Source: Isotricha intestinalis
Lineage: Eukaryota; Ciliophora; Litostomatea; Vestibuliferida; Isotrichidae
Direction of reading: 5' to 3'
NCBI GenBank assembly: GCA_023807065.1
Contig: JAJJLU010000003.1
Location: 24,631 to 88,630, forward strand
DNA: 64,000 nt
Position numbers and translations under genes: made by a program. The notes under the pieces were generated by a model, which saw only the letters and a list, made by a program, of their open reading frames with translations, was not told where the DNA came from and made no database searches. Within the stretch, counting starts at the first letter, position 1, and every line of letters begins with the position of its first letter. Of this stretch, positions 1 through 64,000 are shown in pieces.

Positions 1-30
1 TTCTGTAACTGTTCCGTTTGAACATCCCAT
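1..30 (-). CDS. N-terminal fragment of a MGC-start protein (runs off left edge)
   Basis: Read on the minus strand, an ATG at 30 opens MGCSNGTVTE and continues past base 1. Gly2-Cys3 after the initiator Met is the usual context for N-myristoylation plus palmitoylation, so a membrane-tethered protein is possible. The piece is less AT-rich than the flanking T-runs at 31-130, which supports coding. Only ten codons are visible, so the family cannot be named. Confidence 0.45.
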   Translation of the reverse strand, partial: MGCSNGTVTE

Positions 31-162
31 TTTTTTTATTTGTTTTTTTTATTTATTGAAAAAAAAAATAATTTACAAAAGTTTTTTTATTTATTGTTTT
101 TATTCATTTTTTTTTAATATTTTTTTATTTATGTTAAAACATTTTATTATTTAGGAAAATAA

Positions 163-771
163 TTATTTTATTTCTATTGTTTTTTGGTTTTCAATATTGT
201 TTTCATCATTAGGATTAACATTATTATTATTTTCTTTTTGACTATTTAAATTCTCATCTTTAGATTTAATCTCATTCGAAGTTATATGAGGGAATTTGAT
301 ATTTTTAGGTCTTCTTCCTCTTTTTTTTCCACTTAAAATTGGAGTAAAATTTCCATTTTTAAAATCAATTCCTTTATTTTCAAAATCTTTAATTTCTAAA
401 ATCTCATCGCTTTTTTCTTTTGTTTTTTCATTCTGATTTTCTTCTAATTGTTCTTTAATTAATTTTTTTATTGTTTTTTTCTTTTTTGTTTCTGCTTTTT
501 TGTTTTTTTTTTTTCCTTTATGACTAAAATTTAAAACATGAATTTCTTTTTTTTCTTTCATTAATATTTGATTATTTATTTTACCTTTTTTGTTGTTTTT
601 TTCATGAAAATTTGTTTCATTAATAATATTTACATCTATCTTATTTTTTTTCATTAATAGATACCATTTTAAATTCGTTAATTCTTCATTGTCTAATGAA
701 TCTAAATTTTGCATTATTTCTTTTTTGATTTCATCTTTTGAATGAGATTTCAATTTTACTGGAAAATACAT
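163..771 (-). CDS. Lys/Asn-rich hypothetical protein with AT-hook-like motif
   Basis: This 202-aa, very basic protein of low complexity has long Lys/Glu runs in its middle (about residues 75-115) and an Asn-rich tail. Around residue 148 it carries GKKRGRRPK, which resembles an AT-hook (a basic GRP-type core that binds the minor groove of AT-rich DNA), and the many Lys clusters could act as nuclear localisation signals. A nuclear DNA-binding protein is therefore a reasonable guess. No other domain is recognisable, and the low complexity makes homology hard to judge. The stop is TAA. Confidence 0.55.
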   Translation of the reverse strand: MYFPVKLKSHSKDEIKKEIMQNLDSLDNEELTNLKWYLLMKKNKIDVNIINETNFHEKNNKKGKINNQILMKEKKEIHVLNFSHKGKKKNKKAETKKKKTIKKLIKEQLEENQNEKTKEKSDEILEIKDFENKGIDFKNGNFTPILSGKKRGRRPKNIKFPHITSNEIKSKDENLNSQKENNNNVNPNDENNIENQKTIEIK

Positions 772-999
772 TTTGAAATTTTTTTTTGTTTAATATTTTC
801 AAAAAAGTCTTTTAAATATGAAAAGTCAATTATTAGAAAAATTTATTTCATAATTTTGAATAAAAATAACTTTAAAAAACCTTAAAAATAAATAAAAAAT
901 AAAAAAATAAATGTTTAAAAATTTATGAAATTTAATAAAAATACTAATTTTTTCTAATCTTTAAACTCAAATAAAAACTAATAACTTTAAAAATAAAAA

Positions 1000-3900
1000 T
1001 TAAAAAATAAATATTCTTTTCATATAATAAGCAATTTCATTTAATCCATCAGATTCAATCATAGAAATAGCAGCAATATATAAACTAGAAAATAAAACCC
1101 AATTAAAAATCATTCCCCAAATTCCAGAATAAAACCATTCAATTTGAGCATTTTGATATATAGAGAAAAAAACAACAGAATAATAAAAAAAGAAAACAGT
1201 AACTACAAAAATAAATATAATAGTAATTAATCTTTGAATATACATATCTTTTTCAAAATGATCAGCTTCATTTAATTTAGCTTTATCATCTTTTGAACCT
1301 CTAATTAAATTATCTAATTCATTCCATTTTTTTTTTGTTACTAAACATATTAATCTTACTATTGCATTTAATAACATCATTGATATTATTGATAATAATA
1401 TTCTATGAAAGTTTTTAAAACAAAAAAAGAAATTATTTCTTCTTTCACTTTGAATTCTTTTTTCTAACATATTTTGAGTAAAATATAATGAATTAAAACC
1501 AAAAGTAGTTATTATACTAAATAAAAATATTAATGAATTTATCATTTGATTTCCTATTAAAGAAGGTAAAAATATTGATACTAAAGGATGTAAATGAATT
1601 AAATTTGTTATAAAATAATCTTGAAAGGGTTTTGATTCTTCGTGGTTTGAAACTTGACTATTTGAATTAGAAGAATTAGAATCAATATCATAATCTTTTT
1701 CTATTTCTTTTGGACCATTTGATTTATCTTGTAATTCAGTTTCTTGTTTAATTTCGGTTCCTAATTTATCATTTTTAATTGCTAATAAATTATGCTTAAA
1801 AAAGTTAAATAATGCAATAATTCCTGATAATAGAATAATCATAATTAAATAAAACCAAAAAGCATAATTTTTGTGAATTTTAGATATTTTTAACAAACAT
1901 AAAAATGGGATTTTCCCATTATTATATTCTTTATCATCTTTTTCAAATGATTGATTAATTTGTTTTATTTCATATGAAAAACCATTTTCTGTAATTAAAT
2001 TTGATGGATTTGGACATGACATTATTACTTTTTTATTTTGAGTGTTTATATATGAAAAATAACAAGAAACAGAATTTTGAGATTTTGTTATTTTATATTG
2101 TTGAATAATATTTTTTCTATTATAAAGAATTGGAATATCATAATTTAATCCATTTTCACATCTAAAACATTGATTATTAAATGCAGGGTCTTTTGAATCA
2201 TATATATTTATTCCATTTTGAGAACATTGAGAATATTTATTTATTATATCATATTTAATTGTTGGACTTGAATTCATTTTTAAAATTAAATTTGAACATT
2301 GATTAATTATATTGTCTTGTAAATTTGCTTTTTTTAAATTTGAATCATAGGAATATGCTCCTATATTTATTAATTCTGATATATATACTGATTTTGATGA
2401 TTCTTTTGAATTTGCTATTTCTTTGGAAAATATTATTTGAGTAAATAAGGTTTTTCCATTTTTTGATGAAGTAAATAAATTTGATGAGCAATTTGATGTA
2501 TCTATTGTAGATAAATCCATTTTATCTGTGAATTGATTTAATTTTTTTATAGAATCCTCTTGATTTGTTGTAAAGATATAATTTATACTTGATAAATCTG
2601 TAGTAAATAATTTTATTGAATTTTCCTCAAAAGTATTTTGAGACAAATAATAATTAATAAAATCTTTTGATAAATTAATTAAATCTTTCAATACATCTTC
2701 CTCTTCTTGAAGATTTCTTTGTTTAATATTAACTTTAATAGTTTGTTTTTTCAAAGCAGCATTCATTCCTAAATTAATTAATAAATATAAATTCTCATTA
2801 TATTCAATAGATTGTTCTTTTATTGTTTTAGTTGTATCAATAATTATATTTAAAAAATCAAGATATTCACTATTAGAAATTTTATTAGAATAATTATTAA
2901 TGTAATAATTAATTTCTTTTACAATCAAAGGATCATCATTTAATTTATAAATATCATAACTTTTAAAATCACTTTTTAATTTTAACATATAATTAAAAAT
3001 TTCATTTTCTTTTATATCACAATATAAGCCAGTATATTCTTTATTACAGTTACAATTTGGAATTAAACCATTTTCAACACAAACACCATTTACACAATAA
3101 TTAGTACTGCATTTTTTAGATGAAAAATCATTTGAATTTTCTGGTAATATACATTTATTATCTAATGATATATAACCTTTTTTACATGATTCAATTGGTT
3201 CTTTCCCTAATACTTTAATTTGAATATTTGATATAATTTTTTCATTTTTATAATCAAATGATTTTAAAATATATTCTCCTTTGGAAATATTTGTTAAATC
3301 AAATATACATTTTAATGAACTCTCTGTATTTTTTATACAATTTTTGAAAGGAAAGTTATTATTTGTTGAATTATTTATTATAATATTTGTAATTTCTTCT
3401 GGAAGAATATTTTTGTTAAAGAATATAATGATTGATTGATCTTTTTCATATTCATATAAATTATTACTTATTATTTTATCTATTTGAATAGGCTCTTCAG
3501 GATTATCATTTATAATAATATTTACTTGTTGTATTGTTGGTTCATGTGATAAATCGCTTTCAAAAAATGTTCTTGTTAATTCTATTATTTTATATGATAT
3601 TTCAGATTCAATATTTAAATTAAATACTACAATATTATTTTCAATAGTGAAAATGTAATCTGCTATAATTTCTGGTTTTTCTTTTGTATAAATAAAAATC
3701 TGTTTATTTGAATTTTCTATCTTTATCTTTTCTAAATAAGACATATTAAATTGGGTTGATATTAATTGAATTTTATTTTCTCCTATTTTTAAACTTCCTT
3801 CAATTTCTACTTTAAAATCAGAAATTGAAAAAGAGGGAATAATTAGAGTATCTGTTAATTTATAATTTTCATAATTAAGATAATAATCTTGATGATTTAA

Positions 3901-6900
3901 TAAAAATGGAATTTCAAAAGGATATTCACATTTTAAAATTTTATTATCTGTAAGATTACAATTTAATAAATTTTTTTCTTCACTTTCTTTTTCAATTAAA
4001 TTAATATTATTGATATTACAAATAACATCATTAAAAATAATATTATCAAAAGTATATTTTGAATAATACATTAAATTAGAAAAAGTAATTTTCTGTGATA
4101 AAAGTGGATTCTCAAAATCATCGTTTTCAACGATTTTAATATAATAATTTCCATAATCTATTTTTTTAATTTCATCAGAATATAAAATATAACTATTATC
4201 AATTTTATTAAAATAAAATTGAACTTTAAATAATCCAGTATTAATAACATAAGCTTTAATACTTTGCATATCAATAGGATGAGGAGATTTTCTATAACTT
4301 TTGAAAATAATGTTATTTGAATTTTCAAATTTATAAAAACAATCATTAATATTATCAAATTGAATAAAATCATCTACAGATTCAAAAACTCTAATTACTC
4401 TTGAAATAACTAAATATTGATCTCCAGTTTCAATTTTAGAATATGAAAATTGTTTATCTTCAACATTATTTATAATAAATGAATAAGTAAAATTTCCTTC
4501 ATATTTTCCTTGTTCATATTGAGCATCAAATTTATTTACTGGTTTCATATAAATATTTGTTACTTTTTCTTTTTCATCTCCTAATATTTTAACTCTTAAT
4601 ATTTGAGATTTAGAATTTAATATTATATTAAATCTACTAAATTCAAAATTTAAAGCTAGAAATGTTATTGTTAAATCTGATAAACCATAATCTCCGTTAT
4701 TAAAAACAAATTTAATTTTAAATTCTCCTTTTATTGATTCTTCTATTTTAAAATCTGTTAAACTAATATTCGCCTGATTATCTTCATTAATTGTAACATT
4801 AAATGAATAACTTAATTCAGTATAATTTTCTTTATATACAAATCTTATTTTTTCTACATAAACAGTATCAGTAAAATTTTTATCGAATAATAAAAATAAT
4901 TCTTCTTTTTGATACATTGGTAAACTTAAACTTTTAGGATTTATTTCTAAAATTTGATAATTTGTAACTAATTCTGCTATTAATATAGGAATATTATCAT
5001 CTGTTATTTTAATTTCTTTACCACAAGAATCAACATAATATAAATTATATTCTCCTGATTTTTGACCTCCAAAATTAAATCTACATTGAATTGAGAAATT
5101 ATTGGTTTTTACACATTGAGAAGATTCAATTGTATTAATTAATTCATTACTTTTATATTTAAATATTAATTTTGAAATATCATAATCTAAAGTTTCTTCA
5201 AACTCAACATTATATAAACTTGTAACTTTTTTTTCTATTGTAGTTAAATAATTTAAAGATGTATATTTCTTTAATATTGTTATTTCACTATCTGGTAACT
5301 CAATCAAAGTATTAGTTCCATTAAATTTAATATAAAGTTTATATTCTCCACTTGTAAAATTTTCTCCTCTAAATATTTCATTATCTTCAATATCTTTATC
5401 TAATTTATATTCTCTTTCACTTGATATTATATAGATATCTAAATCATTGAAATATGAAGCATGAACTTCTAATTTTTTTGTAGTTTCTGTATGACATTGT
5501 CCTTCATTTACTGAAAAAGTGGATATTTCCATAATTCTTTGAGAATAAAAATATTCTTTATCTTCTGAAAATTCAATTGATAAACTTTTTTTTGAAGGAA
5601 TTTCAATATTTAATTCACATTGTATATTATATGTTTCTTCTGTCTTTAATATACAAGTTAATTTTTTTGGATTTTGATTTAATTCTCGATAATAAAAATA
5701 ATCTATGTAATAAATTGGATTTTCTATATTTATCTCTATCGGTAAGTTTTTTTGAGAAGTTTTTGTTATATCAAAATAAAATTGGGGATTTATTAATTTA
5801 AACATGTAATATTTTATTGAATAAGTTAAAATTTCCTCATTTATTAATTCAAATTTCAGATCATATTTACCTTCAGATTTCATTTCATTAATTAATTCAT
5901 TTGTATTGATCTTTATAATTTTATTTTCATATGTAAATGGTAATTTAAGATAACCAAATGAAATTTTTAAAATTTGTTCAGAAAGAATTTCATTGTTTAA
6001 TTGTATTTCTAAAGGATTTTCTAAAGTTTTATTAAAAATAAGAAATGTAGAATTTTGTACAAATTCAACTTCATAATTATATACAAGTATATATTTTTCT
6101 GATTCTTGAATTCTATCATCTTTAATAATACAAATAAAATATTTTCCAGGAGATGTAGAATTTTTTCTTGGAGGAATAGTAAAGCTAAAATAAAATTCTT
6201 CTTCAAATGGAATTAATTCATAAGGTACATCATCTAATTTTTCATTTTGTTCATTTTTCAATAAAAGTTTAGTTCCTTCAATTGCGCCTAATAATGTAAT
6301 ATTATATGTAACATAATCAGTTTGTGTTATATTATAATACGGTGGAGAAACTTTGTAAACATTAAGATTACCAAAAAAAACAGACAAACCTGAATTAGAT
6401 TCTGACCCACATTTATGATAATATTTAATCATATATTCACCTTCAGTTAAATAATTTGCATAATCAAAATTAATAGAACAAATTACTTTATCTTCATATG
6501 TTTTAGGATATCTTATTTCTTCTGTGTTATTTTTATCTTTAAAAAAAATAATTTTTTCAAATTCATACTTCTGTAATTGTCTTGAATATGTTAAAATAAT
6601 TGATTGAGTTTTATCCATTGGAATAATATTTCTATCAACATTTATAAAATAATGAGGATAAAATTCTAAAAAATAATCCTCAATAATAGTTAATTCTTCA
6701 TCAGATAAATAAACATATAATGTTGAAGTATTAAAATCTTTATTAAATTTAAAATGAGCAATTTGATTTGTTTTTTCATAAACTTGAGTAGAAAATTTAT
6801 ATTGTTTCTCTTTATCTAAATAAATATCAAAATTATATCCAAGATTTTCTTCAGATTCGATTAATAAAGAAATATTTTTACCATTATCAGAACAAGTTGA

Positions 6901-7614
6901 ATTACCAATTATTGAATAAATAAAAATATATAATGAAAAAGTTATAGTGGTAGATTTTGGAAGTTCATCATAATATGTAATACTTACAAAATAAGGAGAA
7001 AATTTATTTAAATCAAAAATAAAATCACAAGTATAAATTCTTAAATTTTGTTTATCACATTTATATGTTGAATTTGTTGATACTGCGACATCAATTTTGA
7101 AATTTTCTAAAATATTATCTTCAAAAAAATCAAAATTTATTTTGGCAGTTTTTTCAGATTTATCTTTTTGAAAAAACAATTTATTTTTATCTGGTTTAAA
7201 ACTTCTTAGGTAATAAGAACTGTTTGATAAATCAATTTCTTTTTCTTCATCTTTTATGTTTATTAATTGATAAATTCCTCCATAATACTCTATCATTATT
7301 ATAATTTTAGATGAATCAGATTTAAATTTATTTGAACAATTTGCTTTCTTTGTACAAAAAGTTAAATTTTTTTTTTCAATATCATCATCTTCATTATCGT
7401 ATATAATTGTTATTTCTGTAATATTTGATATATTATAATAGTCTGAAGTTATTGTTATAGTTGAATTTAATCTTGCTGGCTTTGGAATTTCTATGTTAAG
7501 TAAATCTTCTGATAATGAATTTTGTGATTGAGTATTTCTGAGAAATCCTTTGTTTTTTTCATAAGTGAATGATGTCAATACTAATAAGATAAATAAAAAA
7601 TTTTTATCAATCAT
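1000..7614 (-). CDS. Very large surface protein with beta-repeat ectodomain, EGF-like module and C-terminal TM bundle
   Basis: This 2204-aa protein starts with a hydrophobic signal peptide (residues 4-17, FLFILLVLTSF). It is followed by about 1450 residues of extracellular-type sequence rich in N-x-S/T sites. This region looks like repeated units of about 100 residues, several ending in a (S/K)GEY-type turn (LTEGEY, KSGEY, TSGEY, SKGEY, IKGEF), which suggests tandem Ig-like beta sandwiches. An EGF-like cysteine module lies near residues 1500-1530 (CVNGVC, then NCNCNKEYTGLYC). About five membrane segments follow, near 1915-1938, 2010-2040, 2068-2091, 2127-2150 and 2160-2188, with an acidic/Ser-Asn loop between the first two. 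It is probably a plasma-membrane adhesin or sensor. A polycystin-like role was considered, but I see no PLAT or channel signature. The function is unknown. Confidence 0.8.
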   Translation of the reverse strand: MIDKNFLFILLVLTSFTYEKNKGFLRNTQSQNSLSEDLLNIEIPKPARLNSTITITSDYYNISNITEITIIYDNEDDDIEKKNLTFCTKKANCSNKFKSDSSKIIIMIEYYGGIYQLINIKDEEKEIDLSNSSYYLRSFKPDKNKLFFQKDKSEKTAKINFDFFEDNILENFKIDVAVSTNSTYKCDKQNLRIYTCDFIFDLNKFSPYFVSITYYDELPKSTTITFSLYIFIYSIIGNSTCSDNGKNISLLIESEENLGYNFDIYLDKEKQYKFSTQVYEKTNQIAHFKFNKDFNTSTLYVYLSDEELTIIEDYFLEFYPHYFINVDRNIIPMDKTQSIILTYSRQLQKYEFEKIIFFKDKNNTEEIRYPKTYEDKVICSINFDYANYLTEGEYMIKYYHKCGSESNSGLSVFFGNLNVYKVSPPYYNITQTDYVTYNITLLGAIEGTKLLLKNEQNEKLDDVPYELIPFEEEFYFSFTIPPRKNSTSPGKYFICIIKDDRIQESEKYILVYNYEVEFVQNSTFLIFNKTLENPLEIQLNNEILSEQILKISFGYLKLPFTYENKIIKINTNELINEMKSEGKYDLKFELINEEILTYSIKYYMFKLINPQFYFDITKTSQKNLPIEINIENPIYYIDYFYYRELNQNPKKLTCILKTEETYNIQCELNIEIPSKKSLSIEFSEDKEYFYSQRIMEISTFSVNEGQCHTETTKKLEVHASYFNDLDIYIISSEREYKLDKDIEDNEIFRGENFTSGEYKLYIKFNGTNTLIELPDSEITILKKYTSLNYLTTIEKKVTSLYNVEFEETLDYDISKLIFKYKSNELINTIESSQCVKTNNFSIQCRFNFGGQKSGEYNLYYVDSCGKEIKITDDNIPILIAELVTNYQILEINPKSLSLPMYQKEELFLLFDKNFTDTVYVEKIRFVYKENYTELSYSFNVTINEDNQANISLTDFKIEESIKGEFKIKFVFNNGDYGLSDLTITFLALNFEFSRFNIILNSKSQILRVKILGDEKEKVTNIYMKPVNKFDAQYEQGKYEGNFTYSFIINNVEDKQFSYSKIETGDQYLVISRVIRVFESVDDFIQFDNINDCFYKFENSNNIIFKSYRKSPHPIDMQSIKAYVINTGLFKVQFYFNKIDNSYILYSDEIKKIDYGNYYIKIVENDDFENPLLSQKITFSNLMYYSKYTFDNIIFNDVICNINNINLIEKESEEKNLLNCNLTDNKILKCEYPFEIPFLLNHQDYYLNYENYKLTDTLIIPSFSISDFKVEIEGSLKIGENKIQLISTQFNMSYLEKIKIENSNKQIFIYTKEKPEIIADYIFTIENNIVVFNLNIESEISYKIIELTRTFFESDLSHEPTIQQVNIIINDNPEEPIQIDKIISNNLYEYEKDQSIIIFFNKNILPEEITNIIINNSTNNNFPFKNCIKNTESSLKCIFDLTNISKGEYILKSFDYKNEKIISNIQIKVLGKEPIESCKKGYISLDNKCILPENSNDFSSKKCSTNYCVNGVCVENGLIPNCNCNKEYTGLYCDIKENEIFNYMLKLKSDFKSYDIYKLNDDPLIVKEINYYINNYSNKISNSEYLDFLNIIIDTTKTIKEQSIEYNENLYLLINLGMNAALKKQTIKVNIKQRNLQEEEDVLKDLINLSKDFINYYLSQNTFEENSIKLFTTDLSSINYIFTTNQEDSIKKLNQFTDKMDLSTIDTSNCSSNLFTSSKNGKTLFTQIIFSKEIANSKESSKSVYISELINIGAYSYDSNLKKANLQDNIINQCSNLILKMNSSPTIKYDIINKYSQCSQNGINIYDSKDPAFNNQCFRCENGLNYDIPILYNRKNIIQQYKITKSQNSVSCYFSYINTQNKKVIMSCPNPSNLITENGFSYEIKQINQSFEKDDKEYNNGKIPFLCLLKISKIHKNYAFWFYLIMIILLSGIIALFNFFKHNLLAIKNDKLGTEIKQETELQDKSNGPKEIEKDYDIDSNSSNSNSQVSNHEESKPFQDYFITNLIHLHPLVSIFLPSLIGNQMINSLIFLFSIITTFGFNSLYFTQNMLEKRIQSERRNNFFFCFKNFHRILLSIISMMLLNAIVRLICLVTKKKWNELDNLIRGSKDDKAKLNEADHFEKDMYIQRLITIIFIFVVTVFFFYYSVVFFSIYQNAQIEWFYSGIWGMIFNWVLFSSLYIAAISMIESDGLNEIAYYMKRIFIF

Positions 7615-8216
7615 TTTTATATATAATTAAAATTATATATTTAAAATGAAATATAATTTTCTATTTATTATATAATTATTTAAGATTAAAATAAAATAAT
7701 TATCATTTCAATTTTTAATCAAAAAAAAAAATTGAAAATAAAAATTCCAAAAGTTAAAAATCCAGAAAAAAACATAAAAATTCTAAAAAATAATATATTA
7801 TAATATATAAAATAAATTTAATTATCTATTACATTTATTTTAATGATAAATATAATTTCATTTAGAATTTTGAGATAAGATTTGATAATTTTGTTTTTGG
7901 TAACATTTATTTGCATTTATAGAAAATTGGATTTGTTTTTTAATATTTCTTCATACTAAAAGTAGGTTAATTAGTAGATATTCAAGGGTACAATTGAAAT
8001 TTTTTATTACGTTTTTTAGAGTTTTAATAATTTTAAAGTGTTTTTTATTTTTGATGATTGTTTTAAAAGAATTTGATTTTTTTTTTTTTATATTTTTTAA
8101 AAAAAGACAATTTCTTTAAATTAGTATCAAAATAAGTTATATAAAAAGAAAATAATAAAAAATTAAAATTTATATACATCAAAATTGTCATTTGAAAAAT
8201 ATATATTAAATAAAAA
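7615..8216. other. Intergenic, AT-rich, between divergent genes
   Basis: These 602 bases separate the divergent starts of the large surface protein and the casein kinase. They consist of T- and A-runs with no recognisable ORF, tRNA box or repeat. They must hold both promoters, but I cannot place an element. Confidence 0.5.
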
Positions 8217-9233
8217 ATGAGGTCTTTTTCAACAACATCATCAACTTCATCAAAAGATAATACAGACAACGAAATATACATAGATAAAGAGAAAGATATA
8301 GTATTATATCTAAATAAGCAACTTGGAAAAGGAGGATTTGGTCAAATATACAAAGGTGAACATATAAAATCACATACACCTTTAGGAATAAAAGTAGAAA
8401 TAATAAATTCTCATCCTCATTTAGAAAGTGAATATAACATATTAAATTTATTACAAGGAGGAATAGGAATACCAAAAGCATATAAATTTATTAATACAAA
8501 AGAAAAAAATTATTTAATAATGGAATTGTTAGGTCAATCATTAGATAAATTATATTCTTTATGTAAAAAATCTTTTGATATGAAAACAATAATAAAAATA
8601 GCAATTCAAATGATAGAAAGAATAGAATATATTCATTCAAAAGGAATAATACATAGAGATATAAAACCTGCAAATTTTTTAATAGGAACAAAAAAGAGGA
8701 AAAATATATTATATTTAATAGATTATGGTTTATCAAAAAGATATATAGATAAAAATAGTAAAGAGCATATTCCATATAAAGAAGGGAAAGGATTAACAGG
8801 AACTGCAAGATATGTTTCTTTATTTACTCATCATGGAATAGAACAAAGTAGAAGAGATGATATTGAAGGAATTGCTTATAATTTAATATTTTTAGCCAAA
8901 GGAAAATTACCTTGGCAAGGAGTGAGAGTTAAAAATAAAAAAGAAAAACATAAAAAAATTATGGAAAAAAAATTAATGTATTCTCCTGAAGAATTATGCT
9001 ATGGTTTACCTGAAGAATTCCCTATTTTACTTAAATATTCCAGAAAATTAGATTTTATGGAAAAACCCGATTATGAAGGAATTAAAGGCATGTTTAAAGA
9101 ATTATTAGAAAATAACAAAGAATCTTTAGATATGAAGTTTTGCTGGGAAAATCAAAGTGATTTTGAAAGTGATAGTGAAGATAGTAAAGAAAAAAATAAT
9201 ACTAAAATTATTTGTAAAAAAGATAATAAGTAA
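8217..9233 (+). CDS. Casein kinase 1 family Ser/Thr protein kinase
   Basis: This 338-aa protein is mostly kinase domain. Visible motifs are the glycine loop GKGGFGQIYKGE (about 37-48), the ATP-binding Lys in GIKVE (about 58, normally AIKVE/AIKLE), the catalytic loop HRDIKPANFL (about 146), the metal-binding DYGLSK in place of DFG (about 169), LTGTARYVS, and SRRDDIEGIAYNLIF...LPWQGV. The last two features and the 'HRDIKPxNFL' form mark the CK1 family (CK1/ttbk/vrk branch). CK1 enzymes phosphorylate acidic or primed substrates in many pathways. The C-terminal tail is short, acidic and Ser-rich. All catalytic residues are present, so it should be active. The stop is TAA. Confidence 0.92.
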   Translation: MRSFSTTSSTSSKDNTDNEIYIDKEKDIVLYLNKQLGKGGFGQIYKGEHIKSHTPLGIKVEIINSHPHLESEYNILNLLQGGIGIPKAYKFINTKEKNYLIMELLGQSLDKLYSLCKKSFDMKTIIKIAIQMIERIEYIHSKGIIHRDIKPANFLIGTKKRKNILYLIDYGLSKRYIDKNSKEHIPYKEGKGLTGTARYVSLFTHHGIEQSRRDDIEGIAYNLIFLAKGKLPWQGVRVKNKKEKHKKIMEKKLMYSPEELCYGLPEEFPILLKYSRKLDFMEKPDYEGIKGMFKELLENNKESLDMKFCWENQSDFESDSEDSKEKNNTKIICKKDNK

Positions 9234-9479
9234 TTTTTTTTTTGATTTTTTTTTTGACTTTTTTATTTATGATTTTTGATGTTTGCTTTATATATTTTTT
9301 AATTTTAAATGATTACTTTTATTTTATTTTATTTTTAAAAATATAAATTATCAAATTGATTTATTTATTTCAATATGTTTAAAAAGGTTTCCTATATTAT
9401 TCTTTTTTTTAACATTCCTATATTTGATTATATGAGTTTTATATTATCAGAATTTAGTTAATAAATATATTTTTATCAA

Positions 9480-10490
9480 ATGATTAAAAATTATTTTTAT
9501 GGAAAACAAAGAAAAAAAAATATTAAAATTGCTCCATTTAACAATAAAATGTATATTTCAAATTCAATCACTCATGATGAAATAAACATTATAAAAGTAG
9601 AAAGACAAATATTATAAAATAAATCATAGAGAGAATAAATAAATATTGTAAATGAAAGTATAAATCCATATGATAATGATAATTGGATTACAAATCAAAA
9701 ATCAAGATTTTTACACAAACACCTAGAAAAAACATATTTATATATTGTTTAGATAAAGAAGAAAATCCATTTTTTAGAACCTCATCGAGGAGGGTATTTT
9801 TATTTAAATGGAATAATAATAATGAAAATGATATTTATATTTATTTTATATAATTTTAATAGAATAAAGAAAATTTAGGTTATTATTATTTTTGCTTTTT
9901 ATTATTAGTTGCACTTTATTTTGATCCTGAATATCCAAAAAATAATATTGGGAAATTTATTAGAAAACCAAGGATTATTTTTGTCAATTAATCAAATTAT
10001 TATGTTATTTATTGTTATTATATTTCTAATGAAGATTATGATCATCATTGCCCTTGGATAGGTCATTTTATTGGAAAAACAAATAATTATTATTGCTTAT
10101 TATTTAGTACTTTTTTCTCTTTTTAGATATTTAGCCAGTGATCTTACAAATTTTCTTTTTTTTAATTAATTTTTGTTTATCACAGAAATTTTCTTATTTT
10201 TTAATTGTCTCGAAAAGATTTGAAAAATGGCCTTTAATCTTTTTAGATGGGATTTTATTTCTTATTTATAAAGTGTATATAAATTATAATATACTGTTTT
10301 CCAAAAAATTTGAAAAATAGATAATATCTCTTCTAAAAAAGAAAATAAAAATGAACCTACAATAGAATTATCTTTGGCCAATACTCAAAAAAATAAAGAA
10401 GAAAATCTGAATAAAGAAATATATAAAAAGAAAATAATCTTAGATTTATATGATGTAAATAATTGTTTATTTGAATTTTGAATTATACTT
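9480..10490 (+). pseudogene. Decayed DHHC-type palmitoyltransferase gene (or unresolved intron-containing gene)
   Basis: No long ORF exists here, but pieces in shifting frames read like a DHHC protein acyltransferase. In order they are an N-terminal stretch from ATG 9480 (MIKNYFYGKQRKKNIKIAPF), a piece with NPFFRTS (around 9765), a hydrophobic segment followed by FDPEYPKNN (around 9895-9945, where a DPG motif normally sits), then EDYDHHCPWIGHFIGKTNNY at about 10035-10095. More hydrophobic sequence follows (10138-10320), and a Lys/Glu-rich tail ends at TGA near 10481. The zinc-binding cysteines expected just before DHHC are mostly Tyr (SNYYVIYCYY), and an in-frame TAA lies at about 9990. Lost zinc ligands argue for a pseudogene over simple introns. 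Confidence 0.6.
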
Positions 10491-10604
10491 TTCAAAAAGA
10501 AAAAGATAAAATTTTAAAACTTTAAAACAATTATTATAAATATAGTGTAAAGGCGAACCATTAAATTATAAAAAAATTAATTTAATTTTTTAAATTTTTT
10601 TGAA

Positions 10605-12125
10605 TTATTTAAAATAATGTTCAAACTTTTTATAATCCTCATAAACTTTTAATGATTCTAAATCAGAAAGTTTTAAATATATCCCTTTAAATTCATTGAC
10701 ATAAAAATTCTCACCTCCAAATTGATTTTTAACTTTTTCACCTACTTTAATAAATAATGTCATTAATCTTATTACAGCAGTAAGTCTCATATCAATTAAT
10801 TGTTTTTCAATACAATTATCAACTTGTTGCATAAAAATTTTAGTTACATCATATTTATTTTTATGAAATATTTTGATAATGCATTGATTATCTGGATTTA
10901 ATAATAATCTCCATATACCTTCATATTCACCTAACCATATATCATATTTAAGAGTTTCTAAAATTTTTTGAAAGATAATACTATTATAAAGAGATTTTTC
11001 GAGATTTTCAACATCTTTATCATTTACAATATTAGTAAGAATTTTTAATATTTCTCTAAATACTCTCCTCTTTATTCCTGCTTTAGGTGGTGAAATAAAA
11101 ACTAATATTTTAAACAGCAAGTCTGGACTTTTACACATTGACATAAATTCTTCTAAATGATTTATACAATGTCCAAATTCATCTCCTTCCCTATTTAATG
11201 TCTCATTTAATAAATTAGATTCATTTATTAGATGATTAAATATATCATCTTTATTATTACACATCTCTCCCATTTTCAATAAATATACACTACAAACATT
11301 CTTCCCTAGATTCTTTACCATAAAATCTACACATTTCATTTTTGTCTCTTTTATATTTATTGATATATTTTTTGTATCTGCATATTTAAATATTTCAAAA
11401 ATAATTTGTCCTGTTTTAAAACAAGAACAACAGAGATTATCATTAAGTCTTAACCCATGACCACAACAACATACATTAGTAATATATATTGCTATTACTA
11501 ATACCTTATAAAAAAAATCAGGATATTTTTTTAATATATATATACTATGAAAATAATCCTCATCTTTTGACATACATATACAAAATAAAGTTAGAAAATA
11601 TTCCAATGAATATATTTTATTTTTATCATCAACTAATATATATACTTTTGGAAGATTCTGAAAATCAATACAAATATTAAATAATTTTAAATGCATTTCA
11701 ATCCAATGATCTTGAAAATACATTTCAAGATAATTTGGAATTAAATCATATATATTACATAATGTACAAAATATTCGTTGTATATTTTCGCCAAATTCTG
11801 TCTTATCTTCAGTATTATAATTATATTTTTTCAATATATTTTCATAATCATTATATACTTTTTTATTTATTTCTTTTGCCTTCTCATTACTATTCTTATT
11901 TTTATTTTTTAATCTATCTTCATCTAAATTAATATTCCATATTTTATCCATATCATAATCTTTCTCAATATTTTTTGAAAATTCTCTAAAAAAATTCTTT
12001 TTAAAATCTCTTAAAAAATTTTCTTCAAACTCTTCTGTAAAATCTTTTTTTTTTTTGGGTTGTTCTATATTATTTTTTTTTTTTATTTTTTCTTTTTTTT
12101 TTTCTTTATTATTCTTTCCTCCCAT
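10605..12125 (-). CDS. Hypothetical protein with basic N-terminus and helical C-terminal half
   Basis: This 506-aa protein opens with a Lys-rich stretch (residues 1-30, MGGKNNKEKKKEK), which could be a nuclear or nucleolar signal. Its middle part is cysteine-rich (VCCCGHGL, NLCCSCF, near residues 220-237), which could bind metal but matches no zinc finger I know. The C-terminal half (about 330-500) reads as repeated amphipathic helices, possibly armadillo-like. I do not recognise the family. The reading frame is clean over 1.5 kb, so the gene is real. The stop is TAA. Confidence 0.75.
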   Translation of the reverse strand: MGGKNNKEKKKEKIKKKNNIEQPKKKKDFTEEFEENFLRDFKKNFFREFSKNIEKDYDMDKIWNINLDEDRLKNKNKNSNEKAKEINKKVYNDYENILKKYNYNTEDKTEFGENIQRIFCTLCNIYDLIPNYLEMYFQDHWIEMHLKLFNICIDFQNLPKVYILVDDKNKIYSLEYFLTLFCICMSKDEDYFHSIYILKKYPDFFYKVLVIAIYITNVCCCGHGLRLNDNLCCSCFKTGQIIFEIFKYADTKNISINIKETKMKCVDFMVKNLGKNVCSVYLLKMGEMCNNKDDIFNHLINESNLLNETLNREGDEFGHCINHLEEFMSMCKSPDLLFKILVFISPPKAGIKRRVFREILKILTNIVNDKDVENLEKSLYNSIIFQKILETLKYDIWLGEYEGIWRLLLNPDNQCIIKIFHKNKYDVTKIFMQQVDNCIEKQLIDMRLTAVIRLMTLFIKVGEKVKNQFGGENFYVNEFKGIYLKLSDLESLKVYEDYKKFEHYFK

Positions 12126-12835
12126 AAATTATTATTTATTATTATCTATATAATTTTTATTTTAAATAAAAAAAATAATTTTTAATTTAGGTCAATCCCC
12201 ATTTGACTTTAATTCTTTAATTTATAATATACTTTTATATATTAATTAAATTATTTATTTTTCTTTTTTTCTACAATAAATTTTTTTTCTTTTGATTTAA
12301 TTTTGTTGTTCAATTTTTATTTAAAAAAAACTATTTGAATACAAAGATGAAAATGAGGATGATACATTTATTGAGCTAAATTATTTTATTTTTAATTGAA
12401 TTAATTCCTTTATATTTAAAGTTAAAACTATTTGATGGATTAATTTTGATTAATATAAAAATATAATAAATATATATTTAAAATTCTAGGATTTAATTAA
12501 TTAATAATTATTTTCTCATTAATGGGAAATATTTTGATAATTTAATTTCATTATTTATCATTTATTGGGAAATTTAAATAAATTGTTAAAGAATTAAATA
12601 CAATTCAAATTATTTAAAAAAAATTTAAGAACACAAAACAAATCAAATCATATATGAAAATTTTTTAAAAACATTGAATAATAAAAAGTAAATTCATTAT
12701 AATATATTATTATATTATATGATAATATTTTGAATAAGTAATTTAGATTTCTAAAATTTTAAAAAACAAAAAACATAATTTTAAATATTTATAAAAATAA
12801 TAAAATAACATAAATTTAAAAATTAATATTAACAT
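12126..12835. other. Intergenic, AT-rich
   Basis: These 710 bases lie between two minus-strand genes. They contain short A/T runs and stop codons in every frame. I see no gene, tRNA or repeat. One aatcccc at about 12194 matches the complement of the telomere unit once and is probably chance. Confidence 0.5.
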
Positions 12836-14743
12836 TTATTTATGTTTCTTTCTTCTCTTATATTTCTGATAACTTCTACTTCTACTTCTTCTCCTCTTAA
12901 ATTTTTTTTCTTTCCTTTCTTTATATTTTTCATCAAAAGATTCTTGACTAAAAGATCGTTTAGAAGTATAACTAGAAATACTTTCTTTTCTTTTTTTATT
13001 ACTTAATTTAGGAGTTTCTTGACTATCACTTTTATCTTTCAATAAATTATTATTTTCTTCTTCCTTATCTTTAATTAACTTTTCAGCATTTTCTCTAAAT
13101 TCTCTTAATTCATCAGTTAAAGCACCTAAACCAATTGAAGTAAAAAAATTAATAGCAAAAGTAGTATTTTTTGGATTATCTCTACAAAAAATGCCACTAT
13201 AATCATCTAAAGCTCTTTCTTGTAATTGGTCATTTAATTTTTCTAATCCCATATCTTCTGCCATTTCTTGAAAAAGAAATTTAATAAATATTCTTGAACT
13301 TGAAGTTGTATCTTCAACTGTTAATTTAATTATACTTAAAATTTTCCAATCAATTGCAAAAGTATATAATAAATGAGCATATAATTTACTTAAATTTCTT
13401 ATTTTATTTGTATCTAATCTATGTAATTTACTATATTGCTCATAAAATTGTGTTTCAAAATATTTTTTATATATATCTTTTAATTTACATAATCTTTCTG
13501 ATAATAATCCATGAAATCTTAAATATGTTCTTTCTTGAATACAACATTCTATTACCATATTTACTATTTCTATTTCTTGACCTTCTTTAATTTGGAGTTT
13601 TAATAATTTATGAACACATTCCTGAAAATCTAATGTTGATATAATTGTTAAATATATATTTTTTCTTAATTTAATTAAATCTCCATTATTATAATTCATT
13701 ATTTCATTATTTTCATTTTCCTCTTCTTCAGATTCATTATTATTTTCCACCACATTATTTTCATTTTCTATATTTTTTTTTGCTAATTCTGTTATTTCTT
13801 TATTTAAATTTTCTGTAATATTATTTACTTGATTTTCTTCTTCTTCATCTCCTAAAATTCCTTTTTTAATTTCTTCCCAAATTTTTTCATTAACTTCATA
13901 ATTATCATCATATTGGAATTTATTTAAATTATTTTGTTCATTAATTTCATCATCAATAAAAAATTGATGAATAACTTTATCTTCATCAGCAACTAAATCA
14001 AGTTCTTGAATAATAGAAGGATATTCATTAAAATTATTTTTTCTCATTTCAAATAATTTTTCAATAGAATATTGAACTCTTTTACTTACTTTTCCTTCTT
14101 CTAACACTTTTCTTAAATTATCAAATATTTTATTAGTTTCTTTACTATTATTTTCGCATAAAAATTGACCACATTCCATTAAAAAATTACAAATTAATTC
14201 TATTGAATCATCACTAATAAACTCAATTAATATAATTAAAATACCAAAAGCAAGATATGAATTATTAATTTGTTGATTAATTAAATGAGCAATCATTTTA
14301 GTAATAGAGAACAATTGTATTTTATTATTTTTTTTAAAGGCTCTTCTAAAACTTAATATATATCTTCTAATAGTTAAAGAGCCAATATCTGGAATTTTAG
14401 AATTAATAACACTAATTAAAGCTGCATATACTGAAGTAAAATTTGGAGAAGCCATTTGTGCTTTTATTATTGAATTTACTAATAATCCTTGTCCTCTGAA
14501 TAAATTTTCATGAAATAATTCTATTATTATATTTTGTATATTTGAAGTATTTACTTTGTTTATTATTCCATTTATTGATTTTTGAAGAAGATCCCACATT
14601 ACTTTTTGATATTCTTCACTGTTTTTATCATTTTTTTCTATTATTTCTGCAATCTTTTGATTACGCTTAAATGGTGGGATATATAATCTTTCAAAATCTT
14701 CTTCTTCTTCTATTTTTGATGTTGAGATTTCTTCTTTTGACAT
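12836..14743 (-). CDS. CWC22: Pre-mRNA-splicing factor CWC22 homologue
   Basis: This 635-aa protein has the CWC22 layout. It has a short N-terminus with YIPPFKRNQKI just before a MIF4G helical domain (about residues 45-235, including FRGQGLLVNSIIKAQMASP), then an acidic linker, an MA3 domain (about 350-460, with LRKNIYLTIISTLDFQEC), the conserved LYAHLLYTFAIDWKILSIIK and DNPKNTTFAINFFTSIGLGALT, and a Lys/Arg/Ser-rich tail ending RRRSRSRSYQKYKRRKKHK. CWC22 is an essential spliceosome component (NineTeen-complex associated), and in animals it recruits eIF4A3 to start exon-junction complex assembly. It acts in the nucleus. Its presence shows that the organism splices introns even though hardly any are apparent in this window. 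Confidence 0.93.
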   Translation of the reverse strand: MSKEEISTSKIEEEEDFERLYIPPFKRNQKIAEIIEKNDKNSEEYQKVMWDLLQKSINGIINKVNTSNIQNIIIELFHENLFRGQGLLVNSIIKAQMASPNFTSVYAALISVINSKIPDIGSLTIRRYILSFRRAFKKNNKIQLFSITKMIAHLINQQINNSYLAFGILIILIEFISDDSIELICNFLMECGQFLCENNSKETNKIFDNLRKVLEEGKVSKRVQYSIEKLFEMRKNNFNEYPSIIQELDLVADEDKVIHQFFIDDEINEQNNLNKFQYDDNYEVNEKIWEEIKKGILGDEEEENQVNNITENLNKEITELAKKNIENENNVVENNNESEEEENENNEIMNYNNGDLIKLRKNIYLTIISTLDFQECVHKLLKLQIKEGQEIEIVNMVIECCIQERTYLRFHGLLSERLCKLKDIYKKYFETQFYEQYSKLHRLDTNKIRNLSKLYAHLLYTFAIDWKILSIIKLTVEDTTSSSRIFIKFLFQEMAEDMGLEKLNDQLQERALDDYSGIFCRDNPKNTTFAINFFTSIGLGALTDELREFRENAEKLIKDKEEENNNLLKDKSDSQETPKLSNKKRKESISSYTSKRSFSQESFDEKYKERKEKKFKRRRSRSRSYQKYKRRKKHK

Positions 14744-15078
14744 TTTTATGATTTTCTATGATAATATTTCAAAATTAATTATTTGATATTATTTTTTATT
14801 TATTCATTTAATCTTTAATTGTTTTATTGAATTTATTTCTTGAAAGAATACAAAATCATGATAATAAATAATTAATTATTAATGACGTAAAAATTGAGAT
14901 TCTTAGACACAAATAAAAAGGAAATCATTTTCTATATAAAGATAAATAAAAAAGATTAGACCCTGAATAAGCTTTAAAATAAATATTTAAAACATGAAAG
15001 AAAATAAAGAATTAAACAAAATAAAAAATTTAAAAAAAAATATAAAAGCCTTAAAAAAAAGCATATATATTTAAAAAA
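14744..15078. other. Divergent promoter region
   Basis: These 335 bases lie between the divergent CWC22 and small-protein genes. Apart from the TATAAA-type element at 15041-15056, no structure was seen. Confidence 0.5.
15041..15056 (+). promoter_or_regulatory. TATAAA-CCTTAAAA promoter-like element
   Basis: TATAAAAGCCTTAAAA starts 38 bases before the ATG at 15079. A near-identical 16-mer sits at exactly the same distance before the phosphoglycerate mutase ATG (16914), and a looser copy precedes the methyltransferase (15873). Position and conservation in otherwise random AT sequence suggest a core promoter or start-site element. Confidence 0.5.
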
Positions 15079-15390
15079 ATGGATAAAATTCCTCCAGAAG
15101 TATTAGCAAAAATAAAAGAAGCAAATAAAGCAGCATTAGCAGATCCAGCAAAATTAGATGCTCATTTAGAAACAACTTGGAAAAATGTTGCTGGAGATGC
15201 TGAAAAAATTCCAGTTGAAAAAATTGCAGATTTAATGAAAGAAGGTTCTAAATTACATGGAAGACCTGAACCTAAAAAAGAAATGCTTGATTTAGCTGTT
15301 AATATAATGAAAAAAGAAGGAGTTACTGAACTTGATAAAGAATTTTTTAAGAAAAGATCTATTGAGCAAATGAAAAAAATGGCTGCTTAA
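15079..15390 (+). CDS. Small (103 aa) hypothetical protein, possibly degenerate EF-hand fold
   Basis: This 103-aa, mostly helical protein is rich in Ala, Lys, Glu and Pro and less Asn-rich than its neighbours. Codons are more GC-tolerant (GCT, GGA), as expected for a highly expressed gene. The helix-loop-helix rhythm around LETTWKNVAGDAEKIPVEKIADLMKE resembles an EF-hand unit, but the loop lacks the Asp/Glu ligands, so calcium binding is unlikely in that unit. I cannot name a family. Start choice is secure because the ATG is preceded by the TATAAA element 38 bases upstream. Confidence 0.75.
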   Translation: MDKIPPEVLAKIKEANKAALADPAKLDAHLETTWKNVAGDAEKIPVEKIADLMKEGSKLHGRPEPKKEMLDLAVNIMKKEGVTELDKEFFKKRSIEQMKKMAA

Positions 15391-15919
15391 AAAAATTATA
15401 TTTTTTTAACATTTATTTGTTTAATTTATTGATTTATTTGGATTTATCAACTTCTTTTTTAAATTTTTTTATGATTTTTTCAATAAGATAAAATTGAATA
15501 ATAATATAAAAATCAATAATAAATTTGAAATAGAGTAAATATATTTGTTATTAAGCGTTTAAAAAAAAAATAATATCAATATCATTTGATTTCATAACAT
15601 AAAATTTAAAGAAATAAATTCATTATTTTGATATAATAAAGGAACAAATATTAAAAAATAAAAATAGTTAAAATTTAATATATTAAAACACAATAATTCC
15701 AAATAATTAAAAACTAAAAAAGACAAAAATTAAATTTTATATTTTGTTTAAATTTAATTCTAAAAAAAAAAACCTATTTTAATTATATAAAAATAATGAT
15801 TTTAAAAAGAATACAAAAATTAATAATCAAAAAAAAAATAATTAATTTATATGTATATAAGAATAAAAATAATATAAAATCCCTTTTAAAAGAAAAACTT
15901 TATTCTTAAAATTTATAAA
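15391..15919. other. Intergenic, AT-rich
   Basis: These 529 bases lie between two plus-strand genes. Only the promoter-like element at 15873-15891 stands out. No gene, RNA or repeat was recognised. Confidence 0.5.
15873..15891 (+). promoter_or_regulatory. TATAAAAT-CCCTTTTAAAA promoter-like element
   Basis: TATAAAATCCCTTTTAAAA lies 47 bases before the methyltransferase ATG. It shares the TATAAA-N(1-2)-CCTT-AAAA arrangement with the elements before the genes at 15079 and 16952, though spacing to the start is longer. Confidence 0.4.
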
Positions 15920-16579
15920 ATGAAAAAAGAAATTGATCACAATAAAAAAGCATTATCAATGTGGAATGGTTGGTCAAAATCTCGTTCAGGAAAACCAATA
16001 TATGATTTATGGTTAGACGATTATAAAAGTGATTTAGAAAAATTTAAAAATAGTAAATTTTTAGATTTAGGTTGCGGAATAGGAGCAGATACATTATATT
16101 TAATAGAAAGAGGATATAAAGTTATTTCTGTTGATTATTCAAAAGAAGCAATAAATAATATTTTATCAAATATTAAGGGAAGTGAAGCTAAAATTCTAGA
16201 TATGAATGAAAAATTTACTTTTGAAAATAATTCTTTTAATTTAATCATTGCTGATATTTCTTTACATTATTTTAATGAGGAAAAAACTAAAAATATTATG
16301 AACGAAATTAAAAGAATTTTAAATAAAAATGGACTTTTAATTTGTAGAGTTTCTAGTATAAATGATAAGTATTATGGTGCTGGTTCTGGAACAGAAATTG
16401 AAAAAAGATTTTATGATCATGGTAGTTATGCTCAAAGATATTTTAATGAAGATGATTTAAATAAGTTTTTTAGTATTATTGGAAAATTCACTTTTGTTGA
16501 AAAAGCTATGACTAGAAAAGAATCTTACTATTCAATGCCTAAAATGCTTTATCAAGTTAGAGTTGAATGTGATAAATAA
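15920..16579 (+). CDS. Class I SAM-dependent methyltransferase, bacterial-like
   Basis: This 219-aa, single-domain protein has the SAM-binding motif I FLDLGCGIGADT (about residues 46-57), the acidic motif II residue in VISVDYSKEAI (about 74-84), DMNEKFTFENNSFNLIIADISLHYF (motif IV region, about 94-118) and the post-motif ILNKNGLLICRV. This is a generic Methyltransf_11/25-type small-molecule or natural-product methyltransferase; the substrate cannot be read from the sequence. The compact length, lack of low-complexity inserts and the Firmicute/Bacteroidete-like style suggest acquisition from bacteria, which is common in gut protists. This remains inference. Confidence 0.85.
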   Translation: MKKEIDHNKKALSMWNGWSKSRSGKPIYDLWLDDYKSDLEKFKNSKFLDLGCGIGADTLYLIERGYKVISVDYSKEAINNILSNIKGSEAKILDMNEKFTFENNSFNLIIADISLHYFNEEKTKNIMNEIKRILNKNGLLICRVSSINDKYYGAGSGTEIEKRFYDHGSYAQRYFNEDDLNKFFSIIGKFTFVEKAMTRKESYYSMPKMLYQVRVECDK

Positions 16580-16951
16580 TTTATGAAAATAATTTTTAGT
16601 TATTTTTTTATATTTTTTCAGAATTGTAATTCCATAATGTTTTTTAGATTTAAACAATTTTTTTTTATTTAAAAATTATTTTTTTTGAGCTTTTTGATGA
16701 TGTTATTTTTTATTCTAATTATTTAATATGCTGGACTAATACTGTCGTTAAGAACTACAAAACATAATATTTTTTAAATAAAATAACTATTAAACGATCA
16801 AATATACTTCACAAAAAGAAACAAAAATTAAAATAAATTTATCTTGCAATTCTCAATATAAAAACCTTAAAAACTTTATCTATTAAGAATAAAAATCTTC
16901 CTTTTCCAATTATTATAAATCCCTTAAAAAAAAAATATATATATATTTAAA
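16580..16951. other. Intergenic upstream of phosphoglycerate mutase
   Basis: These 372 bases lie between two plus-strand genes. They contain a less AT-rich patch (about 16730-16762) and two CCTTAAAA copies (about 16865 and 16922). The second is part of the promoter-like element. No gene was seen. Confidence 0.5.
16914..16929 (+). promoter_or_regulatory. TATAAAT-CCCTTAAAA promoter-like element
   Basis: TATAAATCCCTTAAAA starts 38 bases before the ATG at 16952, exactly the spacing of the matching element before 15079. A further aaaaaccttaaaaa copy lies about 50 bases upstream. Confidence 0.5.
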
Positions 16952-17707
16952 ATGGCAACATATAAACTTGTTTTAGTTCGTCATGGAGAAAGTGAATGGA
17001 ATAAATTAAATTTATTCACAGGTTGGACTGATGTTCCATTATCAGATAAAGGAGTAGAAGAAGCAATAGCAGGAGGTAAAGTATTAAAAGAACAAGGATA
17101 TGAATTTGATAAATGTTACACATCAGTATTAAAAAGAGCAATTCATACTGCATTCCATGTATTAAATGGTGTAGACCAAGTATATCTTCCAGTTATAAAG
17201 GATTATCGTCTTAATGAGAGACATTATGGTGATTTACAAGGATTAAATAAAAAGGAAACAGCTGAAAAATATGGTGCTGAAAAAGTTCATGAATGGAGAA
17301 GATCATATGATATTCCTCCACCTGCTCTTGAAGAAAATGATAAAAGAAACCCAGCATCACAAGAACAATACGCTGGTATTGATAAAAAAAATTTACCTCT
17401 TCATGAAAGTTTAAAGGATACTGTTGCAAGAGTTATTCCTTATTATGAAAGTACAATTGTTCCTGATCTTAAAGCTGGTCAAAGAGTATTAATTGCAGCT
17501 CATGGTAATTCATTAAGAGCATTAGTTAAATATTTAGATAACATTTCTGATGCTGAAATTGCAGAATTAAATATTCCTACTGGAGTTCCTCTTGTTTATG
17601 AATTAGATGCTGAATTAAAACCTATTAAACATTATTATCTTGGAGACCAAGAAGCTATTAATGCTAAAATTAATGCTGTTGCCAATCAAGATAAAGTAAA
17701 AAAGTAA
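16952..17707 (+). CDS. gpmA: 2,3-bisphosphoglycerate-dependent phosphoglycerate mutase
   Basis: This 251-aa protein, the normal dPGM length of about 250, interconverts 3- and 2-phosphoglycerate in glycolysis. Residues seen are the catalytic RHGESEWN with phospho-acceptor His (about residue 11), [24 protein letters not shown], the [12 protein letters not shown] signature (about 88-99), DIPPP, and the second active-site His in [10 protein letters not shown] (about 185). The protein has none of the Asn/Lys inserts of its neighbours and strong codon bias, which points to high expression. It closely resembles bacterial GpmA, so bacterial origin is possible, but eukaryotic dPGMs are similar enough that only a tree can tell. 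Confidence 0.96.
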
Positions 17708-17956
17708 ATAAGAAGTTATTATTTAATTATTAAAAATTGGGTGTTTTATTATTTATTTTTTTTTTTAGATTTTAAATAATGAAAAACATAATAAATCATA
17801 AATTATACAACAAAAAAAATGTAAAAAAAAAATAAGCCAATATATAATTTAAATAAAAATTTAAACATCTTAATAAATTCTTTTTAAATATTTTTCTTAA
17901 AATTAAAATAATACGCCAAAAATAGCAAAAATATAAAAACTTTTCCAAAAAAGTTT

Positions 17957-19576
17957 TTATTGCATAATATAAACTTCTAAATTTTTAACATTAAAACTTC
18001 CATCACCATCAGAAACTAATTTAACATCTCCAAAAACAGAATTATCCATCGACCATCCTTCATTTAAATCTTTATCAAGAGTAATAGCAGGTCCATTTTC
18101 ACCAAAGCCAAATCTTAAAGCTCCAGGTTCAACTAATATTATTTCATTTTCATTTGGAATTTTAGGACTATAAATTTTTAAATTTGGTTTCACTGTAATT
18201 AAAAAGGAACTTTTTGGAACATCATATTTACCTTTCTCATTTAAATATATACTATGTTTCATTATTCCTCCAAAAATATCATTTTTATCTGTTTCAATTA
18301 AGAAAAATATTGTTGAATTTTTATCAAATTTTTCACATATATCTATTAAAGAGTTTAAATCTGCATTTGGGGAATTTTTTTTATCTAAAAGTAATTGGCC
18401 ATCAACTAATTTTATTTCTAAAGGAAGATAAGACCAAATTTTAGGAACTTCATCTTCACTTAAAATATTACTGTTTGGAAGTAATCTTGGTATGTAAAAA
18501 TATTTATCAAAATAAGGTAAGTTATTCTTTTCACTTTTTGGTACTTGAATATCAATAAAATTATTATTATTATGAGTTAAATTCCATTTGAATGATATAT
18601 CAAATAAATAAAATAAGTTTTCTATTCTATTGGAAAATCCTTTATAAGCTTTAATAAATTCTTCTTGTGTTTTTTTCCCAGGAGAACTATAAATAGTCAT
18701 TGAAACAATTCCATAACATATTCTATATATAACTTTTTGTCCTTCAGTCATAAATAAAGGAAGTAATTTAATTAAGGCACAAAAATTGATGTAATCAAAA
18801 AAGAAACTTTCAGTCATATCTTGAATTAAATCATATCTATTAAAACCTAAAGTAGTTAAATTTTTAAATCTTTTAACAACTTCATTATCACATAAATCAA
18901 TAATACATTTTTCAATAGCATATTTTAATTTTAAATAATCATTATATTTAAATCTGAATTGCCATCTAATATTTATTAATTCATCTTCAGGTGTTTGTAA
19001 GTTAACTTCTAATAATTGTCTCATAACTTCATAAGTTTCTTCTTTAGAAAGAAATAATAATAATAAAGAACTTACTTTGATTATTAATGGGGAATATTCA
19101 ATTGGTCCAATTACAGTATTTAAACACCATAATATTTCTTTTAAAGATTCTATTCCTTTATCATTTAGAAAATTAACTGGAAGAGCTTCATTGAAAAATT
19201 TATTTGTAAAAGTTGGACAATGTTGATCTAAATTATTTACATTTCTTCCTCTTAAACATTCTTTTTTTTTATTTTCAAAATCTTCACTTGTAAAATTTAC
19301 ATTAAACATTTTTAAAAGAACATTTTTCATATATTTTATTGGTACTCCATCTCTGCACATTTTTTTAGCATTTTTACTTGTTAAAAGTATTTTTTTTGAC
19401 ATTACATGTTTATAATCTGATTCTGAGAAATCTGAATCCAATTTTCTTAATTGATCTACTAAATATTTGTATGATTTTACATGTGCTCTTATTTTTTCAA
19501 AATCAGTGTATTCTGTGAAATGCTTTTTATATTCTTTTTCAAAAAATGCTTTTGATTTTGGATCATCATCTGACAT
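17957..19576 (-). CDS. TBC-TLDc domain protein (TBC1D24-like)
   Basis: In this 539-aa protein the N-terminal half reads as a TBC (Rab-GAP-like) fold: CRDGVPIKYMKNVLLKMF near residues 67-84 is the 'R-x-GVP' entry motif, and SPLIIKVSSLLLLFLSKEETYEVMRQLLE is the helix pair that normally carries YxQGM. The C-terminal part (about 385-538) is a TLDc domain: LVDGQLLLDKK, IFGGIMKHSIY, GPAITLDKDLNEGWSMDNSVFGD, then VKNLEVYIM. This combination is that of TBC1D24-type proteins, which bind ARF6/phosphoinositides or V-ATPase and act in vesicle traffic and oxidative-stress resistance. The catalytic Arg and Gln fingers (IxxDxxR, YxQ) are not visible, as in TBC1D24, so GAP activity is unlikely. Confidence 0.85.
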   Translation of the reverse strand: MSDDDPKSKAFFEKEYKKHFTEYTDFEKIRAHVKSYKYLVDQLRKLDSDFSESDYKHVMSKKILLTSKNAKKMCRDGVPIKYMKNVLLKMFNVNFTSEDFENKKKECLRGRNVNNLDQHCPTFTNKFFNEALPVNFLNDKGIESLKEILWCLNTVIGPIEYSPLIIKVSSLLLLFLSKEETYEVMRQLLEVNLQTPEDELINIRWQFRFKYNDYLKLKYAIEKCIIDLCDNEVVKRFKNLTTLGFNRYDLIQDMTESFFFDYINFCALIKLLPLFMTEGQKVIYRICYGIVSMTIYSSPGKKTQEEFIKAYKGFSNRIENLFYLFDISFKWNLTHNNNNFIDIQVPKSEKNNLPYFDKYFYIPRLLPNSNILSEDEVPKIWSYLPLEIKLVDGQLLLDKKNSPNADLNSLIDICEKFDKNSTIFFLIETDKNDIFGGIMKHSIYLNEKGKYDVPKSSFLITVKPNLKIYSPKIPNENEIILVEPGALRFGFGENGPAITLDKDLNEGWSMDNSVFGDVKLVSDGDGSFNVKNLEVYIMQ

Positions 19577-19809
19577 TTTTTATATATCAACTTCTTTTTT
19601 AATACTATTTAATATTATTGTTTTTTTTTATTATTACTTTGGAAGATTTATTATTAAAAGAGTAATAAATTTTAAAAAAATAATTAAATTGAATATTAAT
19701 ATAATTAAATAAATACGGTATTATTTCATAAAAAAAAAAACAAAAAAAATAATAATAAATTTAACTTAAGAATAACAAAAATTTTTTATTATAATAAATA
19801 AATAATAAT

Positions 19810-21108
19810 TTACTCCAGTCCAACTCTTTTATAAATTTTATCAACATTCCTTAAATAATATTGAAAATCAAAAATACTATTAAATTCTTCTTCACTTAAA
19901 ACATTTTTAACTTTATCTAATTTTTCAACTTCATCTTTAAAAGAAGGAATTTCTTTAAGAGCAGCTTTCATAGCTAAAGGTTGAATTAAATCATAAGCTT
20001 CTTCCCTAATCATTCCTTTATCAATTAATTTAGTTAATAAATGTTGAGAGAAAATAGCACCACCAGTAAGATTAATATTTCTAATCATATTATTTTCAAA
20101 AATTCTTAAATTTTTAACAATACCATTAATTCTTCTTAACATATAATCAAATAATTCAATAGAAGAAATGAGACTAACTCTTTCAACAGAAGAATGAGAA
20201 ATATCTCTTTCATGAAAAAGAGCATTATTCTCTAAAATAGGAATTAAATATCCTCTCATCATTCTTGCACATCCACAAATATTTTCAGAACTTATTGGAT
20301 TTCTTTTTTGAGGCATTGCAGAACTTCCTTTTTGATTTGAAGAAAATCCTTCTTCAACTTCTTGAATTTCACTTTGACATAATAATCTAATATTTAATGC
20401 TATTTTTTCTAAAGTTGATGCTGTTAATGATAATATCATTGTATAATATGCATGTTTATCTCTTGATAAAACTTGAGTTGAAATTTTACTTGAAGTTATA
20501 TTAAATTTATTACATACATAATCTTGTATTTCTGGATCTATATTACAAAAATTCCCTACTGCTCCTGATATTTTCCCACATTCAATTTCTTTTCTTGCTT
20601 CTTTAAATTTATTTAAATCTCTGTTCAATTCATCATAATATAAAGCAAATTTTAAACCAAAAGACGTTATTTCAGAATGCATTCCATGTGTTCTTCCTAT
20701 ACAAGGAGTATATTTATATTTTAAACTTATTTCTTTTATTGTTTCTATTAATGTTAGAAAATCCTTTTCTATTATATCATTTGCTTTCTTATATAATATT
20801 CCCATTGCTGTGTCTACTACATCTGTGGAGGTTAAACCATAATGAACGTATTTTTTTTCTTCACCTAATGTTTCACTTATTTGACGTGTAAATGCTACTA
20901 CATCGTGTTTTGTTTCGTTTTCTATTTCTTTTATTCTTTCTACATTTACTTTTGCGTTTTTTTTTATTTTTTCTACTATTTCTTTTTCTATTTTGTTTTG
21001 AATTGATAAACCTTCTAAACATGCTATTTCTATGTCCAAATATGTATTAAAACGACTTTCGTCTGTAAATATTGAACCTAATTCTTTTATTAGATATCTG
21101 TCTATCAT
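19810..21108 (-). CDS. purB: Adenylosuccinate lyase, bacterial-type length
   Basis: This 432-aa enzyme of the fumarase/aspartase superfamily catalyses SAICAR to AICAR and adenylosuccinate to AMP, so it serves AMP synthesis or purine salvage. It shows HYGLTSTDVVDTA (about 86-98), GRTHGMHSEITSFGLK (with the catalytic His, about 138-153) and the family signature SSAMPQKRNPISSE (about 261-274, with the mobile-loop Ser). Length and sequence style match the roughly 430-aa enzyme of Firmicutes and archaea, not the roughly 480-aa animal/fungal form, so lateral transfer from bacteria is plausible. No targeting peptide is visible, so it should be cytosolic. Confidence 0.94.
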   Translation of the reverse strand: MIDRYLIKELGSIFTDESRFNTYLDIEIACLEGLSIQNKIEKEIVEKIKKNAKVNVERIKEIENETKHDVVAFTRQISETLGEEKKYVHYGLTSTDVVDTAMGILYKKANDIIEKDFLTLIETIKEISLKYKYTPCIGRTHGMHSEITSFGLKFALYYDELNRDLNKFKEARKEIECGKISGAVGNFCNIDPEIQDYVCNKFNITSSKISTQVLSRDKHAYYTMILSLTASTLEKIALNIRLLCQSEIQEVEEGFSSNQKGSSAMPQKRNPISSENICGCARMMRGYLIPILENNALFHERDISHSSVERVSLISSIELFDYMLRRINGIVKNLRIFENNMIRNINLTGGAIFSQHLLTKLIDKGMIREEAYDLIQPLAMKAALKEIPSFKDEVEKLDKVKNVLSEEEFNSIFDFQYYLRNVDKIYKRVGLE

Positions 21109-21417
21109 AAATTTTTATTTATATTTAATTTTTTTTTATTGGGGTTTTATTTGGTTTGTGATTAATTTAATTTTTTTGTTTACATTTTATATATTTTCAT
21201 TTTGGGTTATTTTATAATATTATTAAGTTTTTATTATTTTTTTTGAAGATATTATGCTTTTTGCAGTATTTTCTAAAATAGAATCATTAAATTGTTAAAC
21301 AATTAATTCAATATTCCATATTTTGAGTTCATTTTTATGAATAAAAATATTATTTACATTTATATTAAATTAGAATCTAATATATTATATACTAGAATTA
21401 AAATATTAAGACATAAT
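21109..21417. other. Intergenic, AT-rich
   Basis: These 309 bases lie between two minus-strand genes and are AT-rich. Nothing was recognised. Confidence 0.5.
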
Positions 21418-24400
21418 TTAAAAATATTTATCATTTAGCTCCAAAATATCATTATAAAAATCTTCTTTTTCATGAATATATTTTAATGGAAAAATAACAA
21501 CAAAGTTCATCAATGAATCAGTTTTTTTCATTTGAAAAATAGACAAAATTAATATACAATATAAAATAAGAATTTCAATAGCAGTAGCATAAACAATAAA
21601 ATTAAAGATTTTAAACATAATTTTAATTTTTTTTTCTTTTAAACGATTAAAAAGAAGTAATTCATATTTAATGGCTGGAAAATAATAATGAATAATAAAT
21701 AGTTCAACACTATAATATTTAACAAAACAATTGACTAATTCATATATATCATTATTTTTATTATAATCACTAAATCCTTTAATAACATTTTTTAAAATAG
21801 AATGACTATAAATTCTACTTTGTTTTAAACCTTGTGTTAATATAGAATCCCAATATAAGCTACAATCTGTGTAATTTAAATAAATATATTCCAATAATTC
21901 TTCACACATGTTTCCACTATATATTTTTGTTATTTTACTTCGATAATAACTCTTATCCATATTATTTTTACTTACAAAATTAATCATTAAGTTTCCTGAA
22001 TCTCTTGTATATAAATTTTCTTCTGATAAAATTGAAAACAAAAATTTTGCTTCTGTGATATTATCAATTGTATATATTTGGTAATTTATTATACAATTAT
22101 TTTTTAGATTTCTTTTTAAATTATATTCACATTCAAAATAATTATTTAAATTTAAAGCAAAATTTGTTATTTCATATTTAATATTAGTAAAATCTAAAAA
22201 TGTATTTAATGATTCCCCTATTTCTTCTTCTTCAATATTATCATATGATATATATTTATTTTTTTGACTTTTATATAAGAAATAAATTAATAAATAATAT
22301 GACATGGCAAAAATAAAAACTGATCCTATTTTATATCCTGAAAAAACACTTTTTTTAAAAAAATAATGTGACATTATTTTCTTCTTTTCTACTTTTTGTT
22401 GATATATTTTATTTATTATTGATTTTTTTAATTTTCTATTTTTTCTATTTATTACGTTTTGTTTTTGATTCTGTATTTTATTTTTTTTTTCATCATCTAT
22501 TCTACTTTTATCAATAGAATCATTTTCATTTTCATTTTCTTTTTCATTTTCTTCTTCATTTTCTTTTTTTTTATTTTCTTCTTCATCATCTTCTTCTTCA
22601 TTTTGATTTTCATTTTTTAATTTCTTTTTTAATTCATTTAAATATTTTAAATAATTATCAAAATTGTCAGTATGAAAATCAATCATATTACCTAAATAAT
22701 AAACTTCATTTTTATATTTTTTAATAATTACAAAAATAGAAGAAATAAAAGCAACAATAAAAAAAAATAAATTGATAAAAAGATATTTTAAATTCATAGA
22801 AAAAGTAATTTCATTTAATTTTTTTTTTTTTTCTTCTCCAGAAAAACCATATCCAACAAAATCATCAAAAACATAATTATATATATTCAATAAAGTATTA
22901 TGTATTTCAATTTCAATAATATTACTTCCATTAATATATTCTTTGACATGTCCAATAATTTTTAAACATTCAGAAATAGTATTATATAAAAGAGAATAAG
23001 AGTCAATATATTCTTCATTAGGTAAAGAGGAAGCATCAACATAAACAAAAGTTTTTTTAGGAGTTAAAATTAAATTTCTAAAATCAGGATTATAATTTAA
23101 ACTTAATGTCAAAGATTCTTTTAAATCTTCTAATATTTCTTTATATGCTTTTATATATGAATCAATACAATTTCCTATACACATACTATTTTTTAATCCA
23201 TAACCTATATTATATAAAAAAAATTCTGAAGTTATTAAATAAATCACACTTGATTGAATTTTTGTGTTGTTAAATAAATAATTTTCTATTAAATATTCTT
23301 GTATTTCATTAAATTTTTTATCTATTGATAAATTATTTAATGTTATTAAAGTAAATGTAATTATTGAAAATATTGTTATTGGAATTATTTGATATATTAA
23401 ATATTTTGGTGTTTTTTCATTAATTATATTGTTTTTGATTTTTAAAAATATTATTTCATTTTTTAATTGTTTTAATTGATTTTTAGATTTTTTATGTAAT
23501 ATCTTTTTTTTTTCATAATTATTTTCATTTTCTTCTGTTTTTTTGTCAGATATTTTTAAAGTTTTATCATCTATTTTTATTGTTTTACCACTATTTCTAG
23601 TTTTTGCTTTATGACTTTTTTGTAAAAGAGTTGTTGTTCTTTTTGTTAATAAATAATTTATCATTTCCATTGAATTACTATCATTTTGAATAAAGAATTT
23701 ATATATTATATATTTATCGTTAAAATAGTTTTTCATTAAAATTCTATAATAAATGTTAAAATTTATTCCATCACAATTTTTACATTCTGTGATAAAATCA
23801 TAAAAATCAAAATTACTTAAATTTTTCTCAGATCTTTTTTTTGATAATGTAGGAGAATTTCTTGTTGTAATAGTTTCTTTTTTATGTATAACAAATAATT
23901 TTCCTTCCTCTCTAATTTTTTCTAAAATATTATTAATAGAAGATTCATTTATTGAATGAGTGTTAGTAAATATTGTTCCTTTATATTCTTTTTGATCATT
24001 TTCAATAATAAATTTTTGATTTTTATAAGTTATTAACATCAATATATTTGGAATTAAAAGTATAATACTTTTTCCAAGCATTGTTTTATTTAAATCAAAA
24101 TTAAAAATATGTTGATTTTTTAATTTATATATTAAAGAATTGGTTAATATATTTACATTATCAGTCATTCCATTTATTTTAAATAGACTATCTGTTTCTA
24201 TTATAAAATTTTTTAATTCTAATTTTCTTAAAGAAATTAAGTAAATAAAACCTGTTGATAAATTTGGTAAAATTTTTATAAAAATTCCTGTATTATATAA
24301 AATATCTTTTACTTTTATTGATATATTAAATTCCCTTTTATATAAAGATTTTAAATTTGAAAATTTTAAAGTATATTTAACTAATTGTTCATGAAATTCA

Positions 24401-26415
24401 GAAATACATTTTGGCATTAAATCATACATATCTATATTTAAACATTCTTTAGGAGAAATATTAAATACTTCTGGAAAATTAGGAGTAAAATATAATATTT
24501 TTCCTTTTGAATTATATCCATCAGCTAAAAGAATTGTGTTATTTTTATCAAAAAGAGAATAATATTTTGAACCTATATTTTTCTCTTCCTTTATTTTTAC
24601 AACCAAAAATTTCTTACTTTCTTCTCTTAATAAATCTTCATCTTGAATTATATTTTCTATATATAATAAATAATCTTTTTCTGCTTCAATTGTAAAAGGA
24701 TTTAAATCTATTATTTTTTCCCATAATAAAGTTATTTTTTTTCTTAATTCTAATATTTGACTCCCCAATAATAATAATTTTTTAGATGATTGATTATTTA
24801 TTTGTGTATTTGCTTTTAATATTTCAAAATATTCAACTTGGCATGATGCTGCATCATATATTTTCAATTTTAAATCTTCTATATATTTATAATATAAAAT
24901 TACTCTTGTTACCTCTACATGAAAATAAGAATCTTTTGAAATTACTTTATTCAATAATCCTTGTAATAAATATTCTTTTAAATCTTCCATTAAATTAAAT
25001 TTCAAATATATTGATAAATAATCATTAAATTTTGTTTTAGCACAAAGATAAGCACAATAACCAAAATTTTTTAATTTATTGATTAAGAAATACCCAAATC
25101 TAATTAATACGTCTTCTTTCATATTTGATTTTTCAATAAAAGTAAAGTATATAGAATATATAATCGAATATATTTTTAATATCATTCCATTTTTTCCAAA
25201 TTTATGTTCCATTGTCTTACTTTCTGAAAGGGAATAATAATTATCTTTTATATCTAAATTAGAGTTAAAATAATCTTCAAAAGTATTAATAATTCCAGAA
25301 ACAGATATTTTATCTTTTATTTTGACTGATTGAGCTAATTGTTCAACTCCAAATAAAAATATTTCAAGTTCTTTAATTGAAGATGCATTATAAACATTAG
25401 AATGAAATAAATAATAATCAATTCTATATTTTTCAATTAAAATTGATAAAAAAGTAATTAATGTAATTCCAACAACAATCATAATAACTAAATCTTTAAA
25501 GGTAAAAATAGTAGCTATTAAAATTGCAAATGATATCCATATATTAAAACCATATCCGCATAAAAAAAATATATTTATAAAACTATTATAATAATATACT
25601 TTATGAATATAATAAATATAAAATCCTAAACAAGAAAATAAAATAAATATCCTATAAAGGTCTCTAAAAGTTGGGTCTAAATGATAAAAATGATAATGAA
25701 TGAAACCAAAAATATAAATTAACAATGAATGAATAAAAGAATAAATTTCATAATTTGTATTTACTCTACAATATATTCTTTTATATTCTAATGAACCTAC
25801 TTCATTAAAAAAAATAGATAATAAAAACATATAAAATATTAAAATCAATAAACTAATTGATGAAATTATTGATATTAAATAATAATTGAATGAATATGTT
25901 TTTTCCATTGTAAAAATATGTTTTCCATTTTTCGAAACAAAACCCAAACAAAAAATATTTAATAAAGGACAAAAAAGATAATTCATTGTTATTAATGATA
26001 TTAATGAAAAAACTTCGATTATTTTTTTGTTTGGTTTATTAATATTTAAGAAAATATAAACACAGAAAACAATTATTAAAATTATAATTATTAAACCTAT
26101 AAAAAAGGAAATATAAAATGATGTCTTTGATTTAATATATTCATGAGGAAATATAATAAATTTGAAATAATTTACAAATTTGAAAAAATTATCAATATTT
26201 TGATATATTTCTGGAGTACCTAATAAAATGTGCTTTATCATTTGAAAAAAAAATATAAATTTTATCAATAAAAATAAGTAATATTCATTTGGTTTATATT
26301 TACTTATTAGATAAAAAAAAGAAAAAATGTTTAGTATTTTTTTATTATTATAAATTTCAATTTTTGTAAATAATTCATTCATATCAGCCAAATTTATTAA
26401 ATTACCTTCAATCAT
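21418..26415 (-). CDS. TmcB-like multi-pass membrane protein with PAS-like domain
   Basis: The N-terminal 350 residues of this 1665-aa protein hold about eight to ten hydrophobic segments (for example YISFFIGLIIIILIIVFCVYIF and LISIISSISLLILIFYMFLL). A soluble helical region follows (about 350-610). A PAS-like module lies near 618-690: ILLADGYNSKGKILYFTPNF...FNISPKECLNIDMYDLMPKCISEFHEQLV. The C-terminal half has further TM pairs around an acidic Glu/Asn-rich loop near residues 1265-1315. This layout matches the 'tiny macrocysts B/C' family, greatly expanded in ciliates and trichomonads and thought to be sensory membrane proteins. I see no cyclase or kinase domain at its end. The function is unproven. 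Confidence 0.78.
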   Translation of the reverse strand: MIEGNLINLADMNELFTKIEIYNNKKILNIFSFFYLISKYKPNEYYLFLLIKFIFFFQMIKHILLGTPEIYQNIDNFFKFVNYFKFIIFPHEYIKSKTSFYISFFIGLIIIILIIVFCVYIFLNINKPNKKIIEVFSLISLITMNYLFCPLLNIFCLGFVSKNGKHIFTMEKTYSFNYYLISIISSISLLILIFYMFLLSIFFNEVGSLEYKRIYCRVNTNYEIYSFIHSLLIYIFGFIHYHFYHLDPTFRDLYRIFILFSCLGFYIYYIHKVYYYNSFINIFFLCGYGFNIWISFAILIATIFTFKDLVIMIVVGITLITFLSILIEKYRIDYYLFHSNVYNASSIKELEIFLFGVEQLAQSVKIKDKISVSGIINTFEDYFNSNLDIKDNYYSLSESKTMEHKFGKNGMILKIYSIIYSIYFTFIEKSNMKEDVLIRFGYFLINKLKNFGYCAYLCAKTKFNDYLSIYLKFNLMEDLKEYLLQGLLNKVISKDSYFHVEVTRVILYYKYIEDLKLKIYDAASCQVEYFEILKANTQINNQSSKKLLLLGSQILELRKKITLLWEKIIDLNPFTIEAEKDYLLYIENIIQDEDLLREESKKFLVVKIKEEKNIGSKYYSLFDKNNTILLADGYNSKGKILYFTPNFPEVFNISPKECLNIDMYDLMPKCISEFHEQLVKYTLKFSNLKSLYKREFNISIKVKDILYNTGIFIKILPNLSTGFIYLISLRKLELKNFIIETDSLFKINGMTDNVNILTNSLIYKLKNQHIFNFDLNKTMLGKSIILLIPNILMLITYKNQKFIIENDQKEYKGTIFTNTHSINESSINNILEKIREEGKLFVIHKKETITTRNSPTLSKKRSEKNLSNFDFYDFITECKNCDGINFNIYYRILMKNYFNDKYIIYKFFIQNDSNSMEMINYLLTKRTTTLLQKSHKAKTRNSGKTIKIDDKTLKISDKKTEENENNYEKKKILHKKSKNQLKQLKNEIIFLKIKNNIINEKTPKYLIYQIIPITIFSIITFTLITLNNLSIDKKFNEIQEYLIENYLFNNTKIQSSVIYLITSEFFLYNIGYGLKNSMCIGNCIDSYIKAYKEILEDLKESLTLSLNYNPDFRNLILTPKKTFVYVDASSLPNEEYIDSYSLLYNTISECLKIIGHVKEYINGSNIIEIEIHNTLLNIYNYVFDDFVGYGFSGEEKKKKLNEITFSMNLKYLFINLFFFIVAFISSIFVIIKKYKNEVYYLGNMIDFHTDNFDNYLKYLNELKKKLKNENQNEEEDDEEENKKKENEEENEKENENENDSIDKSRIDDEKKNKIQNQKQNVINRKNRKLKKSIINKIYQQKVEKKKIMSHYFFKKSVFSGYKIGSVFIFAMSYYLLIYFLYKSQKNKYISYDNIEEEEIGESLNTFLDFTNIKYEITNFALNLNNYFECEYNLKRNLKNNCIINYQIYTIDNITEAKFLFSILSEENLYTRDSGNLMINFVSKNNMDKSYYRSKITKIYSGNMCEELLEYIYLNYTDCSLYWDSILTQGLKQSRIYSHSILKNVIKGFSDYNKNNDIYELVNCFVKYYSVELFIIHYYFPAIKYELLLFNRLKEKKIKIMFKIFNFIVYATAIEILILYCILILSIFQMKKTDSLMNFVVIFPLKYIHEKEDFYNDILELNDKYF

Positions 26416-26632
26416 TTTATTTTTTTTTCTAATATTTAAAATAAAACAATTTATATTTATTTAATAAATAAAATTTATATGAAATTCACATATATATTTT
26501 TTTCAATTCATTTACTTTTTAATTTTTTATGATTCCAAATTAGAATAGTGACTAATATTAAATTATATTTTCACAATAAAATTCTAATTATATTATTTTA
26601 ATTTAAAAAAAATAAAACCAAATTTAACATAA

Positions 26633-28249
26633 ATGAATGATGAATCAATATTTAAAAATTCATATGTTTATGGAGATTCTTTAGGAAGAATGACAGGAAA
26701 TGGAAGATTTAATAATGTGAATTCAATAATAGTAAATTCTCATAGAATTTTTTTACCAAAAAGTTTAAAAGAAAAAGAAAAAGAACAAGAACCAGAAATA
26801 AAAAATAACTATAGATTCAACAATGTATATTCAAGTTCTTTTAATAAGCCATCTTCATATAATATATCATTAAATAATAATTATTTAAAATTAAATGAAA
26901 GTTTAAAATCATTTGCTCCAACATCGTTTTCAAATCTTAAAAATGAAGACCAAAAATTTAAATTCGCTCAATCTTTCAATTCAAAAAAGCCAATAAATCA
27001 AAAAGGAGAATTAATAGAAAAAATATTTTATAATTATAATAAATCAATAACTCCAACATTAAATAGATTAAACCCATCAAATAATTATTATTCAATAGAT
27101 AAAAACTCAACAAAAAATTATTATTTAAATAAATATTCCTCAAATTACAAACCAGAAATATCAGATACACAATATATAAGATCATCATATTCACAATTAA
27201 AAAATATAGATCCAAATTATAATCCTTATAAATCATATGATTTTCATAGTGTATACTCAAAAGAAAAAGAAATATTTCAAAAACCTTTATTAAATTTATC
27301 TCCAAATATAATAATAAATTCAACAATAAAAAATAATGAAAAATCAATAACCACTAAATTTCAAAATCCAAATCAATCAACAACAATAAATTGTTCAAGT
27401 GTGAAAGAATTTACAATAAAAAAGATTCAAAATATAAAATATAATCAATCCTTAGATATTTATACTACATGTTTGGATAAATTTGAAGGAAAATTATATC
27501 AAGGTTTATTTTGTTTATTTGATGGAATAAATGGAAGTGAAGTATCAAAATACTCTAGTGAAACTTTTGCAGATTTATTTGAAAGAAATATTCGTCATAA
27601 TCCTAAAAGAATAACACCATTTAATGTGGAAGGAAATGAAGAAGAAAATCAAACACAAAGAAAAGCTATAAGAACATCAATAGAAACAATATTATTAAGA
27701 ACTTTTTTAAAATTTGATGATGATATTAAATATATGAATTGTTTAAATGTTGGTTCAAGTTCTTGTGTTATTTTTATAACAAATGAAAATGAAAAAATTA
27801 CTGGATTTGAGCAAATTGTAAGAACATTATATTGTGCAAATATAGGTGATGTGGAATGTTGTATTATTACAAAAATGAATGTTAAATTTATAACAACTAA
27901 ACATACTTTAGATAATGAAAAAGAAAGAGAAAGAATTAAAAATATTGGTGGAAGTGTATATGATAATAAAATATATGGACAGGTTAATATTACTAGAAGT
28001 TTTGGATTATTTAATTTAAAAACTTATGGTATTACTGCTGTTCCAGATGTTTATAAAGTTAATTTAAGTGAAAGAGATAAATTTATTATAATTGGAACTA
28101 ATAGTGTTTTTGATTTTATTAGTCCTGGAGATTTATTACATATTTGTAATGGAAGTGATAATACTGAATATATATCTGAAAGTATTATGAATAATGTTTT
28201 GTTGAGGAATATTAAACAAAATTTAGGTTTAATTGTCATTAAATTATAA
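26633..28249 (+). CDS. PP2C-family (PPM) protein, probably a pseudophosphatase
   Basis: In this 538-aa protein residues 1-250 are disordered and Ser/Asn/Tyr-rich, and the PPM fold occupies about 255-538. Recognisable PPM landmarks are LFCLFDGINGSEVSKY (about 290, normally FxVxDGHGG), GSSSCVIFI, YCANIGDVECCI (normally ANxGDSRxV), TLDNEKERERIKNIGGSV and VNITRSFG (normally SRxFGD), and IIGTNSVFDFIS (about 488, normally ASDGLWD). One metal-binding Asp survives (about residue 295), but the Asp of SDG is Asn and the FGD Asp is gone. It is therefore likely a non-catalytic scaffold or regulator, in the manner of TAB1. Family membership is clear; loss of activity is inferred. Confidence 0.85.
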   Translation: MNDESIFKNSYVYGDSLGRMTGNGRFNNVNSIIVNSHRIFLPKSLKEKEKEQEPEIKNNYRFNNVYSSSFNKPSSYNISLNNNYLKLNESLKSFAPTSFSNLKNEDQKFKFAQSFNSKKPINQKGELIEKIFYNYNKSITPTLNRLNPSNNYYSIDKNSTKNYYLNKYSSNYKPEISDTQYIRSSYSQLKNIDPNYNPYKSYDFHSVYSKEKEIFQKPLLNLSPNIIINSTIKNNEKSITTKFQNPNQSTTINCSSVKEFTIKKIQNIKYNQSLDIYTTCLDKFEGKLYQGLFCLFDGINGSEVSKYSSETFADLFERNIRHNPKRITPFNVEGNEEENQTQRKAIRTSIETILLRTFLKFDDDIKYMNCLNVGSSSCVIFITNENEKITGFEQIVRTLYCANIGDVECCIITKMNVKFITTKHTLDNEKERERIKNIGGSVYDNKIYGQVNITRSFGLFNLKTYGITAVPDVYKVNLSERDKFIIIGTNSVFDFISPGDLLHICNGSDNTEYISESIMNNVLLRNIKQNLGLIVIKL

Positions 28250-28331
28250 TATTTTTTTATTTTTATATATTTATTAAATTACCCTTCTATTCATTATCAT
28301 TTTTTTTCAATATTCCATTTTTTTATAAATT

Positions 28332-31300
28332 TTACAATTGATTAAAACTGTCTATTTCATTTTCTATCTCATTAAAGTCTTTTTCATCTAAATCTTTTTT
28401 TCTACAGAAAAAATACATACTTACCCCCGCCATAATTAATAAAGCAATTATTAGACATAAAAATAAAAAAAATAAAAAACCAAATTTTTCTACTTTTTTA
28501 TGATAAAAATTTATGTTATTGTAAGTTGCCATAATTTTATAATTTTCTTTTTGTAAAGCAAATATATTAATATAATATATATCATCGTATTCAAACTCAT
28601 ATTCAATTTCTTTTGTAATATTATTATTTTTTCCATCATCTTCAAAAACAATAATTTTTGCTTTTTTATGCTCAATTAAATTATATAAATAACATTCATC
28701 ATTCATTAATGTTTCATTTATATCTATTTTTCTACTTATAATAACGTTATATTCAGTTTTTTCATTTTTTAGAAAAGCTTCATAATTCAATTTTATTTCA
28801 TTTGTGGAATTACTAATCTCTATTGTAATATTATAATTATCTGTTGGATTAAAAGTATATTGCAGTTCTTTTTCAAAATTTATATATTTAAATAAAGTTT
28901 CATTTAAAGAGTTTATGGATAATGTAATTTCTGTTTGTTTATCAATTAAATAACTTTCAATAATAAATTTACTTGTATTATATCTAAAGTTTCTATATTT
29001 ATTTTCTGTTTCATTTAGAATAATTTCTACATTTTCACTTTGACATTTATTTATTTGATAAACAAATTGTTTTTTATTTTTAATATCAATAGAAAAATTA
29101 TTAATTCCAGGTTTTAATACTTCAAAAAAATTAGGATAAACTCGAATTTCTCTAACAATTTCATATGTAAACAATAAAGCAATTTTTATGGTATTTCCAA
29201 AAATATAATGGTAATAATATTCATCATTGCTTAATTCTCTTTTACCCAAATCATTATAAGGATTTTTAATAGTGATATTATAATTATTATTATATTTTGA
29301 AGTATATTTTTCAGCATCAAAAAAACTTATATCATAAAATGGTTTTTTACCATAATTATTATATAGGAACAATAATATTTGTTCTTGATTTAAAAGTTTA
29401 GTTTTAATATTTACTTCTTTTATTGTTTTATCATTTTTTGGAAAAACAAAAACATTTTTCATTTTATATTTATATGAATAAGTATCATCAACAATTATTC
29501 CTTCATCTTCATTTAATCCTCCTCTTAAAATTAATATATTATTTCCTTTTGTTGAAATAATTTGAATATAATTAAAATATTGTATTTCTTCTGTAAAATA
29601 ATAATTTAAATTATTTTTATTTATATTATTATCGGTTTGATTAACTTTAACAATAATATTTTGTTCTTTTTGGTCTTTATCAGCAATTAATTCAAAAGCC
29701 ATATAAAATTTTAATGAAAAATTAACATATTCATTTTCTCTTAAATAAATATATCTTGTTGAAGAAGTTGTAAAATAATTTATAAAATCATCTTTTATTA
29801 TATAAATATCAATGATTGAAGGTAAATTACATTTTAATTTTAAAACTAAAAAATTTTCTTTGCTTTCATGTTGATTTTCTATTAATTTTTGTTTATCTGA
29901 AGACATTGGATAAATATCTTCAATGTTTAAATCATCATTATAATCTTTAATTGTATAAATATTTGAATCTCCTTTTATTAATTTTGGATAAATAATAAAA
30001 TTTGTATCGGTGAAATAAAAGAAAAAATAATTTTTATTACAATCATTTAATTCTATTCTTTTTTCTATAAAAAAATCTTTTTCATTTATTATTCTTTCAT
30101 TATCACCGTAATCTTCAATATATGGATAAAACTTTATTTCAAAGTTAAAATCCTTATCTTTATTATATAATACAATGTTTGTTTCTTTTTTTATTTTATA
30201 CAATTTTCTAGGATAATCTCTTAAATTATTTAATTGGGAAACATTCGAATAAATTTTTATTCCTGAAGACTCTGAAACATAGATTATATATTCTTTTGTT
30301 TCATTTTTTGATTTAAAATCTATTGAATAAAAATAAAGTGTATTTTTTTTAATGATTTCTTTTTTATCTGTGTTTAACTGTGTTGGTTTTGGTATAAATT
30401 TAACATATATTCTATTTGTATAATAAAGTCTAATTAACACACATAAATTATTTTCTGAATCTTTTGTGATTTTTTCTAAATTTTCAAATTTAGATTTAGT
30501 TAAATTATAATCAAAATCTTCCTTTTTTTCTGGATATTTTTTTTTAATTTCTTCTTTATCAATTGTATCATAAAATTTATAAAAAATATCAAAATCATCA
30601 TTTGTTTCACACAATAAATAAGTATCATTTATTTTAGTCATATTTATAATAAAATCAATATATATATTTTCTCCCATTTTTTCAATTGAATTTCCTTCAT
30701 TTAAAATTTCTAAATCTTCTTTATAAAAATTACCATATAAATTACCATATTTTTTTCCTAAATTAAATAATAAATAATACTTTCCTCCTTTTTCTAAATC
30801 AAAAATTCCAATATTATTTCCATTATTTATTATTTCATTATTCTCATTATTGTTTTTTATCAAAGAAATATTTCCAGAATTAATTTGATATTGTAATTTA
30901 ATATTTTCAGTAATATCTCCTAAAGATAAAGTAACATTATTTCCAGAATTATAAGCTAGATAATTAACATTAAATGAATAATAAGGAGTAATTTTTTTTA
31001 TATTTTGTATATTAAATATTTCAAATTCTCCTGTAATTAATCCTGAAAAAAAAATATAATAAGTTCCATTTCCTGAATTTATCGTATATTTTTTGTCTTG
31101 TCTAATTTCATAAAGATAATTAAATTTTTTTGTAAAATAAGTTCTATATATTATTTGTTTAATTGTGGAATTTTTCGTTTCATTATATATATCATTTATA
31201 TTCTTGACTATATAACAGGTAAAATTATCGTTATAATCTTTATCTTTTTCTCTTTTATAATATATTACTATATCAGTTAATATATCAGGCTTTAATATAA

Positions 31301-31442
31301 TATTATCAAATTGAAAAAGAATTTGTTTTTTATGTTCTATTTTGTATTTTTGAAAAGGTTCTAATTTTATAGGGGTTAAGGATTTGATATTATTAATTTG
31401 AATAATGAATGAAAATAATATAGTAATTATATATAATTTCAT
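28332..31442 (-). CDS. Type I membrane surface protein, function unknown
   Basis: This 1036-aa protein has a signal peptide at residues 1-21 (LYIITILFSFIIQINNIKS), an extracellular part of about 950 residues dense in N-glycosylation sequons and aromatic residues, one membrane segment near 983-1008 (FGFLFFLFLCLIIALLIMAGVSMYFF), and a short acidic cytosolic tail. No known domain is visible and cysteines are few. It ends 82 bases from the convergent PP2C-like gene. It is probably a surface receptor or coat protein. The stop is TAA. Confidence 0.78.
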   Translation of the reverse strand: MKLYIITILFSFIIQINNIKSLTPIKLEPFQKYKIEHKKQILFQFDNIILKPDILTDIVIYYKREKDKDYNDNFTCYIVKNINDIYNETKNSTIKQIIYRTYFTKKFNYLYEIRQDKKYTINSGNGTYYIFFSGLITGEFEIFNIQNIKKITPYYSFNVNYLAYNSGNNVTLSLGDITENIKLQYQINSGNISLIKNNNENNEIINNGNNIGIFDLEKGGKYYLLFNLGKKYGNLYGNFYKEDLEILNEGNSIEKMGENIYIDFIINMTKINDTYLLCETNDDFDIFYKFYDTIDKEEIKKKYPEKKEDFDYNLTKSKFENLEKITKDSENNLCVLIRLYYTNRIYVKFIPKPTQLNTDKKEIIKKNTLYFYSIDFKSKNETKEYIIYVSESSGIKIYSNVSQLNNLRDYPRKLYKIKKETNIVLYNKDKDFNFEIKFYPYIEDYGDNERIINEKDFFIEKRIELNDCNKNYFFFYFTDTNFIIYPKLIKGDSNIYTIKDYNDDLNIEDIYPMSSDKQKLIENQHESKENFLVLKLKCNLPSIIDIYIIKDDFINYFTTSSTRYIYLRENEYVNFSLKFYMAFELIADKDQKEQNIIVKVNQTDNNINKNNLNYYFTEEIQYFNYIQIISTKGNNILILRGGLNEDEGIIVDDTYSYKYKMKNVFVFPKNDKTIKEVNIKTKLLNQEQILLFLYNNYGKKPFYDISFFDAEKYTSKYNNNYNITIKNPYNDLGKRELSNDEYYYHYIFGNTIKIALLFTYEIVREIRVYPNFFEVLKPGINNFSIDIKNKKQFVYQINKCQSENVEIILNETENKYRNFRYNTSKFIIESYLIDKQTEITLSINSLNETLFKYINFEKELQYTFNPTDNYNITIEISNSTNEIKLNYEAFLKNEKTEYNVIISRKIDINETLMNDECYLYNLIEHKKAKIIVFEDDGKNNNITKEIEYEFEYDDIYYINIFALQKENYKIMATYNNINFYHKKVEKFGFLFFLFLCLIIALLIMAGVSMYFFCRKKDLDEKDFNEIENEIDSFNQL

Positions 31443-31551
31443 GAATTTTTATTACAATAAGAATAATTTGTGAAAAATTAAAATTTATATCAATTTAAAA
31501 AATATAATAAGTGTATAATATAAAAATTAATTAAAAATTAGGAAATATAAA

Positions 31552-34401
31552 TTAAAATTTATTCTCTCCATAAACTAAAGGATAATCTCTTAATAAAACA
31601 TGTTGTTTTTTCTGAGAAGAATTTCTGTTAAGTAATCTATCTCTAATATTATCTTTCTTATAATTAACAATATTATCTTTTTTATTTTGAATAAAGTCAA
31701 AATCAGGAATTTGATTTAAGCATGAAAAATTTGATAAATTTTTAATATTTTCTTTCTTAAAAGTTGAATCAGAAAAACAAATTCCATGATTTAAATTTCC
31801 TTTTTGATTTTTATTTTTTGAATGAATAAATTTCCCGTTGGATTCAAAAATTAAATTATTAGAATAGCTTGCACTATTATTATTTGAAAAGTGATTAGGT
31901 TTTTTAATTTTTGAATCTTCAATATATTTATTTATTTTTTGAGCAAGTAAACCATTTCCATTTTTAATTAATATATTATTAGCATTTAAACTTTTATTTT
32001 CATCATTTTTTCTAAGATAATTTAATAAATTATTATTTAAATTTGAATTATAACTTCCATGATTTTGCTTTGAGAAATGACTACAACATTTATAAGAATT
32101 ATTATTAATATTATTTATTGAATAATTATCCACAAATTCAATAGTTTCATTATTACTATTAATCCTAGTGGAATTATTGTAATTTCTGAAAAAAAATTCG
32201 TCACTTTCAGTGACAGGTCTATTAAATTTTGTTCCTTTAATTCTAATAACATTAATTTTATCATCAATAATATAATCTTCAGGATTATTAGTAACATATA
32301 TTTTTTTTCTTACATTAAAATTTTCTTCTGGAATTTCAATATTATATTCATTTGAGTCATTAATATTATTAGTAACATATTCATCATATCTATATATTTT
32401 CTTAATTACATTAATTTCAGGTTCTTCATGACATGAACATTTATTATTACATATTTCCCCAATTTTACAAAAACAATTTTGACATATATTACCTTGAATA
32501 ATGTCTTTAAATAATTCATTTGAATATTTTATAATTCCAAATATATTTCTATTATATAATGGTTTCATAAATAATCTACTTTCAATAAATGAATCACTTA
32601 TTAAATCAAAATCTTTTTCAGTTTTTAAAAAGAAGTTAATATATTTTGAAAGTAAATTATTTTCATTGATATTATAAATTTGAGATGTTCTTAATATATG
32701 AGAATTTTTTTTTTCTATATAAGGTATTATTTTCCTATTATGAATTGGATTAAAATATTTAGGTAAATTTTGATGAAGAAGATTATAAATTCTTTTATCT
32801 GGAAGATATTCTGAATTTTTATTGTTAATAAGTTTCAAATTTTTTCTTAATGCAGAGAAATAGAAAGTTTCTTTATTATTATTATATGAAATATTTTTAT
32901 AGTTTTCTTGTGTATTTTCATCATTTATATTATTATTTTTATTAAGATAGTATTTTACTTTTTTATAAGTTTCTTGTTGAACTTTTTTTTGAATTCTTTG
33001 TATTAATATTTTAAGGAAATCAAAAAATTTAATTTCACTATATATTTCCTGAAAAATAAAGGCAAGTTTGTTATGAATATCTTTATAAAACATATTTTTT
33101 AATTTATTTTGGGATTCTGTTTTAAGTTGATTATTTTTATTTTTGATTAATTTATTATTGTAATATTTTTTATATAATTTTTGAATAAATATTATTTGGT
33201 TGAAAGGAATTGTGTTTTTAGTGATAAAATTACCTGATAATTTAACACTATAATGAATTTTTGAATTTTTGATTTTTCTTATTTTAGTAATAAAACAAGA
33301 ATTAATTGGTTTTTTTATATTTATGTGGAAATTTAAATATTCATTAATTCCTTCAATAAATATTTCAAGATATTTTTTTCCAACTAATTTATTTAAATTT
33401 AATAATGCTTCTTTAATCTTATTTTCCTTATTTCTTTTTTTTATTTTTAAATATTTTCTTAAGCATTTCTGAATTTTAATAATATTAACTATCTTTTTTA
33501 TTTTTTTCTTTTGAATATATTTTCTAATTGACCTTTGAATTATTAAAATACTTTTTTTCTTTTGATTAATTTTTTTCACTTGAATAAATCTTCTAATAAA
33601 ACTTTGAATTACAATAACTTTCCTAATATATTCTTTAAATAAATATCTTCTCCACCAAGACTGAATTTTAATAATATATTCATTTTTATTTTCATAATAA
33701 TTATTATCATATTTATTATTTTTATTGCTTTTATAAATTGAAGAAATTAAATCAATTCTTCCTCCTCTTAAATTTTCTTTTTCAGTTAAAAGATTATTTT
33801 TAGTATCAACTTTCACTAAATTTTTTCTTAAATCTCTTTTTTTATTTGAACTACTATTATTATCATCTTTCAAAAAATTTGAAAAACTCATTTTTCTAAC
33901 ATTAGGTTTTTTTTCACTTAAACATCTATCTCTTAATTTTTTTTCACTTTGATTTTTTTTTAAAGAAAAACTTTGTTTTTGTAAATTTTTAACATTTTCT
34001 TTAAAAGAATTTCTAAGTAAATAAGAGCTTAACTTTTTTTTCTTATATAAAGGAATAGATTTCCTAAAACTATTATTTAAAGTATTTTGATTACATAAAG
34101 AATAAGTAGATAAATTTGAAATATTAGAAATATGATTATATTTAATTTCACTTTCACAAGAATCTGTTGTTTTTAAATTTTTGAGGGAAGATATTGGTTT
34201 TGGAATTTTAACTTTATTTCTTGATGATTTTATTGAATCATAATTTTCATTTCTTCTTATTAAAAGTTCCATTGGAATATTTTTCTGCTTATTTAATTTT
34301 ATTGTTATTCCTTCTTTCTCTAATTGAAGCATTCTTGCTGATTTTGGAGAAGGAATTTTTAAATTTTCACTTGAATTTTGTTCGTTAATGTTATTTATCA
34401 T
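31552..34401 (-). CDS. IQ-motif protein, likely calmodulin-binding and cytoskeletal
   Basis: This 949-aa protein has a disordered basic N-terminus (1-230), then four or more tandem IQ motifs in residues about 238-335: IIKIQSWWRRYLFKEY, VIVIQSFIRRFIQV, ILIIQRSIRKYIQ, IIKIQKCLRKYLKIKKR. IQ motifs bind calmodulin or centrin, so a Ca2+-responsive cytoskeletal or cortical protein is likely. A small cysteine cluster follows (CQNCFCKIGEICNNKCSCHEE, about 640-660), which may bind metal. The rest is Asn/Ser-rich. No motor head is present, so it is not a myosin. Confidence 0.8.
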   Translation of the reverse strand: MINNINEQNSSENLKIPSPKSARMLQLEKEGITIKLNKQKNIPMELLIRRNENYDSIKSSRNKVKIPKPISSLKNLKTTDSCESEIKYNHISNISNLSTYSLCNQNTLNNSFRKSIPLYKKKKLSSYLLRNSFKENVKNLQKQSFSLKKNQSEKKLRDRCLSEKKPNVRKMSFSNFLKDDNNSSSNKKRDLRKNLVKVDTKNNLLTEKENLRGGRIDLISSIYKSNKNNKYDNNYYENKNEYIIKIQSWWRRYLFKEYIRKVIVIQSFIRRFIQVKKINQKKKSILIIQRSIRKYIQKKKIKKIVNIIKIQKCLRKYLKIKKRNKENKIKEALLNLNKLVGKKYLEIFIEGINEYLNFHINIKKPINSCFITKIRKIKNSKIHYSVKLSGNFITKNTIPFNQIIFIQKLYKKYYNNKLIKNKNNQLKTESQNKLKNMFYKDIHNKLAFIFQEIYSEIKFFDFLKILIQRIQKKVQQETYKKVKYYLNKNNNINDENTQENYKNISYNNNKETFYFSALRKNLKLINNKNSEYLPDKRIYNLLHQNLPKYFNPIHNRKIIPYIEKKNSHILRTSQIYNINENNLLSKYINFFLKTEKDFDLISDSFIESRLFMKPLYNRNIFGIIKYSNELFKDIIQGNICQNCFCKIGEICNNKCSCHEEPEINVIKKIYRYDEYVTNNINDSNEYNIEIPEENFNVRKKIYVTNNPEDYIIDDKINVIRIKGTKFNRPVTESDEFFFRNYNNSTRINSNNETIEFVDNYSINNINNNSYKCCSHFSKQNHGSYNSNLNNNLLNYLRKNDENKSLNANNILIKNGNGLLAQKINKYIEDSKIKKPNHFSNNNSASYSNNLIFESNGKFIHSKNKNQKGNLNHGICFSDSTFKKENIKNLSNFSCLNQIPDFDFIQNKKDNIVNYKKDNIRDRLLNRNSSQKKQHVLLRDYPLVYGENKF

Positions 34402-35454
34402 TTTTTACTTGTAATTTTTTTTATTTTTTTTTTTTTTATTTTATTTTTTATATCAGAAAAATAATTAAATATTTTATTTAGAATCAATTTTTTTTTTATT
34501 TATTAATAAAATTAATAAAATAAATAAACTAAATTATGGTTAAACAATAAGAAAATTATTTTTCGATTTTCTTCCAAATTTTACTTATAGAATCCAATTT
34601 TTATTTAGATATATATTCATTATAAAATTTTAAATTATTTTTTATTTTAATAAAAAAATTTTTCAATAATAACACCATTAAATTTTTCATTGAGAAATAA
34701 AAATGATTATTTAGATTTATACATTTCATTATTTGTATAGCAGATATTGTTAATCTAGAATTAAATAAAATCAAAAATAATTTAATTAGAAAAAGATTCA
34801 TAAAAAATTGAGAAGAATATGTTAAATGAAGAAGAAGATTTCATAAAAATTTAAGTAATTTCATTTTTATTAATTATATTGATTATACTAAAAAATATGA
34901 ATAAAATTATTATAATGTAAGATGCTTTTTCATTTATTGGTTTTATTTTTATTTACGTTTAATTTTTAAATTCTATTTATCTATAAAATTTTAATTATGG
35001 ATTTAACTAATAAATTTTTTCAAAAACATGTAATAGTTTTTCTAACATTTAAAAAACTCATTTTGGATAAACAACTTTTCAATTGAATTCTAATATATTA
35101 ATATCATCATCATTTTAACCCTCTTTTTAATAAATTTTGAAAAGCATTCATTAATTTATAAAACAAATAATAATAGTAAAAATATCATTCTTAATACTTC
35201 AAATCAAAGTAAACAAATTTATATGATATCATATTTTGATTATTTATTCCCTTATAGATGTTTAAAAAATCATTTGTAAATCTAGTATATTATAATTATT
35301 CTCAGAAGTTATAATGATTATTTAAGTTTTGAAAAAATGATACACAATAGAAAGTTTTTCAAAACATATTTTTTAAAAAGAAGTGATGATAGAAAAAGAA
35401 AAAAAAAATTTAATTAACTTTAATATTAATTAAATAATAATTAAAAATCAGGAC
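34402..35454. other. 1-kb gap with possible decayed gene pieces
   Basis: This is the largest gene-free stretch in the middle of the window. I see no intact gene. Short open pieces on the plus strand read MDLTNKFFQKHVIVFLTFKK (from about 34998) and, in another frame, QIYMISYFDYLFPYRCLKNH (about 35216-35275). These look protein-like but have no extended frame. A 66-codon minus-strand frame at 34601-34801 is hydrophobic and probably chance. Confidence 0.35.
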
Positions 35455-37113
35455 CTAAACACCTATATCATCTATATCTATATCTTCATTCCTCATTAAA
35501 GGTTCATCATTTCTATTATTAACACGATTATTTCTTAAAAAGAAAAAGTGAATAATTTTTTCAATCAAAAGTCCAATTCCAATAAAAATAAAAACACTAA
35601 CATAAATGAGATTGTAAACAGAAAAAAAGCAAATAGCCCAAATCCAGGAAGTAATCAAATAAGTATATTTAAAAAAATTATTATTAAAAATCCTTCTTAA
35701 AGGAGGTCTAGGATTTTCTACAATAATAGAATTATAAAAGAAAGCAAAAACAAGACTTAAAGGTGAAAAAATAAGTGAAAAGAGTACAAAAGCAATTAAA
35801 ATTCCGAAGAACACTCTCATAACATTTAAAAGAAAAGGATGAGTATTTCTATAACGATAAAAAAAGGAATTTTCATCAACAAATTGTAATCCAGCACAAG
35901 AGCCAAATTGATAATGATTAGGTAGACTTTCTTTTAAACATAACCAACAAAATTCATAGTGGCATATTGGACATGTCATATGATTACATCCAGAATCTTT
36001 TTTTATAAATGCTAAACATTTTGGACATTTTTTTATGTTTTTTAATAATATATATTTCTTTATTGAATCATCTATACATTTTCCTTCATGAATTCTACGA
36101 CCACATGAACAAAATTCATGTTTGTTTTTTATACAATAAACATTTTGCTTTGGAATACTTAATATTGAATCTGATAAATTATTTTCTTTGTTTTTATTCA
36201 TTTTTTTCTCTATTTCAGCGTAACTATCACAAAATGGACATGATATTTTATTCGGACTTTTACGTATTTCATTCTGACTTTTAAATGTTTGATATTTAAA
36301 TATTTGCTCTTCTGATAAGAAATTAAAAAAAAATTCTTCTGATATATTTTTATTTAAACATTCGTGATTTGGACATGGCATTGTTTCTATATCATTTGTT
36401 GTTATTTTGTTAACTAAATAATCATAAAAACAATCATGACAAAATTTGTGCTCACAATTTGGTATTATTATTGGATCATCTATTTTACCCATGCAAATAC
36501 CACATATTATTTCATCTTCGCTTTTTATTTCTTCTATATTATTATTACTATTATTATTATTAATATTATTACTATCATTATTATTATTATTATTATTATT
36601 ACTATTATTAATATTATTATTATTACTATTATTAATATTATTATTATTACTATTATTAATGTTACTATTATTATTATTATTGTTATTTTGGATACTTTTT
36701 ATTTCACTACTTGATTTACTTTTTATTGCATAATTTCCATGATCAATGTGATTTGATATTGGAGAACCACATATTTCACATATTGAAGTTGAATTTACTT
36801 TTGCTATAATTTTATTTATATTTCTTATAAATCTTTGATTTATATTATTTGGATCTATTCTATTTGGATCTTCTTCTTTTTTTGGAATAAATGGATGTGT
36901 CCATACTCCTTCTATTGGTAATAAATAATTTATTGCTTGTTCTTCATCTATTATATCATAATTTTCAAAAATTTTATTTATCATTGTTAAATCAAATTGC
37001 ATGTTTATTAAATTTAATTGAATTTGTCTTTTTTGTTCATTTGTTATTTCATTATTATTATGATTACTTTCTTTAATATTATTATCATTCTCATCGTTAT
37101 CTATTTCTAACAT
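35455..37113 (-). CDS. RBR (RING-IBR-RING) E3 ubiquitin ligase with UBA-like and TM segments
   Basis: This 552-aa protein has an N-terminal UBA-like helix bundle (about 28-68: LINMQFDLTMINKIFENYDIIDEEQAINYLL), then a poly-Asn tract (about 140-190). Next come RING1 (CGICMGKIDDPIIIPNCEHKFC, about 203), IBR (about 290-350, CPFCDSYAEIE to FCSCGRRIHEGKC) and the Rcat/RING2 domain (KCPKCLAFIKKDSGCNHMTC...CHYEFCWLC). The Cys in GCNHM is the catalytic one that carries the ubiquitin thioester in RBR ligases such as parkin and HHARI. About three C-terminal membrane helices follow, as in the RNF144/RNF19 group, so it works on an organelle membrane. The stop is TAG. Confidence 0.93.
   Translation of the reverse strand: MLEIDNDENDNNIKESNHNNNEITNEQKRQIQLNLINMQFDLTMINKIFENYDIIDEEQAINYLLPIEGVWTHPFIPKKEEDPNRIDPNNINQRFIRNINKIIAKVNSTSICEICGSPISNHIDHGNYAIKSKSSSEIKSIQNNNNNNNSNINNSNNNNINNSNNNNINNSNNNNNNNNDSNNINNNNSNNNIEEIKSEDEIICGICMGKIDDPIIIPNCEHKFCHDCFYDYLVNKITTNDIETMPCPNHECLNKNISEEFFFNFLSEEQIFKYQTFKSQNEIRKSPNKISCPFCDSYAEIEKKMNKNKENNLSDSILSIPKQNVYCIKNKHEFCSCGRRIHEGKCIDDSIKKYILLKNIKKCPKCLAFIKKDSGCNHMTCPICHYEFCWLCLKESLPNHYQFGSCAGLQFVDENSFFYRYRNTHPFLLNVMRVFFGILIAFVLFSLIFSPLSLVFAFFYNSIIVENPRPPLRRIFNNNFFKYTYLITSWIWAICFFSVYNLIYVSVFIFIGIGLLIEKIIHFFFLRNNRVNNRNDEPLMRNEDIDIDDIGV
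36538..36690. repeat. ATT/AAT trinucleotide array with a 24-base higher-order unit
   Basis: A run of ATT triplets broken by ACT and AAT is translated on the minus strand as Asn with Ser and Ile interruptions inside the RBR ligase. A 24-base unit (INNSNNNN) recurs about three times in a row, showing expansion by unit duplication on top of triplet slippage. It stays in frame. Confidence 0.8.
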
Positions 37114-37257
37114 TTTTTTGAATAAAAAATTGATATTTTTTATATTAATAAATAAATCATAAATAAATTCGTATGATAATACTTTAAAAGGTTATAAAAC
37201 TAGAAAAAATAATAAAATTTTTAATTATTTTTGAATATAAATTATTTATTTAAAAAG

Positions 37258-38367
37258 ATGACCTCAGAAATTAATAATGAAAGTTCAGATAATATACTTA
37301 ATTATTTAATTGATTTTTTTACAATTTCTATAATAAATACTTTATCTATTCCAAAACATATACTTTTATTTTTTTTTAAAGGGATTGAAGTAATGGATTA
37401 TATTTATCAACCTGATATTGATCAAATTTTATTAGACAAAGAGAATAAAACACTTAAGAATGATAAACAATTAATTCCATTTATTTCTATTGATACATAT
37501 ATTAAATTCGAAAAAATTTTATTTAAAGAAAATGCACAATATCCTTTTTTAATATTTGATTTTTTTTTATTATCAGGAATAAGTTCTAGTTTTATTTCAA
37601 TAATTCATATTTTTATAGATAAAAATAATGATTCCAATATTATTTTTTTAATCAGTAATTTGACTTTTTTATTCTTTCTTTATATTTTTTTCATAGTATT
37701 TCTAAGTTCAGTAAAATATTTTACTGGAATAATATATTTTATTATTTCATTTATTATTTATTATTTTTTTTTTGATAAAATAATTTTGAATTGTCTTATG
37801 TTTTCTATTTCAATTCTAACATATTATTTTTTAGGAAGTGTTTCAAGATGTTATTCTTTTAAAAATATAGGTAAAGAGAAAATAACTTTTATTTATAATT
37901 CAATGAGATTTATTATAAATTTCTTTTTATTTGTTTTAGTTGGTTTTCCCAAATTTAAAACTAATAAAAATGATAAATATTTCATTGGTTTTTTAATTAT
38001 TTTTCTTTCATTAATTGAACTCTTTTTTTATAAAAAAATTATTAAATCAAGAGGGATTTTTGTTAGAGATGAATATTATAAAGTTATGAAAGGGATATTA
38101 CTTGATGATAAATATAAAGAAGATTTAGTAGAAAGAAAAGTAATGTCAACTATTTCTTATTTAAACGTTTCAATTGTTGAATTTATTAGAAATGAAATAT
38201 GGCAATGTTTAATATATATTTTTAGTATTTTCCCTTTAATTTATTTTAAATTTAAATCTGGAAATGAAAATAATTATTATGAATTAGAAACTATTAAATG
38301 TTGTTCTTTTATATTAATGAAATTAATTCTTTTCATTCAAAATTTATTCCAAGATTTTTTGTTGTAG
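37258..38367 (+). CDS. Multi-pass membrane protein, function unknown
   Basis: This protein is 369 aa from the ATG at 37258; the frame is open from a TTG at 37231, but a eukaryotic start there is unlikely. It has about seven hydrophobic segments between residues 90 and 365 (for example FLLSGISSSFISIIHIFI, IIFLISNLTFLFFLYIFFIVFLSSV, IIYFIISFIIYYFFF, MFSISILTYYFLGSV). A conserved-looking cytosolic patch, RDEYYKVMKGILLDDKYKED, lies after the fifth. The next gene (38507) encodes another membrane protein 139 bases downstream on the same strand, so the two may be related or functionally linked. No family was recognised. The stop is TAG. Confidence 0.75.
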   Translation: MTSEINNESSDNILNYLIDFFTISIINTLSIPKHILLFFFKGIEVMDYIYQPDIDQILLDKENKTLKNDKQLIPFISIDTYIKFEKILFKENAQYPFLIFDFFLLSGISSSFISIIHIFIDKNNDSNIIFLISNLTFLFFLYIFFIVFLSSVKYFTGIIYFIISFIIYYFFFDKIILNCLMFSISILTYYFLGSVSRCYSFKNIGKEKITFIYNSMRFIINFFLFVLVGFPKFKTNKNDKYFIGFLIIFLSLIELFFYKKIIKSRGIFVRDEYYKVMKGILLDDKYKEDLVERKVMSTISYLNVSIVEFIRNEIWQCLIYIFSIFPLIYFKFKSGNENNYYELETIKCCSFILMKLILFIQNLFQDFLL

Positions 38368-38506
38368 AAAAAAAGCAAATTAAAAACAATAAAGATAATT
38401 ATATAAACATTATTTAATAACATTTATAAAATTAAGTATTATGAATTAAACCAGTTCAAAGAGATTAAAAAATTAATTAAATATTTTTTATATTAAAAAA
38501 AATTAA

Positions 38507-39178
38507 ATGAACAAACAACCTAGTTTTGTTTTATTTTTTTTCTTAATAACAATTACCTTATTATTTGATTCGGTAGAGATTTTTTATAAGATTTCAGAAA
38601 CAAAAAGATATAAAGAGATTTACTTACTAAGTAGAGCCTTAAATTATGAATTACTTTTAAAAACAGAATATAACTATTTAAAAAAAAAATCTGTAAGATT
38701 CACGGAAGAAATTAAAAATTATCAATTTTTAATGAAATTATCTCATATTTTATATTATTCATTTTTTACATTTATCATATTTGCTTATTTATATATTAAA
38801 TGTGTAATTAAATATGATAAAAAAGAAAAATCTAGAATTTGTATTTATCTTGAAGTTATTTGTATGATATTATGTTCTTTTTTGGGACTTTTTACTTGTT
38901 ATATTTTTATTATAAGGATTTATATGATAAAAGGAGAAGAAATGATGGATTTAAAATTTTCATTAAACTCTGATGATGATGATTTTCAATTTAGAAATAT
39001 TATTTGTATTATTTTTGATATTATTAAATTTATTAATCTTTTATTGATTTGGTTAGTTCATGATATATACAATGACTATTTATTTGATTCTTATAAAAAG
39101 GTTGAGAATAGTTTTGAAAACAAAAGAATTGAAGAAAAAAAATCTAACTTTCAAAAAACTGAAAAAAAAGAAAGTTAA
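38507..39178 (+). CDS. Four-TM membrane protein, function unknown
   Basis: This 223-aa protein has hydrophobic segments at about residues 5-27 (FVLFFFLITITLLFDSVEIFY), 77-101, 111-140 (ICMILCSFLGLFTCYIFIIRIYM) and 160-185. Its C-terminus is charged and Lys/Glu-rich. The spacing resembles small tetraspan proteins, but no tetraspanin CCG or claudin signature is present. It follows another multi-pass protein gene in tandem. Confidence 0.68.
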   Translation: MNKQPSFVLFFFLITITLLFDSVEIFYKISETKRYKEIYLLSRALNYELLLKTEYNYLKKKSVRFTEEIKNYQFLMKLSHILYYSFFTFIIFAYLYIKCVIKYDKKEKSRICIYLEVICMILCSFLGLFTCYIFIIRIYMIKGEEMMDLKFSLNSDDDDFQFRNIICIIFDIIKFINLLLIWLVHDIYNDYLFDSYKKVENSFENKRIEEKKSNFQKTEKKES

Positions 39179-39361
39179 AATAAAAAATTCAACAAAAAAA
39201 CAGATTAATTTTTATATTATTGTTTTTGACACTTTTTTTATTTAACATAAAAAATAACACATATAAATAAATAATTATTGACATTGCCCAAAATTAAATA
39301 ATAATAAATAAAAAAATATAATCCTTTTAACAACAAAAAATTAAAAAAAATAATAAAAAAC

Positions 39362-40945
39362 CTAAGATTCAATATCTTTAGTAGCTTCTAAACATAAATT
39401 AATAAGATAATAAGAAAAATCAATTCCACAATCCCAAATTTCATTTCTTAAAGGATGATTATAACTTCTTAAAAATTCAATATAAATAACATCTCTAAAA
39501 ATCCAAATTAAATCATTATAAATTCCTTTAGGTTGTTCTCTAGCTCTAATATTAGTAAAAATACCTTCAATAACAGAAGTAATACCAGCAAGATCACCAC
39601 CAAGAGAATTGACTTCACTATAAAAATGATCTGTAACAATTGTAATATCATTAAAATTTTTATTTTCCCAAACATTAATCGCATTTTCATAATTAAAACT
39701 CATATCAAAATCTATTGGAGATAAAATTTGATATTTACCATTTTTTTTCATTGATTTTTCCTTATTTAATATTATCATATTATCTCCATGAGAATTACAA
39801 TGTATTCCCATTGTGTCATAATCTACATATGTTCCCCATACAAAACCACTTCTATGAATTAATGATAATATTCTTCCTGCTTCATATCCTAATTTACAAT
39901 AAAATTTTATTAAGTTATTTATTTTTGAATATTTTTCTAATATTGATATTATTTTTTCAGGAAGAATAAAATTATTTTCTATTAATTTTTCCTCATTATC
40001 TAAAAAATTCTCTATTAATATTGGAAATTTATCATTATTTATATTTTTTTGAATTTCATTAGTAAAAAGAGAATATGGAAATTTATTTGCTCTGGAAAAT
40101 GTTCTGTTTTTATCATTTGGAGGATTTAATTTATATTTATTAAATAAATTATTTATTTCTAAAACTGCATTTTTACATTCATCTTCAGGAATTAATTTAT
40201 CAAATAATTTTTCTAAACCAGTTAATAAATGAGCTTCTAATCTTTTATCTCCAAAAGATTCCATAATACAAACACATTTTCTTCTTAAAGGAGCAGGATC
40301 ATTATGTAAATTTTTATATTCCCAAAAACCAATTGGAATATTTCCTAATAAAATATCACATTTATCAAAATAATTTTTTAACATATTTAAAGTATATAAT
40401 TCACTAGATGAAGTATTAGGAAAAGAAACACCTCTTATTTCAATATATTTCATATTATTATCTAAATTATCTGTTCTTAAATATTCAGCATCTTCAATAG
40501 TAATTCCAGGGAATTTTAATTTATTATCCAATGTATACATTCCACAACCTTTTAATCTAAAAAATATATTACCATTATTATCAGGAGTATATTTTTTATT
40601 ATTTAAATAAGCAATAACCCATTTATCATTATTATTACTTTCTCTCACTGGAATTAAAGCACTTCTTGCACCACTTCTATAACCATAAACAATATTATCT
40701 CCTTCACTTTTAATTGGAGCTCCAAATATTATTTCATTATTCTCTATTATTGTTGGAGGATGAGCTGGCATATATGTTACTAATGATAAATTATTTGATG
40801 TTTCTATATATTTTAAAGGAACGAAATTTAAAGAAAAATTTAAGGAATTTTCTGGTGTTGCTTTTAATGGAGGCTTTATCGATGTTAATGGATAATATAT
40901 TCCTGTTGTTCCTATTATTGGGAGTCTTTCTGAACTTACATACAT
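39362..40945 (-). CDS. Possible atypical-kinase-fold protein, otherwise unknown
   Basis: This 527-aa protein has no signal or TM segment and relatively little low complexity. The C-terminal part holds HCNSHGDNMIILNKEK (about 379-394) followed by SPIDFDMSF (about 407-415). A His-Gly-Asp...Asn loop followed some 25 residues later by D-F-D is the arrangement of catalytic and metal-binding loops in aminoglycoside-phosphotransferase/HipA-like kinases. The N-terminal half contains a beta-rich stretch (FGAPIKSEGDNIVYGYRSGARSALIPVRES, FRLKGCGMYTLD) that could be the ATP lobe. The substrate is unknown. The kinase reading rests on two short motifs and could be wrong. The stop is TAG. Confidence 0.65.
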   Translation of the reverse strand: MYVSSERLPIIGTTGIYYPLTSIKPPLKATPENSLNFSLNFVPLKYIETSNNLSLVTYMPAHPPTIIENNEIIFGAPIKSEGDNIVYGYRSGARSALIPVRESNNNDKWVIAYLNNKKYTPDNNGNIFFRLKGCGMYTLDNKLKFPGITIEDAEYLRTDNLDNNMKYIEIRGVSFPNTSSSELYTLNMLKNYFDKCDILLGNIPIGFWEYKNLHNDPAPLRRKCVCIMESFGDKRLEAHLLTGLEKLFDKLIPEDECKNAVLEINNLFNKYKLNPPNDKNRTFSRANKFPYSLFTNEIQKNINNDKFPILIENFLDNEEKLIENNFILPEKIISILEKYSKINNLIKFYCKLGYEAGRILSLIHRSGFVWGTYVDYDTMGIHCNSHGDNMIILNKEKSMKKNGKYQILSPIDFDMSFNYENAINVWENKNFNDITIVTDHFYSEVNSLGGDLAGITSVIEGIFTNIRAREQPKGIYNDLIWIFRDVIYIEFLRSYNHPLRNEIWDCGIDFSYYLINLCLEATKDIES

Positions 40946-41626
40946 TTTATTATTTATTATTTTAAGTTTTGTTATATATTTTTTATATATTTAGAATTTA
41001 TATTTTAAATGAAAATAAAATTGTTTTGTTGGAATGAATTTAAAAATTTGATGATAAAAAGATAGTAAAGAATCAAGCAAATTTTGTTAATAAATTTTTT
41101 TAAAAAATAAAGAATATTTCATTGATTATTAAAATAAAAGGATGAAGTTTAAATTAATGATAAAATTAAAGATATAAAATAATTAATAATAACTGATTTT
41201 CATGAATTACCGTTAACTTTTTTGAAAATAAATTAATTCCTTCCAAAAAATAAATGAGGGTTTTAGTTTTTAAATATATAATTTTACTATTTTTAAATAA
41301 ATATCAAGGATTATTTTCATGTTTATTTTCAAATATTTTACACATTTAAAATCGTATTTTTCATTAAAAGGTTTCTCAAATTTAAAACTAAAGATTTTTA
41401 AAATAAATTTGAGTTTCAAAAACATTAATTCAGAAAATTGATAAATCATAAAAAGGAATAATCATTCTATTTTTATTTATAATGGTTTTTTTTTCAGTAA
41501 AAACATGATAAAATCTTTTTTTCTAATTTAATTTCATATTCATATTTATTTAGAAAATTTAAATTGTATTTTATTCCAATAAAATTATTTTTTTAGAAAT
41601 AAAAGTTTAATAAATAAATTTAATCA
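40946..41626. other. Divergent intergenic region
   Basis: These 681 bases lie between divergent genes. They contain AAAAGGTTTCTCAAA at 41366-41380, repeated exactly at 54595-54609. Otherwise the stretch is AT-rich with no recognisable gene. Confidence 0.45.
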
Positions 41627-43132
41627 ATGAATAAAAAAAAAGAAAAATCAACATCCAATTTATCGATTAATTTTCAGGGAGAATCCAGAAATTTACAATA
41701 TACAATTACTTTAAGAGAAAACGAAATAAAAGATTTAAAAATAGAACTTCAAAATAAAAAGGCATATATAATAAATTTAGAAGGAGAAATAAAAAATTTA
41801 AGAAATGCATGTATAAACAGTTACAAACTAGATAAAGAATTAAAAGAATATAGAATAAAAACAGACAATTTACAAAAAGAATTAAATAAATTAAATAATG
41901 ATTTAATTACTCAACAAAAAAAATATGAAGAAGAAAAAAGAGCAACGGAAAAATTACATAAAGCTCAAATATTACAATTAAAATTGGCAAATGAATCTTA
42001 TGCTCAAAAAATTGAAATGGCAAATCAAATAATAATTGAAAAAGCAAATTTAATTCAAGAAGTTGAAAATTTAAAAAAAGAGAAAGAAGATATTATTTTT
42101 CATAATAAAGAAACTTTAAGACAAAAAGAAATTAATAATGAAATTAAATTTACAAATTTAAAAAAAAAGATGATGGATAATATAAATGAAACTCAATCTA
42201 AAGTTACACAATTAAATATTCAATATATGGATGTTTCTACAAAATTAACTTTACTTCAAAATCATCAATTATTAATTCAATTAGAGTATCAAATTCAACA
42301 AATTGATGAATTAACTGAAAAAAAAGAAAGTTTAGAAAAAAAAGTTTATGAATTAAATAATGAAATTGCTATTCATAAAGAAGTTGAATTATCTTTAGCT
42401 GAAAAAAATAAGAAATTACAATTAGAAGTTAAAAAAAACAAAAAAGAAGAAAATAATAATGAAAGTAAAACTTTTGAAAATAATTCTGCTATTAATAATA
42501 ATTATTCGAGTAATATTTCTCTTGGTTTTGATGAAAATAATAGTGTAAATACTAATTATAACAAATTAAAAGCTTTAGAAAAAAAAGTTTTAAATTTAGA
42601 AAAGCAATTATCTCAAAAAATAAAAGATTATAATTATTTAAAAGATAATTATGAATATATTCAAAATAAAATAAAAAATTATAAATCTAAATATTCAGGA
42701 TTATTTCATTTTTTTGAAGATTGTTTACAATCATTTTTTGATGATGAAGAAATTAAAAACAATAAAGAAATATTTATTAATATAGAAGCTTTAAAGAAAG
42801 GAGATTTTAATGCATTTAATAAAAATGAAAAATATTCGATTTTAATAATATTAATGAAATACTTATTACCATTAATAAATGGAAATGAAATTAAAGGAAA
42901 TATAAATTTGAGATCTAAAGTTAATTATAATTCAAATTTAATAAATCAAATTAATAATCAAAAGAGAGTTCTTAATTCAAGTAGAAGTTCTATTAATATT
43001 GGAAGAAAAAAATCAATTAATTCTCAAAATTCGATTGATAGCCTCCCTTCAATTAGACCTTTTAAATATTTTAATAATATTTCTTTAAACTTAAATCCAT
43101 CTAAAATGAAATATGAAAATGAAAATAAATGA
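41627..43132 (+). CDS. Long coiled-coil protein, possibly cilium or basal-body associated
   Basis: This 501-aa protein has heptad-rich coiled coil at about residues 22-280 and again at 315-350. A globular helical stretch with a conserved-looking FHFFEDCLQSFFDDEEI follows (about 362-378), then a Ser/Asn tail. In the coiled coil, the pattern LLQNHQLLIQLEYQIQQIDEL...IHKEVELSLAEKNKKLQ resembles the DUF4515 family (BBOF1/CFAP157 type), whose members sit at basal bodies and axonemes, where 'IHKEVE..LA' is typical. That match is from memory of the motif, so only moderate confidence. It would fit a ciliated cell. The stop is TGA. Confidence 0.75.
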   Translation: MNKKKEKSTSNLSINFQGESRNLQYTITLRENEIKDLKIELQNKKAYIINLEGEIKNLRNACINSYKLDKELKEYRIKTDNLQKELNKLNNDLITQQKKYEEEKRATEKLHKAQILQLKLANESYAQKIEMANQIIIEKANLIQEVENLKKEKEDIIFHNKETLRQKEINNEIKFTNLKKKMMDNINETQSKVTQLNIQYMDVSTKLTLLQNHQLLIQLEYQIQQIDELTEKKESLEKKVYELNNEIAIHKEVELSLAEKNKKLQLEVKKNKKEENNNESKTFENNSAINNNYSSNISLGFDENNSVNTNYNKLKALEKKVLNLEKQLSQKIKDYNYLKDNYEYIQNKIKNYKSKYSGLFHFFEDCLQSFFDDEEIKNNKEIFINIEALKKGDFNAFNKNEKYSILIILMKYLLPLINGNEIKGNINLRSKVNYNSNLINQINNQKRVLNSSRSSINIGRKKSINSQNSIDSLPSIRPFKYFNNISLNLNPSKMKYENENK

Positions 43133-43328
43133 AAAATTATATTTGTAAATATTTATATAGAAATATTTTTAAGAATATAATTTGTTAGGAATTTAAAAAA
43201 TTTATATTAAATAATAATTTAAATAATAATTTTTTCATATATCAAATGATTTATTTCTGTAAATAAAATAACACAAAAATTCCAAAAATAAAATGACAAA
43301 AATATTTTAAATAATTTATAAAAATAAA

Positions 43329-45131
43329 ATGATTAACCAATTTTTACAAAAATGTGATTTCATAGGAGTAACTCCTCGTCTTTTTTTCAAAGGAAGTTTT
43401 CGGTTTAAAACTCAAATAGGTGGATTTTTAAGTTTAATATTATCATTATTTTCATTTGTAATATCAGTGTATTTCATATATATTTTTTTTTCAAAAAAGA
43501 CATTTACATTATATGAAAATATAGTAACAAAAACAAGAGCACAAAAAATATATTCAAGACAAGATTTTTCAATAATATTATTAGATAAATATTTCCAAAA
43601 AATAGAAAATTCATCTCAAATTTATTCAATATATGCAGATATATGGACGGATAAAAGATATTATGAACAAGGAGAATATAAATCAAAAACTGTAATAGTT
43701 CCAGTTTCAATTGAAAAATGTAATGTTTCAAGTTATGAAAAATATTATTATTTATGGAAAGATGAAAAATTAATTAATGAGTCTACTTGTTTTTCACAAG
43801 AAGCAATTAATGAGAATATTAATTCAACTGGAGTTTATGGAGAAACTGGGTATACTGGAATTGTTTTTTGGTTAAGTTTATGTACAAACACTTCAACAAA
43901 AAATGATTGTTATCCTTTAGAAAAATCAAGAGAAATTTTAGATAATGTTTTTGTATATGTTAAAATATTAGATACTTATTTTAATCATGGTAATTTAGAT
44001 AATAATGCTATTGAGTATATTAGATCAGAATTAATTCAAGCTTCTTCTTCTAATTATAAAAGACAATGGTATCTTTTTCAAGAAGTTGAATATCTTTCTG
44101 ATGATGGTATTTTATTTATTAAACAAAATAAAAAAACTTTAACTACTTTATCTTCTTCTTATAATTCTGTTGATAATAGAGTTAATCCAACTATTGAAAA
44201 TGCTTTCTTTGCTTTAAGTTTAAATATGGATGGTACTAAAAAAATTATAAATAGAAAATATTATAAAGTTCAAAATTTATTTTCTGACATTAATGGTTTA
44301 TTTCAAATTGCTTATTTTTTCTGTTTTTCTGTTAATTTTATTTATTGTTACAATAGAATGAATCAAAATATTATAAATTATAATATTAATAATTATATTG
44401 AACATTCAAATGAAAATAATATTTTTACAAAAAAATATTCTATGAATAATACTAATTCTGTTTTATTAAATAATACTAATTTACATAGACAATCATCTTA
44501 TGCTCATTATAAAAATCATAAATTTAATATATCAAATTTTAGTCAAGCTAATATAAATAGAGTTAGAACTTTATTTAATAATAATTATACTTCTTCTTTA
44601 ACTCCTCTTAATAATAGAAGAAGAAATAATAATGAGCAAAATAAAAAAAATAATAATAAAGAATCTAAAGAAACTCCATTACTTTCTTCTGAAAAAAATA
44701 GAAAGAAAATATATGAAATGTTAGAAAATAAATTCCATAAAATTAAAATATATTTAAACTGTTTTCAATTAATGAATCCTCAAATTGTTTTTTGTCCTAT
44801 AACTTTAATTCATCATAAAAATAGAAAGTTAAGAAATTTTGCAATTGTAACTGAGATTATTTTAAATCAACTTGATATAAGTAATTTATTAAAAAAAATA
44901 AATTTTATTGATAAATTTAATATTTCTTTTTTTAGAGATGATAAAATAAGAGGAATTTTTTCTCAGTGTTTTAATCCTCAAACTAAAATCTTTTTTAAAA
45001 CTTTACTTCATGATAATACTTACAAATCTAAAACTGAGGAAGATGAGGAAACTAATCTTTTAAAAGAAATAATAAATTTTGAAATTATCGAAAAAATTTC
45101 TGCTCATCATGGTAATTCTTTTTTATATTAA
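43329..45131 (+). CDS. Transmembrane protein of a ciliate-type family
   Basis: In this 600-aa protein a short cytosolic start (FLQKCDFIGVTPRLFFKG) is followed by FRFKTQIGGFLSLILSLFSFVISVYFIYIFF (about 26-56). A basic Thr/Gln-x-IGG motif before a first TM is a pattern I associate with a large family of ciliate membrane proteins. A luminal or extracellular domain with paired cysteines follows (CNVSSYEK, CFSQEA, SLCTNTSTKNDCYP), then a second TM near 325-345 (LFQIAYFFCFSVNFIYCY) and a long Asn/Arg-rich cytosolic tail. The function is unknown. Confidence 0.75.
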   Translation: MINQFLQKCDFIGVTPRLFFKGSFRFKTQIGGFLSLILSLFSFVISVYFIYIFFSKKTFTLYENIVTKTRAQKIYSRQDFSIILLDKYFQKIENSSQIYSIYADIWTDKRYYEQGEYKSKTVIVPVSIEKCNVSSYEKYYYLWKDEKLINESTCFSQEAINENINSTGVYGETGYTGIVFWLSLCTNTSTKNDCYPLEKSREILDNVFVYVKILDTYFNHGNLDNNAIEYIRSELIQASSSNYKRQWYLFQEVEYLSDDGILFIKQNKKTLTTLSSSYNSVDNRVNPTIENAFFALSLNMDGTKKIINRKYYKVQNLFSDINGLFQIAYFFCFSVNFIYCYNRMNQNIINYNINNYIEHSNENNIFTKKYSMNNTNSVLLNNTNLHRQSSYAHYKNHKFNISNFSQANINRVRTLFNNNYTSSLTPLNNRRRNNNEQNKKNNNKESKETPLLSSEKNRKKIYEMLENKFHKIKIYLNCFQLMNPQIVFCPITLIHHKNRKLRNFAIVTEIILNQLDISNLLKKINFIDKFNISFFRDDKIRGIFSQCFNPQTKIFFKTLLHDNTYKSKTEEDEETNLLKEIINFEIIEKISAHHGNSFLY

Positions 45132-45297
45132 ATTTTATTATAATAATTGAAATGTATGTAAAACAATGATATATTATTATAAATATTAGGAAATTATTTA
45201 TATAATTGTTTTAAAAATCTATTTTTATATTAGATATTATAATATTATTATATTAAATATTATAATATTATTAATTTATTTTTTTTGGAAATTTATT

Positions 45298-46833
45298 TTA
45301 ATTTTCAGTAATTATTGTTTTATTAATCAAAGAATTTTCTGAACTTTTCATTTCTATTTCATGATTAGGAATTATTATTGAATCTAAATTTTCATTATTT
45401 GAATGTGAGTTTCCTTTTCTTTTTCTTAATTTACAAAATATAAAAATTAAACATCCAATTATAATTATTCCTGTTAAAATATAAAAATATTTTTTATCTA
45501 TATCAATTAATATTTGTTTATTATCTTTTTCGTTTTTTTCTCTTTTTGGAATTTTTTTATTATTATTGATTTTCTTTTCTTCTTCTTCTTCATCTTCTTC
45601 TCCTTCTTCTTCTTTTTCATTTTCTTCTTTTTCTTTTAAATTTAATTCTTTACTACAATTAGAATATGCAAATCCAATTTTTCCATTTTCTTTATCAAAA
45701 ATAATATTATAATTTTTCATCCAAGTTGTTCCTAAAACAAATTTATTAGAAGAATGATAAGTAAATCCTAAACAAATAGTATTATTTTGAGCCTCAGAAA
45801 TATTGAAATAATAATTTTTAGGAGTCCAAATGTAATTAAATTCATTATTAATTGTAAAAGAAATATTAGGAAAAATAAAATCAATACTATATATAATTTC
45901 CTCATTGTTTTCAAATGTAAAACATGGTCCATAATGTTTATCATACACATATTTTCCACAATAACTATTATTACAAATATTTAAAAATTGTTCTACAATA
46001 TTTCTTCCATAAATTTCAGGTATTAAAGTATAAGTGGAACCAGAATCAATAAATGCATTTTTTTTTATTAAAATTGTTTCATTCCCAATAATAATATCAT
46101 TAATAAGAATATTAAATCTTTCTTCATTTTTATCAAAATCAACATAACTAATATTATAATAATGTAATTCATTATTAATGTCTTCAATAGAAAAATAACC
46201 ACCTTCATCAGCTAAACACAATGAAAAATAATTATTTTTAATAATTCCATTTTTTTGTAAAATAGAAGTAAAACTAAAAATAGAATTATCTAAACCCATA
46301 ATACCATCAGCAATTTGAGTTTTAAACAATTCAGTTTCACTAGTAGTACATCCAATAGGAATAGATATATTATTAAATTTACTAATATTTAAATTATAAT
46401 AATCAAAATTAATAATTTGCTCAATGAAATAACCTTCAATAACACTTCCTTCACTATAAGAAACATAAAAAGAACAATATTTTCCATAACAATCATCATT
46501 AACTAATTTACATCTTGAATTTTCACATAATAATATTTCTTCCTTAGAAACTGGGAAAGGATCATTTAAATGATTTTTTCCACATTTTTCACATAAGGTA
46601 CATGGTGATGTTGTTAGAGAACTTGCTGTGTCTAATATATATGTTTGAGGATTTTGTTCTTTTCCTATTAATAAATTCACATAATAATAAAATAAGTTAA
46701 GAGAATTTCCATATATTTGGGATGTTGATTTTAAATTTCGATAATTTTGGGCTTGAGAGTACTTTTTTATTTTAAATGTTGATGATAATATTTTTTCTAT
46801 TATAAAAAATATCATCATTATTTGAATTTTCAT
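45298..46833 (-). CDS. Membrane-anchored pepsin-family aspartic protease, plasmepsin V-like
   Basis: This 511-aa protein has an N-terminal signal segment (1-17). The first catalytic motif region is YILDTASSLTTSPCTLCEKCGKN (about 65-87), the second is AFIDSGSTYTLIPE (about 259-272), and the flap region is SYSEGSVIEGYFIEQ. Multiple cysteines, the C..C..C insert after the first Asp and a TM helix near 449-470 with a basic cytosolic tail match plasmepsin V/BACE-type membrane proteases of the secretory pathway. An acidic linker (EKEEEGEEDEEEEE) precedes the TM. Oddly, the first motif is DTAS in place of DTGS. Both catalytic Asp residues are present, so activity may persist. Confidence 0.9.
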   Translation of the reverse strand: MKIQIMMIFFIIEKILSSTFKIKKYSQAQNYRNLKSTSQIYGNSLNLFYYYVNLLIGKEQNPQTYILDTASSLTTSPCTLCEKCGKNHLNDPFPVSKEEILLCENSRCKLVNDDCYGKYCSFYVSYSEGSVIEGYFIEQIINFDYYNLNISKFNNISIPIGCTTSETELFKTQIADGIMGLDNSIFSFTSILQKNGIIKNNYFSLCLADEGGYFSIEDINNELHYYNISYVDFDKNEERFNILINDIIIGNETILIKKNAFIDSGSTYTLIPEIYGRNIVEQFLNICNNSYCGKYVYDKHYGPCFTFENNEEIIYSIDFIFPNISFTINNEFNYIWTPKNYYFNISEAQNNTICLGFTYHSSNKFVLGTTWMKNYNIIFDKENGKIGFAYSNCSKELNLKEKEENEKEEEGEEDEEEEEKKINNNKKIPKREKNEKDNKQILIDIDKKYFYILTGIIIIGCLIFIFCKLRKRKGNSHSNNENLDSIIIPNHEIEMKSSENSLINKTIITEN

Positions 46834-46938
46834 TTTTTTTTTTCTTTCTTAAATTGAATTGTTATATGTTTTATTTTTTATTATTTAAATATTAAATAAA
46901 ATTTACAAATTTAAATATACCTCTAAAAATTATTTAAC

Positions 46939-47574
46939 ATGAGAACAACACCTTTAATTCTTTTAATGTTATTAGCAAATTTTTTACAAAAGAAAAAGTC
47001 AAAATCATTAATTATAAAAACAGAAATAAAAAGAGCATTCAAAAAAAAATTAGACCCAAATATAGATATGGAATATCAAATAAAAGAATTAAAATTATCA
47101 AAAACTATATCAAATTGGGTTTTAAAAAATTTAAAAGAGAAAAAAAAAACTCCATTAATATATGAAAAATATGATACTCAATATAATAAAAAAAAAGGTG
47201 GATATGTAAAAGGAGAATTTGCAATATTACAAAACATGAAATCAAAAGAAGATAAAGATTTAACTTTAATTCCTGAATTTACATATGGAAGTGGAACAGT
47301 AAAATTAAAACCTTATAAAAAATATATCAGTGTAGAAAAATGTAAAATTTATTTTTATTTTTTTAATTATTGCTGGAAAGAAAAACAAATTGGTGAATTA
47401 AAAGAAAATATTACTCTTATTAGTATCAATTCTTTTAAAGAAAATATGTTTCAAAAAATTATAGAAGATGAAAAAATTGAAAAGGAAGAAAAGAGAAATA
47501 AATATAAAAAAAAGAAAAAAAATAAAAAAAATAAAAAAAATAAAAAAAATAAAGAAAAACCTATTGATTTATAA
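46939..47574 (+). CDS. Lys-rich hypothetical protein with hydrophobic N-terminus
   Basis: This 211-aa protein has residues 4-16 (TPLILLMLLANFL) that form a short signal-peptide-like or anchor segment. The middle holds ordered sequence (YVKGEFAILQNM, YGSGTVKLKPYKKYISVEKCKIYFYFFNYCW). The tail (about 185-207) is a KKKKNKKNKKNK run made by repetition of a 12-base A-rich unit. I do not recognise a family. The gene is divergent from the aspartic protease, whose ATG lies 106 bases away, so the two may share a promoter region. Confidence 0.65.
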   Translation: MRTTPLILLMLLANFLQKKKSKSLIIKTEIKRAFKKKLDPNIDMEYQIKELKLSKTISNWVLKNLKEKKKTPLIYEKYDTQYNKKKGGYVKGEFAILQNMKSKEDKDLTLIPEFTYGSGTVKLKPYKKYISVEKCKIYFYFFNYCWKEKQIGELKENITLISINSFKENMFQKIIEDEKIEKEEKRNKYKKKKKNKKNKKNKKNKEKPIDL

Positions 47575-47820
47575 AATAAATTTTTATTGATTTTTAAAAA
47601 ATATTTAGTTTAAAATAAATCATATAGAAAATTGCTAAATTAAATTATATTTTTGTTTTAGAAAGAATGTTTTTTATATTTTATAAAACTTCATCTTTTA
47701 AATCAAAAGATTAGGTTTATAAAAATTCAATTTTTTAAATTTGAAAAAAAAAGTGAAAAACCTTAAAATAAAAATAAAAACAAAAACAAATAAATAAGAA
47801 TAAAAATATTTAAAAAAAAT

Positions 47821-48444
47821 ATGTCAAATGGAAATAATAAAAATAATAATGAAAAAGAGAATAAAAAAAAAATATATAAGTTATTGCTTTTAGGAGATCA
47901 AGCAGTGGGAAAGACATCAATAATATTAAGATACACAAAAGATAAAATGCCAAAAAATCACTTAACAACAATAGGATTAGATTATGCAACAAAAACAGAA
48001 ACATTAAAAAATGGAACAAATGTAACTTTACAAATATGGGATACAGCAGGACAAGAAAGATTTAATGCAATTACAAAGAAATTATATAAATCATCTCATG
48101 GATTAATATTAGTTTATGATATTACTAGAATGGAAAGTTTTAATAATATAAATAAATGGTTACAAACTATTAAAGAAGAAAATGATGAAAATGTTAAATT
48201 AATATTAGTTGGAAATAAAAGTGATTTAGAAAATGAAAGAGAAGTTCATATTACTGAAGGACAAGAATTAGCTGATAATTTTAGTGTTTCTTTTTTTGAA
48301 ATTTCTGCTAAGGATAATATTGGTGTTAAGGAAATTTTTCTTAATATTGCTGAAAAATTATGCTTTGATAATAATATTGAAAACGAATGGGTTCAAATTC
48401 AGAAAGATAATTCTTCTCAAAGTGGAAAAGATAAATGTTGTTAA
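47821..48444 (+). CDS. Rab-family small GTPase
   Basis: This 207-aa protein carries all five G motifs: GDQAVGKTS (P-loop, about 26-34), switch I HLTTIGLDYATKT with the conserved Thr, WDTAGQERF (switch II, about 73-81), GNKSDL (about 130-135) and EISAKD (about 160). It ends in DKCC, a double-Cys geranylgeranylation signal. The RabF-like elements (IWDTAGQERF, KLYKSSHGLILVYDIT) place it among secretory Rabs of the Rab1/8 type, with a divergent effector loop (IGLDYATKT where IGIDFKIKT is usual). It acts on vesicle membranes. The N-terminus has an Asn/Lys-rich extension of about 20 residues. Confidence 0.95.
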   Translation: MSNGNNKNNNEKENKKKIYKLLLLGDQAVGKTSIILRYTKDKMPKNHLTTIGLDYATKTETLKNGTNVTLQIWDTAGQERFNAITKKLYKSSHGLILVYDITRMESFNNINKWLQTIKEENDENVKLILVGNKSDLENEREVHITEGQELADNFSVSFFEISAKDNIGVKEIFLNIAEKLCFDNNIENEWVQIQKDNSSQSGKDKCC

Positions 48445-48672
48445 AAAATTTATTTTAGAAAATTACAGTTTTTTTTCATCATTTGATTTTTTTTCTTTTT
48501 TTCAATCTTTTTGTTGTTATTTTTTTAGATGATTTTGATTTTTAGTTATATTGCTTTTTTTTTAAAGTATTTTTAGAATTCTAAAATTTCTATTTTTTTT
48601 TTTTAATTATTTTAATTATTGATTGACTATATTTATTTATATTATATATAAAAAAATTGCATTATGATTCAT

Positions 48673-50793
48673 TTATATTTTTTCTCTATAACTCTCAGTA
48701 TAATCAATATTAAACTTTCTTTCTGAAAGTAAAGTTGAAGGAATAGAAATTCCAGATTCAATTCTTTTTGAAAAAGAATTTATTTTGTCATTTATTGATA
48801 TATCATTATTATTTTCATTATTTTTTAATAAATTAAAATAATTTTTTCTTTCTTTTTTTAATATTTTCGAAACAACTTTATGCTCTGCAAAAATAATGTT
48901 TTTAACAACCAAATCAGAATAATTATGATTTCTACTTTTATTTTTATTAGGTTGATTAATATTTAATGAATAATTTTGAGTAGTCAAATTTTTACCTAAA
49001 CTATTATTATATTCATTAATAATAATTTTAGGAGGATTTCGAGTATTAAATTTAATTAAAGAAGTATTTAAACTTTCATTATTTTTCATTGAAATAATCA
49101 TATTATCTTCATTTTTTTTAGTATTTGAATTCGACATAAAAAAAGAAAAATTTTGTTTTTTTGGTTTTAAAGAAGAATTTAAAGAAAGATTTTTATTTTT
49201 TAAATATGGAATAGTTGATTTATAATTAAATATTCTTTTTTTTTCATGAGAAGGATAAAATGAATTTCTATGTTCGATTTTATCAAAATCCATTAAAACT
49301 CTTTTTCTTCTAAATCGAGAAGTTTTTAAAGGAAAATTTTTTTTATAATCAAACCAATCTTCAAAATTTATCTCTTTTCCTGTTTTTGTTATAAAATGAT
49401 TTTCATCTTCTTTTTCACCCAAGAAAGAATTTTTTAAAGTAAATTCAAGAGTTTTTAATCTTTTAACAATAATTTTTTTTTTCTTATCTTCTAATTTTTT
49501 AAAAGCAGAATAAATTTCATTAAAATTTTTCGCAATAGATAAAAATATATTAATATCAATAGCGAAAAAATCACAAATTTTAGATTCACAAATAGCATTA
49601 CAAAAATATTTATCTTCTATTAATAAATCTCCTAAACCTAAAATTTGACCTTTTTTTCCAAAACAAATTGAAATTTCATTTGTTTTTTGTTTATGATATT
49701 TATTTTTATTATTTTTATGATTCGGTAATAAACTTGATAAAATTTCTTCTAATTTTTCTAAATTTAAATTTGATGTTATCCTAATTTCTCCATCATGAAT
49801 AAAATATATTTCATCTCTATGAAAATTTTCTTTAAATATATAATCACCTTTATTAATTCTTCTATAAATAAAATAATTCCAATAACTTTGAGTGAAGAAA
49901 TTTAAAGAAATTTGATTGAATAAATTAGTACTAAAAACGAAATTAATATTATCTCTTTTAATTTGTTCTTGAATTTTTTTCATAGAATTATTATAAGCTT
50001 TAGAAGATAAAATTCCAAAAAAAGAATTTTCATTAACAAATATAGAAGCAGTTCTTTTTTGTTTAGAATCAATTAAAGCAATTTCACCAAATGAATTTCC
50101 TTTGTTTAATTCAGTAACTTTAAAATAACACATTAATTTAACTTCAGAATAATATTTTGAATTTTCATCAATATATTTTTCACCACTTATAAAAGAAATA
50201 TAATCATTTAAAGAAGGTAATTTTTTAATTACATAATTTTTATCATTAACTTTAATTTCATCTAAATCTAATGAATAAGGTCCTTTTCTATTTAATTTCA
50301 TTGTTCCTTCAAATAAGAAAGGTTCATTATTATATAAAAATTTTAAATGTTCTTTAAATTTTTCAATAGGTAAATTTATTGAAATTACTTTTGTTACTAA
50401 AACAGAAACTGAACCTTGTAAAATAATATAAAAATAATCTCCAGAATCTCCTATTCTCATTAACATACTATTTTTTTCAAAATATTTTGGTTGAAGATTT
50501 GAACTTATTTTTGATAAAAAATGGTCTATTACTGTGTAATTATCTGAAAAATTTATTATATTCATAAATTTAGTTAAAGATCTTAAGTATGTATTTAATA
50601 TATATATTTCTGGTTCTTTTTTATATTGATATGTTAATATTTCTTTTAAAATTGAATTAAATTCATCTGATTGTAAAATTCTATTTTGTTTAAATTTATC
50701 TTTATCTTCTTTAAGATTATTTGCAAATTTTAATAAATATTCATCTGTGTATTTTCTTATTTTTGCTGAGGAAAATTTTTTCAATAATTTCAT
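48673..50793 (-). CDS. Protein with two cyclic-nucleotide-binding domains
   Basis: This 706-aa protein has a first CNB domain at about residues 85-285. It starts YFEKNSMLMRIGDSGDYFYIILQGSVSVLV and contains the phosphate-binding cassette GNSFGEIALIDSKQKRTASIF (about 231-251), with the Glu and Arg that contact cAMP or cGMP. A second domain begins at INKGDYIFKENFHRDEIYFIHDGEIRI (about 312-340), but its cassette (LGLGDLLIEDKYFCNAICES) is degenerate and probably does not bind ligand. The C-terminal 270 residues are disordered and basic. No kinase, channel or GEF domain is present, so it is not a PKA regulatory subunit of standard form. Confidence 0.87.
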   Translation of the reverse strand: MKLLKKFSSAKIRKYTDEYLLKFANNLKEDKDKFKQNRILQSDEFNSILKEILTYQYKKEPEIYILNTYLRSLTKFMNIINFSDNYTVIDHFLSKISSNLQPKYFEKNSMLMRIGDSGDYFYIILQGSVSVLVTKVISINLPIEKFKEHLKFLYNNEPFLFEGTMKLNRKGPYSLDLDEIKVNDKNYVIKKLPSLNDYISFISGEKYIDENSKYYSEVKLMCYFKVTELNKGNSFGEIALIDSKQKRTASIFVNENSFFGILSSKAYNNSMKKIQEQIKRDNINFVFSTNLFNQISLNFFTQSYWNYFIYRRINKGDYIFKENFHRDEIYFIHDGEIRITSNLNLEKLEEILSSLLPNHKNNKNKYHKQKTNEISICFGKKGQILGLGDLLIEDKYFCNAICESKICDFFAIDINIFLSIAKNFNEIYSAFKKLEDKKKKIIVKRLKTLEFTLKNSFLGEKEDENHFITKTGKEINFEDWFDYKKNFPLKTSRFRRKRVLMDFDKIEHRNSFYPSHEKKRIFNYKSTIPYLKNKNLSLNSSLKPKKQNFSFFMSNSNTKKNEDNMIISMKNNESLNTSLIKFNTRNPPKIIINEYNNSLGKNLTTQNYSLNINQPNKNKSRNHNYSDLVVKNIIFAEHKVVSKILKKERKNYFNLLKNNENNNDISINDKINSFSKRIESGISIPSTLLSERKFNIDYTESYREKI

Positions 50794-50963
50794 TTTTTTT
50801 ATAACATAAACAATATATAATTATTATTTATGTTAAATAATAACTCAAGAAAAAAAGAATATTTTTTTTCAAAAAAAAATTATTTTCAAAAATTTTTTTC
50901 TACTTTTTTTTTAAAACAATTAAAAAACAAAAAAAAGTTTTTAATGAATATATAAAAAAATAA

Positions 50964-51620
50964 TTAAAAATCATAATAATCATCATCTTCTTCTTCTTTT
51001 TTTTCTTCTTCTTTTTTTTCTTCTTCTTTTTTATCTTCTTCTTTTTCTTCTTCTTTTTTCTTTACTTCATATCCAATTAAATATTCATTTAATATATCAT
51101 CATCATCTTGTTCTTCTTCTTTAATTATTTCATTATTCTTTTCATTATCTTCATATTCTTCTTCTTCTTCAATATTATTTCCAAGCATAGTATTATTTAA
51201 ATAATTATTTTTTTTTTCATCATAATTTGAATACTGATGAAGAGTATCTATTGTTTCATTTAAATTTTGTTTTTTTTTTTTAACTACTTTTTTCTTTTTT
51301 TTATGTATTTCTTTTATTTGTTCTTCTTGAATTGTATCATTGTAAAATTGACTTAATTTACATTCTTCACAAGTTTGAAAATGTTTAATTATTTCTTCTG
51401 AATGAGGAATAAATTTCTCATTTGTTTTTTTACATATTATTATACTTTGAATTTTATTTTTTGGTTGAACTTTATTTTCTTTTTTTTTTTTGGAGTTAAA
51501 TTGAAAGGAATTATTGTCTGATAACATTGAATTATCTCCTGAAGTGTTTGATGTACCTAATGAAGAATTTATATTTGATACAGATGATTCTATTCCACCA
51601 TACATTGAATTTTCATTCAT
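50964..51620 (-). CDS. Hypothetical acidic-tailed protein
   Basis: In this 218-aa protein residues 1-45 are Ser/Asn-rich. The central part has ICKKTNEKFIPHSEEIIKHFQTCEECKL (about 62-89), whose C-x(n)-H-x(n)-C-x2-C spacing could form a small zinc knuckle. A basic run KKKKKVVKKKKQ follows. The last 60 residues are almost pure Glu/Lys/Asp with repeated EEKKEEE units, made by a CTT-rich microsatellite at about 50985-51060. It is possibly nuclear. The family is unknown. Confidence 0.6.
   Translation of the reverse strand: MNENSMYGGIESSVSNINSSLGTSNTSGDNSMLSDNNSFQFNSKKKKENKVQPKNKIQSIIICKKTNEKFIPHSEEIIKHFQTCEECKLSQFYNDTIQEEQIKEIHKKKKKVVKKKKQNLNETIDTLHQYSNYDEKKNNYLNNTMLGNNIEEEEEYEDNEKNNEIIKEEEQDDDDILNEYLIGYEVKKKEEEKEEDKKEEEKKEEEKKEEEDDDYYDF
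50985..51060. repeat. CTT/TTC microsatellite coding for Glu/Lys repeats
   Basis: Interrupted cttcttctttttt units, translated on the minus strand as (K)EEKKEEE repeats in the acidic tail of the 218-aa protein. Confidence 0.7.
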
Positions 51621-51915
51621 TTTTTTGCTTTTTATTTTTATTTATTTATTATGTTATTTATATTTATTCATTTATTTTTTTATTTTATTTGTATTAAAAA
51701 ATGATTTAAATAAAATATGAAAAAAATAAAAAAATTTAAATATAAAATAAAATATAAAAATAACATAAAATAATTACATATAAAATAATATATAAAAAAA
51801 GACATAAAAATCACTAAACCCAAATCCAAAATATGCAATTAAAAAAATAAAAAATATCTTTGAAATTATAAAATAAAAAAAACGAATAAATAAAAAATAT
51901 AAATTAAAAAAGAAA

Positions 51916-53193
51916 ATGTCTCAACAATGTTTTCTTTGTGAGGGAAGAGGTCAAACCTCTGAATTCCCAAACAATCAGGGGAGAAAATTTGAATGTATAT
52001 CATGTAAAGGGGCAAAAATGATTCCAAATACCTATTTAAAGTGCCCTCATTGTGATCATGGATTAGATTATCCATGGCCTAACAAACAAGGAAATCCTCA
52101 AAAATGTAAATTATGTTCAGGCCTCTCATACATAACAACACCTTTAATCCCTTGTCTTAAATGCGATGGTCGAGGTAAACAATATCCATATAATAACTTC
52201 CAAGGAAATCCTACTGAGTGTAATGGATGTAATGGAAAAGGTTATGTTCTCCCTGGAAGTCAAATTAATGTTCAAGGAATGCAAAAGTGCTTTAGATGCG
52301 AGGGTGACGGAAGAATTTATCAATATGAAAATAAATCAGGAGAAGGAAGAGAATGTGTCACTTGTCTTGGATTTAAATTTATTCATCCATTTTTTAAGAG
52401 ATGCTTAAAATGTAATGGAAGTGGATATGATTATCCTTGGCCTAACAAACAAGGAAATAAATACGAATGTAAATTATGTAAAGGGAAAGGTGTTGTTCAA
52501 GGGATTTTTGAAAAATGTGGGAAATGTAATGGAGATGGAAAAATTTATCCTTATGAAAATAAACAAGGAAATCCTAGTGATTGTGATTGTTGTCATGATG
52601 AAGGATATATTTATAAAGGGAATGATACTAATATGGGAAATCAACCTGGTTTTAATAATATGGGAAATCAACCTGGATTTAATAATATGGGAAATCAACA
52701 AGGTTTTAATAATATGGGAAATCAACCTGGTTTTAATAATATGGGAAATCAACCTGGTTTTAATAATATGGGAAATCAATATCAACAAGCATTTAATAAT
52801 ATGGGGAATAATAATATGGGAAATCAACCTGTATTTAATAATAATATGGGTAATCAACAACAAATTCAACCTAATTATAATAATATGGGATTTCAACCTG
52901 GATTTAATAATAATATGGGTAATCAACAACAAATTCAACCAAATTATAATAATATGGGAAATCAACCTGTATTTAATAATAATATGGGGAATCAACAGCA
53001 AATTCAACCTAATTATAATAATATGGGATTTCAACCTGGATTAAATAATAATGGGAAAACAGATAACTGTGGGTATCAAGGAGGTGAAGGTTTACAACCT
53101 AATATTGTTTATCAACAATATCCTATTCAACCTAATGATTTTAATAATCAACCTTATAATATTAATCAATATCCTAATCCTAATTTGAAATAA
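51916..53193 (+). CDS. CxxC-repeat (DnaJ zinc-finger-like) protein with MGNQPGFNN tail repeats
   Basis: In this 425-aa protein residues 1-235 hold twelve CxxC knuckles, several in the CxxCxGxG form (CFLCEGRG, CLKCDGRG, CNGCNGKG, CFRCEGDG, CLKCNGSG, CKLCKGKG, CGKCNGDG). They fall in six pairs separated by a conserved Y-P-(W/Y)-x-N-K-Q-G linker. CxxCxGxG is the zinc motif of DnaJ-type chaperones, but no J domain exists here, so the protein may bind unfolded chains or RNA. Residues 236-380 are tandem repeats of MGNQPGFNN and a longer MGNQQQIQPNYNN variant, a low-complexity Gly/Asn/Gln segment that could promote self-assembly. The first half is less AT-rich than its surroundings. Confidence 0.85.
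   Translation: MSQQCFLCEGRGQTSEFPNNQGRKFECISCKGAKMIPNTYLKCPHCDHGLDYPWPNKQGNPQKCKLCSGLSYITTPLIPCLKCDGRGKQYPYNNFQGNPTECNGCNGKGYVLPGSQINVQGMQKCFRCEGDGRIYQYENKSGEGRECVTCLGFKFIHPFFKRCLKCNGSGYDYPWPNKQGNKYECKLCKGKGVVQGIFEKCGKCNGDGKIYPYENKQGNPSDCDCCHDEGYIYKGNDTNMGNQPGFNNMGNQPGFNNMGNQQGFNNMGNQPGFNNMGNQPGFNNMGNQYQQAFNNMGNNNMGNQPVFNNNMGNQQQIQPNYNNMGFQPGFNNNMGNQQQIQPNYNNMGNQPVFNNNMGNQQQIQPNYNNMGFQPGLNNNGKTDNCGYQGGEGLQPNIVYQQYPIQPNDFNNQPYNINQYPNPNLK
52632..53040 (+). repeat. Tandem coding repeat (27-30-base unit, MGNQPGFNN)
   Basis: The first part has near-identical units encoding NMGNQPGFN. The second part has longer units of about 60-70 bases alternating MGNQPVFNN, MGNQQQIQPNYNN and MGFQPGFNN. Strong nucleotide similarity between units indicates recent expansion. 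Confidence 0.85.
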
Positions 53194-53245
53194 ATTCATA
53201 AATTTTAATTTGAATAATTTATACTTTCTGTTTATTTAATTATTT

Positions 53246-54403
53246 TTAATTTGAATTACTTTCACTTTCCTCAATCATATGTCCTTTAATTGCAGCACCA
53301 ATAGCAATTACTTCATCTGGATTTAATGATTTCCATATATTTATTTGAGAATCAAAAAAACGTATTATCTCTTCTTGTATTTTTGGTATTCTTGAAAAAC
53401 CTCCAATAAGAACTAAATCTTTTATTTCATTTTTTTGTAAATTTGATTGCAATAAAGTATTTTTTAGGCATTCTATACATTTATCAAATAAATCTTTATT
53501 TGAATTTTCAAAATCTTCTCTTGATAATACAAAGTAAAAATCTTCATTATTAATAAATGAATCTAAATTTATTATTATTTCTTTGAAAGAAGAATAATGA
53601 ATTTTAATATTTTCCAATTCCAATTTAAATTTCCTTAAGGCTTTTTTGTTGTTAGAAATATCAATATCTGTTTCTTCTTCAAATTTTTTTATACAATAAT
53701 TTATTAATAAAGTATCAAACTCATCATTAAAAAGCAATAAATCAGAATTTATTGATTTAAGAGAATATTTTTTATTATTAATTTCAAGAATAGAAATATC
53801 TAATTTTCTTCCTATATCAAAAATACATATATTTCTTTTCTCTATTCTATTTTCAAAAAAATTATAAGCCAATAAAGCAGCATATGGTTCATCAATTATT
53901 TGAACATTTAGACTTGCAATTTTACATGCTTCTTCTATAGCTTCTTTTTGAAGTTTAGAAAAATAAATTGGAACTGTTATTACCACATCTTTTACTTTTT
54001 CTCCTAAAAAATTTTCTGCATTTTCCTTTATATTTTCTAATATAATTGATAATATTTGTTCTGGATGAAATTTCTTTTCTTGATTTTTATATTCAACACA
54101 TATTAATATTTTATCATTATTATCTTTTTCTAATTTAAATGGCCATAAATTTTTATTTTTTTGAATTATTGTATCACTAAATTTTTTCCCAATTAATTGT
54201 TTAATATAATTAATAGTGTTTTTATCATTTTTTATTATAGATTTTTTTGCTTCATTTCCAATTTTAATAGAATTGTTAAAAGTTATAATAGATGGAGTAA
54301 TTCTTTCTCCTAAATTATTAGGAATTATTTCAACTTTATTGTTCCTCCAAACTCCTACACAATATTTGCTTCTTCCTAAATCAATTCCTATTTTCTTTTT
54401 CAT
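53246..54403 (-). CDS. Hsp70-like protein reduced to the nucleotide-binding domain
   Basis: This 385-aa protein aligns with the whole Hsp70 ATPase domain and then stops (GFSRIPKIQEEIIRFF...EVIAIGAAIKGHMIEES), with no substrate-binding domain. The phosphate-1 loop IDLGTTYS is IDLGRSKYC, and phosphate-2 DLGGGTFD is DIGRKLDIS, so three residues that normally contact nucleotide are lost. It keeps LWPFKLEKDNNDKILICVEYKNQEKKFHPEQ, closely matching the two full-length Hsp70s of this cluster, so it derives from the same local lineage. It is either a pseudochaperone or a regulator. A clean frame of 385 codons suggests it is still under selection. Confidence 0.85.
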   Translation of the reverse strand: MKKKIGIDLGRSKYCVGVWRNNKVEIIPNNLGERITPSIITFNNSIKIGNEAKKSIIKNDKNTINYIKQLIGKKFSDTIIQKNKNLWPFKLEKDNNDKILICVEYKNQEKKFHPEQILSIILENIKENAENFLGEKVKDVVITVPIYFSKLQKEAIEEACKIASLNVQIIDEPYAALLAYNFFENRIEKRNICIFDIGRKLDISILEINNKKYSLKSINSDLLLFNDEFDTLLINYCIKKFEEETDIDISNNKKALRKFKLELENIKIHYSSFKEIIINLDSFINNEDFYFVLSREDFENSNKDLFDKCIECLKNTLLQSNLQKNEIKDLVLIGGFSRIPKIQEEIIRFFDSQINIWKSLNPDEVIAIGAAIKGHMIEESESNSN

Positions 54404-54649
54404 AATTATATTATTATTAAAACAATTAATTGTTGAAAATCAAACTTATTAATTAAAAGAAATCTATAATTAATTATCATTTTATATCATAAGTATAATT
54501 TTTTTAATTTTTTTATTTAATATGATTAATAATTTAGAAACAACCTTTTTTTAATTTTAATACATATAAAAAATTATAATATAACATCTAAATAAAAAGG
54601 TTTCTCAAAGAAAAAAAAGGAACTGAAAAACATAAGAATTAATATTTCT

Positions 54650-55297
54650 TTACTCTGCATTGATCAAAATATTAAGTTGCCCTAAAAAAGAGCAAATAGG
54701 GCAACATAATCTTTTCATTAGAAAATTAGTAATATGATCTTCATGGAAAATATGGTTACAAGGTAAAACAATAATTTTATCATCTTTTATAAAATTTTCC
54801 ATACAAAGAAAACAAGATTTATCTCCAAGTTGTAATTTATCAGGATCTTCAATATGTCCTCTAGGTAATTTTGATAATAAAACTGTAGCTTTAACTACTC
54901 TTATCATTGAACTCATATTTAATCCTATATTTTCTTCTTCTGATTTTTCTACTTCTTTTTTAAATTCTTCTGGATTTTTTATTGATTGAGAAAATCTTTT
55001 ATCAAAATCTTCTTTTTTTATTTTATTACTTTCTTCTCTTAATTTGCTCACTATTTCTGTGTTTTTTAATTCTGCTATTTTCTCATTTGAATTTTTTGAA
55101 TTCTCTAGATGACTTTTATATGCATCATTATTTAATATATCAATAAGTATCTTTTGAAATAATGGTACTCCTGAGTCATTTCCTTCTTTTTTTGGACATT
55201 CTTTGTTAATATGATCCATTTTGCGTAAACGAGGCATTTTTTCATTACATTTTGGACATGTAAAAAAATTTGGATCCTTTGAATTTTTTGAATCCAT
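54650..55297 (-). CDS. RING-finger protein (putative E3 ubiquitin ligase)
   Basis: This protein is 215 aa from the ATG at 55297; the frame extends to a TTG at 55327, which I reject as a start. An N-terminal zinc-knuckle-like CPKCNEKMPRLRKMDHINKEC (about 11-31) is followed by a helical linker. A C-terminal RING lies at about 157-203: CFLCMENFIKDDKIIVLPCNHIFHEDHITNFLMKRLCCPIC, of the C3H2C3 type with a one-residue variation. Such proteins recruit an E2 to ubiquitinate substrates. The N-terminal finger may bind ubiquitin or the target. The stop is TAA. Confidence 0.88.
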   Translation of the reverse strand: MDSKNSKDPNFFTCPKCNEKMPRLRKMDHINKECPKKEGNDSGVPLFQKILIDILNNDAYKSHLENSKNSNEKIAELKNTEIVSKLREESNKIKKEDFDKRFSQSIKNPEEFKKEVEKSEEENIGLNMSSMIRVVKATVLLSKLPRGHIEDPDKLQLGDKSCFLCMENFIKDDKIIVLPCNHIFHEDHITNFLMKRLCCPICSFLGQLNILINAE

Positions 55298-55397
55298 TTT
55301 TTTTGTTTTTTTAATTTCAATTTGCAATTTCTGTTTTTTAATCTATTTTTTTATATTTAATTAATTGTTCTTTTAATTAGTTTTTTTTAATGTTTTT

Positions 55398-57038
55398 TTA
55401 TATATAATTAGATTGTTTAATTGAAATTAAATTTTTTTTGCCTTTTTTTTGTTTGTTTATTTTTTCTTCTATCTTTTCAGTTTGGGTTTTTAAAATAAGA
55501 ATCATATTTAAGTAACATTCATTAAAATATATTTCTTTTAGTTTACTTTTTGCTATTTCTTTATGTGTTGATATTTTATCTCCAATCATTTTTGAAATAA
55601 AATTATTTTTTTTGTCATAAAAATAACAATTTTCAAAGATTAATTTTTCAACATAAGGTGTTATTCTAATAATTTCTTTAATTAAAATAAAATCATTATT
55701 AGAGAAGAATAAACTTCTAATACATAATTTAATTTCTTTTATATTGTTAAATTTAACACAATTATCTAAATTATATGTAATAAGTGTTAAATATGTTGCA
55801 TATATAATCATATATTTTAAATCATTCTTATCTTCAAATAATAAAAATTGAAATAATATTGGAAGACTGATTTCGCTGGTATTATTTTTTATTGTATCTA
55901 AATAGAATATCACATATTCATAATAGAATTGTTTAAAAAAATCATTTTCTAAAGTATATTTTCCTGTATTAAGAAAATATTTTCCGTTTTTAATATAATA
56001 TTCAATATTATTCTCTAAAATAATTGTTAAATTTTTATGGTTAAATCCAAGTGCAATATTTCCAAATTCATAATTTAATTTAATCGGAATTGTTTTAAAA
56101 TTTTCATTTTGACATATTATATTATTTATTAAACTTTCTTCTTTAGAATATATTTGATAAAATTTTGAAATAAAATCAAATTGAGAATTTTTAGGTTTTG
56201 TTATATTAACATTTATTACTCCTCTTTTATCTAAATTGTCAATAAAATTTTCTATTTCTTCATTATTACTATTATTAAAATCACAATGAATCATTTTCAA
56301 AGATGAACCAAAGGATAAAGATTCAGAAATAACTTTTAATAATTGTTGAGATAGAATATTTGTTCCAAAAATTATGCAATTCATAAGTTTTGTTTTAGAT
56401 AAAAAATTCTCATATAAATCAATATTCTCTTTATTTATTCCTGAATAAATAGATAATTTCTTTAATTTATCTGGAATTAATAATTTTTCAAACATTAATT
56501 TTAAAAAATGTTGAGAAATTCCTCCTTCTAAATATAATTCCTCAATATTACATAAACAATGTTCTATTAAATTTATCTTAATATCAATTGAAAAATTCAT
56601 AATATGTATCACATTAATTTTTGTGTGAAATTGAATATATTTCATTAAATCTAAAACAAATAATTTTTTAACTTCAGGTGAATCATTTCTTAATGAAGTT
56701 ATTTCATCAAAAGTAATTGAATTTCTTAAATTATTTTTTAAAATGAAATTAATAATATAATTCCTTTCTTTTTTAATTGAAATTTTATCAAATGATTGAA
56801 AATATGAATAAATATCATTTAAAAGTGAAAAAATTTTTGATTTATTTTTTTTTAATTTTTGTAAACTGTTTTTTGGAAAATCACTTCTTTCTTTGAGTAT
56901 TTTAAATAAAATTTTATTCATACTTATTCTAAAATATTCTATTGGAAATAAAAAATCAAAAATATAAGAGATTAAATATCTATTTCTATAATTATTGAAA
57001 AATGAAGTTGATTTACTTCTTTTTTTACTTGATAACAT
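55398..57038 (-). CDS. Leucine-rich, possible F-box/LRR-type protein
   Basis: This 546-aa protein has an N-terminus (about 14-45, RNRYLISYIFDFLFPIEYFRISMNKILFKIL) that resembles an F-box-like helix set. Leucine-rich-repeat-like segments follow: NIEELYLEGGISQHFLKLMFEKL, DKLKKLSIYSGINKENIDLYENFL, SLKMIHCDFNNSNNEEIENF, NIKEIKLCIRSLFFSNNDFILIKEI, YVEKLIFENCYFYD. The spacing is irregular, so the LRR call is tentative. If correct, it could be a substrate adaptor of an SCF ubiquitin ligase, in line with two other ubiquitin-ligase genes in the window. The protein has a basic Lys-rich C-terminus. Confidence 0.7.
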   Translation of the reverse strand: MLSSKKRSKSTSFFNNYRNRYLISYIFDFLFPIEYFRISMNKILFKILKERSDFPKNSLQKLKKNKSKIFSLLNDIYSYFQSFDKISIKKERNYIINFILKNNLRNSITFDEITSLRNDSPEVKKLFVLDLMKYIQFHTKINVIHIMNFSIDIKINLIEHCLCNIEELYLEGGISQHFLKLMFEKLLIPDKLKKLSIYSGINKENIDLYENFLSKTKLMNCIIFGTNILSQQLLKVISESLSFGSSLKMIHCDFNNSNNEEIENFIDNLDKRGVINVNITKPKNSQFDFISKFYQIYSKEESLINNIICQNENFKTIPIKLNYEFGNIALGFNHKNLTIILENNIEYYIKNGKYFLNTGKYTLENDFFKQFYYEYVIFYLDTIKNNTSEISLPILFQFLLFEDKNDLKYMIIYATYLTLITYNLDNCVKFNNIKEIKLCIRSLFFSNNDFILIKEIIRITPYVEKLIFENCYFYDKKNNFISKMIGDKISTHKEIAKSKLKEIYFNECYLNMILILKTQTEKIEEKINKQKKGKKNLISIKQSNYI

Positions 57039-57218
57039 TTTGAAATTTAATTAATATTATATTTATATATTTTCCAATTTAAAAGTATTATTATAATTAT
57101 TTTATATATTGAAAAAATGTCAAAAAATCTTCTTTTTAAATATTTTTAATTTAAATTTTTTAATTGAATTAAAATAGAGACAAATTAATAAATATAACTA
57201 TTTTCTTAAATTCATAAA

Positions 57219-59144
57219 ATGGAAAAAAAAAGCGTTGGAATAAAACCAACAAGTTACTACATTGGAATTGACCTTGGTACAACATATTCATGTGTAGCAG
57301 TCTATAGAAATGGAAATGTAGAAATAATACCGAATCAAATGGGAGAAAGAACAATGCCATCAGTTGTATCTTTCACAGAAAATGGAAGATTAATTGGTAA
57401 AGAAGCAAAAAAACAAATAACAAAGAATTATAAAAATACAATATATGATGTAAAAAGATTAATTGGAAGGAATTATAGTGATCCTATAGTTCAGGAAGAT
57501 ATGAAATTATGGCCATTTAAATTAGAAAAAGATAATAAGGATAAAATATTAATATGTGTTGAATATAATAAACAAGAAAAAAAATTTTATCCAGAACAAA
57601 TATCAGCAATGATATTAGAAAGATTAAAAGAATATGCAGAAGATTATTTAAATACAAAAATAAAAGATGCAGTAATAACAGTTCCTGCATATTTTAATAA
57701 TATACAAAGACAAGCAACAATAGATGCAGGAAGAATAGCAGGATTAAATGTGATTAAAATTATAAATGAACCAACAGCAGCCGCTATTGCTTATGGATTA
57801 AATGAAAAAATACAAGGTAAAAGAAATATATGTATTTTTGATTTAGGAGGAGGAACATTTGATGTTACTATTTTAGAAATTAATGATAATAAATTTAGTG
57901 TTAAAGCTACTGGAGGTGATACTCATTTAGGAGGAGAAGATTTTGATAATTTACTTATTAAATTTTGTATGAAAGAATTCAAAAAAGAACATAACATTGA
58001 TTTACAATATGATCAAAAAGCAATTAGAAAATTAAAAGTAGTTGCAGAAGAATGTAAAAAAGAATTATCAGAATCATTAGAATCTTATTTAGAAGTAGAT
58101 TCATTAGTAAAAAATATAGATTTTGGAATAAATATATTAAGAGCAGATTTCGAGAAAGAATGTAAAATATTATCGAAGTGTATAAATGTATTAAATAATA
58201 CATTAAAAGATTCAGGTTTATCAAAAGGAGAAATAGATGATATAGTATTAGTAGGAGGATCAACAAGAATTCCATATGTTCAAAAAATGTTATCAGATTT
58301 TTTTGGAGGAGAAAAAAAATTATTAAAAAAAATAAATGCAGATGAAGCTGTAGCTTATGGAGCTGCAATTGAAGCTGCTTTACATAATGATGAACAAAAA
58401 TATGATTTAAGAGAATTAGAAGTTATTGATGTTTGTCCTTTAAGTTTAGGGATGAAAGTGGAAGGAGATTTAATGGCAGTAATTATTAAAAGAAATACTC
58501 CTATTCCTTGTGAAAAAACAGAAAGTTTTATTACTGTTCATGATAATCAAACTTCTATTTCTATTGAAGTTTATGAAGGAGAAAGACAATTAGTTAAAGA
58601 TAATTTATTCTTAGATAATTTTTCTATTAATAATCTTACTAAAAGAAAAAGAGGTGAAACTGGAATTTATGTTACTTTTGCTATTGATAAAGATTATTCT
58701 ATTTTAAATGTTACCGCAAAAGAACAAAAAGAGAGAATTATACAAAATGATGAAGATGATAGTCTAGAAAAAGTATTAAAGAAAAAAAATCTACAAAGAA
58801 TAAATATCGAAGAAATAAATATTAAAAAAATAGATAATATTGAAACTCGTGAAATTACAAGAAAAAAAAGAAATGAAATGGAAATTGAAAGAATGATACA
58901 AGAAGGATTATCTATGAAAAATAAAGATTTAGAAAAGAGAACAATAATTGAAAAAATAAATAAACTTAAAGGAATTTTATATGATCTGAAAAATGAAAAT
59001 AATCCTCTTTATGAAGATAATAGGAATATAATTGATAAAAAAGTTAATCAAATAAAATCATGGTTAGAAAATCATCAAAATGATAATATTAATGCCTATG
59101 AGGAAAAAATTAAAGAAATCAATGATTTTATTGAATTGTTGTAA
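57219..59144 (+). CDS. Hsp70 family chaperone, divergent C-terminus (copy A)
   Basis: This 641-aa protein has a complete ATPase domain at about 12-395 (GIDLGTTYSCVAVY, VKRLIGRNYSDP, INEPTAAAIAYGL, DLGGGTFDVTILEI, GGDTHLGGEDFDN, VLVGGSTRIPYVQKM) with all nucleotide contacts. The substrate-binding beta domain (about 405-520: VIDVCPLSLGMKVEGDLMAVIIKRNTPIP) and helical lid are shorter and divergent. It has no signal peptide or ER motif and no cytosolic EEVD end, so its compartment is uncertain, probably cytosol. Bases 57422-57953 are identical to the second Hsp70 gene at 60990-61521. No heat-shock element was seen upstream. Confidence 0.93.
   Translation: MEKKSVGIKPTSYYIGIDLGTTYSCVAVYRNGNVEIIPNQMGERTMPSVVSFTENGRLIGKEAKKQITKNYKNTIYDVKRLIGRNYSDPIVQEDMKLWPFKLEKDNKDKILICVEYNKQEKKFYPEQISAMILERLKEYAEDYLNTKIKDAVITVPAYFNNIQRQATIDAGRIAGLNVIKIINEPTAAAIAYGLNEKIQGKRNICIFDLGGGTFDVTILEINDNKFSVKATGGDTHLGGEDFDNLLIKFCMKEFKKEHNIDLQYDQKAIRKLKVVAEECKKELSESLESYLEVDSLVKNIDFGINILRADFEKECKILSKCINVLNNTLKDSGLSKGEIDDIVLVGGSTRIPYVQKMLSDFFGGEKKLLKKINADEAVAYGAAIEAALHNDEQKYDLRELEVIDVCPLSLGMKVEGDLMAVIIKRNTPIPCEKTESFITVHDNQTSISIEVYEGERQLVKDNLFLDNFSINNLTKRKRGETGIYVTFAIDKDYSILNVTAKEQKERIIQNDEDDSLEKVLKKKNLQRINIEEINIKKIDNIETREITRKKRNEMEIERMIQEGLSMKNKDLEKRTIIEKINKLKGILYDLKNENNPLYEDNRNIIDKKVNQIKSWLENHQNDNINAYEEKIKEINDFIELL
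57422..57953 (+). repeat. 532-bp tract identical to 60990-61521
   Basis: Base-by-base comparison of the two Hsp70 genes shows no difference over these 532 bases, including every synonymous position, although both flanks are strongly diverged. Copy 2 is offset by 3568 bases. Confidence 0.95.
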
Positions 59145-59259
59145 AATTATTTATCAATTTGAAACTAGAAGGATAAATAAGTGAAAATTCTTTTTATCTT
59201 ATTTGAAAAAAAATAAATATATTTATTAAAAGTTAAAACTTAAATAATTAAAATAATTT

Positions 59260-59943
59260 TCATTTCTTAAAAATTAGAGCGCATAAACACAATAATAAAA
59301 GAAAAACATATAAAAAAAAGGAAAAAAAAATACTTCCATAAGGGAGAAACTGTATAAATCTAAGGGAGACTAACTCAATAAAAGAATCATCTTCTAATTC
59401 TAAATAATCAATAATAATAAATCCAATTATAATAATATAAACTTCAATTACACTAAAAGCAATTCCAAATAAAAAATATTTATTCCAAATAAAAAAAGAA
59501 AAAACACCTAAAAATATTATTATTGAAATAAATTGAATCAGTAATAAATAAGGAAAAGAAGGATTTTTAGAATTAAATGAATAAATTGATAAAATAATAA
59601 ACCATAAAGAAGAAAATAAATAGAAATAAAAAAAAATATAATATAAAGAATAATTCAAAATAAAAAGATTAAAAGCCATCATTCCTATAATTTGAAAAAA
59701 GTAAATAATTTGATATTTTTTTTTTTCAAATAAGAAAATACAACTTGATACAGTTAAAATTATTAAACATATAATAACTAATAAAAAATCAGGGATAAAT
59801 TTATATAAATTTTTGAATTTAAAAATATTTAGAGTGACAAAACCTATTAATTCTTGAATAAAAAATAATATCCAAGTTTTATAAATATCGCTTCCTTTAA
59901 GAATGAAAAATGATCCTAAAGAAATTTTCTCATTTTTTTCCAT
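59260..59943 (-). CDS. Seven-TM protein, possibly Bax inhibitor-1 (TMBIM) like
   Basis: This 227-aa protein is almost all membrane segments (about seven, from residues 25 to 225). The pattern SSLWFIILSIYSFNSKNPSF and a late YIIIIGFIIIDYLELEDDSFIELVSLRFIQF match the layout of TMBIM/Bax inhibitor-1 proteins ('...TIYAFQTK...' and '...D..L.LY.D...L'), which regulate ER Ca2+ leak and cell death. The match is weak, so the gene is safely only a small multi-pass membrane protein. It lies between two Hsp70 genes but on the opposite strand. The stop is TGA. Confidence 0.6.
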   Translation of the reverse strand: MEKNEKISLGSFFILKGSDIYKTWILFFIQELIGFVTLNIFKFKNLYKFIPDFLLVIICLIILTVSSCIFLFEKKKYQIIYFFQIIGMMAFNLFILNYSLYYIFFYFYLFSSLWFIILSIYSFNSKNPSFPYLLLIQFISIIIFLGVFSFFIWNKYFLFGIAFSVIEVYIIIIGFIIIDYLELEDDSFIELVSLRFIQFLPYGSIFFSFFLYVFLLLLCLCALIFKK

Positions 59944-60092
59944 TTTCCAAATTTAATTCTGAAATATATAACAATAATTTAAAAACAATTATATAAAAAA
60001 ATAAAATCATAAATAAACTTATTAATAAAAAAGTGTGTAAAATTTTTAAAATAATAAATAAAAAAGATAGATAATAATTTAAGTAATTAAAA

Positions 60093-60480
60093 ATGAAAGA
60101 ATTTGGAATAGCAATTGATTTCTGAAAATTAATGACTCATCTATGGGAAGTTTCAATGAAAAAGATAGAATAATAGGTAACGCAACGAAATATCAATTAT
60201 ATAAAAAACATGAAAAAATAATAGTTGATACAAAAAGATGGGTTTAAAATTATAATTAAAACAACAGCAGCCGCTATTCCTTATGGATTAAATGAAAAAA
60301 TACAAGGTAAAAGAAATATATGTATTCATTTGATATTAATTTTTTAGAAATTAATAATAATAAATTTACTGTTAAAGCTACTGGAAGTTATCCAATAATC
60401 AAAAAGCTAAAAAAAGATTAAAAATACATTGTGAAAATAAAAAAAAAGGAATTCTCTTTTCAAATTGAAAATACAATATA
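60093..60480 (+). pseudogene. Hsp70 pseudogene, heavily deleted
   Basis: ATG at 60093 gives MKEFGIAID, then a frameshifted stretch DRIIGNATKYQLYKKHEKII that matches residues 49-68 of the intact gene downstream. A jump follows to TTAAAIPYGLNEKIQGKRN (60260-60318), with only one mismatch over some 65 bases to the conversion tract. A further jump reaches NNQKAKKRLKIHCENK (60394-60440), which matches copy B and not copy A. Internal deletions remove most of the ATPase domain and all of the substrate-binding domain. It is clearly a decayed copy of the downstream gene. Confidence 0.85.
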
Positions 60481-60807
60481 TATTTAGAAAATTGTTGAAC
60501 CAAGGCCAATTCTAATAAAATATTTAATTGGTTTTATTTCAATCTTATTTTTCTCCATTTTATTAATTAGTTGATTATATATTATTATTTGTGCTTTAAT
60601 TATATTAAAAACAGTTTATTTCTATGGTTAATTAAATTATTTTACAAAATATTCATTTAGACCAAATTTTAATATGTTAAATTTTTGATTAAATAAATTT
60701 AAAATAATATAAATTTTTATGTTAATATTTTTAAATCATAACAATTTATTAAATTTTTATTAATTTTTGAATTTTTATTTCAAATAAAAACACCTTTTTA
60801 GAAAGGT

Positions 60808-62592
60808 ATGGAAAAATCTAATTATTGTATTGGAATTGACTTAGGAACAACTTATTCTTGTGTAGGAATTTGGAGAAACAATAGAATTGAAATAATTCAA
60901 AATGAAATGGGTGAAAGAACGATTTCTTCAGTAGTTTCTTTTAACAATGATAAAATTTTAATTGGAGATCTAGCTAAAAGACAAATTATAAAGAATTATA
61001 AAAATACAATATATGATGTAAAAAGATTAATTGGAAGGAATTATAGTGATCCTATAGTTCAGGAAGATATGAAATTATGGCCATTTAAATTAGAAAAAGA
61101 TAATAAGGATAAAATATTAATATGTGTTGAATATAATAAACAAGAAAAAAAATTTTATCCAGAACAAATATCAGCAATGATATTAGAAAGATTAAAAGAA
61201 TATGCAGAAGATTATTTAAATACAAAAATAAAAGATGCAGTAATAACAGTTCCTGCATATTTTAATAATATACAAAGACAAGCAACAATAGATGCAGGAA
61301 GAATAGCAGGATTAAATGTGATTAAAATTATAAATGAACCAACAGCAGCCGCTATTGCTTATGGATTAAATGAAAAAATACAAGGTAAAAGAAATATATG
61401 TATTTTTGATTTAGGAGGAGGAACATTTGATGTTACTATTTTAGAAATTAATGATAATAAATTTAGTGTTAAAGCTACTGGAGGTGATACTCATTTAGGA
61501 GGAGAAGATTTTGATAATTTATTAGTTGAGTTTTGTATTCAAAAATTTAAGGAAGAAACAAATATTGATATATCTAATAATCAAAAAGCTAAAAGAAGAT
61601 TAAAAATAGAATGTACAAAGTTAAAGATTGAGCTATCTTTCATGCATGATGGAAACCTAGAAATTGATTCAATTGCTGAAGGGGAAGATTTAAGTTTTGA
61701 AATAACAAGAAATGATTTTAATAATATATGTGATGCTATATTTAACAAATGTATCAAAGTTTTAAAAGATACAATAAAAGATTCAGGATTATCTAAAAAT
61801 GAAATAGATAAGGTAATATTAATTGGAGGTTCATCAAGAATTCCAAAAATTGAAGAAATGATAATAGAATATTTTAATAGAAATATAATTTTGAAAACAA
61901 TAAATGTAGATGAAGCAGTTGCATGTGGTGCTTCAATTATATCTGCTTTACAAATGAAAATAGAAGATGAAACAATAAATAATATTAATTTTATTGATGT
62001 TTGTCCTTTCTCATTAGGAATAGCTTGTAAAGGAGGATTAATGTCTGTTATTATTAAAAGAAATTCAAGTATTCCAATTAAAATCAAGAAAAAATTTAAA
62101 ACTGTTGAAGATTTTCAAAATAATTTTGTAATTTCTGTTTATGAAGGTGAAAAAAAATTTGTAAAAGATAATTTAAAAATAAGTTACTTTAAATTTGAAA
62201 AAATAAGAATTGCTCCAAAAGGAGAAGTTCAAATTGAAATTACTTTTGAATTAAATTCTAATGGTATATTAAAAGTTACTGGAAAAGAAATAGGAAATGA
62301 TAATGAAAAAGTTTATGAAATTATTATGGAAAAAAGAAAAAAAGAAGAAATTCTAATTGATGGTATTAATAAAATGAATGGAATTGATTTAGAGAATATA
62401 AATGTTATATTAAAACAAAAATTAAATGATATAAAAAGAGAAGAAAATTTTTATAATAAATATAAAAATTCAATTGAAGAAAAATATAATAAAATTCATT
62501 TATGGATTAAACAAAATGATGATAAAAGAAAAGAAGATTATGAAAAAAAAATTAAAGAATTTGATGAATTTATATCAAAATTAAAAAAATAA
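60808..62592 (+). CDS. Hsp70 family chaperone, short divergent form (copy B)
   Basis: This 594-aa protein has a complete ATPase domain (about 5-385) with GIDLGTTYSCVGIW, INEPTAAAIAYGL, DLGGGTFDVTILEI and LIGGSSRIPKIEEM. The substrate-binding beta domain (about 395-510, FIDVCPFSLGIACKGGLMSVIIKRNSSIP) is followed by a short lid ending KKIKEFDEFISKLKK, with no EEVD. It is about 45 residues shorter than a normal Hsp70. Bases 60990-61521 are identical to copy A, but the rest is only family-level similar. Its start is supported by the ATG directly before the conserved N-terminus. Confidence 0.93.
   Translation: MEKSNYCIGIDLGTTYSCVGIWRNNRIEIIQNEMGERTISSVVSFNNDKILIGDLAKRQIIKNYKNTIYDVKRLIGRNYSDPIVQEDMKLWPFKLEKDNKDKILICVEYNKQEKKFYPEQISAMILERLKEYAEDYLNTKIKDAVITVPAYFNNIQRQATIDAGRIAGLNVIKIINEPTAAAIAYGLNEKIQGKRNICIFDLGGGTFDVTILEINDNKFSVKATGGDTHLGGEDFDNLLVEFCIQKFKEETNIDISNNQKAKRRLKIECTKLKIELSFMHDGNLEIDSIAEGEDLSFEITRNDFNNICDAIFNKCIKVLKDTIKDSGLSKNEIDKVILIGGSSRIPKIEEMIIEYFNRNIILKTINVDEAVACGASIISALQMKIEDETINNINFIDVCPFSLGIACKGGLMSVIIKRNSSIPIKIKKKFKTVEDFQNNFVISVYEGEKKFVKDNLKISYFKFEKIRIAPKGEVQIEITFELNSNGILKVTGKEIGNDNEKVYEIIMEKRKKEEILIDGINKMNGIDLENINVILKQKLNDIKREENFYNKYKNSIEEKYNKIHLWIKQNDDKRKEDYEKKIKEFDEFISKLKK
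60990..61521 (+). repeat. 532-bp tract identical to 57422-57953
   Basis: This is the second copy of the identical tract. The left edge is at TATA|AAAGAATTAT and the right edge at TTTA|TTAGTT, where copy A reads CTTATT. Edges fall inside codons and not at a domain border, as gene conversion would leave them. Confidence 0.95.
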
Positions 62593-62739
62593 AGTATCAT
62601 ATTAATTATTTATAATGTATAATAAATTTTTTTTCAAAATTACTTAATTTATTGTTTCAATTTGAATTTTATAATTTTTAGTATTTTTACTTTTAATGAT
62701 TTTCTTACTTTATTCTTTTTATTTTGAGAAATTTCAATA

Positions 62740-63364
62740 ACTTAAATGGATGTTCTTCAATCAAATTTTTTGTTTCATTTCATTTTTCTGCACAAATTTT
62801 TTTTTTTAAATTTTCTTTTAGTTCAAATTTTATTATAGGATCTTTATTAATATAAATTGCTTTTACTGGATCTCCCTATGTTACTGCTTCGTTTAAATTA
62901 ATTAATTTTTATATTATTTCTCTTTTAAAATAATCTTTTTTTAATTCTTGAATTTTTGGAATTTTGTTGATGATCCTCTCACAAGAATTACATTATCTAT
63001 TTTTTCTTTTGTATTTCTGATTTGTTTATCATATCATTTAATGTACTTATGCATTGATCAAAATATTCTTATAATAAATCATTAAAATCATTTCGATTTA
63101 TATTATATTCATAATTTTATTTAAAGCAGTAAAATCTATATTTATTACTAAGGGAATAGAAAGATTACTTTTTACAATTTCACATTCTATTTTTAATCTT
63201 CTTTAAAAATTTTCTTTGTTTTCTTTTATTAATACTACTGAAAATATTGATAATCATTTAAAAAATATGAGTTTATTTTAACACATTATTTTTATTACTC
63301 CTCTGCATTAATATCTTGTTCCTTAATCTAATCCTATTGCATAATATAATTCTTTTTTATCCAT
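62740..63364 (-). pseudogene. Hsp70 pseudogene on the minus strand near the chromosome end
   Basis: On the minus strand from ATG 63364 the reading is MDKKELYYAIGLD-stop-GTRY-stop-C, matching IDLGTTYSC of Hsp70 with two nonsense changes. Then, after a deletion of some 240 codons, RRLKIECEIVKSNLSI (about 63205-63160) matches RRLKIECTKLKIELSF of copy B. It continues to DNVILVRGSS (about 62998-62970) for DKVILIGGSS, and NLNEAVT-stop-GD (about 62898-62875) for NVDEAVACGA. Order and spacing are correct, so it is a decayed, internally deleted Hsp70 in opposite orientation to copy B. Confidence 0.8.
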
Positions 63365-63987
63365 TTTCAATTATTTTTCTCTTATTTATCATTTTTAATA
63401 ATATGCATTTCTTTTAATTTGTGTGTTTAATGTTCAAAAATTAATTTTATTATTTTAAATAATGATATTATAAAAAAGAAAATAGAAATTGATTTAAGAA
63501 AAAAAATATTTATGCATTACAAAGTTGAAATGATTCATAATAATTTAGGAGAGTGAATATCTCACTAATTATATCTTTTATTAAATCAATTTGATTATAC
63601 TTAAAGGAGATGGTTACATACATTCTTATATGATATTTTTTATTATATAATAAATGAGGATTTGATATATACTTTTAATGTTTCTAAACAAAATTTTTTA
63701 ATTATTAAAGAATGGTATAAAATAATTTAATATATTAAATATACAGTTAGTATTTTATGAAATAAAAAGAATAATTTATGTCCCAAATTCTGGTCATTAT
63801 ACATTCATAAAAGAAATTTATCTATATAAAAAATATTATTATGATAAATTAATTGAATAAACAAAAAATCCTTAAATCTAAAATTTGTTTTTTAATTTTT
63901 AAATTATTATTTTAAGTTATTATTATCTTATTTATTATATTTAAACAAAATAATAAATATTAAATAATTTATTGTATTATAAAAATA
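63365..63987. other. Subtelomeric AT-rich stretch with a possible ubiquitin-protease remnant
   Basis: No intact gene. Around 63782-63857 the plus strand reads PNSGHYTFIKEIYLYKKYYY and ends at TAA. N-S-G-H-Y-T is the active-site His block of ubiquitin-specific proteases. Preceding frames (for example INEDLIYTFNVSKQNFLII, about 63650) are broken by stops and frameshifts. This may be a decayed USP gene, but the similarity is short. Confidence 0.35.
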
Positions 63988-64000
63988 GGGGATTGGGGAT
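63988..64000 (+). repeat. Putative telomeric repeat GGGGATT (about two units, cut by window edge)
   Basis: The window ends GGGGATTGGGGAT directly after non-repetitive AT-rich sequence. It is the only G-rich run of this kind in the window, and the G strand points to the end, as in a right-hand telomere. The unit resembles ciliate TTGGGG with an extra A. Confidence 0.7.

Follow-up and report, generated by a model that had tools for sequence, protein, structure and literature searches.

The Hsp70 genes SSB1 and SSB2 of yeast evolve in concert, and independent conversions between them have been described in several species (PMC3879978); in the clustered hsp70 genes of Stratiomys, which were compared with those of Drosophila, conversion operates within tight clusters (PMC3071340). 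The Hsp70 paralogues of a ciliate, Paramecium caudatum, have also been examined for conversion (PMC3606833), and in Oxytricha the alternative processing of DNA yields somatic genes in which identical segments lie beside diverged ones, a phenomenon whose proof requires the germline sequence (PMC4684698). Here, we analyze two Hsp70 genes, A and B, which share an internal block of 532 identical bases, and compare them with these systems as the cited portions of the reports describe them. Like SSB1 and SSB2, A and B show what appears to be conversion between Hsp70 paralogues; the yeast tract, however, is the coding region of close duplicates, whereas ours is an internal stretch of genes whose proteins are elsewhere only 46% identical. 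In Stratiomys the homogeneity spans the coding sequences and decays outward (PMC3071340), whereas here it is limited to a stretch inside the coding sequence. In Paramecium caudatum the out-paralogue tracts are just 18 and 53 bp long and were doubted by the authors themselves (PMC3606833), against 532 bases in our case. The Oxytricha genes share their 5' or 3' ends, or both, and lie on separate chromosomes (PMC4684698); the block of A and B is internal and both genes are on one contig. In the titles and opening lines of abstracts of the literature on conversion in Hsp70 and in ciliates, and on the expansion of ciliate Hsp70, with few subscription journals among them, no such island is mentioned for a litostome.

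The window, that is the whole 64-kb stretch of DNA that was analysed, is the terminal part of an 88.6-kb contig (C3), and toward its end it holds three Hsp70 genes and four broken Hsp70 pieces (Table 1). A and B have the same orientation and are 3.6 kb apart on this contig, and the end of gene B is 1.4 kb from the contig's end. The PF00012 profile covers most of A and most of B, which places both in the Hsp70 family. A C-terminal EEVD tail is a feature of cytosolic Hsp70; it was sought at the C-termini of the two proteins and is absent, A ending in IELL and B in KLKK.

Table 1. Hsp70 genes, gene fragments, shared block and telomere repeat (positions are those of the window)
Feature	Position	Strand	Codons	Basis
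Hsp70-like gene C, 385 aa, ATPase domain only	53246..54403	-		ORF; PF00012 7e-109
Hsp70 gene A, 641 aa	57219..59144	+		uninterrupted ORF; PF00012 4.6e-191, residues 15-637
532-base block in gene A	57422..57953	+	69-245	exact identity
Hsp70 pseudogene fragment between A and B	60151..60440	+		blastn, alignments
Hsp70 N-terminal fragment	60493..60558	-		blastn, gene A bases 1-66, 76%, 3.8e-7
Hsp70 gene B, 594 aa	60808..62592	+		uninterrupted ORF; PF00012 4e-186, residues 8-583
532-base block in gene B	60990..61521	+	62-238	exact identity
Hsp70 pseudogene fragment, C-terminal half of ATPase domain	62859..63204	-		blastn, gene B 902-1112, 72%
Hsp70 N-terminal fragment, gene C-like	63470..63591	+		blastn, 72%, 1.65e-15
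Telomere repeat, probable start	63988..64000	+		GGGGATTGGGGAT at end of contig C3

A 21-base query of three tandem units of the probable telomere repeat matches the genome 1716 times, overlaps included, and its backward control has no match; among the matches listed, the minus-strand places fall in the opening 75 bases of their contigs, and the plus-strand places on contig C2, which is of known length, are at its very end. The G+C content is 18.9% and the long frames read under the standard code, the 23 stop-to-stop frames of at least 250 residues using TAA 19 times, TAG three times and TGA once. Muniziella cunhai and Balantidium ctenopharyngodoni are litostomes. CCCCAAT telomeres are reported for both, and for the former the standard code as well. 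Taken together, the telomere repeat, the G+C content and the standard-code frames suggest that the genome is likely the macronucleus of a gut-type litostome ciliate, and the A-B pair is probably located near a macronuclear telomere. The Hsp70 profile has at least 63 matches in the genome (53 of 202 candidates were scored), which will include cytosolic, endoplasmic reticulum and mitochondrial members, taken here unsorted. Forty of the 63 are on contigs of known length, and 20 of these 40 placed matches lie no more than 5 kb from the end of their contig; over 32 contigs, taking the first place on each, this is not clearly different from a uniform distribution (p = 0.086). Rfam at its gathering scores gave no match in the whole window.

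Direct comparison of the bases confirms what the first-pass annotation had claimed, that the two copies of the block agree at every base (532 of 532); its edges were also placed precisely, for the equal run cannot be extended by a single base on the left or on the right. In steps of 50 bases, the agreement of A with B upstream of the left edge is 38, 34 and 32, rises to 43 across the edge and reaches 50 within the block; at the right edge it falls to 35 across the edge and then to 31. The flanks are strongly diverged in protein, as had also been asserted: without the block, the two proteins have an identity of 46%, and the genes agree at 70% of bases in the N-terminal flank and 64% in both C-terminal flanks, which is to say that they differ at 30-36% of bases. 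This flank similarity is no greater than that of several other paralogues to A or to B.

When gene A was aligned to human Hsp70, the block was found to be the middle of the nucleotide-binding domain and a part of the catalytic core. It contains motifs which we take to be the switch lysine, NEPTAAA and DLGGGTFD; the first phosphate loop (DLGTTYS) and the VGGSTRIP half, however, are outside it, which corrects the earlier description of the block as the catalytic core. The accompanying suggestion, that conversion swaps the core while the substrate-binding ends evolve freely, goes beyond what the alignment gives, since ATPase parts, the first phosphate loop among them, fall outside the block: the N-terminal flank is ATPase domain too, and the substrate-binding part belongs to the C-terminal flank alone.

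The first-pass annotation had also proposed that synonymous identity be followed along the gene, and the contrast is plain: within the block A and B use the same codon at 173 of 173 comparable positions, against 20/34, 46/68 and 37/46 in three segments outside it. For 819 other pairs of paralogues the same-codon share in the block has a mean of 0.71 and a maximum of 0.91. A second comparison started from 53 Hsp70 frames, of which 12 were dropped (eight repeats of one gene in overlapping loci, three copies of window genes and one weak frame); with A, B and C re-entered this gave 44 genes, and the 37 of these with a coverage above 85% entered a run test. Among their 666 pairs A-B is the outlier, with a run of 445 consecutive polymorphic sites, where the maximum in 300 shuffles of the columns was 35. 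This run, together with a flank agreement of just 64-70%, rules out a chance match. A total of 59 of the 666 pairs surpass all of their 300 shuffles, a count to be read with the knowledge that uniform shuffling overstates in conserved regions; the pair ranked second resembles a shared alignment gap. Elsewhere in the 53 frames, exact runs shared by distinct genes extend to 99 bases at most, nine runs longer than 532 being, by their contig ranges, one gene in two overlapping loci. A family-wide hot spot of conversion was considered and rejected, the exact runs of other pairs being at most 99 bases.

The same mosaic is carried by two metagenome proteins. P0011 (641 aa, 98% identical to A) has A's flanks with a near-identical core, and P0001 (595 aa, 98% identical to B) has those of B, likewise with a near-identical core; the two differ from each other at 9 of 177 core residues. 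Since each keeps the flanks of its counterpart and has core differences of its own, the mosaic is, to judge from these protein sequences, not merely an artefact of a single assembly. P0001 also has an odd run of lysines near its end. A pattern search of viral contigs with gene A returned eight matches and no relative among them, and a 41-base piece of the block had no match in contigs of prokaryote genomes.

Phylogenetic trees of the core and of the flanks give conflicting placements, with the qualification that the groups compared were chosen post hoc and that A and B were free in the core test. The first trees took in 30 of the 238 metagenome and other listed proteins, excluded genome frames shorter than 400 aa with the exception of gene C, and used 65 of 70 rows; the careful core and flank trees, like the analyses of half-cores, are based on 40 rows picked after the first trees had been seen. 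In the core tree A, B, P0011 and P0001 stand together (99/95). A constraint that places the core among the kin of A's flanks is rejected (p = 4e-38); in effect it bound P0011, A's near twin, A and B being identical rows on both sides and therefore left free. In the flank tree, which came with a long-branch warning that includes B's branch, A and P0011 instead join P0016, P0017, P0007 and P0008 (97/94). The flank data reject the core clade (p = 2e-4) and, modestly, a clade of A with B (p = 0.021). All of these p-values are optimistic, because the groups to be tested were picked once a first tree was available.

Two sharp edges, complete identity at silent sites and the conflict between core and flank trees together favour gene conversion between the paralogues, which very probably made the shared block; it was also the first-pass reading, and the same three observations bear it out. 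The case is most likely a known process in an unusually sharp form. A and B are old and strongly diverged Hsp70 paralogues. The sequence and the trees indicate that interlocus conversion transferred a stretch of the ATPase domain, 532 bases or more, from one gene to the other without altering either flank, the likely vehicle being repair by recombination with the neighbouring paralogue as the template. The first transfer, probably from B into A, would have created an island of near identity, to which later exchanges may have been confined because the flanks were too diverged to pair; a further event in this lineage then probably made the two copies uniform again. Such re-homogenisation would account for copies that are identical although related strains differ. 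A bias of conversion toward G+C was sought and gave no clear signal (24.2% in the block, 23.9% in A's flanks and 20.9% in B's flanks).

For the direction of the first event we lean toward B as the donor. In its right half, the core falls together with P0013-15 and P0026 (95/97), and it is to P0013-15 that B's flanks are most closely related (support of 97 in the quick and just 76/81 in the careful tree). The pseudogene fragment between the two genes is like the block at 139 of 151 positions in its core part (next gene, 115 of 145) and, after the core, like B at 43 of 49 (next gene, 41 of 49). Three results count against this direction and weaken a stronger version in which the whole core is clearly of B type: A resembles B's kin at 9 of 22 diagnostic core sites, A's own kin at 10 and neither at 3; the left half of the core gives no resolution in the tree; and A and B are not told apart by rank correlations between core and flank similarity.

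Whether conversion occurred once or repeatedly turns on a few residues. A, B and P0011 have I110, D223 and S227, where P0001 has P, N and T. P0126, a variant of A that spans the core at its right end only, has N and T at 223 and 227, as do all ten of the other rows of the table, and in the pseudogene fragment that separates the two genes the codons there are AAT and ACT, again N and T. On balance we favour repeated conversion, with a second event, after an old one, that probably ran from A into B in this lineage. A single conversion from B into A, in an ancestor shared with the strain of P0011 and after P0001 and P0126 had branched off, seems possible but doubtful: it would account for the three residues common to A, B and P0011, and P0126, spanning just the right end of the core, may be unconverted; yet P0011 would then have acquired four core residues of its own since its split from this genome, a split younger than the conversion, while A and B have come to differ at none of 532 bases since the conversion.

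Perfect identity over so long a stretch is also what would be expected if a chimeric join or the collapse of a repeat had put the middle of one gene into the other during assembly. This is improbable, since P0011 in the context of A and P0001 in that of B carry the mosaic with differences of their own; the assembler could, however, have collapsed small true differences between the copies of the block. Slightly more improbable still is that the developing macronucleus supplies both somatic genes with one and the same germline segment, of which the germline would have a single copy. The genome looks macronuclear and such sharing is documented in Oxytricha, but there, in the portions of the report cited, the organization is unlike that of an internal block in two genes of one contig (PMC4684698), and A-like and B-like metagenome proteins differ at 9 of 177 residues of the block, an objection that counts only if they come from the same strain. 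That purifying selection or a very strong codon constraint holds the ATPase core identical has next to no probability: the family's average amino acid identity is indeed higher in the block region (57%) than in the C-terminal segments (48 and 39%), yet it is equally 57% in the N-terminal flank, the sharp edges fall inside the domain, none of the 819 other pairs goes above 0.91 in same-codon share, and selective homogenisation alone, the alternative offered by the first-pass annotation, leaves the 173 identical synonymous codons unexplained.

If conversion is accepted, the A-B pair could show how the process gets under way between diverged genes and what keeps its tracts in place, as it bridged genes that differ at 30-36% of bases and did so in a single internal stretch; it also warns that whole-gene Hsp70 trees can be mixtures. 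We also compared 240 proteins, the 238 listed with A and B, and retained the 800 pairs with a shared run of at least 60 residues and more than 150 aligned residues outside it. Only eight of these have less than 60% identity outside the run: four among A, B, P0011 and P0001, three of P0026 with P0013, P0014 and P0015, and one of P0006 with P0007. P0026 has 130-131 residues identical to those of P0013-15 and an identity of 50-51% outside them; it equals P0015 throughout positions 148-278 of A, an interval shifted relative to the 69-245 of the window's block, and its flanks are distinct from the P0013-15 flanks (p = 2e-7). P0026 and P0013-15 thus appear to have the same pattern with shifted ends, at the protein level only and from contigs that might be chimeric. 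It is tempting, if speculative, to suppose that the middle of the ATPase domain is an exchangeable module in the expanded Hsp70 family of gut-type ciliates, an island created by a first conversion of very diverged paralogues and then converted again and again while the rest diverges, and that it arose independently in at least two gene pairs. P0026 was considered as an orthologue of A and rejected, its flanks joining P0006 and P0019 in the quick tree (97). In the careful tree this grouping has a support of 89/67, within a 97/90 set that also includes L059.

A profile search of the whole genome assembly that holds the window returned at least 63 Hsp70 matches (53 scored candidates of 202), some with internal stops, and several of them stand in tandem on contigs C659, C924, C943, C970 and C1147. 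With gene A itself excepted, the distinct Hsp70 frames of this genome share 34-61% identity with A. Two Hsp70 genes on separate contigs, L059 (C1691) and L011 (C1147), have an exact run of 99 bases in common, which is possibly a short conversion of older date. In a comparison of metagenome proteins, P0006 and P0007 were identical over residues 1-188 and only 54% identical over the remainder; they would represent either a further mosaic pair or a chimeric contig.

Within the window, the broken Hsp70 pieces around gene B can be read as signs of repeated copying and loss close to the contig end. The nucleotide motifs of the Hsp70-like gene C are altered (DLGRSKYC, FDIGRKLD), and hence its product may be inactive.

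Features in the neighborhood of the Hsp70 genes
Feature	Position	Strand
Cysteine-rich protein gene, DnaJ central zinc domain	51916-53193	+
Gene C, Hsp70 ATPase domain without substrate-binding part	53246-54403	-
Four broken Hsp70 pieces flanking gene B	60151-60558 and 62859-63591	both

The zinc-domain gene adjoins the Hsp70 cluster; the Pfam matches of its protein include no J domain, and its tail consists of GNQPGFNN-type repeats.
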